A stretch of 64,000 nucleotides of DNA, from contig NZ_BOOP01000048.1 in assembly GCF_016863295.1 (NCBI RefSeq), forward strand, positions 1 through 64,000, given 5' to 3'. The DNA comes from Planotetraspora phitsanulokensis. GTDB lineage: Bacteria; Actinomycetota; Actinomycetes; Streptosporangiales; Streptosporangiaceae. This document shows, piece after piece, positions 1 through 64,000 of the stretch (position 1 is its first letter; each line of letters opens with the position of its first letter). The translations under genes were made by a program, and so were the position numbers. Below the pieces are notes generated by a model, which was given only the letters and a program-made list of their open reading frames with translations, ran no database searches and was not told where the DNA came from.

Positions 1-97
1 CGTTTACCCTGGTCAGGGGCTCGCGTGGGTTCGGGTGGTCGGCCAACAGCGAGGCCTTGGCCTGGGCCTGGAGCTCGTCGAAGGTCTCGTCGGTCAC
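1..97 (-). CDS. 5' part of a leftward gene cut by the window edge
   Basis: An open frame begins with GTG at 97, overlapping the TGA of the upstream gene as GTGA, and runs off the left edge. It encodes VTDETFDELQAQAKASLLAD and further residues. The start/stop coupling matches many junctions in this operon, which is the main support. The product is not recognisable from 32 residues. Confidence 0.6.
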   Translation of the reverse strand, partial: MTDETFDELQAQAKASLLADHPNPREPLTRVN

Positions 98-369
98 CTC
101 CGCCTCCTTCGCGTGCGCTGGCGGTAGGCGGGCCGGAGTGGTCGGGCGCGTGCGCGTCGGGCAGCTCGGCCGAGGATCCCGGAGAGCTTCGCCCAGTCGC
201 TGGCGGTCCAGTGGTGTTCCTCGTCGATGACCTCGCGCCAGACGTGCTCGCGCCACTCGCGTAGGTCGACGGCGACGGTGTACGTGGTTCGGGCGAGGTG
301 GTCGCCGGGGCCGTACGGAGCGGTGGTCGCCACGATGTGGCCGGCGCCGCGGTGGGCCTGGTGGTTCAC
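94..369 (-). CDS. hypothetical protein, early operon
   Basis: A 91-residue protein starting at GTG 369, which overlaps the TGA of the upstream HTH gene (GTGA). The middle has a Trp-rich stretch (LREWREHVWREV) and the C-terminus is very basic (runs of Arg), so nucleic-acid contact is possible. A longer frame starting at 405 would overlap the upstream gene by 40 bases and is less likely. No family recognised. Confidence 0.55.
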   Translation of the reverse strand: MNHQAHRGAGHIVATTAPYGPGDHLARTTYTVAVDLREWREHVWREVIDEEHHWTASDWAKLSGILGRAARRARARPLRPAYRQRTRRRRR

Positions 370-1082
370 GTCGGGTCCTTCGTGGCCTTGCGGTCGGCTG
401 CGCATCCTCGGCAGGGGTCGGGCAGCTGGTGGATCGGGCAGAGCGGAGGCGCGGCAGCGGCGCGGGACGTGGACAAGCTTTTAGGAGCTGGAGAAGGACT
501 AGGAGCCGCGCGCGACGCACGCGCGCACGCGAGGGCGAACGTTTCACCGGACGCTGCATACAAGGTTTCGGTGAACCTTCGGTCGAACCCTTCGGGGAAC
601 CCTTGGGGGAAGGTTCTCGGAATCATGTCGGTCAGGAAAGGCACCAGGACGTCGTCCCACGTCTTCTCATGACCGATCCTCACCTCCTCGTTGAGCAGGC
701 GAAACACCTCCACAACGATGATCGTCCGGAGCAGCTTCGACCCCACGTTCTCGAAGTCCTTCACCGTCGCGCGGGCCATATTCGGACTGTCGAGGATGCC
801 GTCATGCCTCAGAAACGAGCGGACAAGCATCTCCTCGGTGTCCTCATCGACCACCACATACCGGGCCTTCTGCAACGCGTTGATCGACCGGCGCAGCTTC
901 GGCACGCTCGAATCAGCGGCCAACTGCGACCAACGGCGCAACGTGAACGGCACTACTCCGCAGTAGGACAGGCCCGGCTGGGTCAGAGCGAGCATGAACA
1001 CACGCTGCTCCTCGCCCTTGAGGGCCCGAAAGTCGTCGTCGGACCACGTCCGGTGGCGGATCCGACCATGTTCGCGAGCCAA
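366..1082 (-). CDS. winged-helix/HTH protein, replication-initiator-like, actinophage type
   Basis: A 238-residue protein. The first half (RTWSDDDFRALKGEEQRVFM, then a WSQLA helix and a conserved QKARYVVVDEDTEEMLVRSF segment) is the pattern of actinophage helix-turn-helix proteins resembling replisome organisers, which read DNA at an origin or recruit helicase. The tail has low-complexity Ala/Ser/Pro and ends with a Cys/His cluster (CPIHQLPDPCRGC) that could bind zinc. The start is TTG with GAGGGG four bases upstream. It sits after a 170-base gap, so it may have its own promoter. A role in element replication is inference from the fold and from phage neighbours such as RuvC and the exonuclease. 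Confidence 0.65.
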   Translation of the reverse strand: MAREHGRIRHRTWSDDDFRALKGEEQRVFMLALTQPGLSYCGVVPFTLRRWSQLAADSSVPKLRRSINALQKARYVVVDEDTEEMLVRSFLRHDGILDSPNMARATVKDFENVGSKLLRTIIVVEVFRLLNEEVRIGHEKTWDDVLVPFLTDMIPRTFPQGFPEGFDRRFTETLYAASGETFALACARASRAAPSPSPAPKSLSTSRAAAAPPLCPIHQLPDPCRGCAADRKATKDPT

Positions 1083-1255
1083 AACGCCCCTCTTTCTCGG
1101 TTATCCACAAGGTCTTTCTGGTCGTGCGGTGGGCCATGAGGGAAGGCGTCGCACTGGTCACGGTACGCGGCGCCGCCCACGGAACAGGTCCCGCGGGCGG
1201 CGCCACATCGGTCAAACCGGTCCGGCTCGACGCCGGACAAGCAGGTCAGGACAGG

Positions 1256-1789
1256 TCATTTCGGTATCCGCCCAGTCGCGTCGTAGTACGCCCGCTTCTC
1301 AGGCATCGACAGCACACCCCACGCCACCGACACCTCCTTGAAGCGCTCGACCGTCGACGGGTCCCCACTCGTGTCCGGGTGGAGCTGCCGGGCGAGCCGC
1401 CGGTACGCGCTCTTGATGTCGGCATGGCTCGCGTCGACCGCCACGCCGAGGACCTTGTAGAGCGCGCCAACCGGGGGGGCAGCCCTCGGCGGAGGAGGTG
1501 GAGGCGGAGGGGACGAGCGGGGCGACGTGCGCGGCCGCCCCGTGCACATGGCTCCAACGTGCGGCATCATCAGGTGCTCCCAATGCGCCAGCGGTCGGTC
1601 CTTGGTGACCTGCCGCGAGCTCAGCACCCCATGGCTGTCCCGCCACACCGCGGTGTTGCCCTTCGGGTCCTCGACCAGGTTGACCGGGAGGAGCCGGCCC
1701 TTGAGGGTCCGCGTCCACCACACCTCGGCGCCGCACGGGTGCTTGTCCTTCGACCCCTTGCAGACGCCCCGGTCAGATCTCGGGAACAC
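1256..1789 (-). CDS. J-domain (DnaJ-like) protein
   Basis: A 177-residue protein. Residues about 110-177 are a J domain: LYKVLGVAVDASHADIKSAY, the HPD motif (LHPDTSGD) and a final helix with YYDATGRIP. J domains stimulate Hsp70 ATPase through HPD. The N-terminal 80 residues hold a compact Trp/Cys-containing module (CGAEVWWTRT, ending HWEHLMMPHVGAMC), followed by a linker of eight prolines. The start is GTG 1789 with GGAGAG four bases upstream, overlapping the previous gene by 17 bases. Classical DnaJ Gly/Phe and zinc regions are absent. Phage or plasmid J proteins can recruit host DnaK to replication complexes, which fits the neighbourhood but is inferred. Confidence 0.8.
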   Translation of the reverse strand: MFPRSDRGVCKGSKDKHPCGAEVWWTRTLKGRLLPVNLVEDPKGNTAVWRDSHGVLSSRQVTKDRPLAHWEHLMMPHVGAMCTGRPRTSPRSSPPPPPPPPRAAPPVGALYKVLGVAVDASHADIKSAYRRLARQLHPDTSGDPSTVERFKEVSVAWGVLSMPEKRAYYDATGRIPK

Positions 1790-2027
1790 GCTGCTCTCCG
1801 GCCGGGTGCTCGACGACGGCCACGGCCCGCAGCTCGCAGATGTGGCCGAGCCTCCGGCACTCGGAGCACAGCATCTTCCCCTCCTCGAGGAGCACCAGGT
1901 GCTCGGCGCACGCCGGTTCATCCTGGAAGTGCTCGTGCACGCACGCCGTTCGCCGCACGGCCACCACATCGGACGGGCAGACGGGCATGAGGACGGGGAC
2001 GTGCGCAGCGCAGGTCAGCTGGATCAC
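1773..2027 (-). CDS. small Cys/His-rich protein
   Basis: An 84-residue protein starting at GTG 2027 in a GTGA overlap with the upstream stop. Cysteines at LTCAAH, PVCPSD, TACVHEHF, PACAEH, CSEC and HICE, with several histidines, suggest one or two zinc sites. No catalytic motif. Function unknown, a typical small early-operon protein. Confidence 0.6.
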   Translation of the reverse strand: MIQLTCAAHVPVLMPVCPSDVVAVRRTACVHEHFQDEPACAEHLVLLEEGKMLCSECRRLGHICELRAVAVVEHPAGEQRVPEI

Positions 2028-3109
2028 GCCACACCTCCGGGCAGACGAGCGAACACCGCGTTGATCGAGGCGAGCTCGGCGACCGCCTGGTCCCGCTGCG
2101 CGGTGACCTCGTCGACCACCTCCAGGAGGTCGTCGCGCTCGCGGCGCCACTTCTCCGCATCCGCGCGGGCCTCGTCCCGTTCCCGCTGGAGGGTCTGCAT
2201 CTGCCGCTCGACCGCGAGCAGCGCGGTCAACGCCGGACCTCCCGTCGCCGGCGGCGTCGGATCAGGACTCGGCGCTGTCGGCTTCGGGGCAGGCTTCGGG
2301 GTCGGCTTGGGCGCGGCCGCCGCGGCGGGCAGCTTCGTGACCGTCAGCCCGCCGTTGTTCCACTCGTTCGCGAGCCACCACACCGGCGGCCGGGCCTTCG
2401 ACCGGTGGCAGCGGGTGTGCTCGGTCCTGTTGAGGTACTGCCGGACGTCCTTCTCATGCAGCTCGTCCCAGTCGAAGAGCTCCCGGTTGGACGCGATGAA
2501 GTCCGACAGCGACCCGACCCAGCGAACGCCCCAGACGCCGCCGTTGCTCAGCTGCACGTCGCCCTGCTCGCGGGCCTGCTCGCGCAGGAGACCATGGAGC
2601 GCTTCGGCATCACCAGCGATGTCGCGAGGCTTGGGGCGGACGATCCGCGCGGTGTCGGCGATCGTGGGCACGGTCGTTTCTCCTGAGGGGGTCGAGTCGG
2701 GGAGGAGGTAGGCGATGACCTCGGCGTCGCGACGGTGGAGCATGTCGACGTACGACCGGGCGGCGTCCGGGCCGGGCGTGTGGAGGATCCCTCCGGACAC
2801 GTACGGGCGGACGCCGTTCTCGCGTGCGCGTGCGACGAGGGTTGCGACGTCCCACCTGGTATCGGGCATTTCGGGGGCTTTCTTGGTGGTGGTGGCGGCG
2901 ACCATCGGCTCGGGGGCCGGTGTGGCGAGGTCGCGGATCATGTTGCGGTAGTTGTGGAGGCCGTCTCCGATGGCCTTGAGCGGGATGTCGACGTGGAGGT
3001 CAGTGGCGGGGTTGGTGACCTTCCACTTGTCGCCGTCCTTCTCCACGCGGAGGTTCAGCCGTGCGGCTTCGCTGCGGACCAACTTCTGGACGTCGGTGGT
3101 GCGGCTCAT
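2024..3109 (-). CDS. multi-domain hypothetical protein with C-terminal coiled coil
   Basis: A 361-residue protein. The start is ATG 3109 in an ATGA overlap; the frame is open upstream but that part is a shadow of the next gene. Residues 1-65 form a small alpha/beta unit. Residues about 80-145 (ATLVARARENGVRPYVSGG through DAEVIAYLLPD) resemble the small TubC-N-like fold found in actinobacterial mobile proteins. A Trp-rich segment (WWLANEWNNGG) follows, then a Pro/Ala/Lys linker (KPTPKPAPKPT). A heptad-rich coiled coil (QMQTLQRERDEARADAEKWR) closes the protein. It may be a scaffold or DNA-associated protein. No enzyme motif seen. Confidence 0.6.
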   Translation of the reverse strand: MSRTTDVQKLVRSEAARLNLRVEKDGDKWKVTNPATDLHVDIPLKAIGDGLHNYRNMIRDLATPAPEPMVAATTTKKAPEMPDTRWDVATLVARARENGVRPYVSGGILHTPGPDAARSYVDMLHRRDAEVIAYLLPDSTPSGETTVPTIADTARIVRPKPRDIAGDAEALHGLLREQAREQGDVQLSNGGVWGVRWVGSLSDFIASNRELFDWDELHEKDVRQYLNRTEHTRCHRSKARPPVWWLANEWNNGGLTVTKLPAAAAAPKPTPKPAPKPTAPSPDPTPPATGGPALTALLAVERQMQTLQRERDEARADAEKWRRERDDLLEVVDEVTAQRDQAVAELASINAVFARLPGGVA

Positions 3110-3660
3110 ATGGCGGGCCTCTTCCACACCTTGAGCCCGAGGTCCTCGGCGTAGGCCGCGGTCCCGGCCGCGCCACGCGACTCCGGATGCAGGTGAGCGA
3201 GGACGCCGACGTTGTCCAGGCCGCGCGCGAGGGCGAGGCCGAGCATCAGCCCGTTGCGGTACGGTCCGGCGGACCCGCGCCGCAACACCTCGAGGTGCCA
3301 CGGCGCGGGGCGCGTCTCGACGATCACGCCGGGCGCTTCCATGCCCCAGTCGTAGGCGTGCATGTCGCCGCCCGCCGGCGTCCGCTTCTTCGGGTCGAAC
3401 CCGACGATCAGCCGCATCGGGCCGACCATGTTGCGGACCATCAGCAGGTCCTCGCGGACCCGGTCGCGGTCGGCGCCCCTCCACCCGGTGTAGAGCAGCG
3501 TGAACCAGTCCGGGCCGGCCCAGTTCTCCAACTCGGCGTCGAAGTTCGCCATGACGTGCGAGACAGCATCGGGGCTGATCGGGTAGCGGCCGAGGATATC
3601 GAGGAGGATGCCCTCGACCTCACCCCGCTGGGCCTTCGTCAGAAGCGGGCGGTCGTTCAT
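3106..3660 (-). CDS. SLOG/DUF2493-like Rossmann protein
   Basis: A 184-residue protein. The second half follows the SLOG-type order: a strand RLIVGFDP, then GGDMHAYDWG, the segment VIVETRPAPWHLE, a GPYRNGLMLG turn and a last strand HPESRGAAGTAAYAEDLGL. SLOG proteins bind nucleotides or nucleotide-derived ligands, and many occur in conflict and phage systems. The N-terminal 60 residues are helical and not recognised. ATG 3660 overlaps the upstream lipoprotein stop. The ligand is unknown. Confidence 0.6.
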   Translation of the reverse strand: MNDRPLLTKAQRGEVEGILLDILGRYPISPDAVSHVMANFDAELENWAGPDWFTLLYTGWRGADRDRVREDLLMVRNMVGPMRLIVGFDPKKRTPAGGDMHAYDWGMEAPGVIVETRPAPWHLEVLRRGSAGPYRNGLMLGLALARGLDNVGVLAHLHPESRGAAGTAAYAEDLGLKVWKRPAI

Positions 3661-3998
3661 CAGCTGCCACCTCCGATGCGGCCACCGAAGCCGCCGCGCA
3701 CGATGACGCGGCCGCCGCGGGAGGTGATGGCGGTGTCCTTCGGCTGGATCGTCGTGCCCCTCCGGACGCGGCCGCCGTACAGGTTGCCGCCGTACACGTA
3801 GGTGTAGCCGCGGTGGCTTCCGCCCTCGCAGTACCGATCGTCGACCCGCCGGTAGGAGCCGTCATCGGCGCGGCTGCTGGTGTCGACGCAGTCGGCCGTG
3901 ACCTCCTGGCCCTCGTCGACGACCGAGCAGGCCGACATGACCATGGCCGACAGCGCGGGGATCGCGCCGAGGACGAGCGCACGGGATCGCTTACGCAT
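3660..3998 (-). CDS. small predicted lipoprotein
   Basis: A 112-residue protein with basic start MRKRSRA, a hydrophobic stretch LVLGAIPALSAMV and the lipobox MSAC (Cys about residue 24), so lipidation and display on the outer membrane face are predicted. The mature part is short, with two further cysteines, and is Gly/Arg/Tyr-rich (GGNLYGGRVRRG, GGFGGRIGGGS). A surface protein encoded in an early operon suggests an effect on the lysogen such as exclusion, but nothing in the sequence proves this. Confidence 0.65.
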   Translation of the reverse strand: MRKRSRALVLGAIPALSAMVMSACSVVDEGQEVTADCVDTSSRADDGSYRRVDDRYCEGGSHRGYTYVYGGNLYGGRVRRGTTIQPKDTAITSRGGRVIVRGGFGGRIGGGS

Positions 3999-4275
3999 CG
4001 GTGTCGTTCCTCCGTCCCCACTTCTCGCGGATCGCGTCGGCCTCGCCGGGCTTCCAGGTGCGGTGCCCCGGCTCCTCGTCGAACGGGCTGGCGTAGACCT
4101 CCTCGCCCAGGTGCTCCCAGGCAGGGCGGCCGCAGCGGTAGCAGGAGGGGAAGGGCCGGTCGACCCAGCGGAACCACTCGCAGCGCTGCTGCTCGGCGGC
4201 TCGCGCAGCGTCGCGCGCCGCCCGGTTGGCTGCGCCGTGGTGCGGGCAGGTGAGCTCGGTGCATCCGTCAGACAT
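3991..4275 (-). CDS. small zinc-knuckle protein
   Basis: A 94-residue protein. ATG 4275 is preferred over ATG 4281 because GGAG lies six bases before it. Cys/His pairs (CTELTCPHHG and CYRCGRPAWEHLG) look like a zinc knuckle. The rest is hydrophilic. It overlaps its neighbours on both sides. Function unknown. Confidence 0.55.
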   Translation of the reverse strand: MSDGCTELTCPHHGAANRAARDAARAAEQQRCEWFRWVDRPFPSCYRCGRPAWEHLGEEVYASPFDEEPGHRTWKPGEADAIREKWGRRNDTDA

Positions 4276-4999
4276 CTGCATCTCCGGCGGGGAGCAGCTG
4301 GGCGAGCGCCGCCGGCCAGGTCGTGAACGGGGCGGCCCGGTCGTCCAGGTACGCCAGCGCAGGCAGCTTCCGGTTGGTGACGAGGATCTGGCTGCGGTCG
4401 GTCCAGAACTTCACGGGGGTGTCACCCTCGATGCAGGTCTCCAGGCCGTAGGAGGCCAACCATTCGGCCACGTCGTGGGCGTCGCGGCTGGTGTGGATGA
4501 ACACGGAGAACCGCGTCATCAGGTCGCGCAGGCCCTCGATGGCGCCGGGCATCGGCGGGTCGTAGATCGTGCCGTCCTTCCAGCCCTGGCTGTAGCGGTG
4601 GATGACGCCGTCAAAGTCCACGGCGATCGTCCCGCCCGACCTCATCTCGTACACCGGGCCGAGGTAGCGGACGCCGTAGTTCGCGCCACGCTTGACGATG
4701 TCCCACCGGCCCGTGACGACGCCGCGTGTGATGGTGGCGGCCGACAGCAGGTCCGTCATGTCCTTCATGAACATGGGGAACCGGTGGCCATCTCCGTCGA
4801 GCCAGCGGAAGTTGGCCGCCGATCGGCCGCGCACCATGCCGTCGAGGGTCATGAACGTGGCGAACGGCACGTTGCGCCGCCAGTCGCAGTCGAACGGGAC
4901 CTCCACCACCCGCTTCGCCTCCTCGTCCAGGCGGTAGCGGGTCGGCGCGTAGTCCAGCAGGTTGCCCTGCTCGTCGTAGGGCGCTTCCAAGAGGGGCAT
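4268..4999 (-). CDS. HAD-family phosphatase fused to a phage-specific N-terminal domain
   Basis: A 243-residue protein. Residues about 135-240 are a HAD domain: motif I IAVDFDGVIH, a Ser/Thr motif in SVFIHTSRD, and the terminal YLDDRA acidic motif, like phage polynucleotide-kinase-type 3' phosphatases. Residues 1-125 form another domain (MVRGRSAANFRWLDGDGHRF, then PMFMKDMTDLL and GVRYLG) that is also found alone in the gene at 5680-6075. The likely role is dephosphorylation of a nucleotide or nucleic-acid end, with the N-domain supplying specificity. ATG 4999 overlaps the upstream TAA. Confidence 0.65.
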   Translation of the reverse strand: MPLLEAPYDEQGNLLDYAPTRYRLDEEAKRVVEVPFDCDWRRNVPFATFMTLDGMVRGRSAANFRWLDGDGHRFPMFMKDMTDLLSAATITRGVVTGRWDIVKRGANYGVRYLGPVYEMRSGGTIAVDFDGVIHRYSQGWKDGTIYDPPMPGAIEGLRDLMTRFSVFIHTSRDAHDVAEWLASYGLETCIEGDTPVKFWTDRSQILVTNRKLPALAYLDDRAAPFTTWPAALAQLLPAGDADV

Positions 5000-5295
5000 T
5001 AGTGGTCGTTCCTTTCGGAGGGGTTCCAATCGGTGGCCTCGTCGACGATCACGAGGCTTGGGCGGGCGCCGTCGACGCCGAGGGCCTGCCGTACGGCGGC
5101 CTTGGCGTCGGTGACGGCCTCGCGGTACGTCTGCCAGTCGGCCGAGCGGCGGCGGTAGGTGAGGTTGACGCGGCTCTTGATGTCGGCGGGGACGAGGTGC
5201 CAGTGGCGGCGGCACATCAGGTGGTCGATCGGGATCTGCGCCCGGCAGCGCGGCTGCATCGCGCAGGGGTGGACGATCGCCCGCGGCCGCTTCAC
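4999..5295 (-). CDS. small Cys/His protein, common actinophage type
   Basis: A 98-residue protein from GTG 5295 (GTGA overlap). The N-terminal module HPCAMQPRCRAQ, DHLMCRRHWHLVP is a recurring zinc-binding signature in small actinobacterial phage and plasmid proteins. A helix with RRSADWQTYREAVTDAKAAV follows. A longer upstream extension would read over the neighbouring gene and is rejected. Function unknown. Confidence 0.6.
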   Translation of the reverse strand: MKRPRAIVHPCAMQPRCRAQIPIDHLMCRRHWHLVPADIKSRVNLTYRRRSADWQTYREAVTDAKAAVRQALGVDGARPSLVIVDEATDWNPSERNDH

Positions 5296-5687
5296 TGCGG
5301 CTCTCCCATGACGGCCCGGTCCGCGATGGCGTTGATGATGGCCTGGGCCAGGTCGTCGACCCACTCGGCGTTCTCGTCGTTCGGGTCGACCTCGTCGAGG
5401 CCGTAGCCCGCGAAGTCGAACCCCTTGATCCCGGCCCTGATGGCGGCGTGGATGTCGATGCGGGGCCTGACGTCGTCTTCGTTCACGGGTGCGTCCTTGA
5501 GGGGTTCGGTGTTCTGGGCCGCGAGGAGTTGGTTGCGGCGGCGGGCCTGCATGCGGCGCATGCGCTGCTCGTCGGTCGGGGCCTCCCAGCGGTGCCAGCC
5601 GGCCACCGCCGACCAGCGCCCAAAGTGGGCGCGCTGCTCGACCCCGCACCACTGGCAGCCGCCCGGCGGAAACGCGAGCTCAGACAT
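5292..5687 (-). CDS. hypothetical protein with CxxC N-terminus
   Basis: A 131-residue protein with an N-terminal CQWCGVEQRAHFGRW module followed by WHRWEAPTDEQRMRRMQARR, often seen in actinophage early genes. The rest is acidic and helical. Start ATG 5687, overlapping the next gene by eight bases. A zinc-stabilised adaptor is plausible. No enzyme motif. Confidence 0.55.
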   Translation of the reverse strand: MSELAFPPGGCQWCGVEQRAHFGRWSAVAGWHRWEAPTDEQRMRRMQARRRNQLLAAQNTEPLKDAPVNEDDVRPRIDIHAAIRAGIKGFDFAGYGLDEVDPNDENAEWVDDLAQAIINAIADRAVMGEPQ

Positions 5688-6075
5688 GGCCGAACCGCGC
5701 CATCCGGCGTTCAGCCCTGGTGAGGTTCAGTCGCAGGCCGTACGTGGTGTACGACCCGACGCCGCGGCGGTGCGGGATCCACTCGGCGAGGAGGTAGCCG
5801 CCGCGCTCGATGTCGAAGGTCCGCAGCGTCTCGACCAGGTCGGCGAGGTACATCGGGAAGAACTTGTTGTCCTCGTTGAGCCAGGTCACGTAGGGGGCGG
5901 TCTTGCCCCGGACGAACTCGGCCAGGTGCATGCGGGCGGTGAACGGCTCGGCCGGCCGCCACACCACTTCGCCCTCGGGCACCCACGGCTTCCGGAGGAG
6001 GTTGCCGAACTCGTCGAACGGGACGACCAGGCCGTCCTCATCGTCGTAGTGCGGGTGCGGGGTGATGTCAGGCAT
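5680..6075 (-). CDS. stand-alone copy of the HAD-fused phage domain
   Basis: A 131-residue protein. From about residue 50 it parallels the N-domain of the HAD fusion at 4268-4999: VRGKTAPYVTWLNEDNKFFP with PMYLADLVETL and YTTYGLRL, against VRGRSAANFRWLDGDGHRFP with PMFMKDMTDLL and NYGVRYLG. The two genes are therefore paralogous in this part. ATG 6075 is the start; the upstream extension is a shadow. Function unknown; see the finding on this pair. Confidence 0.6.
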   Translation of the reverse strand: MPDITPHPHYDDEDGLVVPFDEFGNLLRKPWVPEGEVVWRPAEPFTARMHLAEFVRGKTAPYVTWLNEDNKFFPMYLADLVETLRTFDIERGGYLLAEWIPHRRGVGSYTTYGLRLNLTRAERRMARFGHV

Positions 6076-6352
6076 CGGCTCCGCCCCCGTCGACCTCGGG
6101 CGCAGTGCGGATCGGCAGAGCCTGCCGAACCATCGCCGCACCGCGCGCGTAGACCTCCGGCCCGGTGGCACCGGTCGTACGCGGCGGGGTGATCGGGATG
6201 AGCTTCCACCCGAGGTGGGTCATGGCGGTCATGAACTCGAACGCGAAGTCGGTCGGGCTGGGCCTGTCGTCCGGGTCCAGTTGGTCGCGCTTCCAGACCC
6301 GGTGCGCGAGCGCCTTCATGGCGTCCTCGAACCCGTCAGGGTGCCTGGTCAC
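6068..6352 (-). CDS. hypothetical protein
   Basis: A 94-residue protein from GTG 6352, in a GTGA overlap with the WhiB stop. It has amphipathic helices (FEDAMKALAHRVWKRDQ, FAFEFMTAMTHLGW) and no Cys or catalytic motif. Translational coupling to WhiB suggests co-expression. Function unknown. Confidence 0.5.
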   Translation of the reverse strand: MTRHPDGFEDAMKALAHRVWKRDQLDPDDRPSPTDFAFEFMTAMTHLGWKLIPITPPRTTGATGPEVYARGAAMVRQALPIRTAPEVDGGGADA

Positions 6353-6654
6353 GATGCTTTCCCCTTCTTCTTCTTGAGGTCGCTGCGGAGCTTCCGGCGG
6401 CGGTAGAGCTTGCGTTCGTCCTCGTCGAGGCCGCCTGCGACGCCGTACTGACCGGCGAATCGGAATTGGTACTCCAGGCACTCCGCCCGGACCTCGCAGC
6501 TGCCGCAGAAGCTCTTGGCCTCCTGGATCCGCCGTTCCTTCTGCTTGGCGGTCTCTCTGTCCTCGCCCTCGCCGGGGCCGTAGAACAGGTACAGGGGCTG
6601 GCCCTTGCACTCCGCCTCGTCCTGCCAGGCGATGGCGGCCATCGAGATGGCCAT
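6349..6654 (-). CDS. WhiB-like iron-sulfur transcription factor
   Basis: A 101-residue protein with the WhiB layout: Cys in DEAECKG, then FCGSCEVRAEC supplying the CxxCxxxxxC triad, the turn GVAGGLDEDER and a basic C-terminal tail (RRRKLRSDLKKKKG) for DNA contact. Four cysteines would ligate a [4Fe-4S] cluster. WhiB proteins are restricted to Actinobacteria and their phages and often act with the primary sigma factor. It is in the early operon, so it may redirect host transcription after induction; that role is inferred. Confidence 0.9.
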   Translation of the reverse strand: MAISMAAIAWQDEAECKGQPLYLFYGPGEGEDRETAKQKERRIQEAKSFCGSCEVRAECLEYQFRFAGQYGVAGGLDEDERKLYRRRKLRSDLKKKKGKAS

Positions 6655-6655
6655 G

Positions 6656-6952
6656 TCAGCTGGTCTGCTTGTCGAGGAGCCCGCACGCGGCGGCCGCCGC
6701 GGCGTACCGTTCGGCGTGCCGTACGGACACGTTCATCAGCCGCGCGACGACGGTGATGTCCTTGTGCTCGCGCGCCAGCTGGGCGTACCGCTGGACCTTC
6801 GCGAGGCTGCGCGGGGTCGACGGCATCCAGGCCGGCCCGCCCTCGGACCGCATGACGACGAACCCGGCGTTGCCGAGCGCGTCGAGGATGGCGTCTCCGG
6901 TGGTCGGGTTGGTGGCCAAGGCCTCCGTGATGACGTCGGACGCGCTAGACAT
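6656..6952 (-). CDS. hypothetical protein with HTH-like C-terminus
   Basis: A 98-residue protein. The C-terminal part (DITVVARLMNVSVRHAERY) reads like a helix-turn-helix of the kind found in small replication or regulatory proteins. Start ATG 6952; it ends one base before the WhiB start, so co-transcription is likely. Specific role unknown. Confidence 0.5.
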   Translation of the reverse strand: MSSASDVITEALATNPTTGDAILDALGNAGFVVMRSEGGPAWMPSTPRSLAKVQRYAQLAREHKDITVVARLMNVSVRHAERYAAAAAACGLLDKQTS

Positions 6953-7154
6953 CGGGGGTCACCTCCGGGGTGATGCGGCTGGCCAGGGCGTATGCGGCGT
7001 CGAGGTCCTCGGGTGTGAGGTTGCGGGCCTCGAGGACCGCCATGAGGCGGGTGCCGTCCGGGGACCAGACGGCGACGCGCGGGGTGTGGCCCTTCTTGCG
7101 GACCTGCTGCTTGCGGTTCCGCTGTCGGCTGGGCTCGGGGGTGAAGTCGCTCAC
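6945..7154 (-). CDS. small basic hypothetical protein
   Basis: A 69-residue protein starting at GTG 7154, with AGGAG ten bases upstream. The N-terminus is basic (RQRNRKQQVRKKG), the rest a short alpha/beta unit (VAVWSPDGTRLMAVLE) plus a helix. It overlaps the next gene by eight bases. Not recognised. Confidence 0.45.
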   Translation of the reverse strand: MSDFTPEPSRQRNRKQQVRKKGHTPRVAVWSPDGTRLMAVLEARNLTPEDLDAAYALASRITPEVTPDV

Positions 7155-7194
7155 TGGTGGGTGCTCCTGTTGGTCGGTTCGTTGTGCAGCCGCT

Positions 7195-8136
7195 TCATGC
7201 GGATTCCTTGAGGCCCGTCAGGGTGACGTTCGCCCGGTTCAGGGCCCGCTCGAGGGCGTCTTCGGTGACGAGGAGTCGAGCGGCCACGAGGGCCCGGTCG
7301 ATGACCTCGTTGCGGGTCACGAGCCGGTCCGTCTTGACGATGAACGTGGCCTCCTCGATGAGGGCAGCACCGTTGCGCTTGGGCCGGATGCCGTCGAGGG
7401 TGCCCCGCTCCTTGAAGTACCGCTCGTGGTAGGAACAGAGCCGGTTGCTGCTCACGGAGCTGCGGCCGCACTCGTCCAGGTGGCAACGGATGTGCTCCCA
7501 TGGCTTGGTCCGTGGGTCGTCGATGGTGTCGTCGTCCCACGCCTCGAACGGCTCCCACTCCTCGCGGGCAGCGCGCTGCATGGTCCGCTCCATCACGATC
7601 CGTTCCGGCTTCGTGCTGCTTGGCGGCTGCTGGCCGCGAAGCTCGGGGTACAGGTCACGAACGGCGCGGGCGATGCGGGCGGTCATGGTGTCCCGGTACA
7701 GCACGGTTTGGAACCACCGAGCTTGGATGCCGAGGCGGTCCGCGATGTAGGTCCGGGAGTATCCGGCGACGGCGAGTGCCTGAACGCGCCGGATGGTGCC
7801 TGCCGTGCTGACCTTCGCCGTGGCGTCGAGGTCGTCGAGGTCAGGCCAGAAGTTCAGCAGCTTGTCCGCGAGTTCGGGACTCATCTTCCGTAGCGGAGCG
7901 ATGCCCCGCGAAGGGGTACCCCAGATCAGGCGTCGGATCGTGGCTCGCCCGACGCCTGCGAGCACTCCGATTCGGTACCAGGCCAACCCCATGTCGTCGT
8001 GGATTCGGACGACGTGCTCGCGGACGGGCTGGGCGTTCACGTAGGGCCGCCACTTGCCGAGTCTCTTCATGCGCCGTCGACGTCGAGCGTTCGCGGCGTG
8101 CTTGGCGCGCAGGAGTCGCAGCTGGTCGCTGGTCAC
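7195..8136 (-). CDS. helix-turn-helix protein with Cys/His module
   Basis: A 313-residue protein from GTG 8136 (GTGA overlap with the resolvase). Two HTH-like segments are visible: IGVLAGVGRATIRRLIWG about residues 55-75 and YSRTYIADRLGIQARWFQTV about 130-150. A later HIRCHLDECGRSSVSSNRLC with CSYHERYF looks like a zinc finger. The arrangement is common in actinophage DNA-binding proteins. It lies in the same transcript as the Holliday junction resolvase, so a role in DNA processing or regulation is likely but unproven. Confidence 0.6.
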   Translation of the reverse strand: MTSDQLRLLRAKHAANARRRRRMKRLGKWRPYVNAQPVREHVVRIHDDMGLAWYRIGVLAGVGRATIRRLIWGTPSRGIAPLRKMSPELADKLLNFWPDLDDLDATAKVSTAGTIRRVQALAVAGYSRTYIADRLGIQARWFQTVLYRDTMTARIARAVRDLYPELRGQQPPSSTKPERIVMERTMQRAAREEWEPFEAWDDDTIDDPRTKPWEHIRCHLDECGRSSVSSNRLCSYHERYFKERGTLDGIRPKRNGAALIEEATFIVKTDRLVTRNEVIDRALVAARLLVTEDALERALNRANVTLTGLKESA

Positions 8137-8693
8137 GAGCCCACCTCCGGCCAGGCCTTGACCCGGGTCAGGACGTCGCGCTGAGCCTTGGGCACGGTGA
8201 CGATCGGGTGGCCGAGCCAGTCGCAGCCCATTGCGCGCATCCACCAGGCGTCGCATTCGTCCTCGGTGGGGAACACGAGGCCGGCCCGTGCCTGCGCGGA
8301 CGTGGCCATCTGGCTCTTGGTCGCGGCGCCGTTGCCGGTGGCGTACATCTTCACGTGGGAGAGGTTGACCAGCACGAGCGGGGCATTCGCCTTCCAGCAG
8401 GCGAGGCGGACGATGCCGCCGATCTCCGCGAGCCGGTGTGCCGAGCCGCCTTTCGCGTGTGCGGCGTAGTCCTCCATGACGACGAGGTGGGGCTTGTGCT
8501 TGTCGAGCAGGGCGTCCATCGACGTCTCGACGTAGTGCATGCGGGCCTGGTCGTCGGCCAGCGTGCGCGCCCGGCCGGTCACCTTCTTGGCCTTGAGCGC
8601 GGTAGTGGACTCGTCCGGCAGCGCAACGCCGGACTGTTCTGCTGCGAGGTCGATCCCCATGACGCGGGGTTCGAAGGTCACGCGGGGCGTCAC
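8133..8693 (-). CDS. RuvC-like Holliday junction resolvase
   Basis: A 186-residue protein with an RNase H-like nuclease pattern: first acidic residue in MGIDLAAEQSGVAL, second in LVVMEDYAAH and the last in DECDAWWM. Phage RuvC-type enzymes cut four-way junctions during recombination and before packaging. Start GTG 8693 in a GTGA overlap; the longer upstream frame is a shadow. Its partner recombination genes in this window are the RecB/Cas4-like nuclease at 11.8 kb and possibly the gp3-like protein. Confidence 0.8.
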   Translation of the reverse strand: MTPRVTFEPRVMGIDLAAEQSGVALPDESTTALKAKKVTGRARTLADDQARMHYVETSMDALLDKHKPHLVVMEDYAAHAKGGSAHRLAEIGGIVRLACWKANAPLVLVNLSHVKMYATGNGAATKSQMATSAQARAGLVFPTEDECDAWWMRAMGCDWLGHPIVTVPKAQRDVLTRVKAWPEVGS

Positions 8694-8923
8694 CGGTCCT
8701 CCTTCGGGTTGGTCGTGGGTAGTTCGTGGTCCGTCCAGTAGTCGGCCCACATGCGGGAGTCCTGTGCGACTTGGTTCGCTGGGCGGAGCGCGCGGAAGTC
8801 CCGGGTGGTGCGGTAGCGGTGCTTCTCGATGCGGCGGAAGCGCCAGGCGATGGCGAGAATCCCGGCGGTGCCGGTGACGGTGAGCGCACCGATCACCGCC
8901 AGGATGTCCCGCACGACGGTCAC
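8690..8923 (-). CDS. small single-span membrane protein
   Basis: A 77-residue protein with one membrane helix (residues about 3-26, VVRDILAVIGALTVTGTAG) then a basic cytoplasmic stretch (WRFRRIEKHRYRTTRDFR). GTG 8923 overlaps the previous stop. Paired with the next gene, also a membrane protein with GTGA coupling. Function unknown. Confidence 0.55.
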   Translation of the reverse strand: MTVVRDILAVIGALTVTGTAGILAIAWRFRRIEKHRYRTTRDFRALRPANQVAQDSRMWADYWTDHELPTTNPKEDR

Positions 8924-9306
8924 TGCTGCTGGCCCGCCTTCAGCGCGTCGATCTCGGCGTGCAGCTGCGTCTTCTCGCCGACGACGGTCAGCAGGTCACG
9001 CTCGGATTCGGTCGCTCGGCCTGTCCAGTAGGCGTTCTCCTCCTGGAGCTTGGCGACCAGGTCCTCGGCCGCTCCGTAGTGCGACCGGAGCGTGGCCATC
9101 TCGGCGCGGCTGCTGCGGCGCCCGGCCTCGAAGCCGAGCGTCCCGCCGAGCATCGCGCCGAGGAATCCGACGATCGAGGCGGTGAGGAAGGCCCACAGCC
9201 CGCCGAAGACGGAGACCGAGACGAGGAGTACGAGGGCCGCGCAGCCCGTGACCGTTTCGTGGTGGTGGCGGGCCCACACCCGGAGCTGTCGGATGCGGGC
9301 CTTCAC
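8920..9306 (-). CDS. membrane protein with coiled-coil tail
   Basis: A 128-residue protein from GTG 9306. After a basic start, two close membrane segments span residues about 18-60 (TGCAALVLLVSVSVFGGLWA and a Gly-rich second span FLGAMLGGTLGFEAG). A cytoplasmic coiled coil follows (LVAKLQEENAYWTGRATESE). It overlaps neighbours at both ends. It may anchor a complex at the membrane. No known family. Confidence 0.55.
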   Translation of the reverse strand: MKARIRQLRVWARHHHETVTGCAALVLLVSVSVFGGLWAFLTASIVGFLGAMLGGTLGFEAGRRSSRAEMATLRSHYGAAEDLVAKLQEENAYWTGRATESERDLLTVVGEKTQLHAEIDALKAGQQQ

Positions 9307-9389
9307 TGGGCGACCTCGCCTTCGATCTCCAGGATGTTCGGGTAGGAGGACGTGACGGCCGCCGCGCTTGTGTTGTTGTTTCGGCTCAT
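9303..9389 (-). CDS. very small ORF in the early operon
   Basis: A 28-residue frame, MSRNNNTSAAAVTSSYPNIL plus eight more residues, with ATGA overlap upstream and GTGA overlap downstream. The two couplings are the only evidence for it. Confidence 0.35.
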   Translation of the reverse strand: MSRNNNTSAAAVTSSYPNILEIEGEVAQ

Positions 9390-9727
9390 CACGCACCTGC
9401 CTCTACAGACGCGGCGATGATGCGGGTGCCGGGCCGGCCCGCGCGGCGGTCGCCCTCGAGGTCCTTGTCCGCGAGGAGCTTCTCGATGAGGTCGGCGGGG
9501 AGCTCCACCTGGTGCTCGCGCAGGGCGGTCACCAGGTCGTCGACGGTGGTGATCTCCTGCGGGTCGGCGCCGATCCAGAAGACCTCGACGTCGTACTCCT
9601 CGTCGCTGCCGGTGTTCGGCTCGTCGAAGCACATCGCGAAGTAGGTCGCGAGGGGCGCGTCCCAACCCACTGCTGTCCAGCGGTGGGGCGGGGATGCGGG
9701 CGGGTTCGGTGCGGGGTAGCGGCTCAC
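9389..9727 (-). CDS. hypothetical acidic protein
   Basis: A 112-residue protein with N-terminal Pro-rich SRYPAPNPPASPPHRW, a beta-rich core (YDVEVFWIGADP) and the helix DDLVTALREHQVELP. Start GTG 9727 with AAAGG eight bases upstream. Not recognised. Confidence 0.5.
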   Translation of the reverse strand: MSRYPAPNPPASPPHRWTAVGWDAPLATYFAMCFDEPNTGSDEEYDVEVFWIGADPQEITTVDDLVTALREHQVELPADLIEKLLADKDLEGDRRAGRPGTRIIAASVEAGA

Positions 9728-9764
9728 TGATCAGCCTTTCGTGGCGTTTGAGGTCGGGGCGGGG

Positions 9765-10019
9765 TCAGGTGGTGGCGGTCTCGCGGGCGAAGTCCTCGGC
9801 GTCGAGCTTCTGGAGAGCGGCGACGAGGCTGGCCCGCCACGCGTGGTTCGCGTGCGCGATGGCGTCGGAGACGTTGAGGGCGTCGAGCAGGGACGCGCGG
9901 TCGGTGAGCGTGGCCGGATAGCGGCGGTTGCCGATCGCCAGGACGGTCTCTTCGCGAGTCGGCCGGTGCTCGATCGTGTTGGGGGTGACGTCGTCGAGGT
10001 CGACGGTGATGGTCTTCAT
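9765..10019 (-). CDS. hypothetical protein
   Basis: An 84-residue protein starting at ATG 10019 behind AAGGAG. It has a short beta hairpin (MKTITVDLDDVTPN, AIGNRRYPATL) and two acidic helices. First gene after a strong hairpin at 10056-10088, so its expression may depend on readthrough or a weak local promoter. Function unknown. Confidence 0.5.
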   Translation of the reverse strand: MKTITVDLDDVTPNTIEHRPTREETVLAIGNRRYPATLTDRASLLDALNVSDAIAHANHAWRASLVAALQKLDAEDFARETATT

Positions 10020-10055
10020 GTGCGTGGGTCTCCTTGTGGCGGGGGGTGGTGAGGA

Positions 10056-10088
10056 GCCCGGCGCTCACCGCGGTGGTGAGCGCCGGGC
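10056..10088 (-). terminator. hairpin terminator after the gp3-like gene
   Basis: A perfect 14-bp stem, GCCCGGCGCTCACC with its complement, and a five-base loop, just downstream of the stop at 10097. There is no U tract, as is usual for high-GC actinobacterial terminators. Confidence 0.6.
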
Positions 10089-10096
10089 GGGGCCGG

Positions 10097-11791
10097 TCAG
10101 GCGTCGGGCTTGACCTCGGAGTTGTTGAGCTTCTGGAGGAAGGCCGCGAAGTTCGCGTTGCTGGCCTTGTCGAGCTTGACCTCCATGGCCTGCTCGAACT
10201 TGGCGGTGAGCGTCTCCCTGGTGCCGCCCATGTCGGCCCAGACGTTCGCGATCCGCTGCGTGAGGTCCTTGCGGCGGTCGGCGGCCTGCTCCATCAGGAG
10301 CTTGATTCCTTCGCGGGCCTTGGCGGCGCTGAGGTCCCTGGTCGAGGTGACCGTGACGCCGAGGTGCTCGGTGATCCAGGCGAACCGGGCTTCGTCCTTC
10401 TTGGCCGTGGAGCCAGGCCCGGTGAAGTCGGTGACCCCGGCTTCGGTGAACCACACGTTCAGGTCGCGCAGCTGCTTGTCGGTGGCGCCGGGCTCGTCCT
10501 CGATGACGTCGGCGTCCACCACCTCATCGACCGGGGCTGCTGCGGCTCGCTGCTGGCGGGCGGCCTGGAGGAGCGCTTCGGCACGCTCGGACGCCTTGCG
10601 TGGCTCGTCCGCGATCGGCCCCCCGGCAGGCTCCGCCGGGTTGATCGCCTGTGTGACGAACGCGTTGAGCTGGGCGACGCTCGCCTTCTTCAAGGTGGTG
10701 CCGGACGACTCGGCGAACGCCGCGTGGAGCTCGGTCATGGTGCCCTGCCAGGCCGTCATGATCTGCTGCCGCAGGCGGTCAGCTTCGGGGTCGCTCGGCG
10801 TCTCGGCCGGCTTGTCGGACCCGGGCCAATGGTCTGCGTATCCGCCCGGCGGCGGCGTCTCAGGAGGCTCCTCCTCGTGAGTGACCTCGCGCTCGGGCTC
10901 GCTCGTGGGCTGGGGCTGCCCGAACGACTTGACGCGGGCCTGCGCCGCCTCCTCGACCTCCTTGGCGCGAGGCTTCCAGGCCGGGTCCAGCTTCGCGGTC
11001 TGCCAGATGGCCACGACCTGATCGCGGTTCTCGGCCCGCTCGATCATCGCCAGGTAGTCGGTCGCCGGGGCCGCCTCGATGGCCTTGGCGGTGGTGGTCC
11101 GGCCGAGCTCGGCGCGGCGCGCGACTTCGCCGGACATCAGCTCGTGGAAGCCGACGCCCTCGATGGTCAGCCCCGGCACCATGTACGTGGTGGGCTTGGG
11201 CTGCCGGGTTCGCTCGTCGATGATCGTGCCGTTGCGCTTGGCCAGGTACAGCCAGGCATCGACGTACTGGCCCGCGTGGGCGAGGAACTCAGCGGCGTTG
11301 GGCAGTTCCTCGGCTGCGTTCTTGCCCTTGCTGTCGAGCCGCCACAGGCCGAGGCTGGGCACCTCCTTGAGGAACACCCCGAGCCGTGTGTACGGCTTGC
11401 ACGGGCGGGCCTTGACGGGGGTGTCTGCCCCGCACAGGCAGGGTCCGACGAACGGAGGCTGCATCTCGACGCCGGTGCAGCGGCGCATGCAGACCTTGGA
11501 CTCCCACAGCTCCATGTTCTGCGATAGCCCGTTCGGGGGGACGACGACGGGGATGCGGACCGCGTCGGTGATGACCTCGAACTGCGGGCCCTCCGGGGAC
11601 CTCCACGGCTTGGCCTGTCCGCCGTACAGGTCGGCGACTCCCCGGATCATCTCCTCCGAGGGGGAGGTGAAGCGGAACGTCTCGATCTTGCTGGGGTACT
11701 CCTTGCCGCTCTGGTTCTGCTTCTTGATGCCGAGGCGGATGCGGCCGTCCTGCCAGTGACGGCGCTGGAGTACGGAGGGGTCGATGGGCAT
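10097..11791 (-). CDS. gp3-like recombination directionality factor with long C-terminal extension
   Basis: A 564-residue protein. Residues 1-240 match the φC31 gp3-like family pattern: RRHWQDGRIRLGIKKQ, then ETFRFTSPSEEMIRGVADLY, VVVPP, and a Cys cluster CMRRC/PCLCGAD/ARPCKP before LGLWRLDSKG and MVPGLTIEGV. In φC31 the RDF binds the serine integrase and switches it to excision. The extra 300 residues are acidic, Pro/Ala-rich and helical, ending in repeated short helices, and are not part of the short RDFs. ATG 11791 overlaps the upstream TGA. No serine integrase is present in the window, so the protein may act with an integrase elsewhere or have another DNA-linked role. Confidence 0.7.
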   Translation of the reverse strand: MPIDPSVLQRRHWQDGRIRLGIKKQNQSGKEYPSKIETFRFTSPSEEMIRGVADLYGGQAKPWRSPEGPQFEVITDAVRIPVVVPPNGLSQNMELWESKVCMRRCTGVEMQPPFVGPCLCGADTPVKARPCKPYTRLGVFLKEVPSLGLWRLDSKGKNAAEELPNAAEFLAHAGQYVDAWLYLAKRNGTIIDERTRQPKPTTYMVPGLTIEGVGFHELMSGEVARRAELGRTTTAKAIEAAPATDYLAMIERAENRDQVVAIWQTAKLDPAWKPRAKEVEEAAQARVKSFGQPQPTSEPEREVTHEEEPPETPPPGGYADHWPGSDKPAETPSDPEADRLRQQIMTAWQGTMTELHAAFAESSGTTLKKASVAQLNAFVTQAINPAEPAGGPIADEPRKASERAEALLQAARQQRAAAAPVDEVVDADVIEDEPGATDKQLRDLNVWFTEAGVTDFTGPGSTAKKDEARFAWITEHLGVTVTSTRDLSAAKAREGIKLLMEQAADRRKDLTQRIANVWADMGGTRETLTAKFEQAMEVKLDKASNANFAAFLQKLNNSEVKPDA

Positions 11792-12747
11792 CAGGCGGCC
11801 TTCCTCTTCTTCGTCTTGGTGGGCGGCTCGATGGGCGGCTGGATCGGCTTGCAGCCGCGCAGCTCCAGGCCGTGGACGTAGTGGGCCAGGGGCAGCAGCC
11901 CGCAGAAGGCCTCGAATGCGGCCTTGTCGGCGGGGACCGGGACGAAGCCGTACGTCGTCTCGCGGAGGTTGAGGATCGCCGTGCCGACGAACTCCGGGAC
12001 GGCGAACTCGTGGCTGTCGTCGTGGAACTCGGTCTCGCCGAACCGGCACTCCGGAGGGCAGATCAGCGCGACCTCGGCGTGGCGGAGCGCGGCCAGCTGC
12101 ATCACGTGGTCGTCGTAGATCGCCGACGCGGGCTTCGTGAGCGACGTCTTGATGTCGATGAGCCACAGCCCGGACGGTGTGGGCAGCGGGTCGGCTGCGA
12201 CCTTGCGCGGCCGGTACTTCGGGATCAGCGGCGACGTCTCGCTCGGGAAGCGCAGGTTGGCCCAGATGTCGCTGGTGCCGCCGTAGGGGATCGTGCGGTT
12301 CAGCACGGTGCACTCGGCGGCTTTCAGGTCGCGCTTGATGTCGAGGCCGAAGTCGCGCAGGAACTCCCGGTACGACTCGACGAACGGTTCGGCTTCGGGG
12401 TCGGGCACGTACGGGGCGCCGAGGTTGATCGCCTCAGCGATGTTGTGGACTCGGGAGCCGAGGTCGGCCTTCTTCTCCCACGCCTGCCGGTACTGGCCCT
12501 TGGCCTCGCTGAGGAACTCGTCCAGGTCGTCGGGGTCAGAGGCGGCGCGGATCGCGGCTGGAAGGTTGTCCATCAGCCACTCGGCGGTCACCTTCGCCGC
12601 GGCGGGGGCGAGTGCCTCGATGGCGTGCTGGTCGAGCGTGTTGGTGACGCTGATCAGCATTTCGCCGGTCTTCGGGTCGCAGTAGTAGCGGCCCTTGCCG
12701 GTGTGGACGGCGTGCTGCGGGTCGTACTGGTCGTCGCGCTCGCTCAC
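11791..12747 (-). CDS. RecB/Cas4-like PD-(D/E)XK exonuclease
   Basis: A 318-residue protein. The core has GSRVHNIAEAINLG with the N-terminal helix His, the acidic GGTSDIWANL, then WLIDIKTSLTKPASAIYDDH as the D-x(n)-(D/E)xK active site and the downstream HVMQLAALRHAEVAL helix with the Gln seen in RecB-family motif III. Phage members of this family act as recombination exonucleases that resect double-stranded ends. The cysteines for a Cas4-type Fe-S cluster are not obvious. Start GTG 12747 (GTGA). It is adjacent to the gp3-like gene and in the same operon as the RuvC-like resolvase. Confidence 0.7.
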   Translation of the reverse strand: MSERDDQYDPQHAVHTGKGRYYCDPKTGEMLISVTNTLDQHAIEALAPAAAKVTAEWLMDNLPAAIRAASDPDDLDEFLSEAKGQYRQAWEKKADLGSRVHNIAEAINLGAPYVPDPEAEPFVESYREFLRDFGLDIKRDLKAAECTVLNRTIPYGGTSDIWANLRFPSETSPLIPKYRPRKVAADPLPTPSGLWLIDIKTSLTKPASAIYDDHVMQLAALRHAEVALICPPECRFGETEFHDDSHEFAVPEFVGTAILNLRETTYGFVPVPADKAAFEAFCGLLPLAHYVHGLELRGCKPIQPPIEPPTKTKKRKAA

Positions 12748-12956
12748 TGCTCGCGCTCCCGGTCGTAGACCCACTCGTCGTAGCGGGAGAGGGCCGGCCC
12801 GCCGCGCCATGGCACCCGGCGGGTGACGGGCGCGCCGGTCAGGGGCTGCTCGGCGAACGCGTTGTAGGGGTGCCGCGCGGTGGGCCGGTCCTTGAGCTCG
12901 CCGAGGTAGTCGGTGAGCTCGTCGTCCGTGGGGATGGCGACGGTTGGTGGTGTCAC
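12744..12956 (-). CDS. small hypothetical protein
   Basis: A 70-residue protein from GTG 12956, coupled by GTGA on both sides. It has an acidic helix (DDELTDYLGELKDRP) and a C-terminal Trp/Tyr segment (YDEWVYDREREQ). Function unknown. Confidence 0.45.
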   Translation of the reverse strand: MTPPTVAIPTDDELTDYLGELKDRPTARHPYNAFAEQPLTGAPVTRRVPWRGGPALSRYDEWVYDREREQ

Positions 12957-13174
12957 TGGGCGATGTCCTCTCCGTACTCGGGGGCCTGGCGCATCCGCTC
13001 TGCGTGTGCGATCAGGCGTTCGGCTTCGTCGTGGTCGCCGTCCAGGGCCTCGACGAGGACCCTCTTGACTGCGTCACCGGCGTAGCTGCCGAGGTGCTGG
13101 TTGGCGTGTGTGGCGATGAGGCGGAGCAGCCCGTCGACTTCGGGGCTGCGAGGCGTTGCTGTGGCGTTGGTCAC
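12953..13174 (-). CDS. small helical hypothetical protein
   Basis: A 73-residue, nearly all-helical protein from GTG 13174 (LLRLIATHANQHLGSYAGDA, DEAERLIAHAERMRQ). The TAGCGG palindrome lies directly upstream, in the end of the preceding gene. Function unknown. Confidence 0.45.
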   Translation of the reverse strand: MTNATATPRSPEVDGLLRLIATHANQHLGSYAGDAVKRVLVEALDGDHDEAERLIAHAERMRQAPEYGEDIAQ

Positions 13175-13179
13175 GGCGG

Positions 13180-13503
13180 TTACCTGCTAGCGGTACCGCT
13201 ATCAGCGGCGTAGTAGACGGCGTGGAGCCGAAGCTTCGCGGTGCCGTCCTCGGCCTGCACCGTCCGCCTCGCGGCGTCGTAGCTGCCGCCCGTGTTGGTG
13301 CGGGTGAAGCCCTTCCAGCCATGCTTGATGGCGTTGAACAGGCGAGAGACCTCCTGCTTGCCCGCCTTGGAGTCGGCGGGGTGCTCGAGGATGAGCGCCC
13401 ATCGGCCGGGGTTCTCGCGGAGCTGGGCGGCGAGTGCGGCGAGGTCGTCGCCCTGCTTGCGTCGGGGGCTGGGGGCTTCCCAGCTGATGATGCCGAGCGG
13501 CAT
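13180..13503 (-). CDS. first gene of the leftward early operon, hypothetical
   Basis: A 107-residue protein from ATG 13503. It has a central alpha/beta region (RWALILEHPADSKAGKQEVS) and NAIKHGWKGFTRTNTGGSYD, a layout reminiscent of small single-strand-binding or recombination accessory proteins but without a diagnostic motif. Its last residues (DSGTAS) are encoded by the TAGCGGTACCGCTA palindrome. It is the first gene after the divergent control region, so it would be among the first expressed on derepression. Confidence 0.5.
   Translation of the reverse strand: MPLGIISWEAPSPRRKQGDDLAALAAQLRENPGRWALILEHPADSKAGKQEVSRLFNAIKHGWKGFTRTNTGGSYDAARRTVQAEDGTAKLRLHAVYYAADSGTASR
13188..13201. promoter_or_regulatory. 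TAGCGGTACCGCTA palindrome, copy 1
   Basis: A perfect 14-bp palindrome at the end of the 107-residue gene and just upstream of the next start at 13174. One of eight copies in the window. The two-base centre is too small for a good RNA hairpin, so a protein-binding site is more likely. Confidence 0.5.
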
Positions 13504-13782
13504 GTCGTTCCGTTCCGTGCGGGGGTTTTGGTGGTGTGGCGGTTGCTCCGTAAATCCGGGCGTTTCACCCGTTGACGTGCGAACCGACATAACCGACACT
13601 ATCGCGTCATGACGCACAAAGCAACGTCAAACGCGTCAAGTGCGTCAGCGTGTCACCTCGGAAAACTACAGAGAGTGACGACGCAAGCGATCATTTAAAC
13701 GCACGCTGACGCACTTGTTGATACCGTGTGCGCCACACCCCCATATGGCACGTCAATCGCCACGAAAGGACACCGACGCGTC
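13504..13782. promoter_or_regulatory. divergent early-operon/repressor control region
   Basis: A relatively AT-rich 279-base gap between the leftward early operon and the rightward repressor gene. It contains a 16-bp exact inverted repeat, CAAGTGCGTCAGCGTG at 13637-13652 and its reverse complement at 13702-13717, plus a related ATGACGCAC at 13609-13617. This is the place expected for repressor operators and back-to-back promoters. Related CTGACGCAC sites recur near 26.1, 38.06 and 40.28 kb. Confidence 0.65.
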
Positions 13783-14307
13783 GTGGCCAACGTCAACGAC
13801 ACCACATCCGCCATCGTTCGCCTCATACGCGAACGCAGAGAGAACCCCGGCTTACTGCAAGCCCGCGTCTCCGTCCGCGCAGCAGCACGCCGCGCGAACG
13901 CGCTCGGCGGGGAGTTCTCCGAACCGACCTGGCGCCGCATCGAAAGCGGCACCAGGGACATCGACGACCGCGAAATCGTCTTCATGGTCGCCGCCATCAA
14001 CGACCTCGCCGACTCGCCCGTCATCAGCCCCGAGGAGATCGAGCAGGCCGGCCGCCCCAGCGCGGCCGAGCTCTACCGCGCCTTGATCCGGGAGCGCGCT
14101 AAGACGGACCCCGCGTTGGCGCACCTTGATGCGGACGTCACGCCATCGGTGCTGCTGCAAAAGCTCCAGGGGATGCTCGCCGAGATCCGTGGACTGCGAG
14201 GGGTCTCAGCCGAGCAGAAGGCGCAGATGGAACAGAGCCTCATGCTCCAGGTCGACGCGCTCCTCGACGCCGTCAGCGCCCAGCTGCACATCCTCCGACC
14301 TCGCTAG
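13783..14307 (+). CDS. XRE-type DNA-binding repressor candidate
   Basis: A 174-residue protein. Residues about 5-75 form an XRE-like helical DNA-binding domain (TTSAIVRLIRERRENPGLLQ, VRAAARRANALGG, FSEPTWRRIESGTRDIDDRE), with the WRRIESG helix typical of this family. The C-terminal half is helical (LLQKLQGMLAEIRGLRGVSA) and probably dimerises. GTG 13783 is the chosen start, with GAAAGGA upstream; an upstream ATG at 13726 lacks a binding site and would cover the promoter. It faces away from the early operon across an operator-rich region, as lysogeny repressors do. Confidence 0.65.
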   Translation: MANVNDTTSAIVRLIRERRENPGLLQARVSVRAAARRANALGGEFSEPTWRRIESGTRDIDDREIVFMVAAINDLADSPVISPEEIEQAGRPSAAELYRALIRERAKTDPALAHLDADVTPSVLLQKLQGMLAEIRGLRGVSAEQKAQMEQSLMLQVDALLDAVSAQLHILRPR

Positions 14308-14314
14308 GCCGTAC

Positions 14315-15289
14315 TCAGTTCAGCCAGTGACGCGCTGCGTAGATGCCCAGCTGATACAGCGTGCTCGCACCGGCCCGCCGCTTGAGCTCGTCGATCCTGC
14401 GGTCAGCCGTTCTCTTGTGCACCCCCAACGTCGCCGCGATGCGCTCCATCTGAGCGCCAGCCGACAGCATCTCCACGATCAGCCGCTCGTCGTCATCGAG
14501 CCCGAGGCCGTCGTCGCTGAACAGCGCCGGATGGCTCTGGAGGGGAATGGCACGTTCCCATTCCGCTTCGAAGATCATGACAAGGAAGTCCATCAGGGTG
14601 CCCTGGTGGACCAGCAGCATGCCGCCGCTGTCGATGTGGTTGCGCGGGTTCCTCGGCGTTAGCGCCAACATCCTGTCGCCGATCAGCAGCTTGTGCGGCA
14701 GCTCGTCCGCCAGCCTGATCTCACACCCGCGGTCGGCCGAGTGCGCCAGGCCGGCCCGAGCCTTCGGGTTGTCGAACACCCTCTTCTCGTAGACGACACG
14801 GCACTTCGCGGGGTGGTCGTCGTCCGGCGGGGCCGACATCGCTGGGCTGTCCAGGTCGGAGAGCGGGAGGAACGGGTGCGTGACCAGCTGCATGATCTCG
14901 TCCGACGCCATGTCGTGGATCTTTTCGAAGTACCGGCTGATGTCCTCAAGGGTGCTCAGCAGCTCTACGGGCATGCCGCCGACCACCTGGTGGCCGACGG
15001 CGTACACCTCGTCGAGCTCCTCGATGAAGCTCTGGAGGCCCCGGAGGTTCATCTCCGCGTCGAGCAGAGAGTCCCGGAGCGCTGCGGAGGGGCGCCGTGT
15101 GACCGGTGGGTCGCCGTAGATCAGGCCCATTGACCTCAGGGCGGCCAGGCTGTCGACGGCGTGCGGGCCGAACAGCCTCGCCAGGTCGTCCATGCTCTTG
15201 AAGCCTACGAAGAGCAGGTGCCGGTAAAGCCGCTGCTGCTCGTCGGTTAGGCCAGGGACCTGGTAGCGCCCATCCGCCCGCATACCCAC
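14315..15289 (-). CDS. LuxR-type C-terminal HTH regulator
   Basis: A 324-residue protein. The last 65 residues are a LuxR/GerE-like HTH (LDDDERLIVEMLSAGAQMER, IAATLGVHKRTADRRIDELK, ending YQLGIYAARHWLN). The N-terminal part begins with a TrmB-like winged helix (YRHLLFVGFKSMDDLARLFG) and a middle ligand or phospholipase-D-like region without its catalytic HKD. This layout is frequent among Streptomyces orphan regulators. GTG 15289 has GGGGAG seven bases upstream. It converges on the XRE gene with only seven bases between stops. Confidence 0.7.
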   Translation of the reverse strand: MGMRADGRYQVPGLTDEQQRLYRHLLFVGFKSMDDLARLFGPHAVDSLAALRSMGLIYGDPPVTRRPSAALRDSLLDAEMNLRGLQSFIEELDEVYAVGHQVVGGMPVELLSTLEDISRYFEKIHDMASDEIMQLVTHPFLPLSDLDSPAMSAPPDDDHPAKCRVVYEKRVFDNPKARAGLAHSADRGCEIRLADELPHKLLIGDRMLALTPRNPRNHIDSGGMLLVHQGTLMDFLVMIFEAEWERAIPLQSHPALFSDDGLGLDDDERLIVEMLSAGAQMERIAATLGVHKRTADRRIDELKRRAGASTLYQLGIYAARHWLN

Positions 15290-15322
15290 TTGGTCACTCC
15301 CCGGGTGATGATCTTTCTCTGA

Positions 15323-15610
15323 TCAGCTCAGGATTACAGATCCCGCTGACACATCGTGCACCAGGGCGGACAACATTCGCCCGTGCTCGACACCCAGCTC
15401 ATAGGCGCGCTTGGCCGCGACCGCCTGACGGTGCTGATTGACCAGGTAGAACGTCGCTGGGAGTGGCACAGACGCGCCCCACATGAGCAGCAGCGCATCG
15501 GCGTAGGCGTTGCCCCAGCCACCGCCGAAGGCCAGGAGCAGGGCGATGGCCACTGCTCCGGCCCATCCGGCGATGCTGATCAGCCTGATCAGTGAATCGC
15601 CACGGGACAT
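15323..15610 (-). CDS. small two-span membrane protein
   Basis: A 95-residue protein with two membrane helices (residues about 8-30, IAGWAGAVAIALLLAFGG, and 36-57, LLLMWGASVPLPATFYLV), then a cytoplasmic helix (HRQAVAAKRAYELGVEHG). Translationally close to the secreted protein upstream. Function unknown. Confidence 0.5.
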   Translation of the reverse strand: MSRGDSLIRLISIAGWAGAVAIALLLAFGGGWGNAYADALLLMWGASVPLPATFYLVNQHRQAVAAKRAYELGVEHGRMLSALVHDVSAGSVILS

Positions 15611-15611
15611 G

Positions 15612-16046
15612 TCACATGCCGCCGGTGTGGCTCATCTGCTCCTGGGCCGGGATCCCGCTCGGGCTCGCGGTCGGGGTCAGGGTCTCCTCGGGGGCCGGCT
15701 GGTCGCCGCTGGTGGTGACGACCGGTTCCGGGGTGGTGGACGGCTGCGTGTCCTCCGTGGGAGTGCCCTCGATGGTCACGGTCGTCGTGGTCCGGCTGGT
15801 CGTGACCGTCTTGGTGACCGTGTACGTGCCGTCCGCGTTCTTCGTCCGGGTGGTGCTCGTTGTCCTGTTCGTGCTGACGACCGGCCCGGCGGGCGGGGCG
15901 ATGGTGACCGTGGGCGTCGGCGCGGTGGGCGTGGGCGTCGGCTCGACGTCGGCCATGGATGCGCCAGCCGTGCCCACGATGAGCAGAGCGGCGAAAGCGA
16001 GAGACGCGGCAGCCGCGCGGAAGCGCGGACGTGCGTGGATGTGCAT
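15612..16046 (-). CDS. secreted Thr/Pro-rich protein
   Basis: A 144-residue protein from ATG 16046 (AGGGG upstream). It has a signal peptide (RFRAAAASLAFAALLIVGTA, cleavage near GASMA-DVEP), then almost pure Thr/Pro/Ser/Val sequence (TPTPTAPTPTVTI, TKTVTTSRTTTTVT), typical of exported wall or glycosylated linker proteins. No LPXTG or membrane anchor is seen, so it may be released. Together with the neighbouring membrane protein it could alter the lysogen surface; this is inferred. Confidence 0.6.
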   Translation of the reverse strand: MHIHARPRFRAAAASLAFAALLIVGTAGASMADVEPTPTPTAPTPTVTIAPPAGPVVSTNRTTSTTRTKNADGTYTVTKTVTTSRTTTTVTIEGTPTEDTQPSTTPEPVVTTSGDQPAPEETLTPTASPSGIPAQEQMSHTGGM

Positions 16047-16360
16047 TGCGTGACCCCTAATGTGCATGGGTGAATCGGCGGTACGACTGACCGAAAACCG
16101 GTTCTGGTCAGTGCCCCTGTCAGCCCGCCGTTGAGTTGACCATGAAAGTCGGGATCAATAGGACATCGCAACAACTTTCAGCGCCATATTGTCGCCATGA
16201 CACAAATTCGCCACATTCCGGGCGAGATGGTCACTCTGTGTCAAACGTTACGAGATCATGACGTCTCGATAACCCTTGGGCTTTCCAGTCACCCTCCGGA
16301 CCGGACGGCGAGTCCAACCCTGGAAAGATCGGACATTTATCTAATGCCGCTGGAGAGACC
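16047..16360. other. intergenic region between divergent genes
   Basis: About 314 bases with lower GC than its surroundings. It carries TGACACA at 16198-16204 and its inverted copy TGTGTCA at 16237-16243, a possible operator between the secreted-protein gene and the rightward membrane-protein gene. No ORF or RNA gene is recognised. Confidence 0.35.
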
Positions 16361-16591
16361 ATGAAACGCCTCGCGATGGCCACCCCCGCAGCAGCCGCCA
16401 TCGTCGGCTCAGTCGCCTACTTGACTGATGTCGTCATGACGGGCTCGTCGACGACCCGAACGCTCGCGTTCGCAGGCGGGGTACTGGTGTGCCTCGTCAC
16501 CATGTCCGTCACCCTGTTCCTCGTCCGGAAGGCGCCCAGCGTCACGACGCCGGCGGCGGCCTACGCCGAAGGGATCAAGGCCGGGCGCTGA
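16361..16591 (+). CDS. small two-span membrane protein
   Basis: A 76-residue protein with two membrane helices (ATPAAAAIVGSVAYLTDVVM and TLAFAGGVLVCLVTMSVTLF) and a short soluble tail. ATG 16361 has GGAGAG three bases upstream. It stands alone on the plus strand. Unknown function; small lysogen-expressed membrane proteins sometimes mediate exclusion. Confidence 0.5.
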   Translation: MKRLAMATPAAAAIVGSVAYLTDVVMTGSSTTRTLAFAGGVLVCLVTMSVTLFLVRKAPSVTTPAAAYAEGIKAGR

Positions 16592-16640
16592 ACCTCGGCC
16601 AGCGGGCCGTACGCAGCGGCGGCCCGCTGGCCGTGAACGC

Positions 16641-17144
16641 TCACGTCTCGGTCGGCCACTGGTCCGGCTGGGACACGAACGTCCCCATCGCCGGCACCGT
16701 GTAGGCCCACCCCTCGTTCCGTAGCAGCGAGTACGCGGCCCGGCCGGTCTTCTTGGCCACGCCGAATAGGTCGTGCATCTCCGACTCGGCCGGGAGCGGC
16801 TCGTCAGGTCGGTACTTGCCGCCGATGATGTCCGCGCGGATCTTCGCGGCCATCGACTCGAAGGGGTACGGCTCGCGGATCTGCGGAGCGTCCTCGGGCC
16901 CGACGAATGATCCGACAGCCGCCACGGTGTAGATCAGCCCCTCCTCGCGGAGGATCTTCAAGGCGTTGCGGACGGTCAGCCTGGACGCGTCGTACTGCTC
17001 GCAGATCTCGAGCTCTTTGGGGAGCGCCTGGCCGGGCTTGAGTTCGCCCTTCTCGATGCTCTCCCTGAGATCGCCGGAGATCTTCTTGTACAGCGGCACT
17101 GGGCCGCGGGGCCCGCGTCTGGTCATGACAGCAGAGTAATACAT
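16641..17144 (-). CDS. GntR-type regulator with two tandem winged helices
   Basis: A 167-residue protein made of two GntR-like wHTH units and no effector domain. Unit 1 covers about 18-80 (YKKISGDLRESIEKGELKPG, LTVRNALKILREEGLIY, VGSFV) and unit 2 about 95-160 (MAAKIRADIIGGKYRPDEPL, GVAKKTGRAAYSLLRNEGW, MGTFVS). ATG 17144 has GAAAGG about ten bases upstream; ATG 17126 is an alternative. GntR proteins such as KorSA repress transfer genes on Streptomyces elements. A tandem form could bind two half-sites as a monomer. Confidence 0.75.
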   Translation of the reverse strand: MYYSAVMTRRGPRGPVPLYKKISGDLRESIEKGELKPGQALPKELEICEQYDASRLTVRNALKILREEGLIYTVAAVGSFVGPEDAPQIREPYPFESMAAKIRADIIGGKYRPDEPLPAESEMHDLFGVAKKTGRAAYSLLRNEGWAYTVPAMGTFVSQPDQWPTET

Positions 17145-17219
17145 ATGGGGAACCTTTCAAGACGTATAGGAGATCAGACAGACGGGGCGGCGGCGATTGT
17201 TTGGCCCCAGAAACGGAGA

Positions 17220-17246
17220 AGCCCCGGCGCCATCAGCGCCGGGGCT
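17220..17246 (-). terminator. strong hairpin terminator
   Basis: A perfect 11-bp stem AGCCCCGGCGC with a five-base loop, downstream of the stop at 17282. It is followed on the minus strand by TTCTCCGTTT. Confidence 0.65.
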
Positions 17247-17281
17247 CCTTCAACGTGGTGTGCAATCACGTACCGGCGATG

Positions 17282-17980
17282 CTACCGCGCCGGAGATCGC
17301 CTACGGCGGGCCTTGGCCAGGATGACCGGCTCCACCACAGTGACGTAGGCCCAGAAGCCTCCGTCGCCGTCGTCAGCGAGACGTACGGCGAACTTGAGCC
17401 CGTCCTGCGGGCACACCACCTCGTCCTCGCCCCGCACCTCAGCAGGCAGGATCACCCGGCGCTCGCAGCACGGCAGGTCGACGGCGACGCGACGGCCGCG
17501 CACCTTGTCCGTCCACCGCTGGACCACCTGGCCCGGCACGAGTTCGCGGGGGACGGGAAACCCAGCGTGGATCATCGGCGGAGCAGGGGCCTCGGGCGCC
17601 TTGTCGTTCTCGTCTTTCCTCCGGTCGACCACGGCCAGGCCCGCCATGTCGAGCGCGGTCACCAGGCGGTCGGCCAGCGCGAGAGCGAGGTCCTCGTCCG
17701 GCGCCGCGTACGCGCGGACCAGCTCGTCGGCCAGGACACGCACCGGGCCGGACCGCTTCTCGTCCTTGAACATGCCCGCGGCCGCGCGGCCGGCGCGGCG
17801 CACCCAGGTGTCGAGCTCAGTCGCCGTACCGAACACGGCGACCTCGATCTGCTCCACCCGGTCCAGCAGGAGCAGGACGTGGGTCGCTCTCGTCTCGCCG
17901 AGGTCGCCGCGCTGCTCGTCGGTGAGCGGCAGGATCGTCGGCACCAGCTGCGGGGCCTTGCCCGCGACGGTCGTCCTCAC
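17282..17980 (-). CDS. hypothetical protein with C-terminal Cys motif
   Basis: A 232-residue protein from GTG 17980 (GTGA overlap). The N-terminal half is helical (LGETRATHVLLLLDRVEQIE, MFKDEKRSGPVRVLADELVR). The C-terminal 90 residues are beta-rich with LPCCERRVILPAEV and EVVCPQDGLKF, which could form a zinc site. Last gene of its transcript, ending at a strong hairpin. Not recognised. Confidence 0.5.
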   Translation of the reverse strand: MRTTVAGKAPQLVPTILPLTDEQRGDLGETRATHVLLLLDRVEQIEVAVFGTATELDTWVRRAGRAAAGMFKDEKRSGPVRVLADELVRAYAAPDEDLALALADRLVTALDMAGLAVVDRRKDENDKAPEAPAPPMIHAGFPVPRELVPGQVVQRWTDKVRGRRVAVDLPCCERRVILPAEVRGEDEVVCPQDGLKFAVRLADDGDGGFWAYVTVVEPVILAKARRRRSPAR

Positions 17981-18351
17981 AGCGATGCCCTTTCGTTCGG
18001 GGTGAGGGGGAAGCGGGCGGTGAGGGCCCGGATGATTTCGAGCGCGACGCGGCGGTCTTCGTCCGGGTCGAAGTCCTCGATCGCCGAGACCACAAGGGAG
18101 TCGTCGTCGTCGCCGTACTCGGTGTCGAACAGCTCCGGCCAGGTGTCCGGGTCGAACTCGTCGTCAGCTCTCGCGTCGACGGCCGAGCGAAAGGCACGCT
18201 GGACGCTGACGGGGTTCTCGTAGTGCCCGTTCACGGTGGTCGATGGGATCTCCACCGATGTGTGCGCGGGGTCGTCGAGCGTCATTCCGAGCAGGTCGAC
18301 GACGAGGTCCCTGATCCCGTCGCGCGTGATGTAGGCGGTGACGTCGCTCAT
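17977..18351 (-). CDS. hypothetical acidic protein
   Basis: A 124-residue acidic protein from ATG 18351 (ATGA overlap with the exonuclease stop). It is rich in Asp/Glu (DTEYGDDDDSLVVSAIEDFD) and ends with helices. Coupling to the exonuclease suggests joint expression. Function unknown. Confidence 0.5.
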   Translation of the reverse strand: MSDVTAYITRDGIRDLVVDLLGMTLDDPAHTSVEIPSTTVNGHYENPVSVQRAFRSAVDARADDEFDPDTWPELFDTEYGDDDDSLVVSAIEDFDPDEDRRVALEIIRALTARFPLTPNERASL

Positions 18352-19058
18352 GCTCGCTTCCCGTACACCGCGTCGTACACGTCGCGGACGAGGCGAGCAT
18401 CGCCGAGTGCGGTGTGCCGATCGTCGATCGACTGATGCACGCCGAGCGCTCGCCAGTCCAGATGATCGGTTGTGCCGTCGAGCCAGTCGTTGACGTACGG
18501 GGCCGTTTCCGGCTCGAACTCGTCGGCGAGCGCGCGGCCGCGCAGGCGGCCGATCACGTACCCGATCGCGAGCGCCCGCACGTCGATCATCCGGTGGTGC
18601 GCGGTCAGGATCTGCCCGTGCGAGCGGAGGAACGCGTCGAGGTGCTTCCGATCGAACGCCGGGTTGTTCGCGACGATCGTCGCCCCGTTCAGCGTGCGGG
18701 CGAGCGCCGCGGCGACCGCGAAGGCGTCCATGTGTAGGAGCAGGTCGCCGAAGCGAGCGGGCTTGCCGCTCGTGTTCGTGTGCGCCAGTGGTGCCTGCGG
18801 GTCGTCGGCGTCCACGCAGGACAGCTCCACGGCCGCTCCGACAGGCTTGCCCGTGAGCCGGGACCGCTCGTAGTAGTTGCCGACCTGGACGGAGGCGGGG
18901 TCGGCTGTCACCAGGTCCGGCCGCACCTGCCACCAGGATTCGACGTCGCGCATGTCCGGGAGCGCCGGGTTGCGGACGATCAGCGCGGCCTCCCAGAGGT
19001 TGCCGAACCGCTCGTCGAGGTGGGTTGTCTCCGTGTCGAGAAACACGATCCTTCGCAT
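18348..19058 (-). CDS. DEDDh 3'-5' exonuclease
   Basis: A 236-residue protein with DnaQ/RNase T-type motifs: Exo I VFLDTETTHLDERFG, Exo II ATIVANNPAFDRKHL, and Exo III RHTALGDARLVRDVY with the catalytic His five residues before Asp. ATG 19058 follows GAAGGA. Such enzymes degrade single-stranded DNA or RNA ends from 3'. In a phage or plasmid it may help replication or recycling. A second, shorter DEDDh protein lies in the cargo cluster at 55.5 kb. Confidence 0.8.
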   Translation of the reverse strand: MRRIVFLDTETTHLDERFGNLWEAALIVRNPALPDMRDVESWWQVRPDLVTADPASVQVGNYYERSRLTGKPVGAAVELSCVDADDPQAPLAHTNTSGKPARFGDLLLHMDAFAVAAALARTLNGATIVANNPAFDRKHLDAFLRSHGQILTAHHRMIDVRALAIGYVIGRLRGRALADEFEPETAPYVNDWLDGTTDHLDWRALGVHQSIDDRHTALGDARLVRDVYDAVYGKRA

Positions 19059-19086
19059 GGGTCCTTCTCTGCTTGAAGGGGGGGAA

Positions 19087-19118
19087 GGCCTGCCCGGCCG
19101 TACATGCTCGGGCAGGCC
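19087..19118 (-). terminator. hairpin terminator
   Basis: A perfect 10-bp stem GGCCTGCCCG with a 12-base loop, between the stop at 19133 and the exonuclease start at 19058. Confidence 0.5.
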
Positions 19119-19132
19119 GATGAGCGGTTTGG

Positions 19133-19408
19133 TCAGCGCTCGGTTCGCTCGGTGTGCTCGGTTCGCTCGGCGCGGAGCTTGAGCAGGGCTTCGGCGACTC
19201 CGCCGATGTGCGCGTCGATCTGACCGCCGCGCTCGCGGTACACGTGGTTGGCGCGCGTCATGAACGCGAAGAGCGGCGTCCTGGTGCCGACGTGCATCAG
19301 GTCGTAATCGGGCACGCCCTCGAGATCGGCGAGCATGCCCTGGACGATCGGATCGGCCGCCAGCTCGTCGACCTTCGCGGCGTAGTAGTGGTGTCGGATG
19401 TACGCCAC
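19133..19408 (-). CDS. hypothetical helical protein
   Basis: A 91-residue protein from GTG 19408, with AAGGAGG seven bases upstream. It begins VAYIRHHYYAAKVDELAADP and ends in repeated ERTEHTERTER. No motif recognised. Confidence 0.5.
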   Translation of the reverse strand: MAYIRHHYYAAKVDELAADPIVQGMLADLEGVPDYDLMHVGTRTPLFAFMTRANHVYRERGGQIDAHIGGVAEALLKLRAERTEHTERTER

Positions 19409-19410
19409 GC

Positions 19411-19785
19411 TCAGACCTCCTTGGCCGGGCTGGACAGGCGGTTGATGGTGCGGGCGAGCATGAACACCTGCGCGTAGCAGTCGCAGATGTCGCCGGGGTC
19501 GGTGAACTCGCCGCAGCTGTCGCAGAGCAGGCCCGGCTCGTGGCCGCAGTCCTGGCACTGGTCGACGTCCTCGTGGACGTAGTCGGCGACCTTGTCGGCG
19601 GCGGCCTCGAGGAGCGTCACCGCGCGGTCTCGCAGGCCGGGGGTCAGCGGTGCCCGGCCGGCGCGGGCGTGCTCGGCCGCCGTCCGCAGCTCCTCGACCA
19701 GGGCGTCCACGTAGGGCGTTTCGGTGTCTGTGTCGTGGGGTTCGACGGCGAGAGCCGAGTGGTTCGCGGCTTCGGTGGTCGGCAT
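19411..19785 (-). CDS. small protein with paired CxxC zinc motif
   Basis: A 124-residue protein from ATG 19785 (AAGGAG about 13 bases upstream). A helical N-terminus is followed by CQDCGHEPGLLCDSCGEF and CDCYAQ, a clear zinc-ribbon pattern. Function unknown. Confidence 0.5.
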   Translation of the reverse strand: MPTTEAANHSALAVEPHDTDTETPYVDALVEELRTAAEHARAGRAPLTPGLRDRAVTLLEAAADKVADYVHEDVDQCQDCGHEPGLLCDSCGEFTDPGDICDCYAQVFMLARTINRLSSPAKEV

Positions 19786-19813
19786 CGGCAGTTCGTCTCT
19801 CCTTAGGAGTGGG

Positions 19814-19841
19814 GCTGCCCCGCCGCGGTGGGCGGGGCAGC
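19814..19841 (-). terminator. hairpin terminator
   Basis: A perfect 11-bp stem GCTGCCCCGCC with a six-base loop, directly before the TCGCGGTTCCGCTA element and after the stop at 19859. Confidence 0.5.
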
Positions 19842-19844
19842 AGA

Positions 19845-19858
19845 TCGCGGTTCCGCTA
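19845..19858. promoter_or_regulatory. TAGCGG-type palindrome, copy 2 (one mismatch)
   Basis: TCGCGGTTCCGCTA, abutting the TGA at 19859-19861 on the minus strand. Same orientation relative to a stop codon as the copies at 28302, 36646 and 37554. Confidence 0.45.
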
Positions 19859-20218
19859 TCAGCGGTAATAGCCGTCGCCCTTGTCTCCGCCGTAGAGGCG
19901 GACCTGGTGCTCTTCCTCGCTGGTGAGCAGCCGCGCGGGAAGCGTCGCGAGGCCCTTCTCATGGGCCTTCCAGAAGCGGTGCCATCCGTCGATGGGGATG
20001 TGTCCGGCGTCCTTGACGGGGACGATGAGGGTTGGCTTTGTCAGGTCCACGGTGGCGGCGTGGGCCTTGTCGATGCGGATCAGATGGAACCACATGGCCG
20101 CCTGCTCGACGGAGATGTCGATGGTGGGTCGGCCCGCGGTGATGCGCTCGGCTTCGGTGACGTCCCAGCCGTACGCGAGGAAGTGGAAGGTCTCGCGCGT
20201 GGCTGTCGTGGCGGTCAA
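19859..20218 (-). CDS. ParB-like nuclease-domain small protein
   Basis: A 119-residue protein that starts at TTG 20218, overlapping the upstream TGA (TTTTGA). The sequence VPVKDAGHIPIDGWHRFWKA followed by HEKGLATLPARLLTSEE matches the ParB/Srx core strand-helix (IDGWHRxxxA...LPAxxLT). It lacks an HTH, so it is not a full partition ParB. Such small ParB-N proteins are common in phages and may bind nucleotide (CTP-like) or act as nucleases. It sits just left of the par control region. Confidence 0.55.
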   Translation of the reverse strand: MTATTATRETFHFLAYGWDVTEAERITAGRPTIDISVEQAAMWFHLIRIDKAHAATVDLTKPTLIVPVKDAGHIPIDGWHRFWKAHEKGLATLPARLLTSEEEHQVRLYGGDKGDGYYR

Positions 20219-20421
20219 AAGTCCTCCTCGTCGAGTGCGGCGGCGAGGCTGTTCATGAGGGCCAGGACCTCTTCGGTGCCCATCTCCGCGAGGCTCTCGT
20301 CGAGCGTCCGGCCGGGCAGCGGGTGGATCTCGAAGACGTCGGTGCCGTCCTCGTGGAGCACGGCGACGGGTGATCCGGCGCGCGTGTACTCGAACGGCTC
20401 GGGGTCGGGGGTTGTGGTCAT
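20215..20421 (-). CDS. small acidic hypothetical protein
   Basis: A 68-residue acidic protein from ATG 20421, preceded by GAAGAAGGG. First gene leftward of the par control region and coupled to the ParB-like gene. Function unknown. Confidence 0.5.
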   Translation of the reverse strand: MTTTPDPEPFEYTRAGSPVAVLHEDGTDVFEIHPLPGRTLDESLAEMGTEEVLALMNSLAAALDEEDF

Positions 20422-20662
20422 GGTGCCCTTCTTCGGTTGCTGGTAGCGGGGCCGCTATCAGCGTGGCGGAACCGTTTCGGTCAAGATCACTGCTTGACCT
20501 CTGGTCATTATAACCGCTTGTAGAGGTCTGTAGACCTTTGAGAGACGTCTGAATGCGTCGTATGTCCGGATCACTCCAAACCGTTACCGACAAGACGACA
20601 AGCGCTCTCAGAACCGCGTACCGTTGGTCTCACGCCACCCCGCCACAGGAAGCCCAGCCGAC
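20422..20662. promoter_or_regulatory. operator-dense divergent promoter of the partition region
   Basis: It contains TAGCGGGGCCGCTA at 20444-20457 (perfect palindrome, copy 3), TGACCTCTGGTCA at 20495-20507, AGGTCTGTAGACCT at 20524-20537 and a GGTCAA-N8-TTGACC repeat at 20480-20499. A consensus -10 TATAAT lies on the minus strand at 20512-20507, overlapping the TGACC palindrome, so binding there would block the leftward promoter. Repression by the RHH or ParA protein is plausible. Confidence 0.6.
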
Positions 20663-21169
20663 ATGCCACGACCGCCACAGCGCCGTCCTGCGGCCGCGCA
20701 GCCCATATTCATGGAACCCGGAGCAGAGGCCGAACAGCCGCCGACAGCGGAAGCGCAACCAGCGCGCGGAGCCTCGCCCCGCCGGACGCGCAAGCCGACC
20801 TGGACCACGCTCATTCCGACGACGATCCGTCTGGACGAGGACGTCGACGACCGGGTGACCGTCGCCCTGCAAACCACCGGGATGGGCCTCCAGGAGTTCA
20901 TCGAGCAGGCCATCAACGTCGCCTGCGATGCGCTGTCCATCCCGAAGACCATGCCGGAAGGCAGCTCCACGAAGCTGCCGCGCGATCCGAACGCCGAACC
21001 GCCGGGCACGCCCACGGAGCAGGTGTGGAAGACCGGCAACGTACGGCTCAAGCCGAACACGCGCATGAGGCTCGCTGCGGCCTGCGACAAACAGCAGGTC
21101 GGCGGCAAGGAGCTCATCAACGACGCCGTGGCGGACTACCTCGACGACCTCGGCATCGAGGGCGGGTAG
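20663..21169 (+). CDS. ribbon-helix-helix-type DNA-binding protein next to parA
   Basis: A 168-residue protein from ATG 20663 (AGGAAG upstream). After a Pro/Ala-rich, basic N-terminus come two beta-helix-helix units: TTIRLDEDVDDRVTVALQTT with GLQEFIEQAINVACDAL, and NVRLKPNTRMRLAAACDKQQ with GKELINDAVADYLDDLG. This is the RHH signature duplicated within one chain. RHH proteins often act as partition repressors or centromere binders beside ParA. A terminator follows, so it is a separate short transcript. Confidence 0.6.
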   Translation: MPRPPQRRPAAAQPIFMEPGAEAEQPPTAEAQPARGASPRRTRKPTWTTLIPTTIRLDEDVDDRVTVALQTTGMGLQEFIEQAINVACDALSIPKTMPEGSSTKLPRDPNAEPPGTPTEQVWKTGNVRLKPNTRMRLAAACDKQQVGGKELINDAVADYLDDLGIEGG

Positions 21170-21186
21170 GGGCGGGCTGGGAGCGA

Positions 21187-21220
21187 AAAGGCCGCCACAC
21201 ACGCGACAGTGGCGGCCTTT
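21187..21220 (+). terminator. Rho-independent terminator
   Basis: A perfect 12-bp stem AAAGGCCGCCAC with a 10-base loop; the stem ends in TTT and continues TCTCC. It closes the RHH gene before parA. Confidence 0.7.
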
Positions 21221-21307
21221 CTCCGTGTTCGGCGTGTCGTTCGCTTCTAGGATGTCCAACGCGCCCGTGTCGTTTTGTCGGGCGCGAACGCCACAGGAGG
21301 TCCCGAA

Positions 21308-22183
21308 TTGAACGCCACACCAACCGCGGCACCCCCGCCAACGGGCGACGAACTGCCCCCGTGGCTGCGGCCGCGTGTCCCCGCCGGCTTCAAGCCACTC
21401 GCCACGCCCGCCCGGTTCTGTTGCATCATGCAGAAGGGCGGCAGCGGCAAGAGCACGACCGCCGTCTGCCTCGCCTGCGAACTCGCCCTCATGGGGCTCC
21501 GTGTCCGCGTCTGGGACGTCGACGCCCAGCTCGGCGGGACCACGCACTGGCTGGCGCCGAAGATCGGCGAGGGCGCCGGCGAGCCCGCGAACTTGCTCCA
21601 CCTGTTCAACGGCGAGGCTTCGCCCGACGAGGTGACGTATCCGACGCAGGTGCCGAACCTGTACGTCGTGCCGTCGTACACGAGCCTCAAGCAGGTCGAG
21701 ATCCAGCCGCCGCCCGGTGCCGAGCAGGTCATCGACTGGGCCATCGAGCATACGGCCGAGCCGTTCGACGTCGAGATCACCGACTGCGGGCCCGCCCTCG
21801 GGCAGCTGTCCGTGGCGGCGCTCGTCGGCACGCCGAACGTCATCATTCCGCTCAAGGTCTCGGGCTTCGACCTGAACGCCCTGACCGAGCTGAACCGGAC
21901 GCTCAGGCTGACCAAGCAGCGGCTCGCCCCGGACCTCAAGATCTCCGCCGTCCTCCTGTCGGAGGTGCTGCGGTCGAACCTGACGCGGGACGTGTTCGAC
22001 GCGATGTGCGCGGACTTCCCGGATTCCCTCGTCATGGGCATCCGGCAGAGCGTGAAGGCCCGCGAAGCATCCCTCGACGGCATCCGGTTGCCGCTCCACG
22101 AGTATGCGCCCGACGCGACCGTACGCCACGACTTCCGGTACCTCGCGGCCGCGCTCGTCGACGCCGAGAGGAAAGCCGCATGA
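21308..22183 (+). CDS. parA: ParA-family partition ATPase
   Basis: A 291-residue protein from TTG 21308, with AGGAGG seven bases upstream. It has the deviant Walker A (CIMQKGGSGKSTTAVCLA, signature Lys in KGGSGKST), Walker A' VWDVDAQLGGTTHWL and Walker B FDVEITDCGPALG, ending in the helical ParA C-terminus. ParA proteins bind DNA non-specifically in the ATP state and move ParB-bound plasmids. Its stop overlaps the next start (ATGA), giving a classical parAB operon. This is strong evidence that the element is maintained extrachromosomally at some stage. Confidence 0.85.
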   Translation: MNATPTAAPPPTGDELPPWLRPRVPAGFKPLATPARFCCIMQKGGSGKSTTAVCLACELALMGLRVRVWDVDAQLGGTTHWLAPKIGEGAGEPANLLHLFNGEASPDEVTYPTQVPNLYVVPSYTSLKQVEIQPPPGAEQVIDWAIEHTAEPFDVEITDCGPALGQLSVAALVGTPNVIIPLKVSGFDLNALTELNRTLRLTKQRLAPDLKISAVLLSEVLRSNLTRDVFDAMCADFPDSLVMGIRQSVKAREASLDGIRLPLHEYAPDATVRHDFRYLAAALVDAERKAA

Positions 22184-22989
22184 CGGCGGGCAAGGGTCCT
22201 CGGTTCAAAATCGCCTCCACGCACGCTGCGGGCCCGTCCGTCGTTGACGAGCTGGTCGGCCGCGTGCCGGTACAGCGGCCAGAGCCGACACCAGCTGACG
22301 GCGAGGTGGTCGGCACCATCGTGCAGCCGGCCGCCGCGCCGGTCGTTGCCAAATTTGGCAACGCCGATGAGCCGCCCACGCTTGAGGAGTGCGAGCAGCA
22401 CATCCGAACGATCACGACCCAATGGCTGCTCGGTGTCGGCCTGGCCCTCAGGGCGATCCGCGACCACGAGCTGTTCAAGACGGCCGGGTACGACTCGTTC
22501 ACCTCGTACGTGCGTCACCGACAGCCGCTCGGCATGAAGCCGCCGCAGGTGACCCGGGTCATCCAGTCGATCCCGGTTGTCGAAGCACTGGAGAACCGCA
22601 CCGACCGTGAGATCAACGAGGGTCAGGCCCGCGTCCTCGTTCCCGTTCTTGAGCACGGCGCGCAAGCCGTGCAAGAGGTCTGGGACGCCGCGGCGAACTC
22701 CGGGCACCCGTCAGCGCGAGCGCTCGCGGAGATCGCCCGGAAGAAGGGCTACCTCAAGGGTGAGGATCCGAACGGCGGTAGTGACGATCCGCCGCCGCCC
22801 CCGCCCTCGGGGACATCGGCCGTCCTCGTGCGCTACCAGCGGGCGCTGTCGGCGTTCGACGACCTCCGTGGGCTGAGGAATTTGGCCAAGGAGGAGCCGG
22901 ACGCGGCGCGGCACATCGCGGCGAAGCTGCGCGAGGCCCTGAACGAGCTGGAGACGGATCTCACCGAGGATGACGCGCCAGCCGAGTAG
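22180..22989 (+). CDS. ParB-like partition partner
   Basis: A 269-residue protein coupled to parA. A disordered N-terminus precedes a helical DNA-binding core (WLLGVGLALRAIRDHELFKT, YDSFTSYVRHRQPLGMKPPQ, VTRVIQSIPVVEALENR, INEGQARVLVPVL) resembling the HTH part of ParB/KorB-like proteins. The canonical N-terminal CTPase motifs (GERRxxA) are absent, so it belongs to a divergent actinobacterial type. The C-terminal helices (LRNLAKEEPDAARHIAAKLR) may dimerise. Two perfect palindromes follow its stop, the first a good parS candidate. Confidence 0.65.
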   Translation: MTAGKGPRFKIASTHAAGPSVVDELVGRVPVQRPEPTPADGEVVGTIVQPAAAPVVAKFGNADEPPTLEECEQHIRTITTQWLLGVGLALRAIRDHELFKTAGYDSFTSYVRHRQPLGMKPPQVTRVIQSIPVVEALENRTDREINEGQARVLVPVLEHGAQAVQEVWDAAANSGHPSARALAEIARKKGYLKGEDPNGGSDDPPPPPPSGTSAVLVRYQRALSAFDDLRGLRNLAKEEPDAARHIAAKLREALNELETDLTEDDAPAE

Positions 22990-23021
22990 CCGTACTTGAA
23001 AGGATTCCTTTCAAGTACGGC
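22989..23021. repeat. 33-bp perfect palindrome, candidate centromere (parS)
   Basis: GCCGTACTTGAAAGGA, a single central T, then its exact complement, starting at the parB-like stop. It is AT-richer than its surroundings and distinct from the GC-rich terminator that follows at 23034. Partition sites commonly lie next to parB. A terminator role is possible but it lacks a U tract. Confidence 0.5.
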
Positions 23022-23033
23022 TTCAAGTAGAAG

Positions 23034-23061
23034 GGGCGGGAGCCGTACGGCTCCCGCCCCT
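23034..23061. terminator. 28-bp perfect palindrome, bidirectional terminator
   Basis: GGGGCGGGAGCCGT with its exact complement, placed between the convergent par operon and the leftward gene ending at 23081. It is followed by TCTTC on the plus strand. Confidence 0.6.
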
Positions 23062-23080
23062 CTTCGCGTCCCGGCCGGCC

Positions 23081-23455
23081 TCAGCCCTCGGGGAACCGCT
23101 TCTCCAGCTGGTCGATCGCATCCTGGACGTTCTGCATCGAGCCACGGAGCATCAATACGGCGCCGAGGAGCGCGAGCTCGTTCTCCCCTGCGCCGCCCGC
23201 GATGAGGTTCTTCATGCCCGTCGTGAGGTCGAACGTGGCGGAGAAGCGCTTGGTGGCGTCGTCGACCAGGTGGAGGATCCCGGTCTGTGCGGCGTGGTCG
23301 AGTTCGGCCAGCGCGCCCGCGTAGTCGTCGGTGACGGGCAGCTTGGCAGGGTCTGCACTGCTGGCAAGGTCGGCGCAGTTGGCGGCGTGGTCGCACAGGT
23401 CGTGCCACGCAGCCGCTGCACCCTTGATCGTGGGGTCCTTGCTCGGGTCGCGCAT
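23081..23455 (-). CDS. helical hypothetical protein
   Basis: A 124-residue protein from ATG 23455, all helical (AAAAWHDLCDHAANCADLAS, ALAELDHAAQTGILHLVDDA), ending LEKRFPEG. Three bases separate it from the upstream stop. Function unknown. Confidence 0.5.
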   Translation of the reverse strand: MRDPSKDPTIKGAAAAWHDLCDHAANCADLASSADPAKLPVTDDYAGALAELDHAAQTGILHLVDDATKRFSATFDLTTGMKNLIAGGAGENELALLGAVLMLRGSMQNVQDAIDQLEKRFPEG

Positions 23456-23458
23456 GCC

Positions 23459-23671
23459 TTACGCCCGGTCCTGCTCGGTCAGGACTACGCCACCCGAGGC
23501 AAGCCGCTCAACGTGCTCCGCCTCCCAAGAGCCAGGCCGACCAGCGGTCAGCCCATCCTCATGGTCGGCCTGCACGGTGGCCAGTACGTTAGCCAGCCAC
23601 CCGCCGAAGTCGCGTTCCCGCTCGGCCGCTTGCGCCACAGCGTCGATCGCTTCCTGTGTGTAGCTCTTCAT
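23459..23671 (-). CDS. small hypothetical protein
   Basis: A 70-residue helical protein (YTQEAIDAVAQAAERERDFG) from ATG 23671 with AGGAGAG six bases upstream. Function unknown. Confidence 0.45.
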   Translation of the reverse strand: MKSYTQEAIDAVAQAAERERDFGGWLANVLATVQADHEDGLTAGRPGSWEAEHVERLASGGVVLTEQDRA

Positions 23672-23682
23672 GCGCTCTCCTA

Positions 23683-24105
23683 CTACGGTTCGGCGATCTC
23701 AATGGTGAACAGCCGCTCTTCCAGCGCTGCTGACGGCTCCTCCCACCGGGCCGCGTTGAGCGTCAAGATCGGGCAGACCGAGACGTCGGCGATCGCCGCG
23801 GTGTGCGCCTCGACGACGTCCAAGCCGGTGACGACAGCCACCAGAGCGAGGTTCTCGGCCTGCTCAGCGTCCTTCAGCGGGGCGACGGTGACGTTCTCCA
23901 TCGCGGCCAGGCCGTGCATGGCGTCGGCGGCCTCTTCGTTCCTCGCGTCCATGAGCGCGGCCGTGATGGCTAACGCGGACACGACCATCGGCTGCCCGTC
24001 GGCGTCGAAGCCCTGGATGAGGCTGATCACGCCCACTTCCCCGCGAACGATCTCGTGGAGGACGGTGGTGTCGATGATCACGGGGGTCGGGGTGTAGTCG
24101 CTCAC
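23683..24105 (-). CDS. PIN-domain toxin-like protein
   Basis: A 140-residue protein from GTG 24105, overlapping the antitoxin TGA. The fold follows PIN order: VIIDTTVLHEIVRGE with the first Asp, the middle region ending in LALVAVVTGLDVVEAHTAAI carrying Asp and Glu, and the last strand CPILTLNAARW. The final Asp of canonical VapC (GD in LTGDxxxW) is replaced by Asn/Ala, so activity may be weakened. VapC toxins cut tRNA or rRNA. Placement next to an RHH-type antitoxin on an element with parAB fits plasmid addiction. Confidence 0.6.
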   Translation of the reverse strand: MSDYTPTPVIIDTTVLHEIVRGEVGVISLIQGFDADGQPMVVSALAITAALMDARNEEAADAMHGLAAMENVTVAPLKDAEQAENLALVAVVTGLDVVEAHTAAIADVSVCPILTLNAARWEEPSAALEERLFTIEIAEP

Positions 24106-24362
24106 GCGGTGTGGCGCTCCTCGAAGGCGCGCAGCTGCTCGTCGACGTGAGCACGTATCCGTGAGACGCGGTTCGGGTCGGCCTCTGCGGCCTTGGTGTT
24201 CCACCAGCGGCGGGCGCGACGCTCGCGCATTCTGCGTTCGGCGAGAGCATCGTTGACCACAGCGGAAACCGATGGCGCCTTGCCGGTCTCGAAGAGCTTA
24301 TTGGCGTAGGCGGCGTTCTGCGGGTCCACCGTGACGGTGAGGCGGGCCTTGTTGTCGCTCAT
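24102..24362 (-). CDS. RHH-type antitoxin (VapB-like)
   Basis: An 86-residue protein from ATG 24362. The N-terminal ARLTVTVDPQNAAYANKLFE followed by APSVSAVVNDALAERRMRER is a ribbon-helix-helix domain; the Trp-containing C-terminus (RRWWNTKAAEADPNRVSRIR) would wrap the toxin. GTGA coupling to the PIN gene downstream gives the usual antitoxin-first order. Confidence 0.65.
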   Translation of the reverse strand: MSDNKARLTVTVDPQNAAYANKLFETGKAPSVSAVVNDALAERRMRERRARRWWNTKAAEADPNRVSRIRAHVDEQLRAFEERHTA

Positions 24363-24406
24363 ACTCGGATCATACTCCGCGACCTGCCGTCTGCCCTGGG
24401 GAAACG

Positions 24407-24441
24407 CCAGCGCGGGCCGGCCCCTGCTCGGCCCGCGCTGG
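24407..24441 (-). terminator. hairpin terminator
   Basis: A perfect 12-bp stem CCAGCGCGGGCC with an 11-base loop, between the gene ending at 24446 and the antitoxin start. Confidence 0.5.
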
Positions 24442-24445
24442 GTGC

Positions 24446-25039
24446 TCAGGTGTCGTCGCGCAGGAGATCCCGCACGGCCTCGTCCCACAGCCGTGTCGGT
24501 GCCGCGGCCGGGCTGGTTCGGTAGATCTCGCTGGCCTTCGAGCTTCCCGTCTTCCAATCCAGGCTGTACGGCTCACCCCGCACGATGACCTCGTACTCGG
24601 CGCCCATCTCGTGGCAGACCGCCTTGAAGGTCGCCCCTGGCACGATGAAGGCGTCCATGTGGCGGTCGTGCCACTGCCTGCACAGGCCGCACAGCACCCA
24701 CAGGTGATCGACGTCGTGCCACCTGTTCCACGGGCCGATGTAGCCGGGGAAGAAGTGCCTCACCCGCTTTACGGGCCCGTCCTGGACAGCGCGGATGATG
24801 ACCTGGCTGTCGCCCCCGAGTCGGTCGATGACGGCCTGCAAATACTCGCGCGGGATGACGATGTACTCGGCCGACCACCAGACGCGCTGCCCGCGCGGTA
24901 CGACGTCGTGGATGGCTTCCGACACCCATCCGTCCTGCTTGCCGCGCTGCTTGATGGCCACGTAGTCGGCGTACTGGCTGACGAGTGCCCGGTACCTTGG
25001 CTGCTTCCAGTCCTTGAGTGGCGGCTGGATCTCGATCAT
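24446..25039 (-). CDS. hypothetical protein with CxxC/His cluster
   Basis: A 197-residue protein from ATG 25039, behind AGGGAGAGG. It includes AIKQRGKQDGWVSEAIHDVV, a beta region (VWWSAEYIVIPREYLQAVID) and LWVLCGLCRQWHDRHMD, which looks like a metal site. It has a single-gene transcript between two hairpins. Not recognised. Confidence 0.5.
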   Translation of the reverse strand: MIEIQPPLKDWKQPRYRALVSQYADYVAIKQRGKQDGWVSEAIHDVVPRGQRVWWSAEYIVIPREYLQAVIDRLGGDSQVIIRAVQDGPVKRVRHFFPGYIGPWNRWHDVDHLWVLCGLCRQWHDRHMDAFIVPGATFKAVCHEMGAEYEVIVRGEPYSLDWKTGSSKASEIYRTSPAAAPTRLWDEAVRDLLRDDT

Positions 25040-25075
25040 GTCCTCTCCCTGTGGCGATGTGGTGCTGGTCGTGAC

Positions 25076-25110
25076 GGGGCGCGAGCCGTCCCCCGTTCGG
25101 CTCGCGCCCC
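25076..25110 (-). terminator. hairpin terminator
   Basis: A perfect 13-bp stem GGGGCGCGAGCCG with a nine-base loop after the stop at 25117. Confidence 0.6.
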
Positions 25111-25116
25111 GGCGTC

Positions 25117-25701
25117 TCATCCGCGCCGGCGGCGCGTCTTCTTCTTCGGCCTGGCGGGCGTCTGCATGCCGTGCTCGGCGGCCTTGCCCTGCCAGTGCTC
25201 GACGGCCTGGTCAGGCGTCGCCACGCGTCTGTTGTTCTGCACGTAGTCCTTGACGGTCCGCTGGAACTTCGGGTCGCCCATCCGCCGTTCGAGCCGGTCC
25301 ATCTGCTCGGCGGTGAACCCCTGCGGGTTGCCGACGTCGAGCGACTGGGCGAGCAGGACAGACCCCTTCGTGTCCGACAGCAGACCCTCGTCGGGCTGGC
25401 ACCCGTGCGGGCAGGGCATCGCCTCGGCCGCGCCCCACAGACGGCAGAGCATCGGTCGAACCTCATACACGCTGCACTGGCCGTCCTTGAGCGCCGGGCA
25501 GCTGTAGTCCTCGCCCTGGGCCATCTGCAACAGCGCGTCCTCGTGGTGCGGGATCGTCACGCCGCGCTCGCGGATGCGCTGGCGCTCGCGCGGGTTCATT
25601 CCGATCGGGCCGCACGAGTCGGAGCAAAGGCCCTTGCATCCGGGCTGCGGCACCTGGTCGTACAGGGCCTGGAGCTGGGCGTCCATCTCGGATCGCTTCA
25701 A
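25117..25701 (-). CDS. YkgJ-type cysteine-cluster protein
   Basis: A 194-residue protein from TTG 25701 (AAGGA six bases upstream; ATG 25686 is a weaker alternative). The motif CPALKDGQCSVYEVRPMLCR with WG, plus upstream GCKGLCSDSCGP, is the YkgJ family pattern of a metal or Fe-S binding cysteine cluster. The C-terminus is basic (RPKKKTRRRRG). The cellular role of the family is unclear. The gene ends at a strong hairpin and lies left of the HU gene's own terminator. Confidence 0.75.
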   Translation of the reverse strand: MKRSEMDAQLQALYDQVPQPGCKGLCSDSCGPIGMNPRERQRIRERGVTIPHHEDALLQMAQGEDYSCPALKDGQCSVYEVRPMLCRLWGAAEAMPCPHGCQPDEGLLSDTKGSVLLAQSLDVGNPQGFTAEQMDRLERRMGDPKFQRTVKDYVQNNRRVATPDQAVEHWQGKAAEHGMQTPARPKKKTRRRRG

Positions 25702-25730
25702 AGCTGGTCCTTAGTTCGAGGGGAAACGAA

Positions 25731-25761
25731 AGGGTGGCCCTCCCCCCCGGAGGGCCACCCT
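25731..25761 (-). terminator. hairpin terminator after HU
   Basis: A perfect 13-bp stem AGGGTGGCCCTCC with a five-base loop, ten bases downstream of the HU stop. Confidence 0.65.
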
Positions 25762-25770
25762 GGCTCACTG

Positions 25771-26049
25771 CTACTTGCTGACGGCGTCCTTGAACGCCTT
25801 GGACGCGCGGAACCTCGGGACCCGGCGACCCGGGATCACCATCCGCTCCTGCGTGTTCGGGTTCCGGGCCTCGCGGGCGGCACGCTGCACGGGCTCGAAG
25901 ACGCCGAGGTCGCCGAGCCGGACCGTGCCGCCGGCGGCGACCTCCGCCGTGATGACGTTGATCAGGCGGTCGACGATCCGGCCTGCGGCCGCGTTCGACT
26001 TCAGGTCGTCGGTGGCGGCCAGCGCGGCCTCCAGCTCCTTCTTGTTCAT
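25771..26049 (-). CDS. HU/IHF-family histone-like DNA-binding protein
   Basis: A 92-residue protein with the complete HU fold: MNKKELEAALAATDDLKSNA, helix RIVDRLINVITAEVAAG, GTVRLGDLGVFE, the beta arm AAREARNPNTQERMVIPGRR and the VPRFRASKAFKDAV end. It lacks the Lys/Ala-rich tail of the chromosomal Streptomyces HupS. ATG 26049 follows GGGGGAG. It is monocistronic between an operator cluster and a terminator, so it has its own regulation. Likely roles are nucleoid-type packaging of the element or assistance to recombination. Confidence 0.9.
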   Translation of the reverse strand: MNKKELEAALAATDDLKSNAAAGRIVDRLINVITAEVAAGGTVRLGDLGVFEPVQRAAREARNPNTQERMVIPGRRVPRFRASKAFKDAVSK

Positions 26050-26132
26050 GGCACTCCCCCTGCGTAGGTGATCGCAAAAGACGTTAGGGCCGTATTTCAG
26101 CACAAGTGACGCATCTGGCGCACCTCGGTGCG
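26050..26132. promoter_or_regulatory. HU promoter region with CTGACGCAC operators (runs to 26136)
   Basis: Upstream of HU lie GTGACGCAT at 26106-26114 and a near-perfect inverted repeat, CTGGCGCACC TC GGTGCGTCAG at 26115-26136. The right arm equals the operator arms beside the XRE repressor at 13.6-13.7 kb. The repeat also covers the last codons of the gene ending at 26133. Confidence 0.55.
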
Positions 26133-26693
26133 TCAGATCTCCAGTTCGAGCATCGGCTGGGGAGGTCCCGGGATCCGCTTCTTGCGCTTCTTGTAGGTCG
26201 CGGCGATGTCGTAGCCGCCGCCGGGCGCACCTCCAGGGATAGGCCGAGGCCCGGACGTCTCCTTCCGGACGGTCACGATCGGGCCGCCGCAGTCCAGCCA
26301 GCCGGCCGGGTAGGCCTTGGTGACGGCCGCGAACCATCTGTCGTACGGCTTCGGGTCGTGCCTGAACCGCTCCGGAGGCGGCTCCACGCCGGGCAGTGAC
26401 CGCCACTCGGGGTGTGTGTGGTCGTGTGCGTCCTCTACGGCTTCGAGTTCCTTCCGCCGCTCGTCGCCTTCGTAGTCGCAGTCGATGCAGGCCCCGCGAT
26501 ACAGCAGGTGCCACTTCGGTTCGTCGACGACGCGGGCAAGGATTGTCGGCCGGTGTCTGCTGCTCTTGGCCGGGATGAGGCCCTGGTATCCGGGGTGAGT
26601 GATGTGGATGTCCCACATGCCGCGCCGCTGGTCTCTCGGAGCGGACTCCTTCGCGAGGCGGCGGCCAGCCGCACCGCGAGGCTCGGACGTCAT
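26133..26693 (-). CDS. hypothetical protein with CxxC motif
   Basis: A 186-residue protein from ATG 26693 (ATGA overlap). It includes WDIHITHPGYQGLIPAKSSR, LLYRGACIDCDYEGDERRKE and HTHPEWRSLPGV with Pro/Gly-rich ends. Similar Cys/His proteins occur in actinobacterial phages and plasmids without assigned function. Confidence 0.5.
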   Translation of the reverse strand: MTSEPRGAAGRRLAKESAPRDQRRGMWDIHITHPGYQGLIPAKSSRHRPTILARVVDEPKWHLLYRGACIDCDYEGDERRKELEAVEDAHDHTHPEWRSLPGVEPPPERFRHDPKPYDRWFAAVTKAYPAGWLDCGGPIVTVRKETSGPRPIPGGAPGGGYDIAATYKKRKKRIPGPPQPMLELEI

Positions 26694-27262
26694 GCGCCAC
26701 CGCCGAGAGGGGTGTCGTGCTCTTCCTTGCGCCGCTTGGCCTCCTTGGAGGACTCGGCGATGCCGTGGAAGTCGCACGGGCAGCTGAGCCACCAGAAATG
26801 CCGGTCAATCTCGCGGATGAACGCGCCGTTCGACGAGACGTTCTTGTCCCGCTGGGTGGTCCTGCGGATGGTCACCCGGTGGACGGGCTCTACGCCGGGG
26901 AGGCGCTGCGGCAGCATCTGCGGGTACCGCTCGGTGAGCTTGCGGTTGACCTCCAGCCATTCACGCTGGAGACGGGCGAGCTTGGCGTCCGACAGCAGCG
27001 CGATGTACTGGGCGCCGAGGTCGTCGGCCATCCACTGCCGGTACTCCTCGAGCAGCGGCCGCGGCGGGTCGACGACGTCGGAGCCGAGGAACTCCCGCTG
27101 GTGGTCTCCGAAGTCGATGAGGTAGCCGAAGAACGCGGGCTTGCTGCGGCGGATGACCTCGACGACGTGGCCGATGACGCCGTACGCGCGGCGAATCTGG
27201 ACGCGGTCACCGGGCTGGTAGGTCTTCGGCCTGGGCGGCCGGGCCGGCTTGCGGCTAGGCAC
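26690..27262 (-). CDS. hypothetical protein with SH3-like N-terminus
   Basis: A 190-residue protein from GTG 27262, overlapping the upstream stop by eight bases. It starts with a small beta barrel-like segment (PGDRVQIRRAYGVIGHVVEV, YLIDFGDHQREFLG) and continues with helices and a final FWWLSCPCDFHG. Function unknown. Confidence 0.5.
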   Translation of the reverse strand: MPSRKPARPPRPKTYQPGDRVQIRRAYGVIGHVVEVIRRSKPAFFGYLIDFGDHQREFLGSDVVDPPRPLLEEYRQWMADDLGAQYIALLSDAKLARLQREWLEVNRKLTERYPQMLPQRLPGVEPVHRVTIRRTTQRDKNVSSNGAFIREIDRHFWWLSCPCDFHGIAESSKEAKRRKEEHDTPLGGGA

Positions 27263-27527
27263 CGGCCACTGCCGCGACCATCGCCATGGCCTGCTGGTGC
27301 GCGAACTCCGCATCGGTGCCCGGGTTGTCGTCCATCACCAGGTCGACGAGCGCGTTCACCGCGACGGCGGCCTTCCAGTCGGCCTCCAGGTGGTCAGCGG
27401 GATCGTCGCTGCTGGCACGGACGAGGTCGACGAATCCGAGGTCGTCCACGGCGTACTGCAAGCGGAAGCTCGCGGTGACGGCCCTGCATTCGGCGAGCGG
27501 CTTGCGGCAGTGGATGCAGACAGTCAT
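27255..27527 (-). CDS. small helical protein with N-terminal Cys motif
   Basis: A 90-residue protein from ATG 27527 (GGAG upstream). CIHCRKPLAEC is a zinc-knuckle; the rest is acidic and helical. Function unknown. Confidence 0.5.
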   Translation of the reverse strand: MTVCIHCRKPLAECRAVTASFRLQYAVDDLGFVDLVRASSDDPADHLEADWKAAVAVNALVDLVMDDNPGTDAEFAHQQAMAMVAAVAGA

Positions 27528-27540
27528 GTGTTTCTCCTGG

Positions 27541-28299
27541 TCAGAGTAGGGCGAGTTGTTCGTGTAGAGGTGCGGGCCTGGGCTGTGGTGGTGATGGCGG
27601 CGGGCCTAGCCGGGCGCGGAGGTCGTAGCGGCCGTCGTAGGGGTCGGACGTCAGGTCCTCGACGTCGGCGAGGGCGTTCTCGTCGTCGAGCAGCAGATGC
27701 CACGTCCACCCGAGTGCGCTGGGGAGGTGCTTGTCAGGGCCGTTGGTGAGGAGGGTTCCGTCAGCTGAGTCGGCGCCCATGGCCGCCGCGGCGTACCGGT
27801 CGCGCTTGAGAGAGTTGACCCGCCCGACGTGGACCCACCGTCCAGCCATGTATGCGGCCCGCGAGAGGACGGCGGCCGCGGGGCTGAGTTTCCAGGAGGT
27901 CGAGCCGCCGACGAAGAACACGTCGAAGTCGGGCCAGTCCCAGTACGGGCAGAACTCCATGAAGTCCTGGGCGACCAGCGCGACCGGATAACCCATCTCC
28001 CGGATGCGTTCCAGGAACGGGTACGACCGGTTGATTGAGGCGTACGCGTTGAACGGGACGTCCGGCGCGGTCGCGAACAGGCACCGGTCAGCGAACGGGG
28101 CGCGCTCCTCTAGCCAGTCCATGTACGGGCCGTCGCCGACATACTCCGTGCCGAAGATGCCGGAGTCGGCGGCCCACAGCCCCTCCTCCGGGATGCGGTT
28201 CCCGGAGGAGGGAGTGACGATGGCGCCGAGCCGGCCCGCGTGGATGTGCTCCCGGATCCGGTCCGTGGACGGTGGAGCCAGGTACAGCGGCGGGTGCAT
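27541..28299 (-). CDS. TGT/DpdA-like 7-deazaguanine transglycosylase-fold protein
   Basis: A 252-residue protein. The ordered segments AIVTPSSGNRIPEEGLWAAD, GPYMDWLEERAP, CLFATAPDVP, YPVALVAQDFMEFCPYWDW, FDVFFVGGSTSWKLS, GRWVHVGRVNSLKRDRYAAA and MGADSADGT follow the phage proteins related to tRNA-guanine transglycosylase (DpdA group), some of which insert 7-deazaguanine bases into phage DNA. The TGT zinc site is absent, as in short phage members. ATG 28299 has no Shine-Dalgarno sequence; the TAGCGG palindrome occupies that place. It follows a C5 methylase in the same transcript, so DNA modification is likely. No preQ0 synthesis genes were seen here. Confidence 0.6.
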   Translation of the reverse strand: MHPPLYLAPPSTDRIREHIHAGRLGAIVTPSSGNRIPEEGLWAADSGIFGTEYVGDGPYMDWLEERAPFADRCLFATAPDVPFNAYASINRSYPFLERIREMGYPVALVAQDFMEFCPYWDWPDFDVFFVGGSTSWKLSPAAAVLSRAAYMAGRWVHVGRVNSLKRDRYAAAAMGADSADGTLLTNGPDKHLPSALGWTWHLLLDDENALADVEDLTSDPYDGRYDLRARLGPPPSPPQPRPAPLHEQLALL

Positions 28300-28301
28300 G
28301 G

Positions 28302-28315
28302 TAGCGGAACCGCTA
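28302..28315. promoter_or_regulatory. TAGCGGAACCGCTA palindrome, copy 4
   Basis: A perfect palindrome filling the whole gap between the methylase TGA (28316-28318) and the TGT-like ATG (28299-28297). It replaces the ribosome-binding site, so binding here could affect both transcription and initiation. Confidence 0.55.
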
Positions 28316-30196
28316 TCAGGCGGCCATGCCGAATGCGAAGCGGTCCAGCTCGATGCCCAGGATGGCCTCGACGACCGCGCAGGTGAGGACCTCGGCCATG
28401 GGCGGCGGCACGGCGTTGCCGATCAGTCGGACGATGTCCCGCTGCGTCTTGGCGACGAACTGGTAGTCGTCCGGGAAGGACTGCATGCGCTGCAACTCCC
28501 GCTTATTGAGCATCCGGAACTTGATCGACGAGACGTCGACCTTGCCGTCCGGGGTGAGCAGCGCCCACCGGTCGCGGGTGGGCAGCGTCCCGACCGGCTC
28601 CGACACGGGGTTCACGCTGCCGTTGCCGTAGTACGACATGAGCAGCGATTCGTGCAGTCCGGGCACGGTGACGAGCGACTGGTGCCCGGTCTGGGTGATG
28701 GTCCGCACGGGCTCGTCGAACGTCGTGCAGTGCTCGCGCCCGTCGCCCTTGCTGCCGTTGTTACGCATGACGAACCCGGCGGGCGGCTCGAACCCGGGGG
28801 GAACGCCGAGTCCGTGGTGGAACCCGCCGGCCGTGACCGCGTGGGCGGGGTCCTCGTAGGCGGGCCTGGACTTGAGCAGGTCACCGCCGCCGCGCATGGG
28901 GAACATCAGCGGCTGCGGCCCGTCCGGCGGGCTGACGAGCGCGTGGTTGGAGCCGTCCGCCATGACGGTCGCGGTGGGGTCGGTGTGCGGGTTGGTGTTC
29001 CGGGCGCGGCCGGACCTCAGCAACGTCAGGAACGCATCGGGCGCGAACGCCAGCCCCGACTCCAGCCGCGTCGTCTGCGTCCGGAGCGGCTCGCTGCTCG
29101 ACTTGGCCTGCTTGCCGTCGCGTCCTTCGCAGGGCACGACCAGGGCGTTGGCCTCGCGGGTCGTGAGCGTCCGTACCGGCTCGTCGACCCCGGTGGTGTC
29201 GTTGTTCCACGTGCCGCCCGCGGGGGTGAGGAACGGCTTGATCCAGTGCTCCTCGACCCCGGCCCTGACCCGGTTGATCGTCGTGGGCGCCAGGCCCTCG
29301 GGCTTGTCCTTGGTCTTCTTCCGCGACCCGATCGGCGTGCCGAGGTCGGTCCAGTCGATACCGGCCGCGGCGGGCAGCACGGGCGGCTCGACCATCTGGC
29401 CCTTGCAACCCAGCTCCGGGCAGACGTAGTAGTACTGGCCGTTCTTCGGGCCGTAGACGCCCATGTCCTGGCCGGGCTGCTTCCACGCCTTTACGGCCTG
29501 GATCCAGCCGCCGTGGCGGTGGCAGTAGGCGTAGGGGTCGAACCACTTGCGGTAGTTCGGCACTCGGCCGACCGACTCGTGGATGCCGACGATGAGCATC
29601 CGGTTGCGAGACTGCGGGGTCGGCGCCAAGGTCCGTCCCTGGACGTGCATCGCGTTGATGGGGATGACTTTGACGATGTAGCCGAGCTTCCGCAGCTCCC
29701 GGATCCACCGGTCCCAGTGGGCCCAGAGCCGGGCTTCCTTGACGTTCTCGACTCCGAAGCCGAGGACGGGCCGGCCGTACTTGTCCTGGCAGTGCCGCAG
29801 GTAGGTGACGACCTCCTCCATCAGGGCCCGGCTGCGCATGCCCGCCTTCTGGTCCTCGGTGAGGTCCTCCAACTCAGCCCACAAGGCGAGCTGGTTCTCC
29901 TTGTCGAACCACCGCTTGTCGCCGCGCGCCCCGGAGAAGCGGGGGCAGGCCGGCGATGCCCAGAAGAACGGGGCGTACGGAAACCGCTCGATGGCGTCCT
30001 GCTTCTGGACGTCACCGAGCCAGAAGTCGACATCGGGGTGGTTCGCTCGGTACGTCCACTCGCAGGGTTCGGCGTGGTTGGCCGCGAACGCGACCCTCAT
30101 GCCGGGGACGGCGTTGATGCCGGTTCCGGAGCCGCCACCTCCGGCGAACATCTCGGCCGCAGTGAGGTCGTCAACGCCGACGAATCGGTTCAGCAT
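28316..30196 (-). CDS. DNA (cytosine-5) methyltransferase with repeated target-recognition region
   Basis: A 626-residue protein. Motif I is LTAAEMFAGGGGSGTGI, motif IV ASPACPRFSGARG with the catalytic Cys, motif VI VLGFGVENV, motif VIII PQSRNRMLI, and motifs IX/X LNKRELQRMQSFPDD and IGNAVPPPMAEVL. Between VIII and IX lies an unusually long region with about six copies of a unit such as VDEPVRTLTTREANALV, FDEPVRTITQTGHQSLV and VSEPVGTLPTRDRWALL. The enzyme methylates C5 of cytosine in a target set by that region. ATG 30196 follows GAAGGAAAG. It probably protects the element from restriction; no cognate endonuclease is adjacent. Confidence 0.88.
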   Translation of the reverse strand: MLNRFVGVDDLTAAEMFAGGGGSGTGINAVPGMRVAFAANHAEPCEWTYRANHPDVDFWLGDVQKQDAIERFPYAPFFWASPACPRFSGARGDKRWFDKENQLALWAELEDLTEDQKAGMRSRALMEEVVTYLRHCQDKYGRPVLGFGVENVKEARLWAHWDRWIRELRKLGYIVKVIPINAMHVQGRTLAPTPQSRNRMLIVGIHESVGRVPNYRKWFDPYAYCHRHGGWIQAVKAWKQPGQDMGVYGPKNGQYYYVCPELGCKGQMVEPPVLPAAAGIDWTDLGTPIGSRKKTKDKPEGLAPTTINRVRAGVEEHWIKPFLTPAGGTWNNDTTGVDEPVRTLTTREANALVVPCEGRDGKQAKSSSEPLRTQTTRLESGLAFAPDAFLTLLRSGRARNTNPHTDPTATVMADGSNHALVSPPDGPQPLMFPMRGGGDLLKSRPAYEDPAHAVTAGGFHHGLGVPPGFEPPAGFVMRNNGSKGDGREHCTTFDEPVRTITQTGHQSLVTVPGLHESLLMSYYGNGSVNPVSEPVGTLPTRDRWALLTPDGKVDVSSIKFRMLNKRELQRMQSFPDDYQFVAKTQRDIVRLIGNAVPPPMAEVLTCAVVEAILGIELDRFAFGMAA

Positions 30197-30223
30197 GTGG
30201 TGCTTTCCTTCGTGAGAGGGGGC

Positions 30224-30249
30224 GGCCCCGCCCGTGATCGGGCGGGGCC
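30224..30249 (-). terminator. hairpin terminator
   Basis: A perfect 10-bp stem GGCCCCGCCC with a six-base loop between the methyltransferase fusion and the C5 methylase. Confidence 0.55.
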
Positions 30250-30266
30250 GGGGTGTTGGTGAGCGG

Positions 30267-31895
30267 TTACGCCTCGGGCGCGGGGATGATCGCGATGACC
30301 GTGTTGGCGTTGGTGGCAGGGGCGAACGACCCCGCGGGCAGCGGCTCGAACCATCCGCCGCGCTCGTCGACCATGGCCCGGAACCTCTCGGCGTCCTTGG
30401 TCTGGCGGTAGATGACCGAGGCGCCCATGACCGCGACGAGCAGGCCGCCGGGCTTCACGAACTTCGTTGCGTGGGCCACGTGGTAGAGGTCCTTGCCGTC
30501 CGAGAACGGCGGGTTCATCACGACCCGGTCGTAGACGCGCTCCTCCCCTCGCGCCAAGAAGAGGAAGTCGCGGATGTCGACGCGGTTCAGGTCGGGCACA
30601 CGCTCGACGAGGATGTTCGCCAGGTCATGGCTGATCTCGACGCAGTCCACGACCGCGCCCCGCTCGACGGCGGCCGCGGCGATGTTGCCGGTGCCCGCCG
30701 AGGGCTCGAGGACGGCCATGCCGGGATGGATGTCGGCCAGTTCCATGAGCCGGTCGACGACCATGGGCGGCGATACGAACGCCTCCAGGGAGCGCGACAC
30801 CTGGACGTTGGCCATCTCCGTCTTCGCCTTGAGCTGGTCGGTGTCGACCTGCGGGACTTCGACCTTCGGCGCCGCCGGCCGCTTGGCCGCCGCACGTCTG
30901 GGTGCGAGGACGGTCGGCCCGTCTTCGCCGTGCGGGCACTCGATGCCCCTGATCTCGGTGAACTTCACCTTGTCGGGCCAGGAGTAACCGGAGTCGGCGG
31001 ACACCGTGACCCGGTTGACCTTGAGGATGGTGCTCCGTCGCCGCCAGTAGTGCACCGTGTCCCCGACATGGACGTTGTGCGGGCCGTACGTGATGTGCGT
31101 CCCCTCGGCTTCGGCGGCCTCGATCTGCTTGCGGTCGTACTCCAGCTGGTTGTCCAGCTGGGCCTTGCGGGAAAGCAGCCGCTCGCGGTGGTCGCCGGTC
31201 GCGGGCTCGTGCACCTCGATGTAGTACGGGTTGCCCCTGTGGTCGAGGTGCCGCCGCTCGTAGCCGTCCAGTTCCTTCTGGATCTTCCGAAGCTCGGCCT
31301 CGGCCGTCTGGATGCGGCGCGCGGTCACGTCCGGTCTCGCCGAGCGCGCGGCCGCGCTGCCGACAGCGTTCGCCCGGCGGGCGGCGTCCTGCGCCTCCGC
31401 GTCCTCGGCGATGCTCGTCCGCATGGCCGAGTCCATCCGCTTCCTGTCGCGCTGCGCCCCGCGCTCGGAGTGGTGCCCGACGAGGATGGGCTGCCCGCCG
31501 GCGAACCGCTCGGACAGCTGGTCCGCTCGGTCGGCGGCTGCGGCCGCGTTGCCTGCGTGGCGTTCGGCCTTCGTGGTGAGTGCGTCGCGCCGGTCGTCGA
31601 GCCGGTCGGCCTGGTCGGCGAGGACCTGGGCGCGGTCGCGGTGCTCGTCGTCGATCTCGACGTCGACCTCGAACCCGGCCTGGCGCAGGGCCTCGGCGGC
31701 CTTGTTGATCGCGTATCGGTCGGCGACGCGGTCGCGGGAGTTGCGCAGGCCGATCATCCGCATCGACGGGAAGTACTTGAACCCGCCGTTCTCCCACTTG
31801 CGGACGATGTCGTAGACGCCGTCGCCCTTGTCGGTGCCGTAGATGAGCGTGCCGTCTTCGTGGTTGTGGCGGATCGTGATGGTGCCGGTTGGCAT
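30267..31895 (-). CDS. DUF3560 domain fused to an N6-adenine-type methyltransferase
   Basis: A 542-residue protein. The N-terminus (TITIRHNHEDGTLIYGTDKG, KYFPSMRMIGLRNSRDRVAD, EVDVEIDDEHRDRAQVL) is a DUF3560 domain. The middle is a long Ala/Arg coiled-coil-like stretch with a beta insert. The C-terminal 200 residues are a Rossmann methyltransferase: AVLEPSAGTGNIAAAAVERG (SAM motif I), VDCVEIS, and VVMNPPFSDGKD, the NPPF motif of amino-methylating DNA MTases. ATG 31895 has an AGAAGGACC site. Such fusions occur on plasmids and phages and probably modify the element's DNA against restriction. Confidence 0.8.
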   Translation of the reverse strand: MPTGTITIRHNHEDGTLIYGTDKGDGVYDIVRKWENGGFKYFPSMRMIGLRNSRDRVADRYAINKAAEALRQAGFEVDVEIDDEHRDRAQVLADQADRLDDRRDALTTKAERHAGNAAAAADRADQLSERFAGGQPILVGHHSERGAQRDRKRMDSAMRTSIAEDAEAQDAARRANAVGSAAARSARPDVTARRIQTAEAELRKIQKELDGYERRHLDHRGNPYYIEVHEPATGDHRERLLSRKAQLDNQLEYDRKQIEAAEAEGTHITYGPHNVHVGDTVHYWRRRSTILKVNRVTVSADSGYSWPDKVKFTEIRGIECPHGEDGPTVLAPRRAAAKRPAAPKVEVPQVDTDQLKAKTEMANVQVSRSLEAFVSPPMVVDRLMELADIHPGMAVLEPSAGTGNIAAAAVERGAVVDCVEISHDLANILVERVPDLNRVDIRDFLFLARGEERVYDRVVMNPPFSDGKDLYHVAHATKFVKPGGLLVAVMGASVIYRQTKDAERFRAMVDERGGWFEPLPAGSFAPATNANTVIAIIPAPEA

Positions 31896-31916
31896 TGTGG
31901 CTGGTCCTTCTGTTGA

Positions 31917-31930
31917 TAGCGGTTCCGCTG
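31917..31930. promoter_or_regulatory. TAGCGG-type palindrome, copy 5 (one mismatch)
   Basis: TAGCGGTTCCGCTG in the gap upstream of the DUF3560-methyltransferase start, about 21 bases before its ATG and just right of the ribosome-binding site. Confidence 0.45.
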
Positions 31931-31934
31931 TCTG

Positions 31935-31969
31935 CCTGCTGGCCCCGTGTGGCGTCCGGGGCCAGCAGG
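31935..31969 (-). terminator. hairpin terminator
   Basis: A 13-bp stem (CCTGCTGGCCCCG with complement) and a nine-base loop after the stop at 31979. Confidence 0.55.
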
Positions 31970-31978
31970 TGGGGGTGT

Positions 31979-32296
31979 TCAGTCGTAGCTGACGATCTCG
32001 AAGCCGTCCGGGAGCTCCACCGGCTGATTGCAGGTGTTGCACTCGAAGCCGTCGCCCTCGAAGTTGCCATCGCCCATAGAGGCGGCGATCTCGCCCGGAC
32101 CGACGATGTCCAGCTCGTTCTGCCGTGTCGCGATGTCGAGCTCGACGATGTCGTCAGCCACCCCGCAGTCCGGGTACGGGCAGACCAGGACGCCGTCACG
32201 GACCAGCGCCCGCGGGTTGGCTCCCAGGACCACGCCTTCGAGCACTGTCGGGGCCAGCTCGGCGCTGCTGGACGGTGCGGGCAGTTCGGTGCTCAC
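31979..32296 (-). CDS. small zinc-ribbon protein
   Basis: A 105-residue protein from GTG 32296 (GTGA). Two pairs, CPYPDCGVADDIVE and FECNTCNQPVELP, make a zinc ribbon; the rest is acidic. Function unknown. Confidence 0.5.
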   Translation of the reverse strand: MSTELPAPSSSAELAPTVLEGVVLGANPRALVRDGVLVCPYPDCGVADDIVELDIATRQNELDIVGPGEIAASMGDGNFEGDGFECNTCNQPVELPDGFEIVSYD

Positions 32297-32793
32297 TGCT
32301 CCGCCTCCGGCCCGCGCGGGAGGCCGTACTTGGCGTTCGGCGGGCCGAGGACCACCGTGATGCCGAGCTCGACGGCGCGGGCGGCTGCGGACGCTGCATC
32401 AGGCGCCCATTCGCGGACCCGCCACTTGCCCCGGCTCTGGTCGCACAGCGCGTAGTTGGCGTACTCCACGTCGCGGTCGCCATGGCGACCGTACGCGACC
32501 GGTCCCTGAGGCCGGTACCGGCTGGTGCCGTCCGGCAGGATCACCCTCGTGTGCCCGTGCGGCTGGCAGTACCTGCACGGCCACACCTTCGCCGGGATGT
32601 CGAAGACGCGGTCGTAGGTGCCGGTCACCTTGCTGGTGTCCTTGACGCCCTTCACCTTCGGGCAGGCGGGGACGTGGAACTCCTTGCCCAGGTCGGCGTG
32701 CGGGGCCAGCACGTAGGTGTGCTCGGCGTCCGGCTCCTGGTAAATGGGGTGGTTGAGCAGGACAATCGGTCGCGGGATCCGACGCATCGCCAT
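32293..32793 (-). CDS. hypothetical protein with CxxC
   Basis: A 166-residue protein from ATG 32793 (TGATG overlap). It contains EHTYVLAPHADLGKEFHVPA, KVWPCRYCQPHGHTRVILPD and a C-terminal alpha/beta segment AARAVELGITVVLGPP. Function unknown. Confidence 0.5.
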   Translation of the reverse strand: MAMRRIPRPIVLLNHPIYQEPDAEHTYVLAPHADLGKEFHVPACPKVKGVKDTSKVTGTYDRVFDIPAKVWPCRYCQPHGHTRVILPDGTSRYRPQGPVAYGRHGDRDVEYANYALCDQSRGKWRVREWAPDAASAAARAVELGITVVLGPPNAKYGLPRGPEAEQ

Positions 32794-33236
32794 CACGCGG
32801 CCACCTCGGCCTCGGCGTGAACGAGCGTGGTGTACGGCTCGCCCGTGCTGCCGTCGTCGTAGCTGACGACGAGCCGGACGATCTTGTCGTCGACGGGCAC
32901 GATATCCGTCACGATCCCGGCCTTGTCGCCGCACACGACCCGCTGGCCGAGGCGGAACGCCGACATCTGCTCGCGGTTGCCACGCAGGTAGATCGACAGC
33001 AGCCCCAGCGGCAGCACGCCGGCGGGGCTGGCCTGTCCGGGGTACTGGACGGCGGCCGCGAACGCGTCGTGCCCGTTGAAGCCGACGACGATGCGCCAGT
33101 CGTCGCGGGTCAGCGCCAGGTCGTAGGTGTTGGAGTCGTCGGACCGGTCGGCCGTGGCCGTCCAGCCGGTCAGCTTCGCGTTCGTGCTGATGATGGCGTG
33201 GGTGTGCCTGCTGGTGGTGGTGGCGGGCTTTCTCAT
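32793..33236 (-). CDS. hypothetical beta-rich protein
   Basis: A 147-residue protein from ATG 33236. The N-terminal half may be a small alpha/beta domain (YDLALTRDDWRIVVGFNGHD), the C-terminal half a KOW/SH3-like barrel (LGQRVVCGDKAGIVTDIVPV, VVSYDDGSTGEPYTTL). Function unknown. Confidence 0.5.
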   Translation of the reverse strand: MRKPATTTSRHTHAIISTNAKLTGWTATADRSDDSNTYDLALTRDDWRIVVGFNGHDAFAAAVQYPGQASPAGVLPLGLLSIYLRGNREQMSAFRLGQRVVCGDKAGIVTDIVPVDDKIVRLVVSYDDGSTGEPYTTLVHAEAEVAA

Positions 33237-33652
33237 CGGTTTCTCCCTCGGGGGATGTGGTGGCTGACGACCTCGGCGAGGTCGTAGACCTGGGTGGGTA
33301 GGTCGGCCGGGTGGCCGCATAGGCAGCACCTCCCGGCGAGGACGACGCCGCCGCGCACGTCGAGCCACCACCGGTTGGCGGCGGTCGGCATGATCCGGTC
33401 GAGCAGCGCGGCCGCGATGGCGTTGTGCGGGCGGTCGCCGGGGTGCCCGAGCTTGGCGACGATCAGGTGCTGGGCGTCGAACTCCTCGACGTCGACGACC
33501 TCTCGCTCGGTGTTGCCCTCGCCGAGGGTGATCGTCCCGGACAGGTAGGTCGTGTCGAGCCGGTCGGGCTCGGCCAGCGGCAGGAGCACACGCTCCCCCG
33601 CGTTGAGGTCCGTGGTGAGCAGCAGCCCAGCCACAGGGTCAGGCATGGTCAT
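33233..33652 (-). CDS. hypothetical protein with C-terminal Cys module
   Basis: A 139-residue protein from ATG 33652, with GGGAGG seven bases upstream. It is beta-rich (GERVLLPLAEPDRLDTTYLS) and ends with GRCCLCGHPADLPTQVYDLA, a CxxC site. Function unknown. Confidence 0.5.
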   Translation of the reverse strand: MTMPDPVAGLLLTTDLNAGERVLLPLAEPDRLDTTYLSGTITLGEGNTEREVVDVEEFDAQHLIVAKLGHPGDRPHNAIAAALLDRIMPTAANRWWLDVRGGVVLAGRCCLCGHPADLPTQVYDLAEVVSHHIPRGRNR

Positions 33653-33986
33653 GGTGGTGCCTCCCTGATGGGGGTGTGAGCAGGTGGTTGAACGCGGCCT
33701 CGACCCAGCTGTCCGCCATCTCGGCGGCCGCGGGGTTCCGGTCGAGTGCGATGCGGTAGTGCCGGTGGGCGACGTCCCACGCGGCGTGCATGTCGACTTC
33801 GGTCTGCTCCACCAGGTCGACGGCGTCGCCGTACTCGCCGAGGTAGAGCATCGCCCGGCCCGGGTCGCCGTCCTCGACAACCCGGGTGGCGCGGTCCTTG
33901 ACCGCCTGCGCGATGAGGATGGTCTTGCAGATACGCAGGTAGGCGTCCGCCTCGCCGTCGCCGGTAGAGACGAGCTCGTCGATCAC
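33639..33986 (-). CDS. helical hypothetical protein
   Basis: A 115-residue protein. GTG 33986 is preferred because it forms the GTGA overlap used across the operon; ATG 33995 is an alternative. Helices such as ICKTILIAQAVKDRATRVVE and LVEQTEVDMHAAWDVAHRHY. Function unknown. Confidence 0.5.
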   Translation of the reverse strand: MIDELVSTGDGEADAYLRICKTILIAQAVKDRATRVVEDGDPGRAMLYLGEYGDAVDLVEQTEVDMHAAWDVAHRHYRIALDRNPAAAEMADSWVEAAFNHLLTPPSGRHHHDHA

Positions 33987-34261
33987 TGCGCCCATCCGAA
34001 GTCGGGCAGGCAGTTGAGGAGGCCGATGATGTGGCTGGTGCCCTCGGCCTTGCGGTTGCTCTCGTTCGGCTGCCAGGTAATGGACATGCGCAGTGCGCGG
34101 CCCTTGCTGGCGCTGACGTCGAACGTCCCGAAGTACGGCCCCTTGCTGAGCCGCAGCTGGTAGACGCTCCGGTAAGGCTGGTCAGGGATGTTGACGGTCC
34201 ACCCCTCGTCGCGGAGGCGCCGGACGATCTGGGCGGCGTAGCGGTTCGGCGTGTACGGCAT
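33983..34261 (-). CDS. hypothetical protein
   Basis: A 92-residue alpha/beta protein (IVRRLRDEGWTVNIPDQPYR, YQLRLSKGPYFGTFDVS) from ATG 34261, behind GAAAGGA. The layout suggests a small binding domain. Not recognised. Confidence 0.5.
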   Translation of the reverse strand: MPYTPNRYAAQIVRRLRDEGWTVNIPDQPYRSVYQLRLSKGPYFGTFDVSASKGRALRMSITWQPNESNRKAEGTSHIIGLLNCLPDFGWAQ

Positions 34262-34272
34262 GGCAGGTCCTT

Positions 34273-34545
34273 TCACGGCCGCAGCTGCTGCGGCAGGTCG
34301 GTGATGGGGATGCGCTGGACGTGGCCGCCCCAGTTGGCGGCGGTGATGGCCGCGTGGCCGCGGGCCCAGATGCACGGCACTCCGGTCCGGTAGTACGGGT
34401 CGTAGGTGCCGTCGCAGTCGATGCAGTTCGCGCCGATGACGTAGACGTTGCGTCCGCCGTCTGGGCTGATGGCCGCGAACGCGTAGCCGAGGTCCTGGGC
34501 GAGGTCGGGGTTGGGGGTCTTGTAGAGCGGGGCGCGGTCGAGCAT
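34273..34545 (-). CDS. hypothetical protein
   Basis: A 90-residue protein from ATG 34545, behind GAAAGGA. It includes YVIGANCIDCDGTYDPYYRT with a CxxC. Function unknown. Confidence 0.5.
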   Translation of the reverse strand: MLDRAPLYKTPNPDLAQDLGYAFAAISPDGGRNVYVIGANCIDCDGTYDPYYRTGVPCIWARGHAAITAANWGGHVQRIPITDLPQQLRP

Positions 34546-34566
34546 CGGTCGTCCTTTCGGGGCGGC

Positions 34567-34594
34567 CCGGCCCGCGCCGGTGGGCGCGGGCCGG
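34567..34594 (-). terminator. hairpin terminator
   Basis: A perfect 12-bp stem CCGGCCCGCGCC with a four-base loop, 13 bases after the stop at 34607. Confidence 0.6.
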
Positions 34595-34606
34595 CGGGGG
34601 AAGATG

Positions 34607-35344
34607 TCAGCCGATCTCGTCGTCGTTCGGCCGCTCCGCGAGGGCGCGGATGTGGGCGAGGGCCTGGTCCGTCGACCACTTGGTGGTGCCTCGCACCTGG
34701 GAGATCCCGGTGAGGTGGTACATCAGCGCGCGGCGGTCGTCCTCGGTCGCGTCGGGGTCGGCGAGGAACTCCGTCATGCAGATGCTCATGACGGTGCGGG
34801 CCTTGGCGTCGCTGGTGACCGTGATGCCGGGGATGTGCACGACCTCGAGGCAGCCCAGGTGCTTGTAGGCGGTGTAGCCGAACGGCGCGACGAGCTGGTC
34901 AAGGGTGCCCTCGCCGCATTCGCGCCAGACGGGGCTGTCGCCAAGGTGCGTGTACATCTCGTGGAACGCGGCGTCCAACTTGAGGAACACCATGGGCTTA
35001 CGCGGTCTCGGCCGGTTGTCGACGATCACGTTGCAGGCAGCCCCGCCGCACAGCCAGAGGCCGTTCCACTGCTCCCACTGGGCGTCGTTCTCGGACGGCT
35101 GGAGGATTGTGCCGTCCTCCGTGCACTCGTAGAAGCCGCCGTAGGCCGCGATGTTGCCGCACCGGCAGGTCATCTCGTCGTGCTCGTCGATCATCACGAT
35201 TCCGCGCGGCTCGACCCCAGCGCCGGGCACCCGGAGGGGCACGACGAACTCGTAGGTCTTGGGGCTCTCGACGGCCTCGGCGGTCTCGGTCATGGCTGCG
35301 TGGTCCTCTCGGTCGGTGGGCAGGTCTCGGTCGACGTCGACCAT
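34607..35344 (-). CDS. hypothetical protein with Cys cluster
   Basis: A 245-residue protein from ATG 35344 (AGAGAG upstream; ATG 35293 is an alternative). Cysteines cluster in MTCRCGNIAAYGGFYECTED and WLCGGAACNVI, followed by a larger alpha/beta region (AAFHEMYTHLGDSPVWRECG). It may bind zinc. Monocistronic between two hairpins. Function unknown. Confidence 0.5.
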   Translation of the reverse strand: MVDVDRDLPTDREDHAAMTETAEAVESPKTYEFVVPLRVPGAGVEPRGIVMIDEHDEMTCRCGNIAAYGGFYECTEDGTILQPSENDAQWEQWNGLWLCGGAACNVIVDNRPRPRKPMVFLKLDAAFHEMYTHLGDSPVWRECGEGTLDQLVAPFGYTAYKHLGCLEVVHIPGITVTSDAKARTVMSICMTEFLADPDATEDDRRALMYHLTGISQVRGTTKWSTDQALAHIRALAERPNDDEIG

Positions 35345-35364
35345 TGGTTCTCTCTTTCGGGGAG

Positions 35365-35390
35365 GCCCGCCCCGCGCCGGCGGGGCGGGC
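35365..35390 (-). terminator. hairpin terminator
   Basis: A perfect 10-bp stem GCCCGCCCCG with a six-base loop after the stop at 35402. Confidence 0.55.
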
Positions 35391-35401
35391 TCGAGGTGGC
35401 G

Positions 35402-35725
35402 CTACAGGCCGGGGAAGTACTTGGCCTTGCAGACGGGGCCGATCCCGTCCTTCACCGACACGGGATCGGTGAGGAGGCGGAAGCAGCAGCAGCAGATGCC
35501 GTACTCCTGACCGAAGCCGCTGGCGTCGTCGAGCGTGATCTTGTCGCTCGGGGTGAACTCGGCGGGCTTGATGAACGAGGCGTAGCGCCGCACCTTCTTG
35601 CCGACGACGCGGATCTTCTTGGCGCGCAGGTGTCCGCTGCGCGCCTTCTTGAGCTCGTAGATCTCGCCGTTCTTCTTGTAGACACCGGGCTCGACGGTGG
35701 TGGCGGTGGGGCTGGTGGTGCTCAT
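35402..35725 (-). CDS. small protein with DUF6011-like Cys motif
   Basis: A 107-residue protein from ATG 35725 (GGAGAGAA upstream). The C-terminal ICCCCFRLLTDPVSVKDGIG with GPVCKAKY is the CxxCxRxLTxxxSxxxGxGPxC pattern seen in many phage and plasmid proteins, probably zinc binding. The basic middle (KKARSGHLRAKKIRVVGKKV) may touch nucleic acid. Confidence 0.6.
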   Translation of the reverse strand: MSTTSPTATTVEPGVYKKNGEIYELKKARSGHLRAKKIRVVGKKVRRYASFIKPAEFTPSDKITLDDASGFGQEYGICCCCFRLLTDPVSVKDGIGPVCKAKYFPGL

Positions 35726-35820
35726 GACGTTCTCTCCTAAATGACCGGTTGGGGTGCGTTACGCTGTCCCCACTGGGTCTCCGTTGTGGCGACGAGAGAT
35801 CCCGGGGCTTGTGGTGTTGG

Positions 35821-35851
35821 GATGGCCGGACCTGTGGCGGGTCCGGCCATC
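35821..35851 (-). terminator. hairpin terminator
   Basis: A perfect 12-bp stem GATGGCCGGACC with a seven-base loop after the stop at 35868. Confidence 0.6.
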
Positions 35852-35867
35852 GGCCTTTGAAGAGGTG

Positions 35868-36260
35868 TTAGAAGCAGGCGTCGCCGTGCGGGCCGACGAG
35901 CTGCCGCGTGCGGGTGAGGCCGGGGTACTTGCGGCTGTGCTGCTCGACGTCGACGGAGTTGTCCATCCAGTACGTCTTCTCGCCGTCCTCCCACTCCGGG
36001 TCGTCCTCCTCCATGTGGCGGACGTACTGCCGGTAGCGCTTCTGGAGCCGGTAGACCCGGGCGTAGTCCTCCTTGGAGAGCCGCAGGTGGGTGCGCTGGT
36101 GGAGCCAGTAGTCGCCGTGGTCCTCGGGACTCGTCAGCCAGTAGTCCTTGACCGAGCGGCGCGAGCCGTGCACCTGCGTGTTCGCGGCGAGCCAGCGGAG
36201 CACGTCGGCGGCGCTGCGGAACTCCATGTCCTGGTCGCGGAAGTACTTGGCGATGATCAC
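35868..36260 (-). CDS. hypothetical Tyr/Trp-rich protein
   Basis: A 130-residue protein from GTG 36260 (GGAGA upstream). It starts IIAKYFRDQDMEFRSAADVL and is rich in aromatic and charged residues (SVKDYWLTSPEDHGDYWLHQ). Function unknown. Confidence 0.5.
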   Translation of the reverse strand: MIIAKYFRDQDMEFRSAADVLRWLAANTQVHGSRRSVKDYWLTSPEDHGDYWLHQRTHLRLSKEDYARVYRLQKRYRQYVRHMEEDDPEWEDGEKTYWMDNSVDVEQHSRKYPGLTRTRQLVGPHGDACF

Positions 36261-36293
36261 GAAAGGTCTCCTCAGTGGGTCAGCAGGGGGAAG

Positions 36294-36320
36294 CGGCCGG
36301 GCCCGCGGTGGACCCGGCCG
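36294..36320 (-). terminator. short hairpin, probable terminator
   Basis: An 8-bp stem CGGCCGGG with an 11-base loop, just after the stop at 36330. Confidence 0.4.
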
Positions 36321-36329
36321 TCAGCGCTT

Positions 36330-36629
36330 TCAGCGGGGCAGGGCCAGGACGCGGATGGCCTGCGGGTTCACGGGCTCGACCCACACGCCCTCGGGCAGGG
36401 GAACCGGCTTGTAGACGGTGCTGTAGCCGTAACCGGACATCCCGCCGTGGCGCACCAGGAACGCCCAGTCGAGCAGGTGGTGCGGCCAGAGGATGACGCG
36501 GCCGCCGTCGCCGTCCCAGTCCTCGTCCATGACCTGCGGCGGGTAGTCGGGGTGGCCGCCGAAGTGCTCGGCGATGCGGTCGGCGAGGTCCTGCGCGACC
36601 TGGTCGGTGATCTCGATCGTGGCGTTCAT
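36330..36629 (-). CDS. hypothetical protein
   Basis: A 99-residue protein from ATG 36629 (GGGAGA upstream), acidic and Trp-rich (MDEDWDGDGGRVILWPHHLL). The TTGCGGTTCCGCTA element lies 17-30 bases before the start. Function unknown. Confidence 0.5.
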   Translation of the reverse strand: MNATIEITDQVAQDLADRIAEHFGGHPDYPPQVMDEDWDGDGGRVILWPHHLLDWAFLVRHGGMSGYGYSTVYKPVPLPEGVWVEPVNPQAIRVLALPR

Positions 36630-36645
36630 CGTGTCTCCCTGCTGA

Positions 36646-36659
36646 TTGCGGTTCCGCTA
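36646..36659. promoter_or_regulatory. TAGCGG-type palindrome, copy 6 (one mismatch)
   Basis: TTGCGGTTCCGCTA. Its right arm contains the TAG stop codon of the upstream gene (36657-36659). Confidence 0.45.
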
Positions 36660-36911
36660 TCGGGTGGCGATCATCGCGTCGTACATGGAGCACCCTTCGA
36701 GCATGGCGTGGAGGATCGCCTCCTCGGCCATGGCCCTCCCCCAGTCCTGGGTGCGGAGGACCTCGACCAGGGCCTCGCGGACGTGTCCGTAGGCGCCCGG
36801 GTCGCGGGCGAGCGTCTGGTCCCTGGCCCGGTCGAGCATCCGCAGCGTCTCCAGCAGGTGCTCCGCGATCGACCGGGTGTCGGCGGCCGGTGCCGCGAGC
36901 GTCGCGGTCAC
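36657..36911 (-). CDS. small helical protein, paralogue of its upstream neighbour
   Basis: An 84-residue helical protein from GTG 36911 (GTGA overlap). SIAEHLLETLRMLDRARDQT with YGHVREALVEVLRTQDWGRA and MAEEAILHAMLEG parallels the C-terminal half of the 189-residue upstream protein (LADSLLNGLRKAAALKVEYG, GPVRAQLHEVLVTLLGTQSV, AVAAIDHALVTG). This suggests a tandem duplication followed by divergence. Function unknown. Confidence 0.5.
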   Translation of the reverse strand: MTATLAAPAADTRSIAEHLLETLRMLDRARDQTLARDPGAYGHVREALVEVLRTQDWGRAMAEEAILHAMLEGCSMYDAMIATR

Positions 36912-37477
36912 AGCTGACCGTCCGCGTGCGCGACGGCCTCGGCGATGAACTTGCCGGTGACGAGCGCGTGGTCGATGGCGGCGACCGCCAGGTCCCGATC
37001 GACGGACTGGGTGCCGAGCAGGGTCACCAGGACCTCGTGCAGCTGGGCGCGCACCGGACCGTAGTGGTCGCCGTACTCGACCTTGAGCGCGGCCGCCTTG
37101 CGGAGTCCGTTGAGCAGGCTGTCCGCGAGCACGATCGGCGGCGCGGGCGGCTCGGCCTCCTCCGCGTGGTAGATGACGACCCAGTTGAGGACGTCGTCCA
37201 GCATGTCGCCGGTGAGCTCGTCGAACGTGGCGTCGGGCGAGTAGGGGCGAGTCCCGGTCTTGTCCTCCACCTGGTGGCACAGGTCGTCCCAGAAGAAGCT
37301 CGCTGTCTGGCCGATGTCGTCCAGGTGGGTGGTGAACTCCTCGTCGGTCCCGGCCGGCCCGGCGAGGATTCGTGCGATGGTCGCGAAGATCTGGGTCGGT
37401 GTGCCGCCCGCCTCGCGGACGTCCCTGGCGGCGTCGGACAGCTTCTCGCGGCTGGCGGTGGTGACGGTCGAAAGCAT
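36908..37477 (-). CDS. helical hypothetical protein
   Basis: A 189-residue protein from ATG 37477 (GAGGAGAA upstream). The N-terminal half (TPTQIFATIARILAGPAGTD, FFWDDLCHQVEDKTG) and the C-terminal half are both helical; the latter resembles the downstream 84-residue protein. Function unknown. Confidence 0.5.
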   Translation of the reverse strand: MLSTVTTASREKLSDAARDVREAGGTPTQIFATIARILAGPAGTDEEFTTHLDDIGQTASFFWDDLCHQVEDKTGTRPYSPDATFDELTGDMLDDVLNWVVIYHAEEAEPPAPPIVLADSLLNGLRKAAALKVEYGDHYGPVRAQLHEVLVTLLGTQSVDRDLAVAAIDHALVTGKFIAEAVAHADGQL

Positions 37478-37500
37478 CGGTTTCTCCTCAGGAATGCGAA

Positions 37501-37531
37501 GGCCCCGCGAACCGTGGGGGTTCGCGGGGCC
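37501..37531 (-). terminator. strong hairpin terminator
   Basis: A perfect 13-bp stem GGCCCCGCGAACC with a five-base loop between the genes at 37565 and 37477. Confidence 0.65.
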
Positions 37532-37553
37532 GTGCCGGTTGTTGTGAAGCTGG

Positions 37554-37567
37554 TAGCGGTTCCGCTA
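37554..37567. promoter_or_regulatory. TAGCGGTTCCGCTA palindrome, copy 7
   Basis: A perfect copy. Its right arm contains the TAG stop of the gene ending at 37565. Confidence 0.55.
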
Positions 37568-37903
37568 CCAGGCTGCGATGGGGTCGCGGTTCGCGAAGAG
37601 CGTCGCGGCGACCAGTGCGTGCACCTGGACCTGTCCGGCGATGAGGGGCGGCAGGTCGTCGTAGGTGACGCCGTTGTCGAGGTCGAGGCCGCTTCCCTCC
37701 GCGTTCATCGCGGCGGTGTCGGCCGCGTCGCGGTAGATGTAGTCGGTGGCCTGCTGGAGCAGTTCGTCCCACGTTGCGGTGAGGTGGGGGGCGGCGGTGT
37801 CGGTGGCCGAGAAGGCGAGTGCGTCGAGCACGTGGGTCGTGGTCGCTCGTGCCTGTCGGGCGGCTTCCCACATTTCATAGGGGGGCGGGACTGTGGCGGT
37901 CAC
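37565..37903 (-). CDS. first gene of the 37.9 kb leftward operon, hypothetical
   Basis: A 112-residue protein. GTG 37903 is preceded by GGAGG five bases upstream, which beats the GTG at 38017 that has no binding site. Mostly helical (MWEAARQARATTTHVLDALA, DELLQQATDYIYRDAADTAA, GQVQVHALVAATLFA). Function unknown. Confidence 0.55.
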   Translation of the reverse strand: MTATVPPPYEMWEAARQARATTTHVLDALAFSATDTAAPHLTATWDELLQQATDYIYRDAADTAAMNAEGSGLDLDNGVTYDDLPPLIAGQVQVHALVAATLFANRDPIAAW

Positions 37904-38563
37904 GCTGTCCTCCGGGGCGTTTGTGCTGGTCAATTGCGGTGCTTGGACTTCGACAGTAACACGTGTAAGAGCGTGCTTAGTAACTGTGGTGCTGCGACGA
38001 TCGTTTTTGTTGATCACAATATGGTTACCGTCTCAGACGCGTTCTAAGCGGTTCGACGCGTCAGACGCACCTGATGCACTGTCGCGCGTCGTTCGCGTCT
38101 CTCTGTTGATCTCGTGCACGCGTGGAGGTCATTTCGACGCTCGACGCGACGCCACGACCGGCGGAGATGCGACAGAACGACAAAACGAATCTACGCCGTA
38201 AAGGGGCGCGCTCCCGTACGGCGCAGCCGGCCCCGCCGCCACTCCCCCGCCGCACGTGGCGCGGCTCTTGGGCACCGATGCGGTGATCCATGTCCGTGTG
38301 TCCGGGTACAGGGGGAGCCGAAGCGGCACCGTAGGTGCCGTACCGGCGACCTGTACGGCGGCCCCGCCTTTACAGCGTAGATTCGGATCTGTCGTTTTGT
38401 CGCTTCGCCGGACCGGCACCCGAGCCCCGAGGTAACCTCGACACACGACGCGGCACCGCCAGGTGCCGCCCTTCATCGAGGTCTCTCCTCGCCACGGCGA
38501 ACGAACGACCGGCAACGAACGCGGCACGCCAGGTGCCGCCCTTCATCGCCACGGCCCGCCCCA
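37904..38563. other. gene-free region: operon promoter, operators and three related hairpins
   Basis: No convincing gene. The left part is AT-rich, as for a promoter of the leftward operon, with CTGATGCAC at 38071-38079 and partial copies at 38058-38070 of the operator seen at 13.6 kb. The right part holds three similar hairpins, CGGCACC/GGTGCCG at 38324-38340, 38451-38468 and (shorter) 38522-38538. It also holds a 21-base direct repeat at 38458-38478 and 38528-38548. Lying just after rep, it is a candidate origin or control region. Confidence 0.5.
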
Positions 38564-38579
38564 TCACAGGGCGGGCCGT
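38551..38579 (-). terminator. hairpin overlapping the rep stop codon
   Basis: A perfect 11-bp stem ACGGCCCGCCC with a seven-base loop. The TGA of the Rep-like gene (38564-38566) lies in the loop. Confidence 0.55.
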
Positions 38580-40015
38580 TCGCGTTCCGACCGCGCGCGC
38601 ATCCGCGCCCGGGCCAGCACCACCTGGCGTCGGCGCAGCTCCTCGTCCTCCACCACAGGCTTCGGAGCCGGGGCCTCGACGAGCACGCGCTGAGCCTCGA
38701 TCGTGTCCTGCGCGGCCGCGTCGACCAGCGCCCAGCGCTCCACCTCGCGCGGCCGCCGGGCCAGGACGGCACGAGCCGCACGGTACGCCGCGCTCGGGCC
38801 GGCGGCCGCGACTCCAGCGACGACAGGTTGGGGCGCCAAGGCCTCCGCCCGGGTCAGCCGCGGGGCGAGCTCGAGCGGCCCGCCGACACGAGCTGCGTTC
38901 AGCGACTCGCGCTGCGCACGCCAAGCCTCCTGCTCCGAGCGCACCTTGGCCGCCGCGGCGTCGAGCCGCTGCGACTTGCTGGCCACGGGCCGGCCGTCGA
39001 CGTCGAGCCACGCGGCAAGCCTGTGCTTCACCCATCCGGGGATGTGTCGGAGGTCGTCGACGTGCTGCCAGGTGTAGGTCCAGGCCGTGCCGTCCGGCTT
39101 GTGGTCCAGGGCGTGGAGCACGTCGTCGGCGGTCCAGCCAGCGACGAGGAACACCCTGGTCAGGTGCCTGATGTACCACGGCGACAGCCGCCGGAGCGTG
39201 GTGCTGGTGTCGCGGATCTGCTCGGCGGTCTGGAGTGCGTGGCGCTTCGTCCCTGGCGATGCGGGCCGCGCGCTCGTCGGCGAAATGCGGGTCTTACGGC
39301 GAGATGATCTTGTCTCTCGCGCGTGCGTAGGACCTTCTGTAACTCTCTCAGGGAGAGTTACAGAAGGGGGTTCAGTTGTCGTTCTGTCGGTACGCGATGA
39401 CGTTTTGTCGGTGACCGGAGCGACGTCATCCACCTGCGGCGACGGCACACACAGCACCCACACCGCCGCACGGTTGCCCAGGCCGTCATCGTCGAGGCCC
39501 ATACGGGTGCCCTTGCGGTAGCGGACCGTCGTGCCCTCCTCGACCGTGCCGAGGAAGCCGCGCTCACGCAGCCAGCGCACCCAGCGCTTCACCGTCGACA
39601 GCGCGAGGTCGGCCTCCTCGGCGATGCGCTGCTCGGTGGGCCTGGTCGTGAGTGTCGTCCAGTCGGCCCAGTTCGACAGGGCGGTGGCCACCTGCATCAG
39701 GTTGCGGTAGCCGTGGCAGCGGAGTGCCAGCGCGTCAGGGTGCTCCTTGACGGCGCGGACGAACTCCTGCTGCGAGCCCGCAGGCCGCATTCCCTCGGGG
39801 ACGGCGCCGAGCACCACCCGCCGAGTGAGCGGGGCGAGGAGGTCGGGGAGGTCGCAGACCGTGGCGAATGCCGTACGAGGATCGCCGGAACGGCTCTGCG
39901 GCGGGGATTTGGGAACGTTCGGGCGACACGCGGACCCACCGATTTGCGGGCGCGAAGGACCGAACGCTTGGCGGGATGCTATCTTTTCCTCCAAGCGAAA
40001 GACGCGTGGACCCAA
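38564..40015 (-). CDS. Rep-like replication initiator with winged-helix domain
   Basis: A 483-residue protein. The DNA-binding core is about residues 105-165: MQVATALSNWADWTTLTTRP, TEQRIAEEADLALSTVKRWV, RWLRERGFLGTVEEGTTVRY, as in Streptomyces plasmid HTH replication proteins. A linker rich in Thr/Arg/Ser follows, with a 15-bp DNA palindrome inside it. A second domain comes next (LSPWYIRHLTRVFLVAGWTA, DVLHALDHKPDGTAW, IPGWVKHRLAAWLDVDGRP), then a long helical C-terminus. The start is TTG 40015 with GGGAGAG eight bases upstream. Context (parAB, TraB, nearby repeats) supports a role in plasmid-state replication; no polymerase or relaxase motif is seen. Confidence 0.65.
   Translation of the reverse strand: MGPRVFRLEEKIASRQAFGPSRPQIGGSACRPNVPKSPPQSRSGDPRTAFATVCDLPDLLAPLTRRVVLGAVPEGMRPAGSQQEFVRAVKEHPDALALRCHGYRNLMQVATALSNWADWTTLTTRPTEQRIAEEADLALSTVKRWVRWLRERGFLGTVEEGTTVRYRKGTRMGLDDDGLGNRAAVWVLCVPSPQVDDVAPVTDKTSSRTDRTTTEPPSVTLPERVTEGPTHARETRSSRRKTRISPTSARPASPGTKRHALQTAEQIRDTSTTLRRLSPWYIRHLTRVFLVAGWTADDVLHALDHKPDGTAWTYTWQHVDDLRHIPGWVKHRLAAWLDVDGRPVASKSQRLDAAAAKVRSEQEAWRAQRESLNAARVGGPLELAPRLTRAEALAPQPVVAGVAAAGPSAAYRAARAVLARRPREVERWALVDAAAQDTIEAQRVLVEAPAPKPVVEDEELRRRQVVLARARMRARSERERPAL
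39333..39367. repeat. 15-bp perfect inverted repeat inside rep
   Basis: CCTTCTGTAACTCTC, a five-base spacer, then its exact complement. It encodes SVTLPERVTEG in a variable linker and is clearly less GC-rich than the surrounding codons. Candidate replication or regulatory site. Confidence 0.5.
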
Positions 40016-40411
40016 GCGATCGGCTCTCCCTGGCGGCCAAACCTAGGAGCCAATCACTACGGCCAAGCGAAAGAGATCTGGTTCAGATCTGCGGATGAAG
40101 TTGTCTTCCTGCGCTCCCCTTCGGGGGGGCTTATTTTTTTGCCCTGTGGCGACTCCGTGAGGGGTCGAAGTTACGTGGATGTAGTTCGGGGCAAGCATTC
40201 CACAAGGGCCACATGGGTTGCGGTCGCTTCTGGCGGGCGTGTCGCAGTTGCCGGGGCGGCGATTGCTCGCGACACACCTGACGCACCTGACGCGCTAGAG
40301 CACACCATAGCGCGACGAGTGCGGACATAGGAGACACGCACGCAGTGATGCACCAAAACGATCACTTGTGATTCCGACCACACGTCGTCACCTGCCGCAA
40401 CGCCGGACATT
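40016..40411. promoter_or_regulatory. rep leader and promoter region
   Basis: A 396-base gap with no convincing gene. It contains AGATCTGGTTCAGATCT at 40074-40090, a plus-strand terminator at 40113-40140, and two direct copies of ACCTGACGC at 40276-40293 that include the CTGACGCAC operator at 40278-40286. Leftward transcription of rep must cross it, so both repressor control and antisense control are plausible. Confidence 0.5.
40113..40140 (+). terminator. plus-strand Rho-independent terminator in the rep leader
   Basis: A stem GCTCCCC/GGGGGGC (one wobble pair) with a TTCG tetraloop followed by TTATTTTTTT. It is directional for plus-strand RNA and opposite to rep. Such a U-rich tail is rare in this sequence and suggests a short antisense transcript. 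Confidence 0.6.
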
Positions 40412-40786
40412 TCAGCGGTTCCGGCCGCTCAGCGGCGCGTCGCAGGCCCGCAGCCGTCCTGACGCGCGGCGGCCGGCCACCACCGCGGCGGCCGACACCA
40501 GCAGCACCGTCCCGCCGACCAGACCCCATGTCGCGGCCACCAGCATCCACAGCGTCGCAACCGTCGCAGACCCGCCCACCGGGGACGCCCCCCGCCGGAG
40601 CAGCGGAACCACCACCGACACCACGGCGAGAGACACGACCGGCAAGACCAGCTGCGCCTCCTCGCTCACCACATCGCACGCCAGCGCGAGCAGCTGTGTC
40701 CCCGCGAACCAACCCGCGCACGCCAGCCCGCGCAGCACCGCACGGCCGGCCAGGTTCTCGACCCGGGCATTCTCGAACGTCGTCAC
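40412..40786 (-). CDS. Spd-like integral membrane protein
   Basis: A 124-residue protein with four predicted membrane segments (LRGLACAGWFAGTQLLALAC, AQLVLPVVSLAVVSVVVPLL, TVATLWMLVAATWGLVGG, GTVLLVSAAAVVAG). GTG 40786 follows GGAGGAGG. Position directly after traB matches the Spd (spread) proteins of Streptomyces plasmids, which help move plasmid between hyphal compartments. No enzyme motif. Confidence 0.55.
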   Translation of the reverse strand: MTTFENARVENLAGRAVLRGLACAGWFAGTQLLALACDVVSEEAQLVLPVVSLAVVSVVVPLLRRGASPVGGSATVATLWMLVAATWGLVGGTVLLVSAAAVVAGRRASGRLRACDAPLSGRNR

Positions 40787-40802
40787 GGCAACCTCCTCCA
40801 GA

Positions 40803-42245
40803 TCAGCGGTTCAGGGCGTACAGGCCGCGACCGACCCGGGCGACGTCGCCCTCGTCAGCGAGCAGGCCAAGGCTGTTGCGCACCGAACCGACCTTGACGG
40901 CCTTTCCGCCGTCCGCGTTGACGGCGTCGAGGACGTCGGCCGCCGTCATCGGGGCATCAGCGGAGGCCAGGACAGCCTGGACTCGGTCCTCCAGGAGGCC
41001 GCCGCTATGACCGGCGCTGATGCTCACGACCGCGCCGGACTTCGACTTCTCTTCATGCTCGGCCTGCAATGCCTGGCACAGCGCAGCCATCGCGACAGGG
41101 TCGTGACGGGAGGCGTAGGCCGCGGCGGCGGCCGCGTGCGACGCGACCTCCAGGCGGGCGGGCTCGTCGTCCCCGTACAGAGCGAGGATCTCGGGGTCCA
41201 AACCGGGAAGGGGCGCAATGGAGCCGACGCGCAGGTGACGCATCATCGCGGTCGGGCGCGGCCCGGACAGCACGTAACCGGTGCCCTGTGTGCCAGGGGC
41301 GTCGTCATCGTCGTCCTCGTCCAGGTCGAACTGGGAGCGCAGCACGCGCTCCGCGAGAGTCTTCGGAATGGTCTGGAGCTGTTCCCCGGCGGGCAGCAGG
41401 CCGTCCCCGACCAGCTGGCGCATCATGCTCGACGACCAGCGGAGCAGGGTCACCTCGCCTTCCTTGAGCATGGCGCGAAGCGTGTCCGACCCGCCCAGCT
41501 CCTCCAGGTGGGAAGCCTGGGCGGCAAGGCCGATGCCGACACCGACAGAGCGGCCCGTCCTGCCCAACTCCTTGATCAAGCCGGTGGCCTCATCCCGGTA
41601 GGGGGCTCCCTTCTCCAGCAGCCGGTTCGCTTCGTCGATGCGGACGTGCAGAAGCGGGTCACCGCCAAGCGCGAACGAGTTCCGCCCGGCGGCGCTGTAG
41701 CGGCGCATCCGCGCATGTGCGACGGCGACACCCGAGCGCAGGATGAGGATCGCTTCCTCCTGGCTGCTGCCGTAGAAGTCGACGTTGCCCTTGGCCTCAG
41801 GCACTGACTGGCCTTCCTTGAGGTCGGCCAGCCAGGACACGATGCCGTTGATCTTCTCGGCGATCAGCTCCAGTTGCAGCGCACGGGACTTTCCGGCGCC
41901 GGTGGTGCCGAACAGCAGGAACCTCTGCGCAGACCCCGTCGACGGGTCGAACAGTCGCTTACGGACGGGCCTGCCGTTGTGGTAGACGCCAGCGACGATG
42001 CGGCCGTGCCGGTCCATCACCAGGTCTTCGCGGGTCACGGCCCGGACGTTGGCGAGCGGGTTGCTCGGGTAGACCGTGACCATCGCCTGGCGTGACCCGT
42101 CCGTCTCGACCACGATGCGGGTCGGGTCGGTGATGCCCAGCGCCGAGCGCAGCGCGGCCAGGTCATAGCGGATGACCTGGCCGGCCGGGACTTCCAGCAT
42201 CAGCTCAACGACCTCGTCGGCGGCCGCCAGCGTGGGCATGCTCAT
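40803..42245 (-). CDS. traB: TraB-type FtsK/SpoIIIE-like conjugative DNA translocase
   Basis: A 480-residue protein. Walker A is FLLFGTTGAGKSRALQLELI; Walker B-like LLHVRIDEANRLLEKG; the central motor continues RTGRSVGVGIGLAAQASHLE. The last 65 residues (DRVQAVLASADAPMTAADVL, VKVGSVRNSLGLLADEGDVA, RVGRGLYALNR) form a winged helix like the FtsK gamma / TraB clt-recognition domain. TraB forms a hexameric ring that moves double-stranded DNA between mycelia, without a relaxase, after binding short clt repeats. ATG 42245 follows AGGAGAGG. It is coupled to the membrane protein upstream. Confidence 0.85.
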   Translation of the reverse strand: MSMPTLAAADEVVELMLEVPAGQVIRYDLAALRSALGITDPTRIVVETDGSRQAMVTVYPSNPLANVRAVTREDLVMDRHGRIVAGVYHNGRPVRKRLFDPSTGSAQRFLLFGTTGAGKSRALQLELIAEKINGIVSWLADLKEGQSVPEAKGNVDFYGSSQEEAILILRSGVAVAHARMRRYSAAGRNSFALGGDPLLHVRIDEANRLLEKGAPYRDEATGLIKELGRTGRSVGVGIGLAAQASHLEELGGSDTLRAMLKEGEVTLLRWSSSMMRQLVGDGLLPAGEQLQTIPKTLAERVLRSQFDLDEDDDDDAPGTQGTGYVLSGPRPTAMMRHLRVGSIAPLPGLDPEILALYGDDEPARLEVASHAAAAAAYASRHDPVAMAALCQALQAEHEEKSKSGAVVSISAGHSGGLLEDRVQAVLASADAPMTAADVLDAVNADGGKAVKVGSVRNSLGLLADEGDVARVGRGLYALNR

Positions 42246-43108
42246 TAGTTCCTCTCCTCAGGGGCGGCACCGGGGCGGCCGACACGAACGCCGGTCAGGA
42301 CGGCACCGGGCATCGCGACCGGGGCGATCCGCTGAGCCCAGACCGTCGCCGGGTCCTCCTCGGCGGGCTTGCCGATCGTCAGGCGACGCACCGCAGCGCC
42401 GCGACGGGGCACCGGACCGATCGTGATCAGCTCCTCGGGGACGTCCATGAGCGCCGACAGGTGCCGGATGGAGATGTCCGGGACGGGCTGACCTGGGTCG
42501 ACAGACCGGATGATGGCCCGCATCGAGGCCTCCCCCGTCCGCTCGATGTCCTCCAGGACCGTGCCGGAAGCCGTCCCGCCGGCGACAGCGACACGGCTCG
42601 CCCACCACTGCGCGACCGGGTGCCCGTCGACCACCTGCTGCACCGGGGCCAGGGCGACGGCCGCCGCGGCGGGCGGGGGCGGCGGCGCCACCATGAGGCG
42701 AGCGACGCGGGCCGGCCGCAGCATCCACGTCGCGGTCGACCACACAGTCAGCCCCAGCGCCTCGCCCCAGTGGATGCCCGGCACGACCTGCTCCGCGATC
42801 AACAGCGCGGCGAGGCTGGCGCCGGGCACCAGGTACAGCGCAGTCGCGGCCGCCTTCTGGTGGCCGGACGGCTTCCACAACCGCAATCCCGCCAGGCCCG
42901 CGCTGGACAGGACCGCAGTCGCCAGCAGCGACCCGCCAGCGACCGCAGGCGTGAACAACCCGATGGCCGCCGCGGCGATACCCGCGACGGTCGCCACGCG
43001 ACCCACCGCGCTACGCACGGCGTCCAAGCGGCGGCGCGCCCGCTCCACCTCGGGCCAGGCCGGGATAGTCAGGTCAACCTTCATCAGCGGCGGCATGGTC
43101 GGGGGCAT
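42245..43108 (-). CDS. conjugation-associated membrane protein
   Basis: A 287-residue protein from ATG 43108, with GAAGGAG six bases upstream. Three to four membrane segments lie in residues about 35-120 (VATVAGIAAAAIGLFTPAVA, ATALYLVPGASLAALLIAEQ, ALGLTVWSTATWML). A soluble domain follows (ISIRHLSALMDVPEELITIG). Its stop overlaps the traB start. In Streptomyces elements the gene before traB is often such a TraA/Spd-like membrane partner; this role is inferred. Confidence 0.55.
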   Translation of the reverse strand: MPPTMPPLMKVDLTIPAWPEVERARRRLDAVRSAVGRVATVAGIAAAAIGLFTPAVAGGSLLATAVLSSAGLAGLRLWKPSGHQKAAATALYLVPGASLAALLIAEQVVPGIHWGEALGLTVWSTATWMLRPARVARLMVAPPPPPAAAAVALAPVQQVVDGHPVAQWWASRVAVAGGTASGTVLEDIERTGEASMRAIIRSVDPGQPVPDISIRHLSALMDVPEELITIGPVPRRGAAVRRLTIGKPAEEDPATVWAQRIAPVAMPGAVLTGVRVGRPGAAPEERN

Positions 43109-43129
43109 GGTCGTCTCCTTCAATCCAGG

Positions 43130-43564
43130 TCAGCGGTTGCTGTAGAACGATGCGTCGGCCATAGGGACGGGCATTGCCCTGATGGACTCGGCGACCGGCC
43201 CGTAATCGGCCTGGTGGGCGGCGGACGTCTCGTCGAACAGCGTCGCCAGGTCCTCCGTCTCGGCGGCCATCGCCTCGGCATCGGCAAGCACCGACTGCAT
43301 GACGGTCGCGGCGTTGCGGTGCTCGCTGATGGTGTCGCGGTCGACCCTCAGGCCCGCCATCTGATCCGCCAGCCGGTTAACCCCGGCCGAACAGCCCTCC
43401 ACGTAGTGGTAAGTACGGCGGACCCGCTCGCTCAGGCCGCGCAGCTTGATCCCGGCCACGGCGAGCTGGGCGATGAGGATGCCGTAACGCACGGCCTCCA
43501 TCAGCACGCTGGCAGTTGCCGCGACCACACCGCCGGTCGTCTCTGCGCTCTCCAGCTCTCCCAT
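43130..43564 (-). CDS. hypothetical transfer-region protein
   Basis: A 144-residue protein from ATG 43564 (AGGAGG five bases upstream). It has a hydrophobic helix near residues 20-45 (LMEAVRYGILIAQLAVAGIK) and then a long coiled-coil-like helix (GVNRLADQMAGLRVDRDTIS, LADAEAMAAETEDLATLFDE). It lies inside the traB operon. Function unknown. Confidence 0.5.
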   Translation of the reverse strand: MGELESAETTGGVVAATASVLMEAVRYGILIAQLAVAGIKLRGLSERVRRTYHYVEGCSAGVNRLADQMAGLRVDRDTISEHRNAATVMQSVLADAEAMAAETEDLATLFDETSAAHQADYGPVAESIRAMPVPMADASFYSNR

Positions 43565-43573
43565 CACGGCCTC

Positions 43574-45217
43574 CTATTCGTTGTGGTAGTCGCGCTCGGC
43601 GGGGCGGGTGTGGCCCATGTCGCGGGTCACGTCGGCCGGGTTCTTGTGGCGGGCCTCGGCGTTGCTCCCCGCGATCGAGATGGCCTCAGAGGCGCGCGGA
43701 AGGTTCTCGGCGATGGCTTCGGCCTTCGCTTTGACCGTGGCCGTCTTCTCCATGAGCCGCGCCACCATGCCCAGCAGCACTCCGGGCACCTTGAGCTCGC
43801 CGATCTCGGCGTGCAGGGCCTCCAGCCTGTTCCGCAGCAGGTCGCAGCCCTCGGCGGTCGCCTCGGCCTCGGCCACCCCGTCAAGGATCTGCTCGGCCAT
43901 GTCGGCGTCGGCCTCGATCACGTCGTAAACCGTCAACTCCGCGTCGCGGTACTGCGTGTTCGTCTTGGGCGCCGCGCTCAAGGCCCGGACTCCTTCCTGC
44001 GTGAGGGCAAGGGCCTCGTGCTTCCGCTGGCGAGGCTGGTCGACCCGCTCGGACGACTCCACCCGCACCGTTCGGTCAGCGGCCGGCGGCGGCCGCATCC
44101 CGGCGAAACCCGGAGGCGGCGGAGGCGTGGCCTGCTCCTGCGCCCGCTCCTTGTCCTGGTCCGCTCGGGAGCCGGTCGCGTTCTTGCTGCTGGTCCAGCG
44201 CTTCGGGCCTGCGCTGTCCGTGGAGGCCTTCCACGTCGACTTGCGCCGCCGCGGGCCGTTCGGAGGGGTGGGGTTCGGAGCAGCCTTGTCGCTGGTCCCG
44301 GGGCGGCCGGTCGTCCAACGCTTCGGGCCTGCGGTGGCGCCTTTGCCGGAACCCTCCTTGGGTGCCTTCCAGGTCACCTTGCGGGCCGTGGCGGGCTTCG
44401 CCCCCTTGTCGGGGGTGCCATTCGGGTTCTTCGTCTTCGACGGCTTACCGCTGGTCACGGCGGGGTCAGCCGTCCGACGCGGACGCAACTCGACCTGGCC
44501 GGAGCTGCCCTTGCGGCGCTTCGGCCTGGTCTTCGTGTCCTCGTCCCAGACCGTCTTGCCGCTCCGAGCAGACTTGTGGCCCTTGGCGTCCTTGCCGCTG
44601 GCCAGCCCCAGCCCCTTGGGCGATCCGCTGTGCGGGCCGCCCTTGCCCTTCCCGAGCCCGCCCAGGCTGCTCTTGCCTCCGCTGTCGCTTGTGCGGCGCG
44701 CGAACGCGCGTGAGCCCTTCGTCCCACCGCCGAGCGAGCGCAGCAGGGACGACCCCGAGGAGCCTCCCGATCCACGCCCACCGCGGGGGCCGGCCACGGC
44801 CGCCTTCGCGGCCGACCTATCGGCGGCCGCGCGGGTCTGGTCAGCGAGCGCCTGGCGGTGACGGGCGCGGTGCCACATGCCCTTAGCAGCTGCGACACCG
44901 AGCGCCGTCATCAAAGCCACCGCGACCGCCAACGCGCTCCGCGCGGTCGGGTTGTCGGGGTCGTCCGGCGACGGCAGCGCGAACGCGCCCTCCTCGTCGC
45001 TGTCCGGCCGGGGGAAACCTGGCATGGTCAGCGCCAACGGAGGCCGCATCTCCTCGACTCCCGGCATCCGGGGCCAGGAGCCGGCCGGGGCCGGGGCCGA
45101 CTCCTCGACGTCGTCGGCAGCGGAACCGCTATCGGCGTTGGGCTCGGGGGCGTCGAGGGAACCTCGCATGAAGATGCGGGGCAGCCGCACGACCTTGTCG
45201 TCGTCGTTGGCGCTCAC
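43574..45217 (-). CDS. large low-complexity membrane protein of the transfer operon
   Basis: A 547-residue protein from GTG 45217 (GGGAGG upstream). An acidic N-terminus leads to one membrane helix about 93-112 (ARSALAVAVALMTALGVAAA). Then 250 residues of Gly/Ser/Lys/Arg-rich sequence follow with repeats (GPKRWT at least twice, KVTWKAPKEG and KSTWKASTD). The C-terminal 130 residues are helical (QYRDAELTVYDVIEADADMA, LRNRLEALHAEIGELK). The basic middle part could bind DNA or cell-wall polymers. Probably structural in transfer; no enzyme motif. Confidence 0.55.
   Translation of the reverse strand: MSANDDDKVVRLPRIFMRGSLDAPEPNADSGSAADDVEESAPAPAGSWPRMPGVEEMRPPLALTMPGFPRPDSDEEGAFALPSPDDPDNPTARSALAVAVALMTALGVAAAKGMWHRARHRQALADQTRAAADRSAAKAAVAGPRGGRGSGGSSGSSLLRSLGGGTKGSRAFARRTSDSGGKSSLGGLGKGKGGPHSGSPKGLGLASGKDAKGHKSARSGKTVWDEDTKTRPKRRKGSSGQVELRPRRTADPAVTSGKPSKTKNPNGTPDKGAKPATARKVTWKAPKEGSGKGATAGPKRWTTGRPGTSDKAAPNPTPPNGPRRRKSTWKASTDSAGPKRWTSSKNATGSRADQDKERAQEQATPPPPPGFAGMRPPPAADRTVRVESSERVDQPRQRKHEALALTQEGVRALSAAPKTNTQYRDAELTVYDVIEADADMAEQILDGVAEAEATAEGCDLLRNRLEALHAEIGELKVPGVLLGMVARLMEKTATVKAKAEAIAENLPRASEAISIAGSNAEARHKNPADVTRDMGHTRPAERDYHNE
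45118..45131. promoter_or_regulatory. TAGCGG-type palindrome, copy 8 (in-frame, one mismatch)
   Basis: CAGCGGAACCGCTA inside the N-terminal coding region of the large transfer protein (codons for DSGSA). It could be chance or a true site 86-99 bases downstream of the start. Confidence 0.3.
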
Positions 45218-45357
45218 GTTCGCCTCCCTTCCTGGGGTTGACAGTCGGTAACCGAATGGGGGATCCTCGCGCGCCGCGCGTACGCGCGCCGCGCCTTACG
45301 CGCGTGCGAGGCCGTCTCGGCGCATGAACATGAGGACGGGCATCACGCTGTGTCACC

Positions 45358-45594
45358 TCAGAGTCGGCGGGCTTCGGCGGTCTCGTGCCCCTCGGCCCAC
45401 GTCGCGAGCAGCACGGCAAGCTCGTGCATCGCCCGGGGGTTGCCGCCGCGCTGGGCACTGCGCGCGGCGGCCTTCGCCCGGTCAAAACACACCTTGGCCA
45501 GCGAAGCATCGTCAGTGGCGGCCTCCATCCGTGGATTCCAGGTGTTGGCCAGGTTCTCCAGCCGACGCCGCCCCAACCGAGTCAGTCCGCTCAT
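45358..45594 (-). CDS. small helical protein
   Basis: A 78-residue basic helical protein from ATG 45594 (ATGA overlap), ending ATWAEGHETAEARRL. Followed by a 140-base GC-rich gap containing GCGCGTACGCGC. Function unknown. Confidence 0.45.
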   Translation of the reverse strand: MSGLTRLGRRRLENLANTWNPRMEAATDDASLAKVCFDRAKAAARSAQRGGNPRAMHELAVLLATWAEGHETAEARRL

Positions 45595-46061
45595 GCCGAC
45601 CGCTTCCGGCCGTCGTCCCTGATCAGGTCAATGAAGTCCCTGCTAGGCGGGTCAGCAGCACGCGGCGCCGACTTCGGCTGTGCCGTGCGCTGCGGACCGG
45701 GGATAGCGGGAACCTGCCTGGCCTGCGCGGCCGCCTCACGGGCGGCCGGGATCTCGTGGCGGCCGCGCCGGTAACGGGCCTCCAGCTCGAAGGTCAGTGT
45801 CGCGGCCTTCTCGATGTGGGCCTGGATCTCGCCGAAAGGGCTGGTCACCCAGCGGTGGCGCCACCACGCCTCGAAGGTGCTGTAACCCTCGGGTCGGTTG
45901 GCCTTCCACATGGCCTCGGCGTCTCGGCGGATGCGTGCCACATAGTCGGCCTGAGCCGACAGAACCTGCCGGAGCTGGGCGGTGAAAGCCTCCACCAGCT
46001 CCGGCCGGTCCAGCATGTCCCCGGACCAGTGATCCTGCCCGGACGACGAGGTTGTGCTCAC
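45591..46061 (-). CDS. hypothetical transfer-region protein
   Basis: A 156-residue protein from GTG 46061 (AAAGGA upstream). Mostly helical (LVEAFTAQLRQVLSAQADYV, GEIQAHIEKAATLTFELEAR) with a Trp-rich segment (FEAWWRHRWV). Coupled to the small protein downstream. Function unknown. Confidence 0.5.
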   Translation of the reverse strand: MSTTSSSGQDHWSGDMLDRPELVEAFTAQLRQVLSAQADYVARIRRDAEAMWKANRPEGYSTFEAWWRHRWVTSPFGEIQAHIEKAATLTFELEARYRRGRHEIPAAREAAAQARQVPAIPGPQRTAQPKSAPRAADPPSRDFIDLIRDDGRKRSA

Positions 46062-46081
46062 AAGAGTTCCTTTCTGAGGGG

Positions 46082-46510
46082 TTACGCCAGCAGTGCGGCG
46101 ATGACGGCGTCCCAGCTGATCAGCGGCATCTCCTTGCCAGCCGGGACGAGCTCGTACAGGCCGGTCATGACGTCGGCGAGCTGCTGCCGGTCCACCCGGA
46201 ACAGCGCGAGGTCGAGGTCTCCCTGACGGACCTGCCACAACGTCCACTGGGGCTCGGCCGCGGGGCAGGCCCGCAGCGACTGCTTGTCCGGCGCGGCCAG
46301 GAACTCAGCCCGGCCGGCCACGCACTCCAGGAGGACGGACCGGGGCGCGATGATCACGTCGTGCCAGTCCTCGATCTCGATGCGGACGAAGAACGGGTCC
46401 GCCGTCCGGTAGATCAGCTTGGCGTTGTGGTACTCGTCCGTCACCATGTCCCACGCGTTGATCGCGACTGTGCGCTCGGCGACTCGCTCCTGGCCCTGCT
46501 CGATGCTCAT
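46082..46510 (-). CDS. SsgA-like (SALP) protein
   Basis: A 142-residue protein close to the SALP length. KLIYRTADPFFVRIEIEDWH corresponds to the conserved YxxADPxxV strand, and YELVPAGKEMPLISWDAVIA to the VPPGxE...D motif near the C-terminus. SALPs act in septum formation and spore maturation of morphologically complex actinomycetes. On this element it may tie transfer or partition to hyphal septation. ATG 46510 follows GGAGACAGCA. The middle conserved segment (W-x-FARDLL) is weak (VIIAPRSVLLECV), so it is a divergent member. Confidence 0.7.
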   Translation of the reverse strand: MSIEQGQERVAERTVAINAWDMVTDEYHNAKLIYRTADPFFVRIEIEDWHDVIIAPRSVLLECVAGRAEFLAAPDKQSLRACPAAEPQWTLWQVRQGDLDLALFRVDRQQLADVMTGLYELVPAGKEMPLISWDAVIAALLA

Positions 46511-46533
46511 TGCTGTCTCCTTCCGTGCCGTTG

Positions 46534-48033
46534 TTAGTTCGCGGACGAAGCGGTTTCGTCCGCGTGCTCTGTGCCGGACGGTCCGCCGTCCGCCGTGTCG
46601 TTCTCCTGCGCGGACGAGGCGGTCTCGTCCGCGCTGTCGGTGGCGGACGAAGCGTCCGCGCGCACCAGGGCGAGCAGCCGTCCGGCCCGGTCGTTGCTGA
46701 TCGTCAGTCCGCGCCCTTTCAGCGCGGCGGAGAGCCGGTCGCGGGTCAGGTTCACGCCGTTCCGCTCGTGCTCGGCACGGATGTTCCGTCCGAGTCCCAG
46801 CAGCCGCGAAACGTCGTCCGTCCCTGCGGACCGTCCGCCCGTCCGCGTCGTCCGTCCGCTGACGCTGGCGCGGACCGTCCGCCCGTTCGTCCGCCCGCCG
46901 TCCGCCGCAGTCACAGCAGCCCGTCCGCGCGTACGAGACTGGCCGCCCGCACTCTTCGTCCGCGCGGACGAAGGCCTCCGGGCCGACTTCCGTTCGCCGT
47001 CCGTCTGCGTTCCGTCCGCGACGTTCGTCCGCGCTTCGTCTGGCGCGTTCGTCCGCGTCTCGTCCGCCGACTCCAGCACGCCGGCGACCGCCGGACGGTA
47101 CTCCGGGACCAGCCCGGCGCCGACCCGGTTCACGAACCGCGCGATGCCGTCCATCGCGGCCGCCGCGTCCGGGTCCATCCCGTGCAGCTCCTGTGAGACG
47201 GCCGCCAGTTGCGTCAGCGACAGCTCCAGCTGGGCGCGCTGCGCGGCGATGACCGCCGTCTGCGCGTCCTCCACCGACTGCCACGCCATGCGGGTGTTGC
47301 GGCGCGTGCGGATCACGTCCACCGCGATCTGCGGCGACTGCACGCCCTCGCCGACGGCCCACTTGAACGCGGCGAACGTCTCCTTCCGGTGCAGCGCCCA
47401 GCGCAGGACGCTGAACTTGGGTGCGCGCGGGTCGATCAGGCTCTGCTCACGGAGGTCCTTGCGGTGCAGGTGCCGCGAGTGCATCGACCACAGCCACGGC
47501 GACGCCAGCGAGCACGCCGCGAACAGTTCCGGCGTCTGCGGCACGTGCGAGTAGTTCAGGTACGCCGCCGCGGCGCCGATCAGGTACGAGGTCATCCGCA
47601 GGCGGAAGGCCGAGTCACCCTCGCGGAGCGCGACGTGCGCGTGCCAGGAGACGTACACGGCGACGGACTCGACGATCGCGGCCGCCATGACGGCGGTCGG
47701 TGTCGGCCAGCCCAGCGCCTGGAAGACCAGGAACTGTCCGGCGACGGCGACGATGTTGACGCCGAGGTTCGTGGTGGACATGACGGCCAGCCGGCCGACG
47801 GCCCGCGTCCGGTCGGTCCACTGCGAACGCCGCTCCGTCCACCGTGCGCGGCTGCGCTCACGTTCGTCCGCCGCGAGCTCGCGAGTCCGGCGCTCGACCT
47901 CGGCGCGGTGCTCGGCGTCGTCGACCTCACGAGCGCGGCGGGCCTCGGCGCGGAGCCGGTCCTGCTCGATGCGGAGGCGCTCCGCTTCGAGTCGGGCCTG
48001 CTCGCGCTCAGGCGAGCGAGTGAGGAGGCTCAT
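46534..48033 (-). CDS. DUF2637/Spd-like membrane protein with repeat-rich C-terminus
   Basis: A 499-residue protein from ATG 48033 (ATGA overlap with WhiB). An N-terminal coiled coil (ARLEAERLRIEQDRLRAEAR) leads to four membrane segments about 85-190 (LAVMSTTNLGVNIVAVAGQF, TAVMAAAIVESVAVYV, YLIGAAAAYLNYSHV, LFAACSLASPWLWSM), the pattern of DUF2637 transfer proteins. Residues about 320-499 are hydrophilic and low in complexity (TRTNAPDEARTNVADGTQTD, duplicated ADETASSA), with an HTH-like ISNDRAGRLLALVRAD. The DNA encoding this tail is packed with an octamer repeat. Confidence 0.65.
   Translation of the reverse strand: MSLLTRSPEREQARLEAERLRIEQDRLRAEARRAREVDDAEHRAEVERRTRELAADERERSRARWTERRSQWTDRTRAVGRLAVMSTTNLGVNIVAVAGQFLVFQALGWPTPTAVMAAAIVESVAVYVSWHAHVALREGDSAFRLRMTSYLIGAAAAYLNYSHVPQTPELFAACSLASPWLWSMHSRHLHRKDLREQSLIDPRAPKFSVLRWALHRKETFAAFKWAVGEGVQSPQIAVDVIRTRRNTRMAWQSVEDAQTAVIAAQRAQLELSLTQLAAVSQELHGMDPDAAAAMDGIARFVNRVGAGLVPEYRPAVAGVLESADETRTNAPDEARTNVADGTQTDGERKSARRPSSARTKSAGGQSRTRGRAAVTAADGGRTNGRTVRASVSGRTTRTGGRSAGTDDVSRLLGLGRNIRAEHERNGVNLTRDRLSAALKGRGLTISNDRAGRLLALVRADASSATDSADETASSAQENDTADGGPSGTEHADETASSAN
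46541..47067. repeat. cluster of TCGTCCGC/GCGGACGA octamers
   Basis: Eleven exact copies counted by eye: TCGTCCGC at 46556, 46625, 46887, 46956, 47025, 47049 and 47060; GCGGACGA at 46541, 46610, 46643 and 46964. The copies at 46955-46972 form an 18-bp palindrome. They lie in coding DNA of the Spd-like gene. The layout recalls TRS octamers at clt sites bound by TraB. Confidence 0.5.
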
Positions 48034-48368
48034 GCCGCCACCTCGATGCCGGCGACGCCGGTGCGGATCTCGTACCGTTCGAGCGGGGTCGTGGCGGCGG
48101 TGATGCCGTCCGTCTCGTACAGCGGCATACCCTCCTCGATGAGCAGCTGCCGCTCGAGGCACGACGCCTGGATGGGGCAGTCGCCGCAGAGCTTGCGGGC
48201 GATGTCGCGGAGGACCGTCTCGTCCTCGGTGAGGGGGAACCAGTCGTCGGGGTCGGAGGCGCGGCAGGTGGCGGCGCTCGACAGGACGATCTCGTCGAGC
48301 GTGCGGAGGCGGTGCTCACGCTGGGCGGGAGTGGCAGTGCCCGCGTGTGTCACGATGTGGCTGGGCAT
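48030..48368 (-). CDS. WhiB-like protein, divergent
   Basis: A 112-residue protein with Cys ligands in ATCRASDPDDWF and KLCGDCPIQASCLE, matching C-x(n)-CxxCxxxxxC. The turn that is usually G(V/I)WGG is DGITAATTPLER, so the sigma-facing loop is altered. The C-terminus lacks the basic AT-hook-like tail. It is the first gene of the leftward transfer operon, coupled to the Spd-like gene. Regulation of transfer genes or host development is likely. Confidence 0.8.
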   Translation of the reverse strand: MPSHIVTHAGTATPAQREHRLRTLDEIVLSSAATCRASDPDDWFPLTEDETVLRDIARKLCGDCPIQASCLERQLLIEEGMPLYETDGITAATTPLERYEIRTGVAGIEVAA

Positions 48369-48645
48369 CGGGTCTCGGTCCTTTCAGCGAGGGGTGAGAG
48401 ACCTGGTGTTCAGGGCCTCCTCGGAGTTGGCGCTCCGGGTGAGGCCCGCTGCGTTTCTGGTGGCGGTTGGCGGGGCTGAGGGGAAAATTCGCGATCTGCT
48501 ACGCTGTGTTTTACGTAAAACAGCGTCGCAGTAGCTATGCTGCATCACCTGTCGATCACTGTCAAGCCCACAGGTAACGCGCCCGCCCGCTGTCCGTAAT
48601 ACGATCAGCGCCAGCCGTACCGATGATCAGGAGAGGACCCGCCCC
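48369..48645. promoter_or_regulatory. divergent control region, transfer operon / GntR regulator
   Basis: A 277-base gap. The perfect palindrome TGTTTTACGTAAAACA at 48507-48522, extended by ACGCTGT/ACAGCGT, stands out as an AT-rich island. It is a good operator for the adjacent GntR regulator, which would repress the leftward transfer operon and itself, as KorSA does in pSAM2. Confidence 0.65.
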
Positions 48646-49386
48646 GTGCCCGTCAAGAGGTCCGTCGAGGTCACAGCAGACCTCCGGGCCAAGATCCTCG
48701 ACGGCACCTACCCCGCGGGCGAACCACTCCCCCGCTCCGACATCCTCCAGGCCATGTACGGCGTCGGCCCCTACGCCATCACCACGGCGATGCGAGAGCT
48801 CAAGTCCGAGGGCCTGGTCTGGCGGGTCGCGAACAAAGGGATGATCGTCCGGCGGCCACCCGAGCCCATCACGGTGTCCATCGTCATCCCGCCGCTCGAG
48901 GACCACGCCCACTGGGCGGACGCATGCCGCCGCGCAGGCCTCGACGGCCAACTCGACGACAAGACGACCCGCTTCGAATTCGCTGACCACTACATCGCCC
49001 AGGCCCTGCACCTCGACGACCGCGCCACCGTTATGCAGGTCCTTCGACTGGGCACCGTCGACGACCAGGCGGCGTGCATTGACCGCGTCAGCTACCCGGC
49101 CGACCTCGTGCCAGGCCGGCCCAGCCGCGACGCCGTACGCAACATCCTGTCCCGTGTTGACCCCGCCACCGCGTACGTCGACCTCCGCATCTTCTGGCGC
49201 CAAGCCGAGGGGCCCGAGTCGACAACGCTCAAGGTCAGCGGAGGTGTGGGCGTCATCGACATCACCCGGGTCATTTACGACAGCACCGGTCAGCCTGTCG
49301 AGCTGCTGCACCGCGTGGCCAACGCCCAGCGCGTCCAGCTGGACGAGCAGCGTCGCCGCCTATCCCCCGGCCAACCGAACGACTGA
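48646..49386 (+). CDS. GntR/HutC-type (UTRA) transfer regulator, KorSA-like
   Basis: A 246-residue protein from GTG 48646. The N-terminal winged helix (VTADLRAKILDGTYPAGEPL, RSDILQAMYGVGPYAITTAM, RELKSEGLVWRVANKGMIV) is GntR type, although the GVGPYAITTAM recognition helix diverges from the usual S(R)xTVRxAL. The C-terminal region (AHWADACRRAG through VIDITRVIYDSTGQPVELLH) fits the UTRA ligand-binding fold. In Streptomyces conjugative elements such regulators prevent lethal TraB overexpression. It faces the transfer operon across a strong palindrome. Confidence 0.75.
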   Translation: MPVKRSVEVTADLRAKILDGTYPAGEPLPRSDILQAMYGVGPYAITTAMRELKSEGLVWRVANKGMIVRRPPEPITVSIVIPPLEDHAHWADACRRAGLDGQLDDKTTRFEFADHYIAQALHLDDRATVMQVLRLGTVDDQAACIDRVSYPADLVPGRPSRDAVRNILSRVDPATAYVDLRIFWRQAEGPESTTLKVSGGVGVIDITRVIYDSTGQPVELLHRVANAQRVQLDEQRRRLSPGQPND

Positions 49387-49536
49387 ACTCCCAGCGCTGG
49401 GAGAACAGAACGGAATTAATAGGCGCATTAGTGCCCGAAAGGGATGAAGTAACACGGCGGCGACAAAGATTTGTCGCATGAAATAAGCCCCGCGTCTTAG
49501 CCTGAGAGTGCGACGTCACAGGAAAGAGCAGGGCCT
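49387..49536. promoter_or_regulatory. promoter/operator region of the cargo regulator
   Basis: A 150-base AT-richer gap. It holds the perfect inverted repeat GCGACAAA GA TTTGTCGC at 49460-49477, about 60 bases before the XRE start, a likely autoregulatory operator. Confidence 0.5.
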
Positions 49537-50742
49537 ATGAACGAGATTAGCACCGGCGACCCGACAAGGGACCTCGCGCAGAACCTTCGAGGTTGGCGGA
49601 AGCGGCGCGGCCTCACCCAGGCTGAGCTGGCTATAGCCGCCAAGGTGTCGAAGAGCCTCGTGCAGAAAATCGAGCAGGGCATCGCCGGCCAGACAACGCT
49701 GGAGACCGTGCACCGGCTGGCCATCGCGTTGAAAGTCCCCACGACAGAGCTGGTCGGCGCGCACGGCGACGCCCGCGAACCGCACACGTCCACGGTGCTC
49801 CCGCCGGAGGTATGGGAACAGACAGGCAGGGCTCTCGCTGGGAAGTTCGGTTACCCCGACGAGGAACCCACCGTCGCCGGTGTGTCCTCCGCACTCGACT
49901 CACTGAAACCACTCCTGGCGGGAAACCAGTACCGGGAGGTGGCGCACCTTCTGCCGTCGCTGATCCGCGACGCGGACGCGCTCAATGGCGCGGGACGGGG
50001 CATCCGGTCGCGGGTGCTGAATACCGCCGGTTGGGTCCTCACCCAGGTCAGACAGTTCGAGCTCGCCGGGGCGACACTCCACCACGCCAGGGACGCCGCA
50101 GAGGACCATCTCGACGAGGCGGCCGCCGTCAACACCCTCGTCTGGCTGCGACTCCGGGAAGGACGCCTCGACGACGCCCGCCGGCTGGCCACCGAGTGGG
50201 CCGACCGGATCGAGCCGCGCATGTCCCGAGCGACCGAGCGGGAGCTCACCCTGTGGGGGCGGCTCGTGCTCGGCATCAGCAACGCCGCGGTGCGGGACAA
50301 CCGACCGGGCGAGGCGGCAGACACGATCCGACTCGCGCAGACCGCCGCCACGGCGGTCGGCAGGGAGGTCCTGTCGGATACCTCCACCACCCGGACGTTT
50401 GGCCCCGTCACGGTCGCGATGATCCGGGCCGAGAACGCGGCGGTGCAGGATCGGCCCGACGAGGTGTTGCGGATCGCTGAGCGGATCCCCGCCGGTGGCG
50501 GGCTCCTGGTGGCCACCTCGGCGTCGCGGAACCGGCACCGGCTCGACGTCGCGTCCGCCCTGGTGTCCACGCGCCGCTCGGACGAGGCCGTCGCGGTGCT
50601 GACCGATCTGGCGTCGCATTCCCCGCAATGGCTATCTCAGCAGCGGTACGCCAAGGACGTGGTCGGCCGCATCGTCGGCAGGCGCCGCACACTGAGCACG
50701 GGCATGCGGACCCTGGCAGATCTGACCGGTGTAGTGCTCTGA
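49537..50742 (+). CDS. XRE-family regulator with TPR-like sensor domain
   Basis: A 401-residue protein. Residues about 10-70 are an XRE HTH: LAQNLRGWRKRRGLTQAELA, IAAKVSKSLVQKIEQG, TTLETVHRLAIALKV. The remaining 300 residues are helix pairs of TPR type (GWVLTQVRQFELAGATLHHA, AAVNTLVWLRLREGRLDDAR, RLVLGISNAAVRDNRPGEAA), as in Streptomyces regulators that sense peptides or small molecules. ATG 49537 lies behind GGAAAG. It is first in the rightward cargo cluster and flanked by two inverted repeats (49460-49477 and 50759-50800), so it probably controls the cluster. Confidence 0.75.
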   Translation: MNEISTGDPTRDLAQNLRGWRKRRGLTQAELAIAAKVSKSLVQKIEQGIAGQTTLETVHRLAIALKVPTTELVGAHGDAREPHTSTVLPPEVWEQTGRALAGKFGYPDEEPTVAGVSSALDSLKPLLAGNQYREVAHLLPSLIRDADALNGAGRGIRSRVLNTAGWVLTQVRQFELAGATLHHARDAAEDHLDEAAAVNTLVWLRLREGRLDDARRLATEWADRIEPRMSRATERELTLWGRLVLGISNAAVRDNRPGEAADTIRLAQTAATAVGREVLSDTSTTRTFGPVTVAMIRAENAAVQDRPDEVLRIAERIPAGGGLLVATSASRNRHRLDVASALVSTRRSDEAVAVLTDLASHSPQWLSQQRYAKDVVGRIVGRRRTLSTGMRTLADLTGVVL

Positions 50743-50758
50743 CCTGGGCATGTAACGC

Positions 50759-50800
50759 TCATTGATACTTTCGTCCGCCGCCGGGCGAAAGTATCAATGA
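50759..50800. promoter_or_regulatory. 15-bp perfect inverted repeat between regulator and cargo genes
   Basis: TCATTGATACTTTCG, a 12-base spacer, then its exact complement. AT-rich arms and a spaced dyad suggest an operator for the XRE protein at the promoter of the downstream genes. Attenuation by the RNA hairpin is the alternative. Confidence 0.55.
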
Positions 50801-50832
50801 CAGCGGGTGATCGCGTTCGTACGGTCGGAACT

Positions 50833-51273
50833 GTGATCTCCGCCACTCCCCCGCCCGCCACCGCCACAGGCACAGTCGAGGTAATCCGCGAGCAGCGGAT
50901 GAGCCGTGCATCGCAGCTCGCACACAGCCTCGCCAACGAACTCGAAACCCGGCACAACATCCCCGCCCAGGTGCTCATCTTCGGCGGGAGTGCCTGCGTG
51001 TCTGTGTTCTATGGCCTGGTCGCGAGGACTGACGGGAGCGCCATCTGGTGGATGGTGCCCGACGTTGCACCCGAGCCCAGGAAGCGGCCCCTTCACACGC
51101 TCGCATACTTCGTGCCGAGCGCCGCCGACCGGATTGCTCAGCACTACGCGACACTGCGCGGCGCTGACCTCGGTGAGCAGCTGGCGGCCGGCCGCATCAC
51201 CCTCGTGGGTGCCGAACTCGTCGCCGAGCACATCAACGGGGAGGCGAGCCATGTTGCTGCTTACCCAGTTTGA
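50833..51273 (+). CDS. unknown cargo-cluster protein 1
   Basis: A 146-residue protein. The start is uncertain: GTG 50833 is chosen because ATG 50797 lies inside the inverted repeat; ATG 50899 is also possible. Visible elements are MSRASQLAHSLANELETRHN, IPAQVLIFGGSACVSVFYGL, WWMVPDVAP and a C-terminal helix-strand (LGEQLAAGRITLVGAELVAE). It looks like a small alpha/beta domain, without catalytic motif. It overlaps the next gene by 23 bases. Confidence 0.5.
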   Translation: MISATPPPATATGTVEVIREQRMSRASQLAHSLANELETRHNIPAQVLIFGGSACVSVFYGLVARTDGSAIWWMVPDVAPEPRKRPLHTLAYFVPSAADRIAQHYATLRGADLGEQLAAGRITLVGAELVAEHINGEASHVAAYPV

Positions 51274-51565
51274 TCAGGCGAACCTGGACCACGCCGCGCG
51301 TCTCCAGTCGCACTTTCCCGCCTGGGTCGTCATGTACGGCCTGTACCACCGAACGTTCATTGCCTTTCACGCTGGTGACCCGCGTGAATGCCGAATCGTC
51401 GAGGCCGAAACGCCTGCCGACCTTTGGGACGGCATGCAGCAGGCCGCGGCGGAGGTCTGGCGGACCTCCCATCTCCTTCCCAGCCGCGCCCACCCCAGTA
51501 GCGGCACCCGGGAGGTCCGCCAGTTCGACCCCGCCCCCACGCGACCCATGGAGGTCGTGACCTGA
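51251..51565 (+). CDS. unknown cargo-cluster protein 2
   Basis: A 104-residue protein from ATG 51251. LLLTQFDQANLDHAARLQSH, FPAWVVMYGLYHRTFIAFHA, then PADLWDGMQQAAAEVWRTSH and a disordered tail. The size and the LWDGMQQAA helix recall small actinomycete accessory proteins next to XRE-TPR regulators. Function unknown; the overlap with the previous gene suggests a pair. Confidence 0.5.
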   Translation: MLLLTQFDQANLDHAARLQSHFPAWVVMYGLYHRTFIAFHAGDPRECRIVEAETPADLWDGMQQAAAEVWRTSHLLPSRAHPSSGTREVRQFDPAPTRPMEVVT

Positions 51566-51641
51566 GACCGGTCCTGGGGCGGCTGCCGAAGGCGAGGGGC
51601 GCCCTGGGACCGCACCATCCACCCACGAGTAGGGAGTGCAG

Positions 51642-52682
51642 ATGAAGATCGGCTACAGCTTCTGGGGCTTCCTCGGGCCCGGCATCGTGGACACGCCAGA
51701 CGGCGGCCGGTTCTGGCGTCGCGGAATCGTCGACGGGCTCCTCTCCAAGGGGCACAGCGTTGTCCTGCTCCAGCAGGACCGCGACTTGAAGGAGGCTGGC
51801 ACCAGACTGCCGTACCAGTGGGCCACCGACCTGCCGCCACTGGACGTGCTCTTCTGCGAATGGCGGTGGCCACTGCCTGGCCGGAACACCACCACATGCG
51901 GCGAGCCCGGTCATACCTGCGACCTGCACCGGCAGGCGGAACTGATCAACCACTACACCCGCGAACTCAGCACCCCAACGGTGCTGTGGGACACCGACCG
52001 GCAGATGCCAGCGGACGACCCGTTACGCGCGATGCCGCACGTCATTGTCTGCGACACGGCGATTTGGCCCAACCCGCCGGCGCCGAGCCTGCTGACGATG
52101 GTCCCGGACAAGCTGCTCGACACGGCCAGCCCGGAAATCCTCGCCGCCATCGAACGGCCCCTGGATCTCACCTACGTGGGAAACCAGTACGACCGCGACG
52201 AGGCGTTCGACACCTTCTTCGCCCCCGCCGCGGCGCACGTGCCACACCGGGTCGCTGGCAAATGGACCCGCACCGATCCCTGGCCCTACGTCAACTTCAC
52301 CGGGCGCGCACCGTTCACCGAAGTTGAGCCCATCTACCGCAGCGGCCTGGCCACGGTGCTGCTCATGCCCGACCGGTACTCCTCGACCGCCAACATCAGC
52401 CAGCGATTCCCCGAAGCGGTACTAGCCGGGTGCCTACCGCTCACCCCCACGACGCTGGTCAACCACGACCAGATCACCCCTGCCGCGCTGCACGTCGACG
52501 ACGGCGCTGACGTCCTTGACCGGGTCACCTGGCTCCGCAGTATCCAAGGCACCCGCGAGCACGTCGACCTCATCGCCGAGTGCCTGTCCCGGCTCGACCG
52601 GTTTCGGCATTCCCGCCAGCTGAGCGAGCTCGAACGGTACATGACCACCCTCACCCGACCATTGAAGGAGGCGGATCGGTGA
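51642..52682 (+). CDS. GT-B-type glycosyltransferase (CgeB-like)
   Basis: A 346-residue protein from ATG 51642 (GGGAG five bases upstream). The N-terminus MKIGYSFWGFLGPGIVDTPD is a Rossmann start; the C-terminal domain YRSGLATVLLMPDRYSSTAN, then ISQRFPEAVLAGCLPLTP carries the family's R-x-FE-xxAxG donor-site pattern (here RFPEAVLAG). CgeB-like enzymes transfer sugars from nucleotide-sugar donors. A Cys/His insert (TTTCGEPGHTCDLHR) is unusual. Its stop overlaps the start of the TS-family gene (GTGA), so the glycosyl acceptor may be a product of that enzyme. Confidence 0.7.
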   Translation: MKIGYSFWGFLGPGIVDTPDGGRFWRRGIVDGLLSKGHSVVLLQQDRDLKEAGTRLPYQWATDLPPLDVLFCEWRWPLPGRNTTTCGEPGHTCDLHRQAELINHYTRELSTPTVLWDTDRQMPADDPLRAMPHVIVCDTAIWPNPPAPSLLTMVPDKLLDTASPEILAAIERPLDLTYVGNQYDRDEAFDTFFAPAAAHVPHRVAGKWTRTDPWPYVNFTGRAPFTEVEPIYRSGLATVLLMPDRYSSTANISQRFPEAVLAGCLPLTPTTLVNHDQITPAALHVDDGADVLDRVTWLRSIQGTREHVDLIAECLSRLDRFRHSRQLSELERYMTTLTRPLKEADR

Positions 52683-53677
52683 CCAGTAGACCCCCCATGC
52701 TGGGCCCGCCACGGTTCGACACATTCCACGCCGCTTACCAGTCAGTGCTGCACCAGCTCCTCGCCGAGCCGCAGTACGCGTCCAGTTCGCGCGGCAAATC
52801 CTCCAGCGAAATCCTCGGCGTGAGCTTCACCCTCACCGACCCGAGGCAGCGCACGCCCTATCTCACGGCTCGTCGCCCGAACATCGTGTTCAACCACGCC
52901 GAGGCCCTGTGGTACCTGGCCGGCCGCGCCGACCTCGACATGATCGGCTACTACGCCCCTCGGCTGCGCGCACTGTCTGCCGATGGCCAGGCCCTGACCG
53001 GGACCGCATACGGGCCGAGGTTGTTCTCCCCGCGCGGCCGCTCCCAGTGGGACCGGGTGGTCGACCTGCTCCGATCCGATCCAGGCAGCAAACGGGCCAC
53101 GATGCTGATCATGCGGCCGGACGAGCTGGTCAACCCTGCCAACCCGGACGTGGCCTGCACCCTCGGCGTGCAGTTCCTCATCCGCGACAACGCGCTCCAC
53201 ACCGTGGCGTTCATGCGAGGCAACGACGCCTGGATCGGGCTGGTCTGCGACGTGTTCAGCTTCACCCTGATCGCCGAATACACCGCGTTGGCGCTCGGCG
53301 TCGACCTCGGCACGTACACCCATCTGGTCTCGTCGATGCACCTCAACGTGCAGGACCTGGACCGCGCGGCGGCCGCCGTCGCGGAACCGACGCTTGCGGT
53401 CCCTCCCACCGTGGCGATGCCGCGCACTTCCCCGCAGGTACTCGACACGCTCATGACCTGGGAGCGGCATCTCCGCCACAACGAGAGGCCGCTCAACCTG
53501 GGCAGCAGCGAGATATCCCACCTGGGCCCGTACTGGGTGCAGGTCCTGCTGCTCTTCGAGGCATACCGGCAGGTCACCCACCACGACGGCCCGATCAGCG
53601 GCCGCGTCCTGCGCGAGCTCACACCCGCCCACCAGTGGTTACTCGCGGCACGCTGGCCAGACCGGGTGCCGTCATGA
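52679..53677 (+). CDS. thymidylate-synthase-family nucleotide (hydroxy)methyltransferase, probably cytosine-specific
   Basis: A 332-residue protein from GTG 52679 (AAGGAGG upstream). Family landmarks: EALWYLAG about 75-82, GTAYGPRLF 108-116, the active-site Cys160 in DVACTLGVQFL, MRGNDAWIGLVCDVFSFTLI 179-198 and SSMHLNVQDL 218-227. At the position of E. coli ThyA Asn177 it has Asp191 (CDVFSF for FNIASY). Asp here is known to favour cytosine over uracil nucleotides, as in T4 dCMP hydroxymethylase. The Tyr of the THLY motif is replaced (MHLN). The inferred reaction is methylation or hydroxymethylation of dCMP or CMP with a folate donor. Coupled to the glycosyltransferase and the NDP kinase. Confidence 0.75.
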   Translation: MTSRPPMLGPPRFDTFHAAYQSVLHQLLAEPQYASSSRGKSSSEILGVSFTLTDPRQRTPYLTARRPNIVFNHAEALWYLAGRADLDMIGYYAPRLRALSADGQALTGTAYGPRLFSPRGRSQWDRVVDLLRSDPGSKRATMLIMRPDELVNPANPDVACTLGVQFLIRDNALHTVAFMRGNDAWIGLVCDVFSFTLIAEYTALALGVDLGTYTHLVSSMHLNVQDLDRAAAAVAEPTLAVPPTVAMPRTSPQVLDTLMTWERHLRHNERPLNLGSSEISHLGPYWVQVLLLFEAYRQVTHHDGPISGRVLRELTPAHQWLLAARWPDRVPS

Positions 53678-54204
53678 CGGCCGAGCAGGACCTCCCCGAG
53701 GTTCGCGGGCGAATCGACTGGTCCCGCTGGTCGGTCATCCTGCTCAAGCCCGACTGCGTTGCCAGGGGCCTGGTCGACGACGTCATCTCTCGACTCTCCG
53801 ACCACGTCCGGGTGACCCACGCGCGTCCGGTCACCACCACCGAACAGCAGATCATGGCCCACTACGACGACATGCTCGCCCCGGAGATGTCGGCCGAGTT
53901 CGGGTTCGACATCGCCGCCGACCTGCGGCGGCTGTACGTAGGCCAACAGGTCTGCGTCGCCCTGGGCCACGGCGACCAAGCGACAGAGCGGCTACGCACA
54001 CTGATCGGCCCCAACGACCCCACCATCGCCGGCCCCGACACCATTCGCGGCCACTTCGGCGTCGACAGCCTCCACGCAGCCCGCGCGCGAGGCCAGCTCA
54101 TGAACAACCTCATCCATACGTCCGACCGCCCCGACTGCGTCGAACGCGACCTCGGCATTTGGTACGGACCCACCGGCATCTCCCTACTCGAGGAGCCACG
54201 ATGA
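53674..54204 (+). CDS. nucleoside-diphosphate-kinase-family protein
   Basis: A 176-residue protein from ATG 53674 (ATGA overlap). N-terminal SVILLKPDCVARGLVDDVIS is the NDK phosphate-site Lys strand; the later segment IGPNDPTIAGPDTIRGHFGV and MNNLIHTSDRPDCVERDLGI contains the catalytic His in NNLIHTSD (canonical NAVHGSD). A longer loop after YVGQQVCVALG and an N-terminal extension distinguish it from housekeeping Ndk (about 140 residues). It would convert NDP to NTP, fitting activation of a modified nucleotide made by the preceding enzyme. Confidence 0.75.
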   Translation: MTAEQDLPEVRGRIDWSRWSVILLKPDCVARGLVDDVISRLSDHVRVTHARPVTTTEQQIMAHYDDMLAPEMSAEFGFDIAADLRRLYVGQQVCVALGHGDQATERLRTLIGPNDPTIAGPDTIRGHFGVDSLHAARARGQLMNNLIHTSDRPDCVERDLGIWYGPTGISLLEEPR

Positions 54205-55481
54205 CCGCAGAGCCCGTCTTCATCCCCGCCACGCTCTCCCGGGCCGACACCGTCGCACTGCGCCCTGGCACTCTGCGGCTCATGCCGACCGACCAGCAGG
54301 CCGGGCTGGACCCCTACATGCAGCAGATCATCACCAACCGCAAGTCCGGGCTGTCGCTGAACCACATCATCGGCTGCCCGCTCGACTGCGGTTACTGCGT
54401 CCGGCACTTCTGGGGCAACTTCGAGCAGAAGATCCCGCAGCTGCTCGTCACCACCGAAGAGGCCGTCGAAATGCTCGTCGGACACAGCGAGTTTCTGCCG
54501 CACACCACCCCGATCCAGCTGTTCAACAAGGCCACGGACCCATTCCTGCCCGGCGTGAAGCCGCACACCTTCCAGGTGCTGGAGGAGCTCGACCGGCGCG
54601 GCCTGACCAACCTGGTGCTCATCATCACCCGGTTCCACGTCACCGAGCAGGACATGACCCGGCTGGAGCAGCTGTCGCACGTCCGGCCGACTCTGCTGTT
54701 CACCTACAGCGGCATCACCGATGACCGGGTGGAGCCGATCGCCCGGTCGACCACCACCGTCGACTCACTGCGTACGGCGGCCGCCGGCCGGTCCCGGACG
54801 AAGGTCATCTTGTACTGGCGGCCGATCGTGCCGGGCTGGAACGACGATCCGGACACCATGGCCCACGTGCTCAACGTCGGCGCGGATGTCGACGCGATCG
54901 TGTTCACCGGCTACTACCACAAGGAAGAGAACGCCACCTACCTGCGTGACCTCGGGGTGCCGGTGCCGTACGAAGAGAACTGGCAGCGGCGGAAGGTCCT
55001 GCCCGGCGACCTCGACGCCCGCGTAATCCAGGCGTGGCGGGACTCCGGCATCGCGACGCCTCTGTACCGCAAGACATCATGCGGGGTGACAGCCTCGTGG
55101 GAAGTCGCCGACTACAACGGGCACCTCGGCGTGCCGGAGCTGTGCGACATCTGCCCGGAAGAACAGGTCGCGCGGTGCCGGGCGGCTCTGCGAGCACCCA
55201 CAGGGCAGGAGTTCCGCGCGGCCTTGGACCTGTTCGGATTCGACCCGGAAACCCCGTTCGTGGTCGAGGACGGTCACGTCCTGACAGGTACGCTCGGAGA
55301 GCAGCGCCGGTACGCCCTTCAGCACTACTTCGGCTACCAGATGTGGGAAGTCAAGCACCCTCACGTCCATGCCGCCCACGGCCGAGCGCTCGAAGGGTAC
55401 ACGCTGACACCCAGCGAGCAGGCCCAGCTCGACGAAGCCCGCGACCGGCTCGCCGCGGCAGCCAGGCACGACGACGACTGA
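54201..55481 (+). CDS. radical SAM enzyme
   Basis: A 426-residue protein from ATG 54201 (ATGA overlap). IIGCPLDCGYCVRHFWGN gives CxxxCxxC at residues 59, 63 and 66 for the [4Fe-4S] cluster; the barrel follows with TPIQLFNKATDPFLPG and NLVLIITRFHVTEQDM. The C-terminal part has additional cysteines (KTSCGVTAS and LCDICPEEQVARC), possibly a second cluster. It resembles the spore photoproduct lyase-like branch in the first 250 residues but lacks a clear match for the lyase Cys. The reaction is unknown; in this context it could alter a modified nucleotide or sugar. Confidence 0.75.
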   Translation: MTAEPVFIPATLSRADTVALRPGTLRLMPTDQQAGLDPYMQQIITNRKSGLSLNHIIGCPLDCGYCVRHFWGNFEQKIPQLLVTTEEAVEMLVGHSEFLPHTTPIQLFNKATDPFLPGVKPHTFQVLEELDRRGLTNLVLIITRFHVTEQDMTRLEQLSHVRPTLLFTYSGITDDRVEPIARSTTTVDSLRTAAAGRSRTKVILYWRPIVPGWNDDPDTMAHVLNVGADVDAIVFTGYYHKEENATYLRDLGVPVPYEENWQRRKVLPGDLDARVIQAWRDSGIATPLYRKTSCGVTASWEVADYNGHLGVPELCDICPEEQVARCRAALRAPTGQEFRAALDLFGFDPETPFVVEDGHVLTGTLGEQRRYALQHYFGYQMWEVKHPHVHAAHGRALEGYTLTPSEQAQLDEARDRLAAAARHDDD

Positions 55482-55493
55482 CCAGGACGGCAT

Positions 55494-56084
55494 ATGAATC
55501 TCACCACCTGGCCCCGAAGGGTCCTCGTTGTCGACGTCGAAGGCAACGGCGCGCAGCCGCCCGACCTGATCGAGGTCGCGGCCGTCCACGTCGCTGGCGC
55601 CGACATCGGGGCGGCTCGACAGTGGCTCATTCGCCCGCCCGCGCCCATCCATCAGCGCGTCACCCGCATCCACGGCATCACCAACGCGGACGTCGCCAAC
55701 GCCCCCCTGTGGGAAGAGGTCGCCGACGACATCCGGGAAACGCTGACGGGCGCATGGCTCGTCGCCCACAACGCCACGGTGGAGCACGGGACCCTCACCC
55801 GCCACCTGCCCGAATGGAAGCCCGAAGGGGTCATCGACACGCTGCGCGCGGCACGCGCCGTCTACAGCGGCCCATCCGGGTATGGCCTTGACGCGCTCAT
55901 CCAACACACCGGCATCGACGTTTCCGGCATCCCCGGGCAGCGCCACAGGGCCGCCTACGACGCCACCGCTACCGCGATGCTGCTACTCGACATCGCCGCC
56001 CACTTCCGCACCTGGGAAGAGCTGGCGAAGGCGGCCACACCGCCCGGGATACCCGCGCCCATCCAGGAGGACGCCCTATGGTGA
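55494..56084 (+). CDS. DEDDh exonuclease, DnaQ-like
   Basis: A 196-residue protein from ATG 55494. Exo I is VLVVDVEGNGAQPPDLIEVA, Exo II AWLVAHNATVEHGTL, Exo III RHRAAYDATATAMLLLDIAA with His before Asp, and the typical RIHGITNADV is present. The Exo I motif reads DVEGNG rather than DTETTG; the acidic pair is preserved. It would release nucleotides from 3' ends or clean up nucleotide pools. In the cluster it may remove unmodified or wrongly modified DNA; this is inferred. Confidence 0.75.
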   Translation: MNLTTWPRRVLVVDVEGNGAQPPDLIEVAAVHVAGADIGAARQWLIRPPAPIHQRVTRIHGITNADVANAPLWEEVADDIRETLTGAWLVAHNATVEHGTLTRHLPEWKPEGVIDTLRAARAVYSGPSGYGLDALIQHTGIDVSGIPGQRHRAAYDATATAMLLLDIAAHFRTWEELAKAATPPGIPAPIQEDALW

Positions 56085-56848
56085 CCAGCGCTCCGGGCGG
56101 CACCATCACCATCGCGGGTAAGACCGTCTCTCGGCTCGGTTTCGGCACCATGCGACTGACCGGCCCCGGCACCTGGGGTAACCCTCCAAGCCCCGCCGAC
56201 GCCACAGCCGTCCTCCGCGAGGCTGTGCACCACGGGATCACTCACATAGACACGGCTGACGCCTACGGCCCGCACACCGTGGAGGAACTGGTCCGCAGGG
56301 CGTTCCACCCGTACCCAGATGACCTGCTGATCGCCACGAAGGTCGGCTTGGTACGGCCCGGCCCGAACATCTGGTGGCCGCTCGGCCGGCCGGACTACTT
56401 ACGGGCCGCCGTGGAAGCCAGCCTCCGCCGACTGGGCACCGACCGGATCGACCTGTGCTACCTGCACCGCGTGGACCCGAACGTGCCGCTCAGCGACCAG
56501 ATCGGCGTGCTCGCCGAGCTCCAGCGTGAAGGGAAAATCGCGGCGGTCGGCCTGTCCAAGGTGACGCCCAAGCAGATCGACGAGGCGTCCCGCGTCGTGT
56601 CGATCGCCGCGGTGCAGAACGTTCTCAACCTCGACGAGCCGCACGACCGGGCCGTGGACTACTGCCGTAGTCGCTACATCCCGTACGTGGCCTACCGGCC
56701 TTTGAACGCTGGCAAGCTCACCTCGGACGGCGGCCGCGACGCACTGCAATGGCTGCTGTCCCTCGGCGATCACGTGGTCCCGATCCCCGGCACTAGCTCG
56801 CTGTCGCACCTCCACGCGATCCTCCACGGCGCGACCTGCGCCGCGTAA
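56078..56848 (+). CDS. aldo/keto reductase
   Basis: A 256-residue protein with the AKR tetrad: Asp58 in ITHIDTADAYGPHTVEELVR, Tyr63, Lys88 in DDLLIATKVGL and His130 in LCYLHRVDP. The barrel ends with VVPIPGTSSLSHLHAILHG, the NADPH-binding segment. It is somewhat short (about 300 is common) and lacks the last helices. It would reduce an aldehyde or ketone using NADPH. ATG 56078 overlaps the exonuclease stop by seven bases, so it belongs to the same operon. Substrate unknown. Confidence 0.8.
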   Translation: MVTSAPGGTITIAGKTVSRLGFGTMRLTGPGTWGNPPSPADATAVLREAVHHGITHIDTADAYGPHTVEELVRRAFHPYPDDLLIATKVGLVRPGPNIWWPLGRPDYLRAAVEASLRRLGTDRIDLCYLHRVDPNVPLSDQIGVLAELQREGKIAAVGLSKVTPKQIDEASRVVSIAAVQNVLNLDEPHDRAVDYCRSRYIPYVAYRPLNAGKLTSDGGRDALQWLLSLGDHVVPIPGTSSLSHLHAILHGATCAA

Positions 56849-56857
56849 ACGACAAAA

Positions 56858-56893
56858 GACGCCCGCTTCCCCGACGTCGGGGAAGCGGGCGTC
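56858..56893. terminator. 36-bp perfect palindrome, bidirectional terminator
   Basis: GACGCCCGCTTCCCCGAC with its exact complement, ten bases after the reductase stop and ten bases before the end of the convergent protease gene. It separates the cargo cluster from phage late genes. Confidence 0.7.
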
Positions 56894-56902
56894 CGCGTTG
56901 TA

Positions 56903-57649
56903 TCAGCCGATCACGTACTGCTTGAGGTCCACGCCGTCCAGCTGCTCGTACGTGCCGAGGCGCATCCGGAAGTACCCGGCGTCGCCCCAGCTCGTCGACC
57001 AGCTGTTGGCGATCGTCAACACGCTCGCCGACAGGTCGTCCTGGTCGACCTGGCAGCCGACGACCTCTACCTCGTGGCCGCCGGCGAGGTCGCTGCCCCG
57101 CCAGGGCCCGTAGTCGACGAACCCCTCGACGTCAGGCTCGAAGAAGTCCGAGTACCACGGCATTCCCATCAGGACGGGACCGTCCTGGAGAAGCCGCAGC
57201 AGACCCTTCGCAGTCGTCGCCCAGCGGTAGCTGGTGATCGTGCCGCGCGACTTGAGGACCTTGCAGATCGCCAGGCCGCTGCTGCCGGTGTCCTCCGGCG
57301 GCCACGACCCCGGCCAGGTGTCGGCCAGCGTCGCGTCGCTGTAGAGCGACCGGGCGAACTCGCTCGGGTCCTGGTCCCCGATCGCCCGCTGCCCAGCTGC
57401 GGAGTAGTACGGCTGGGATGCGAGCGCGCCGGTGGCCGCGAAGCCCGTGCAAGCCCCGAGCGACCCCTGGTCGAGGATCGGGATCATGCGCTCCCAAGCG
57501 CGGTCCTCGAGCGGCGCCGACATGAGGTCGGCGTCGTTCTCGACCGCGTACGCCAGGCTGCGCGCGTCGAGGTGCAGGTGTCGGCCGAGCCGACCGCCGC
57601 CGTCCTGCTCGTAGCGGCGGTACAACTGGCCCGAGTCGACGAGCGTCAC
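56903..57649 (-). CDS. papain-family (C1) cysteine protease
   Basis: A 248-residue protein from GTG 57649 (GTGA overlap with the holin). The catalytic Cys is in ILDQGSLGACTGFAATGALA, the His in GGHEVEVVGCQ and the Asn in IANSWSTSWGDAGYFRM, the correct order for C1 peptidases. There is no signal peptide or inhibitory prodomain, so it is made active in the cytoplasm. It is encoded last in the lysis cassette after the amidase and holin. It may be a virion-associated or lysis-linked protease; its target is unknown. Confidence 0.8.
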   Translation of the reverse strand: MTLVDSGQLYRRYEQDGGGRLGRHLHLDARSLAYAVENDADLMSAPLEDRAWERMIPILDQGSLGACTGFAATGALASQPYYSAAGQRAIGDQDPSEFARSLYSDATLADTWPGSWPPEDTGSSGLAICKVLKSRGTITSYRWATTAKGLLRLLQDGPVLMGMPWYSDFFEPDVEGFVDYGPWRGSDLAGGHEVEVVGCQVDQDDLSASVLTIANSWSTSWGDAGYFRMRLGTYEQLDGVDLKQYVIG

Positions 57650-57903
57650 GCGCCCGCCTTGGACTTGGAGTAGCTGGGCTGCTTGGTGGAACCGAGCAGC
57701 ACGCCGAGGACCGGGTACTTCAGCTCCAGCGCACGGACGACGGCGTAATAGACGGCCGCGCCGAGGACGGTCGCGCCGAGGGAGATCTGACCCTCGGTCA
57801 GGCCCTCGATCACGATTCCGTGCAGGGCGAGCCAGCCGAGGACACCGCCGACAGCCTTGGGCACGACGGTGCGGACCAGGGACAGGATCCACTCGTGGAA
57901 CAT
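57646..57903 (-). CDS. holin-like membrane protein
   Basis: An 85-residue protein from ATG 57903 (AAGGAGAG upstream). Two hydrophobic segments (VVPKAVGGVLGWLALHGIVI and ISLGATVLGAAVYYAVVRAL) and a basic tail (STKQPSYSKSKAGA) fit an actinophage holin. It is located between the endolysin and the protease. It would form membrane pores that release the endolysin. Assignment rests on size, topology and position. Confidence 0.7.
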   Translation of the reverse strand: MFHEWILSLVRTVVPKAVGGVLGWLALHGIVIEGLTEGQISLGATVLGAAVYYAVVRALELKYPVLGVLLGSTKQPSYSKSKAGA

Positions 57904-57929
57904 GATGATCTCTCCTTGAGAGGGGGAAC

Positions 57930-57984
57930 CCCCACCGGAGCCCGGAGGGGACAACAAAGAAGCCAGCCGCGGCCGCGACTGGCT
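57930..57984 (-). terminator. two weak hairpins after the endolysin
   Basis: CCCCACCGG/CCGGAGGGG at 57930-57950 (one mismatch) and AGCCAG-N12-CTGGCT at 57961-57984, between the endolysin stop and the holin start. They may attenuate rather than stop transcription. Confidence 0.4.
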
Positions 57985-58004
57985 GGTCAGGGTGAGGTGC
58001 TGCG

Positions 58005-58874
58005 CTAGAAACGCCCGGTGTTGAGCCTCTTCTGGAGCGCCTTGACGACGAGGGAGACCGGCTTGCTCATGCGGCCGTCGACCGGCGAATCGAGGTACCG
58101 CTGGAGCGCCTCGACGGTCTCGTAATGGCGGTCGTCCTGGCGGATGCCGAGCCCGTCGACCTTGAGCTTCGCGCCGTGGGCGTTAAGGATCTGCTGGACC
58201 TTCCGGACCAGCGTGGACGGGGTCGAGATGTCGCCGTCGACGGTCGTGCCCACGATCTGCTGCCACCGCGAGATGGTCTTCCGGCCGAGGATGCCGTCGA
58301 CCACCAGCGCCGCCGGGTCAGCCGGCGTGTGCGGCTTCGGCGGAGCAGGAGTCGGAGTGTCGCCACCACCAGGGCGAGGTGCGCCCTTCTTGAGCCAGGC
58401 GTAGAGCTTGTCGCCGGGGCACTCGGTCGAGTAGCCGTCGCGGTGGCCCTTGATCTCCTTGCCCGCGTTGCCCTTGTCCCGCAGGTAGGTGATCGCGTCC
58501 CAGATCGCCAAGAGCTGGTTGTCGGACGGCACCGTCAGTCCGGAGTTACCGACGAGGGCGAGGATCGCGTAGTGCCCAGTGTTGAGGCCGGCGCCGTTCG
58601 CCGCGGGGAGGTGCTTCGGGCCTCGGCCGATGAACACCTTCCGGTGGGGACAGGCCACGACCGAATAGCCGATGTCGATCCAGCCGTTGCCGTCCATGTG
58701 CATGTTCTGGATCGACTTCACCAGGGCGACGCACTTCTTGTGGTCGTCGAGGATCTTCGGGTCGACGTGGCCGCCGGTGTAGTGGACCTTCACGCCCTTC
58801 GTCGAGCTCAGCGAGGTGTAGCCGCTCTTCGGCGACCGCGCTCCCCACTCGGCCCGGGTCACGATGTCGACCAT
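58005..58874 (-). CDS. endolysin: N-acetylmuramoyl-L-alanine amidase with peptidoglycan-binding C-terminus
   Basis: A 289-residue protein from ATG 58874. Residues 1-165 are an amidase-2/PGRP domain: VTRAEWGARSPKSGYTSLSS, zinc His in VKVHYTGGHVD, Tyr in GWIDIGYSVVAC and the second His/Cys in IKGHRDGYSTECPGD. After a Pro-rich linker (DTPTPAPPKPHTPADP), two peptidoglycan-binding-like units (VDGILGRKTISRWQQIVGTT and ETVEALQRYLDSPVDGRMSK) complete it. It cuts the MurNAc-L-Ala bond at lysis. No signal peptide, so it depends on the neighbouring holin. Confidence 0.9.
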   Translation of the reverse strand: MVDIVTRAEWGARSPKSGYTSLSSTKGVKVHYTGGHVDPKILDDHKKCVALVKSIQNMHMDGNGWIDIGYSVVACPHRKVFIGRGPKHLPAANGAGLNTGHYAILALVGNSGLTVPSDNQLLAIWDAITYLRDKGNAGKEIKGHRDGYSTECPGDKLYAWLKKGAPRPGGGDTPTPAPPKPHTPADPAALVVDGILGRKTISRWQQIVGTTVDGDISTPSTLVRKVQQILNAHGAKLKVDGLGIRQDDRHYETVEALQRYLDSPVDGRMSKPVSLVVKALQKRLNTGRF

Positions 58875-58877
58875 GGT

Positions 58878-59312
58878 TCAGCCTCCTAAGTTGTCGTGCT
58901 CGTGGCCGCCGAGCTCGGCGTGCGGCGGGTCGAAGATCTCCACGCCTTCGACCCGGCCGGCCGAGCGGTTCACGCTGGCGGCGATGCGGTGCTCCAGGAG
59001 GTGAGCGGCCAACGCGTCCTCGATCCGGCGGCCGCTGGCCTCCGTGCGGTTGACCGCGTCCCTCAAGCTGGTGCCGTGATTGGCATGCAGCTGCTCCTCG
59101 ATGGAGGCAAGCCGGACCATCACACCGGGCCGGCCTGGGACACCGGGCCGCTCCTCCACGCCGACCCAGTCGTCACGGAAGTCAGCGATCGTGTCCGCAG
59201 CTTGGCGGATCCGCTTGCCCGGCTTCACGATCAGGACGTAGAGGCCGCCCAGACCGCCCGCCAAGCCACTCGCGGCGCCCGCCCCCGCAAGGACCGCCTC
59301 CAACGTCGTCAT
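58878..59312 (-). CDS. phage membrane-anchored protein (DUF2746-like)
   Basis: A 144-residue protein from ATG 59312. An N-terminal membrane helix (LAGAGAASGLAGGLGGLYVL) is followed by KPGKRIRQAADTIADFRDDW and a helical acidic domain with ASIEEQLHANHGTSLRDAVN. This is the layout of actinophage proteins placed between tail genes and the endolysin, sometimes called DUF2746. It may be a second lysis protein or a tail-associated factor. Confidence 0.6.
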   Translation of the reverse strand: MTTLEAVLAGAGAASGLAGGLGGLYVLIVKPGKRIRQAADTIADFRDDWVGVEERPGVPGRPGVMVRLASIEEQLHANHGTSLRDAVNRTEASGRRIEDALAAHLLEHRIAASVNRSAGRVEGVEIFDPPHAELGGHEHDNLGG

Positions 59313-59337
59313 TAGCCCCCCAAATATGCGAAAACCC

Positions 59338-59357
59338 CCAGCCGGAGCCCGGTCTGG
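59338..59357 (-). terminator. terminator after the large tail gene
   Basis: A CCAGCCGG/CCGGTCTGG stem (one bulge) with a three-base loop, followed on the minus strand by GGGTTTTCG, downstream of the stop at 59378. Confidence 0.5.
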
Positions 59358-59377
59358 AGGCGTTTGGTTCGGTGTGT

Positions 59378-62300
59378 CTACAAGCCGTTGATGATGGCGG
59401 CCTCGCCGATTTCCATCAGCTCCACAGAGAAGCCGTCCTGAATCCGGACGCTCACCGTGTCTGGATCCGCGCCTTGGAATCGGGCGACCCTGAGGTTGAA
59501 TGTCCGCACGCCGTCCGAAGGGAGCGTGAAGATCGACGTCACCGTGACGTCTTCATAGGTGCCCGCCGTAATGAACTTCACAAGGGATGACTGCCCGACT
59601 TTCGTCGTGCCGGACGTCGTGACGAGTTCGGCTCGTGTAGTGGCTGGGTTCGCGGAGCACGTGATGCTCACCTTGTACGTGAGCTTGTAGGCGCGTCCCC
59701 CGTAGACACTCGCCGTGAGAGCTGCCCCGTTCACCGTCACGGGATTTACCGACGCGGCCGGCGTGGTCAGGATGCTGCCGCTACCGGGACTGACGACACC
59801 ACCGGCGACGACCAGCGGGAAGCGAGTCCCGCTTCCGTCGCGCGTCTTCGCGCGCAACCCGAACACCGAGTCAGCCCACAGGCCCTGTAGGTCGGCGCGG
59901 AACTCGCGGGTGGAAGCACCGAGCGACGCCGACATGTTCCCGCCGGGGATGTGGTCGATGTGGAGGTAGCCGCCCCCTGGGGAGCCGAAGCCGTACCGCA
60001 TGTCGATCTGCCCGGCGTCGATGTTGACTTGCATCGTCGAGCGGGGAAATTGGGGGTCGGCCCAGTTGGCTCCCGATTCGAGGACCAGTCCCGTGTTGGT
60101 GCTGACCGTGCCGACGTCACTGCCGCCCACGTAGGTCCAGATCATCGCCTTGTCACCGAGGATCGGTGGAGTGATGGGCGTGCCAGCCAGACGGAACGTG
60201 ATGGCTGGCCTGTCCCCGGACTCGTCGAGGAGGTTCTGAATCTTGAGCCACGAGTCATCGTCGAAGCCCGTGGCGAACTCGCCCACGAAGGTGGCGTCAC
60301 CCGTCGAGGTGACCCCCACGGTCTGGGCGCCGCCAGCGTTGAACGCCGACAGGCCCGAGCCGTTCAGCTCGACTCTCGGTCCGGTCGGGCTCCCGGCCAC
60401 GATGCGGGACGACAGCGTCAGGATCGCTTCCAGCGTGTTGGCGCCGACCGAGTTGGCCGCCAGGTGGCCGGCCTGGATCGCCTTAGCCTGGATCAGCGCG
60501 CCCGTGATGCTGTTGGCCACCACCTTGTCGGCCGCGTTCAGACTGCCGTCCACGATGTGCGCGCCGTTGATCACCTCACCGACGAGGTCGGTGTCCACGA
60601 GCGGCTGAGCCGCGAACGTCACCAACGTCGACGGCAGGGACTCGTTCCCGGTCCGGTCCATGGACGTGAACCAAAAGGTCCGGGCCGCGCCGTACGGCTG
60701 GTCCGCCACGATCATCGAGCTCGGCCCGTCGAACAGTCCGATTAGCTTCGGCTCGACGCCGTCCGACATCCACACGCGGACGCGGGCGAAGTCGGTGGGC
60801 ATCGGGACGCCGCCCTCGCCGAGTCCGTCCCAAGCGGCCTGGATCGCGCCCAGGCGTGAGGACATGACCGGTGCGCTCGGCACCGGCGGAGGTTCGGCGT
60901 CGGCGAAGAGGAACACGGACTGCTCGTCCGAGAAGTCCCCCGGCGTGCCGTCCGTGACCGCCCGCACCTTGAAGGCGTACGGCTGGCCAGCGACCAGAGG
61001 CCCAACAGTCACCGACGTCTCGTCGCCGTCGACCGAAGCGATCTGATGCCAGATCTCCCCCGGCTCGTCGACCCGGGCGTACACCTGGTAGCTGTCCGGC
61101 TGTAGCTCTACGTTGTTGACGTCGGTCTCGACCCGGTTCCACGACGTCGTCACATAGCCGCGGGGATACCCGTACTCGTCTGCGGACACGTTCGGGACGG
61201 CGGCCACCGTCGCCGGCTTGGCCGCGACGAGGGGTGTGGCGAACGGTCTCGGCTTCGCGCCCGATCCGCCTGCGACACCGCCGCGCACGACGATGCCCTT
61301 GTCGATCCGGCCGAGCTTGACGTGGGGCTCCAAGAAGCGGTCGTTGAGGACCAGCGACCCGCCGACCGAACCATCGGATTCCATGGTGAGCGTGATCTGC
61401 TGGACCCGCAGCGCGGCCATGTCGCCGCCGTCTCCTGCGGCGAGCACGGTGTCGCCCGTGGAGTAGTCCGCTAGCGGCCACCAGCGGGCGGCGCCGAAGG
61501 TGATGCCGCGGGTGATCTGGACACGCTCGCCGCTCATGGTCGAGAGGGCGATCGAGCCCAGCTTCCTCGCCATGAACTCCGTCGTCACGCCGGACTGCGA
61601 CTGGAAGGTCTCCCACCGGCCCCACGGCGCGGCCACCTCAGCGTCAGAGACTCCCGCCGTGAAACCGTCAGCGCTGATCAGGATGGCTGATGCGAACTCC
61701 TCGTACGTGGCGTCGTCCGACGCTTCGATGATGTCCCTGCCGAGCCGCAGGTCCACGGGGTCAGCCCCGAGCGCGAGGTTGACGTCCATGGCCGTGCCGG
61801 GGTTGAACACGTCGAGTGTGCGGCCGCGCATCCGCCAGTCGACCAGGCCCTGCTCGGAGAAGTTGAGCAGCGTTGCGAGGACGTCCGTGCCGAGGTCCAG
61901 CTTCAAGGTCAGCGGATCACTCGTCCACGGCTCACCTGCGCTGTCGACCGCCGACGTGAAGCTCACCGACACACCGGCCAGCGCGCCGCGCGTCTTCGCC
62001 TCGTCGATCATCGTCCGCAGGATCGAACCCGGCGACTTGCTGGTGAACACGCGCGGGTCGTTCTTCGGCGGAGGCAGGTCCGGAGGCGGCCACGGCAGCG
62101 CGATCTGCACGTACCTGGATGGGTGGAGGACCGCCTTCTTGAGCAGCCACGCATAGCCGGGGCACTCATACGAGCGAGCTCCGGACTCGTCTGTGATGTC
62201 GGCGCCGCGCTTGATTCTCAGGAACCGGCCGCCGGGCGGCTCGATCCACGTGCCGCCGACGTTGTACTCCAGCGCGATCTCACGCGGCTGCGCCAGCGTG

Positions 62301-62458
62301 GTCCCGTTGACTGCCCTCGTGCCGTAGTCCAGACGCATCGACGACACGTCGTTCAGCGGCCATGCCGCTTCGACATGCTGCGGCTGAGCGAGCGGGCCCA
62401 GCCGTGTGCCGTTGGCTGCGTAGGCCACAAGCCTGATCGCGAACGGGTCACCCGCCAT
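59378..62458 (-). CDS. large minor tail/baseplate protein with fibronectin-III-like domains
   Basis: A 1026-residue protein from ATG 62458 (GGAG nine bases upstream). The N-terminus (PFAIRLVAYAANGTRLGPLA, YGTRAVNGTTLAQPREIALE, YAWLLKKAVLHPSRYVQ) resembles siphophage baseplate-hub or minor tail proteins. The centre has a fibronectin-III-like unit about 420-520 (GYVTTSWNRVETDVNNVELQ, YQVYARVDEPGEIWH, YAFKVRAVTDGTPGDFSD) and a second one. Helical repeats (SITGALIQAKAIQAGHLAAN) precede a beta-rich receptor-binding C-terminus. It is the typical central tail-tip protein of actinophages with a long non-contractile tail and helps fix host range. Confidence 0.85.
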   Translation of the reverse strand: MAGDPFAIRLVAYAANGTRLGPLAQPQHVEAAWPLNDVSSMRLDYGTRAVNGTTLAQPREIALEYNVGGTWIEPPGGRFLRIKRGADITDESGARSYECPGYAWLLKKAVLHPSRYVQIALPWPPPDLPPPKNDPRVFTSKSPGSILRTMIDEAKTRGALAGVSVSFTSAVDSAGEPWTSDPLTLKLDLGTDVLATLLNFSEQGLVDWRMRGRTLDVFNPGTAMDVNLALGADPVDLRLGRDIIEASDDATYEEFASAILISADGFTAGVSDAEVAAPWGRWETFQSQSGVTTEFMARKLGSIALSTMSGERVQITRGITFGAARWWPLADYSTGDTVLAAGDGGDMAALRVQQITLTMESDGSVGGSLVLNDRFLEPHVKLGRIDKGIVVRGGVAGGSGAKPRPFATPLVAAKPATVAAVPNVSADEYGYPRGYVTTSWNRVETDVNNVELQPDSYQVYARVDEPGEIWHQIASVDGDETSVTVGPLVAGQPYAFKVRAVTDGTPGDFSDEQSVFLFADAEPPPVPSAPVMSSRLGAIQAAWDGLGEGGVPMPTDFARVRVWMSDGVEPKLIGLFDGPSSMIVADQPYGAARTFWFTSMDRTGNESLPSTLVTFAAQPLVDTDLVGEVINGAHIVDGSLNAADKVVANSITGALIQAKAIQAGHLAANSVGANTLEAILTLSSRIVAGSPTGPRVELNGSGLSAFNAGGAQTVGVTSTGDATFVGEFATGFDDDSWLKIQNLLDESGDRPAITFRLAGTPITPPILGDKAMIWTYVGGSDVGTVSTNTGLVLESGANWADPQFPRSTMQVNIDAGQIDMRYGFGSPGGGYLHIDHIPGGNMSASLGASTREFRADLQGLWADSVFGLRAKTRDGSGTRFPLVVAGGVVSPGSGSILTTPAASVNPVTVNGAALTASVYGGRAYKLTYKVSITCSANPATTRAELVTTSGTTKVGQSSLVKFITAGTYEDVTVTSIFTLPSDGVRTFNLRVARFQGADPDTVSVRIQDGFSVELMEIGEAAIINGL

Positions 62459-62603
62459 TCTCACCGTCTCCGATCAGGTCGACGATCTGCTCGCGCTGCT
62501 GGTCGACGGCGGCCGAGAGCACAGCGTTCTCGTAGGACAGCTGGTCGATCCGGCGCCGCAGCGCGGCGATGATCCGCTGCGTGTCGACGGTCATGTCCTG
62601 CAT
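62448..62603 (-). CDS. very small coiled-coil tail-region protein
   Basis: A 51-residue protein, IIAALRRRIDQLSYENAVLS followed by AAVDQQREQIVDLIGDG, a clear leucine/isoleucine heptad coiled coil. ATG 62603 (ATGA) and overlap with the tail gene by 11 bases. Probably a structural accessory. Confidence 0.55.
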   Translation of the reverse strand: MQDMTVDTQRIIAALRRRIDQLSYENAVLSAAVDQQREQIVDLIGDGENGG

Positions 62604-62983
62604 CACGCCTCCGGGAAGACCTGCGTGTGAGTGGCGGTGAAGGCGGTCTGGAGGTTGTCGTAGCGGTACAGGCTGACCGTGTGACCGGCGGCGATAAGGC
62701 CCTGCGCGACGCTGTCCGGGGTCGGCCCGGGGATCGCGCCGTACAGGGTTTCCGGCCAGCCGGGGATGTCGCGGGAGGTCATGGAGTACACCGCCCACGC
62801 GGGCGATTCCTCGGCCCGCTGGACCTTCACGCAGATCAGCCACAGGCTCGGGTAGCTGACCGGGTCGGTCGCCTCCGGGTCGAACAGGACCTTGTTGGCC
62901 TCGTAGTACGACGCGACCCACCCGAACAGGCTCTGCTCCGGCGGCTGTCCGTCGACGTCTGGAAATGCCCCGTGATACCGCAT
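62603..62983 (-). CDS. hypothetical tail-region protein
   Basis: A 126-residue protein from ATG 62983 (overlap by one base). RYHGAFPDVDGQPPEQSLFG, LWLICVKVQRAEESPAWAVY and GLIAAGHTVSLYRYDN. It lies between tail genes and is likely a virion or assembly component. Not recognised. Confidence 0.55.
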   Translation of the reverse strand: MRYHGAFPDVDGQPPEQSLFGWVASYYEANKVLFDPEATDPVSYPSLWLICVKVQRAEESPAWAVYSMTSRDIPGWPETLYGAIPGPTPDSVAQGLIAAGHTVSLYRYDNLQTAFTATHTQVFPEA

Positions 62984-63435
62984 CAGATTCCTCTCATGGC
63001 CTCGAGCCGTACGGCTGCGCACTTCACCGGGTCGACCTGCACGTGGGTCCGCAGCGGAGCCAGCACGTCGACCACTCCGCGCCGAGCCGAGCTCTTGGCC
63101 GGCGCGGCGGTCTCGACGGTCGCGTGGTCGCGGCGGCACCGGCCGACCCGTTCCATCACCGCGGCGCGGGCCTGCTCGCCGCTGACCGTCCACGGGTTCA
63201 CCTCGGCCGCCTGGTCGTAGACCGGCAGCACCGTCTGGTGTAAAAGCACGTCGATCGCCTCGTCTGTCGAGGTCAGGCCGTACGCCACCGCGGCGCTCTC
63301 GATCGCCGTTTTCGGCAGCCACAGCACGATCGACGTGTCGTCGGAGTCGCGGGTGATTCGCATCTCCCACGCCTCGATCTGGCCGCTGTTGTCGGTCGTC
63401 TCGGTCACGTCGGTGACCTGCCATTGGTCGGGCAC
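62983..63435 (-). CDS. hypothetical tail-region protein
   Basis: A 150-residue protein from GTG 63435. Beta-rich N-terminus (WQVTDVTETTDNSGQIEAWE, DTSIVLWLPKTAIESAAVAY), then helical DEAIDVLLHQTVLPVYDQAA. Probably a tail-associated protein by position. Not recognised. Confidence 0.55.
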   Translation of the reverse strand: MPDQWQVTDVTETTDNSGQIEAWEMRITRDSDDTSIVLWLPKTAIESAAVAYGLTSTDEAIDVLLHQTVLPVYDQAAEVNPWTVSGEQARAAVMERVGRCRRDHATVETAAPAKSSARRGVVDVLAPLRTHVQVDPVKCAAVRLEAMRGI

Positions 63436-63445
63436 GCGGCCCTCC

Positions 63446-64000
63446 TCACATACGCCAGGCCCAGATCGAGAACTGGATCGACGTCGCCGACGTCGCGTTC
63501 GAAGGGCTGCGGAAGAAGATCGACGACTGATTGCGGGTGAAGACGATCAGGTCGGTCGGGGCCGGGATCGGGTCCGCGCCTGTCGGCCGCTGCGCCGAGA
63601 ACACGGCGCTCGGGACGGTCAGCATCGTGAAACCCCAGTTCACGACGTGGAAGGTGCCGTTACCGGCGACCGTGACCTCAATCATGATCAGCCCGGCCTC
63701 AGCGCCGCCGATCTGCCATTTGCCCCGATGCAGCGTCCCCGACTGGGAGAACAGGAAGTGCTGGACCCCGTTGCTCGGATGGGTCCACCCGACCTGCGCC
63801 TGCGTCTCGTCGGCGACGACGAACCCGCCACGCTGGTTGCCCGACGCGGGGTCGCGGATCGCGACCTGCCACGTACCGGCCGCGTGGACCAGACGGCACA
63901 TCGCGGTCGACGCCTGGTTGGTCCCGGACTCCATGATCAGCGTGGCCTCACCGGTGAACAGCGACCCGTCGCTGTAGATCCGCGACTGGTTGGCCCCACT
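63446..64000 (-). CDS. C-terminal part of a tail or decoration protein, cut by the window edge
   Basis: The frame is open from the right edge to the stop at 63446, giving 184 residues without a needed internal start (SGANQSRIYSDGSLFTGEAT at the edge). The sequence is beta-rich (LVHAAGTWQVAIRDPASGNQ, WQIGGAEAGLIMIEVTVAGN), like receptor-binding or minor tail proteins. The remainder lies outside the window. Confidence 0.6.
   Translation of the reverse strand, partial: SGANQSRIYSDGSLFTGEATLIMESGTNQASTAMCRLVHAAGTWQVAIRDPASGNQRGGFVVADETQAQVGWTHPSNGVQHFLFSQSGTLHRGKWQIGGAEAGLIMIEVTVAGNGTFHVVNWGFTMLTVPSAVFSAQRPTGADPIPAPTDLIVFTRNQSSIFFRSPSNATSATSIQFSIWAWRM

What the first reader, a model, noticed from the sequence alone, without database searches (positions are those of the whole stretch)
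49537..56848. Undescribed nucleotide-modification cargo cluster
Seen: an XRE-TPR regulator, two unknowns, then six genes in tight order (GT-B glycosyltransferase, TS-family enzyme, NDP kinase, radical SAM, DEDDh exonuclease, aldo-keto reductase), with stop/start overlaps from the glycosyltransferase to the radical SAM gene. It lies between conjugation genes and phage late genes and is bounded by a 36-bp palindrome. Known: phages that hypermodify DNA pair a TS homologue with nucleotide kinases and glycosyltransferases (T4), and nucleoside antibiotic clusters pair a CMP hydroxymethylase with a glycosyltransferase and radical SAM (mildiomycin). Inferred: this cluster makes a modified, perhaps glycosylated, cytosine nucleotide, either for element DNA or as a small product. 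I recognise no described system with this exact set.
Basis: partly seen in the sequence, partly recalled or inferred. Interest (0 to 1): 0.88.

Follow-up and report, generated by a model that had tools for sequence, protein, structure and literature searches.

The report
Prophage cassette making modified cytidine nucleotides
A set of enzyme genes carried by a bacterial prophage, and found again on plasmids and prophages of other bacteria, looks like a pathway that builds an altered RNA building block, and its core sits among anti-virus genes in some bacteria, so it may be a new kind of chemical immune system.

Summary
The cluster is real and recurs. It is prophage cargo: XRE-TPR regulator, two unknowns, GT-B glycosyltransferase (GT), thymidylate-synthase homologue (TS), NDP kinase, radical SAM (rSAM), DEDDh exonuclease (EXO), aldo-keto reductase. 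TS-NDPK-rSAM-EXO recurs at 54 other fetched actinobacterial loci (3 are repeats). The TS is nearest CMP 5-hydroxymethylase MilA (E 9e-77); 55 of 55 cluster TS have CMP-type Lys133, Ala/Gly176 and Asp186, so 5-hydroxymethyl-CMP, a ribonucleotide, is predicted, which weakens the DNA-modification reading; Tyr218 is lost in 55 of 55. The GT's best fold match is T4 beta-glucosyltransferase, narrowly. On alphaproteobacterial plasmids rSAM-EXO-kinase occurs without TS, NDPK or GT; 5 of 7 such loci had named anti-phage genes nearby, against 0 of 7 stretches elsewhere on the same plasmids (names chosen after seeing the loci). Best reading: a regulated mobile pathway making a modified cytidine nucleotide, most likely for intracellular defence; a nucleoside antibiotic is the main rival. 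No product or activity was shown. Nine answered searches of an open-licence library showed no description.

The parts
49537..50742 (+). XRE-TPR transcriptional regulator, likely controls the operon
   Evidence: HTH_31 E 2e-11; phrog_5823 E 1e-100 full length; 65% identical regulator in the same place in L052
50760..50799 (.). 14-bp perfect inverted repeat (arms 50760-50773 and 50786-50799), likely operator of the regulator
   Evidence: z -5.4; TTGATACTT-N-A(A/G)GT(A/G)TCAA at the same place in L052 and in no other of the loci held (L001-L111)
50820..50825 (+). putative -10 box TACGGT, 7 bases before GTG 50833 (possible leaderless start of the first unknown gene)
   Evidence: read; L052 has TACGGT six bases before a GTG; promoter reading is inference
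50797..51273 (+). unknown protein 1 (ORF from ATG 50797; GTG 50833 is the likelier start, as the ATG lies inside the inverted repeat)
   Evidence: no family; 42% identical protein in L052
51251..51565 (+). unknown protein 2
   Evidence: no family; only weak matches in other loci
51642..52682 (+). GT-B glycosyltransferase, T4 beta-glucosyltransferase-like fold, with invariant C86, H91, C93, H96
   Evidence: profile vs PDB best T4 BGT E 0.014; model pLDDT 89; Foldseek rank 1 1qkj E 9e-11; invariants in 23 sequences
52679..53677 (+). thymidylate-synthase homologue, predicted CMP 5-hydroxymethylase
   Evidence: MilA 5jnh E 9e-77; K138, C160, G181, D191 stand at MilA K133, C155, A176, D186
53674..54204 (+). 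nucleoside diphosphate kinase, active-site His148 kept
   Evidence: NDK E 1e-19; His148 invariant in 14 sequences
54201..55481 (+). radical SAM enzyme with CX3CX2C and a second conserved Cys set (C294, C315, C318, C326)
   Evidence: model pLDDT 84; fold matches PFL-AE, spore photoproduct lyase, viperin
55494..56084 (+). DEDDh 3'-5' exonuclease (motif II Asp replaced by Glu in the window copy)
   Evidence: RNase_T E 3e-19; motifs
56078..56848 (+). aldo-keto reductase
   Evidence: Aldo_ket_red E 2e-52
56858..56893 (.). perfect 36-bp palindrome, likely two-way terminator between convergent genes

Best explanation
A regulated mobile pathway that makes a modified cytidine nucleotide inside the cell, most likely as anti-phage defence. 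Predicted from family and residues: the TS hydroxymethylates CMP at C5. Inferred: NDPK (with host CMP kinase, or the P-loop kinase that many relatives add) raises it towards the triphosphate; the rSAM enzyme, the one constant member, makes a radical change on the nucleotide; GT and AKR are variable finishing steps (a sugar on the hydroxymethyl group, reduction of a carbonyl). The product would poison a phage polymerase or act as a signal, as viperin's ddh-nucleotides block RNA synthesis; the DEDDh exonuclease would clip the analogue from the cell's own 3' ends, and the SAMHD1-like HD protein or MazG-type domain of some relatives would clear it. The regulator, through its inverted repeat, would keep the prophage operon off until needed. 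Shown: gene order, conservation, residues, wide spread, and anti-phage neighbours of the core in some Alphaproteobacteria. Inferred: every reaction and the role.
For: TS nearest MilA; CMP-type residues 55 of 55, against Arg133 in 15 of 15 of a second TS cluster (residue meaning from PMC5175136, passages). EXO near rSAM in 67 of 68 fetched loci besides the window. rSAM-EXO-kinase on plasmids of other phyla; named anti-phage genes in the 7-kb flanks of 5 of 7 alphaproteobacterial loci, 13 of 77 genes, against 0 of 7 and 0 of 293 on the far side of the same plasmids. An HD partner in 4 loci, in L137 related to SAMHD1. Cargo place in a prophage and 9 loci on viral contigs, 3 of them repeats of loci already held. 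No transporter among the window's nine genes, nor annotated inside the six Streptomyces plasmid clusters read. A viral 3'-5' exoribonuclease excises the viperin product from RNA (PMC9415739, abstract and passages).
Against: No activity, product or phage protection was measured. The rSAM matches no PADLOC model and its fold matches are weak and generic. The defence names were chosen after the loci were seen; 2 of the 7 loci and the Nostoc plasmid had none of them, though they had toxin-antitoxin genes, which the control also had (5 of 77 against 5 of 293). Anti-phage neighbours were not tested for the actinobacterial clusters; NCBI calls one neighbour (DUF6415) a natural product biosynthesis protein. 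TS, NDPK and GT are absent from the alphaproteobacterial core, so defence by the core would not prove defence by the full set. The window exonuclease has Glu for a motif II Asp.
Confidence: 0.42

Rival explanations
1. A specialised-metabolite cluster: hydroxymethyl-cytidine nucleotide is glycosylated and rearranged by the rSAM enzyme into a nucleoside antibiotic or signal that leaves the cell.
For: MilA homology; mildiomycin pathways also pair MilA with a radical SAM and a glycosyltransferase (recalled); DUF6415 and HATPase-type neighbours of some Streptomyces clusters; a second family pairs a dCMP-type TS with carbamoyltransferase and the same GT, in L070 also with a sugar epimerase and an rSAM-methyltransferase.
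Against: No MilB-like N-glycosidase near any of 68 rSAM loci; no transporter in the window cluster or annotated inside six plasmid clusters; a core without TS lies among anti-phage genes on several plasmids; plasmid, provirus and partial copies are frequent.
Confidence: 0.27
2. Nucleic-acid hypermodification: hydroxymethyl-CTP is put into RNA (or, after reduction, DNA) of the element and a T4-like glucosyltransferase adds a sugar, hiding it from nucleases.
For: GT nearest T4 BGT by profile and fold; GT within 4 kb of a hydroxymethylase-type TS in 30 of 32 cases; NDPK could make the triphosphate; phages do carry distant TS relatives (1,438 records, all under 60% identity).
Against: TS has ribose-type residues in 55 of 55, not the dCMP type of T4; no GT match in 50,697 phage records at E 1e-3; GT in only 7 of 68 rSAM loci besides the window; other GT-B enzymes match the fold nearly as well.
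Confidence: 0.13
3. Nucleotide repair or salvage genes gathered on mobile elements, with no special product.
For: Most parts belong to nucleotide metabolism; a P-loop kinase, an HD phosphohydrolase and (in L073, below Pfam's cut-off) a MazG domain accompany some relatives.
Against: The order is kept across deep rSAM clades, and TS residue 218 is never Tyr (55 of 55), which points to a dedicated substrate.
Confidence: 0.1

Closest known systems
Mildiomycin and bacimethrin pathways (MilA/BcmA CMP 5-hydroxymethylase, MilB N-glycosidase)
   Same: TS is MilA-like (E 9e-77) with the same Lys133 and Asp186; a radical SAM and a glycosyltransferase are also present in mildiomycin (recalled)
   Different: No MilB-like gene near any rSAM locus; NDPK, DEDDh exonuclease and AKR instead; residue 176 is Gly in the window and residue 218 is not Tyr in any of 55
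Prokaryotic viperins (SAND enzymes)
   Same: An rSAM enzyme on mobile elements or among defence genes, with nucleotide kinases beside it in relatives (partner kinases of viperins are recalled)
   Different: No match of the rSAM to any PADLOC model; a DEDDh exonuclease is the near-constant partner; a CMP hydroxymethylase is added in actinobacteria
T4 dCMP hydroxymethylase and beta-glucosyltransferase
   Same: Pairing of a cytosine-specific TS homologue with a BGT-like GT-B enzyme
   Different: CMP-type not dCMP-type residues; no GT match in the phage collection
MetaGPA TS plus carbamoyltransferase pairs (5-carbamoyloxymethylcytosine)
   Same: The second cluster family found here pairs a dCMP-type TS with a carbamoyltransferase and the same GT family (PMC8670742, passages)
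   Different: The window cluster has no carbamoyltransferase and a CMP-type TS

Membership tests
MilA-type CMP 5-hydroxymethylase | Closest to MilA among solved structures | tested here: met
   5jnh E 9e-77, 5b6d 1.4e-76; next a thymidylate synthase 1e-13; T4 dCMP hydroxymethylase 6e-9
MilA-type CMP 5-hydroxymethylase | Lys133, small residue at 176 (Ala in MilA), Asp186, Cys155 | tested here: met
   55 of 55 Lys, Cys, Asp; 176 Ala 30, Gly 25 (window Gly); positions from PMC5175136; 3 of the 55 are repeat fetches
MilA-type CMP 5-hydroxymethylase | Tyr218 binding ribose | tested here: not met
   Asn 42, Gly 7, Cys 4, Ala 1, Arg 1 of 55; so filed as related and works-like, not as a plain member
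Mildiomycin/bacimethrin cluster | MilB-like CMP N-glycosidase beside the TS | tested here: not met
   0 of 68 rSAM loci (tblastn, E 1e-6, within 7 kb of the DNA held); 3 of 3 comparison loci L046, L049, L074 have it
Prokaryotic viperin | rSAM protein matches viperin models | tested here: not met
   no PADLOC match (that PADLOC holds viperin models is recalled); fold match to viperin E 3.8e-4 behind PFL-AE and spore photoproduct lyase
Prokaryotic viperin | Makes ddh-nucleotides and protects from phage | not testable with these tools
   needs assays
T4-type DNA hypermodification | dCMP-type hydroxymethylase (Arg, Ser, Tyr) | tested here: not met
T4-type DNA hypermodification | BGT-like glucosyltransferase | tested here: inconclusive
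   best match but weak by sequence (E 0.014) and close to other GT-B enzymes by fold
Anti-phage defence system | Enriched beside known defence genes | tested here: inconclusive
   alphaproteobacterial core 5 of 7 loci against 0 of 7, names picked afterwards; not tested for the actinobacterial clusters
Anti-phage defence system | Protects cells from phage | not testable with these tools
   needs plaque assays

The most novel reading that the evidence does not exclude
A non-viperin radical-SAM immune system: the rSAM enzyme changes the ribose of a cytidine nucleotide near the 3' carbon, the TS (whose usual 3'-OH contacts, Tyr218 and the Ser equivalent of residue 176, are gone) hydroxymethylates this altered CMP, a BGT-like enzyme may add a sugar, and the result is a chain-terminating or signalling nucleotide from which a DEDDh exonuclease and phosphohydrolases protect the producer; prophages and plasmids of several phyla trade the module.
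Probability: 0.2. Interest if true: 0.93.

Novelty: new variant of a known kind. Interest (0 to 1): 0.74.

Why it matters
Nucleotide analogues made by radical-SAM enzymes are so far tied to viperins and some antibiotics. A second, separate radical-SAM cassette with its own exonuclease, kinases and a CMP hydroxymethylase, its core shared by plasmids and prophages of Actinomycetota, Alphaproteobacteria and a cyanobacterium, would widen chemical immunity, could yield a new antiviral nucleotide or a new nucleoside antibiotic, and gives a testable case of a thymidylate-synthase fold turned to ribonucleotides outside mildiomycin-type pathways.

Tried and rejected
DNA precursor modification of T4 type: rejected as first choice because of CMP-type TS residues. 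Plain mildiomycin-type cluster: no MilB-like gene. Viperin family: no PADLOC match. rSAM against PDB sequences: nothing alone; as a profile two hits at E 0.23 and 0.66, taken as chance. GT against PDB alone: nothing. rSAM and GT in the phage collection: no match. A phylum-wide rSAM search found only the window's genome, 1 of 396; its first look scored at most 4 candidates a genome, and it drew few genomes per genus, while a later search of one genus gave 32 of 392, so I do not use it as a measure of rarity. Circular contig: ends of contig C48 share no exact overlap of 25-127 bases. My first set of left-hand ORFs for Pfam was mostly on the wrong strand and found little; searches used the other strand. 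A ~190-aa protein after the AKR in Streptomyces clusters has no Pfam or PADLOC family; I had thought of it as Nudix-like by eye and dropped that. Literature: nine answered searches showed no paper that, from its listing or the passages read, describes this gene set; most subscription papers are missing from that library, so this is no proof of novelty. Three extra plasmid fetches were near-identical to L138 and L136 and are left out of the counts; locus L139 (Nocardia) and L132 (Nostoc) are also outside the seven-locus comparison. Two of 78 rSAM rows, L061 and L139, are missing from the tree (dropped for stops or length).

What I saw of papers: for PMC5175136, PMC12691670, PMC8670742, PMC10853773, PMC10732462, PMC9415739, PMC9642334 and PMC13118837, the passages returned by a term search (abstract included where matched); all others only in search listings. 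Recalled, from no call: NDPK and AKR active sites, the DEDDh motif scheme, which gene names count as anti-phage (CBASS parts, Shedu, ABC-three-component parts, TIR, anti-phage dGTPase, N-6 methylase), viperin partner kinases, mildiomycin GT and rSAM, that PADLOC holds viperin models.
Full report
What is there. The window lies on contig C48 (95,476 bases) of a 9.17-Mb genome. From 49537 to 56848, on the + strand, are an XRE-TPR regulator, two small unknowns, a GT-B glycosyltransferase (GT), a thymidylate-synthase (TS) homologue, an NDP kinase, a radical SAM (rSAM) enzyme, a DEDDh exonuclease (EXO) and an aldo-keto reductase (AKR). GT/TS, TS/NDPK and NDPK/rSAM overlap by stop-start, and EXO/AKR overlap. 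To the right, on the other strand, are phage peptidase, endolysin and tail genes, then tape measure, major head, portal, terminase and an integrase: the cluster looks like cargo of a prophage. Conjugation genes on the left were not confirmed among the genes tested.

Regulation. Between the regulator and the first unknown gene is a perfect 14-bp inverted repeat (50760-50799). It is kept, with changes, at the same place in L052, and its pattern is in no other of the loci held then (L001-L111). A TACGGT box lies seven bases before a GTG in the window and six in L052. I read this as operator and promoter with a leaderless start; that is inference. The 36-bp palindrome at 56858-56893 is perfect, folds at -41.3 kcal/mol and lies between convergent genes, so it is most simply a terminator.

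It recurs. A TS search of 297 genomes of the order gave a full TS of this type in 22 genomes, and NDPK and rSAM lie next to it in each of the 22 loci read (L001-L022, the window's own included). Shorter pieces of such a TS occur in others (for example G116, G195, G016, G283). Of five genomes of the window's genus sampled, only the window's has this TS; G159 has the second type below. A pattern scan of one genome for each of 84,980 species gave 15 rSAM loci. In a genus that is almost surely Streptomyces (two contigs have the exact lengths of named Streptomyces plasmids and identical rSAM), 32 of 392 genomes have an rSAM match: 20 with full-length copies (22 places), 12 with only partial or weak ones. 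I fetched 20 of the 22 places. Of 87 loci put through one table, 68 have the rSAM: 54 with TS and NDPK, 2 with NDPK only, 12 with neither. EXO is near the rSAM in 67 of 68 (not on the Nostoc plasmid). Three of the 68 are repeat fetches (L069 of L033, L125 of L072, L127 of L073). GT is in 7 of the 68, and in the viral contig L153, where it stands at the other end of the cluster. L052 has regulator, unknown 1, GT, TS, NDPK, rSAM, EXO and AKR like the window, plus a P-loop kinase. Most Streptomyces clusters add that kinase and a ~190-aa protein of no known family, many have two NDPK domains, and L073 has a MazG domain below Pfam's cut-off. An rSAM tree of 76 rows has two deep clades, both with TS-NDPK-rSAM-EXO loci: parts were gained and lost around a nearly fixed rSAM-EXO pair.

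First step. The TS is far closer to MilA, the CMP 5-hydroxymethylase of mildiomycin (E 9e-77), than to thymidylate synthases (1e-13) or T4 dCMP hydroxymethylase (6e-9). A structure study names Lys133 and Ala176 (ribose against deoxyribose) and Asp186 (cytosine) as the deciding residues, and Cys155, His216 and Tyr218 as conserved (PMC5175136, passages). All 55 cluster TS (54 and the window; 3 are repeats) have Lys133, Cys155, Asp186, His216 and Ala or Gly at 176, never Ser; none has Tyr218 (Asn 42, Gly 7, Cys 4, Ala 1, Arg 1). Three MilA-like TS beside a MilB-like gene keep Tyr218. Fifteen TS of a second cluster type have Arg133 and Tyr218, with Ser (12) or Gly (3) at 176. So CMP hydroxymethylation is well predicted, in a pocket changed around the 3' hydroxyl.

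Sugar step. The GT profile's best PDB match is T4 DNA beta-glucosyltransferase, weak (E 0.014); the model (pLDDT 89) gives the same enzyme first (E 9e-11), but other GT-B enzymes follow at once. Of 32 GT matches with E below 1e-100 in 297 genomes, 30 lie within 4 kb of a TS, of the CMP or the dCMP type. The dCMP-type loci form a second conserved family: TS, carbamoyltransferase and GT in 15 of 15 loci fetched, in L070 also an epimerase and an rSAM-methyltransferase. This recalls the published TS-carbamoyltransferase pairs tied to 5-carbamoyloxymethylcytosine (PMC8670742, passages). The link of GT to hydroxymethyl nucleotides is thus strong; its exact acceptor is unknown. No GT match exists in the phage collection, though distant TS relatives are common there (1,438 records, all under 60% identity).

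Radical step. The rSAM has CX3CX2C and a second conserved Cys set, kept from actinobacteria to Nostoc and rhizobia. Its fold matches pyruvate formate-lyase activase, spore photoproduct lyase and viperin, weakly. No Pfam, NCBIfam or PADLOC model claims it firmly; one PHROG of unknown function matches part (E 3e-6).

The core elsewhere. In a tblastn of plasmids, 38 records match the rSAM, 24 over at least 80% of it. On plasmids of Agrobacterium, Rhizobium, Sinorhizobium (two), Mesorhizobium, Labrenzia and Gluconobacter the rSAM is followed by the exonuclease and the P-loop kinase, then in 4 loci an HD phosphohydrolase (that of L137 is related to SAMHD1) and in one an AKR; on a Nostoc plasmid by the kinase. 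A Nocardia plasmid has rSAM-EXO-kinase-AKR. Neighbours include CBASS genes, Shedu, ABC-three-component systems, a TIR protein, an anti-phage dGTPase and an N-6 DNA methylase. In the 7 alphaproteobacterial loci, 13 of 77 flanking genes bear such names (5 of 7 loci); on the opposite side of the same plasmids, in longer stretches, 0 of 293 (0 of 7) (Fisher p 6e-10 by gene, genes being not independent, 0.02 by locus). The names were picked after seeing the loci. Toxin-antitoxin genes differ less, 5 of 77 against 5 of 293 (p 0.04). PADLOC knows the exonuclease only as a generic DEDDh, gives the HD protein a weak dGTPase match and one kinase (L139) a weak match to mads_8, and nothing for the rSAM. 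Nine viral contigs also carry the rSAM, 7 of them with TS and NDPK; three have the same rSAM as loci already held (L148, L149, L154).

Reading. Together: a mobile, regulated pathway that turns CMP into a modified cytidine nucleotide, built around an rSAM-exonuclease pair that, with a kinase, keeps company with anti-phage genes in some bacteria. Defence by a nucleotide analogue is my first choice. The exonuclease then makes sense as self-protection: a viral 3'-5' exoribonuclease removes the viperin product from RNA (PMC9415739, abstract and passages). A nucleoside antibiotic stays a serious rival, chiefly because of MilA and the Streptomyces setting. Nothing here measures a reaction or a phenotype, and the window exonuclease has Glu for one acidic residue (also in L073), which may blunt it.

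Noticed in passing
L070 and L075-L088: A second conserved cluster in 15 of 15 loci fetched: dCMP-type TS, carbamoyltransferase and a GT 52-58% identical to the window's; in L070 also a sugar epimerase and a radical SAM-methyltransferase fusion. Possible hydroxymethyl-dCMP based product.
   Followed up: partly
window 51642-52682 (residues 86-96 of the GT): Cys86, His91, Cys93, His96 are invariant in all 23 GT aligned, a possible metal site in a low-confidence insert of the model.
   Followed up: no
L043, L048, L071, L072, L116-L118, L120, L122, L123, L125, L126, L128: NDPK is doubled in tandem in many Streptomyces clusters.
   Followed up: no
L130, L131: rSAM-EXO-AKR clusters without TS or NDPK but with a thymidylate-kinase-like P-loop protein after the AKR (the kinase name is read from its sequence, not from a family search).
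   Followed up: partly
L046, L049, L074: MilA-like TS beside a nucleoside 2-deoxyribosyltransferase-like gene on plasmids of Streptomyces and Priestia: perhaps bacimethrin- or mildiomycin-like pathways.
   Followed up: partly
window 28319-30196 and 30270-32042 (- strand): C-5 cytosine DNA methylase and a DUF3560 protein with a methyltransferase domain on the same prophage contig.
   Followed up: no
window 48500-48535: A second short inverted repeat (around TTTTACGTAAAA) upstream of a GntR regulator at 48646-49386, outside the cluster.
   Followed up: no
L068 (genome G116): A cut TS of this type near an XRE-TPR relative (41% identical), with no rSAM in the 15 kb held: a decayed copy.
   Followed up: no
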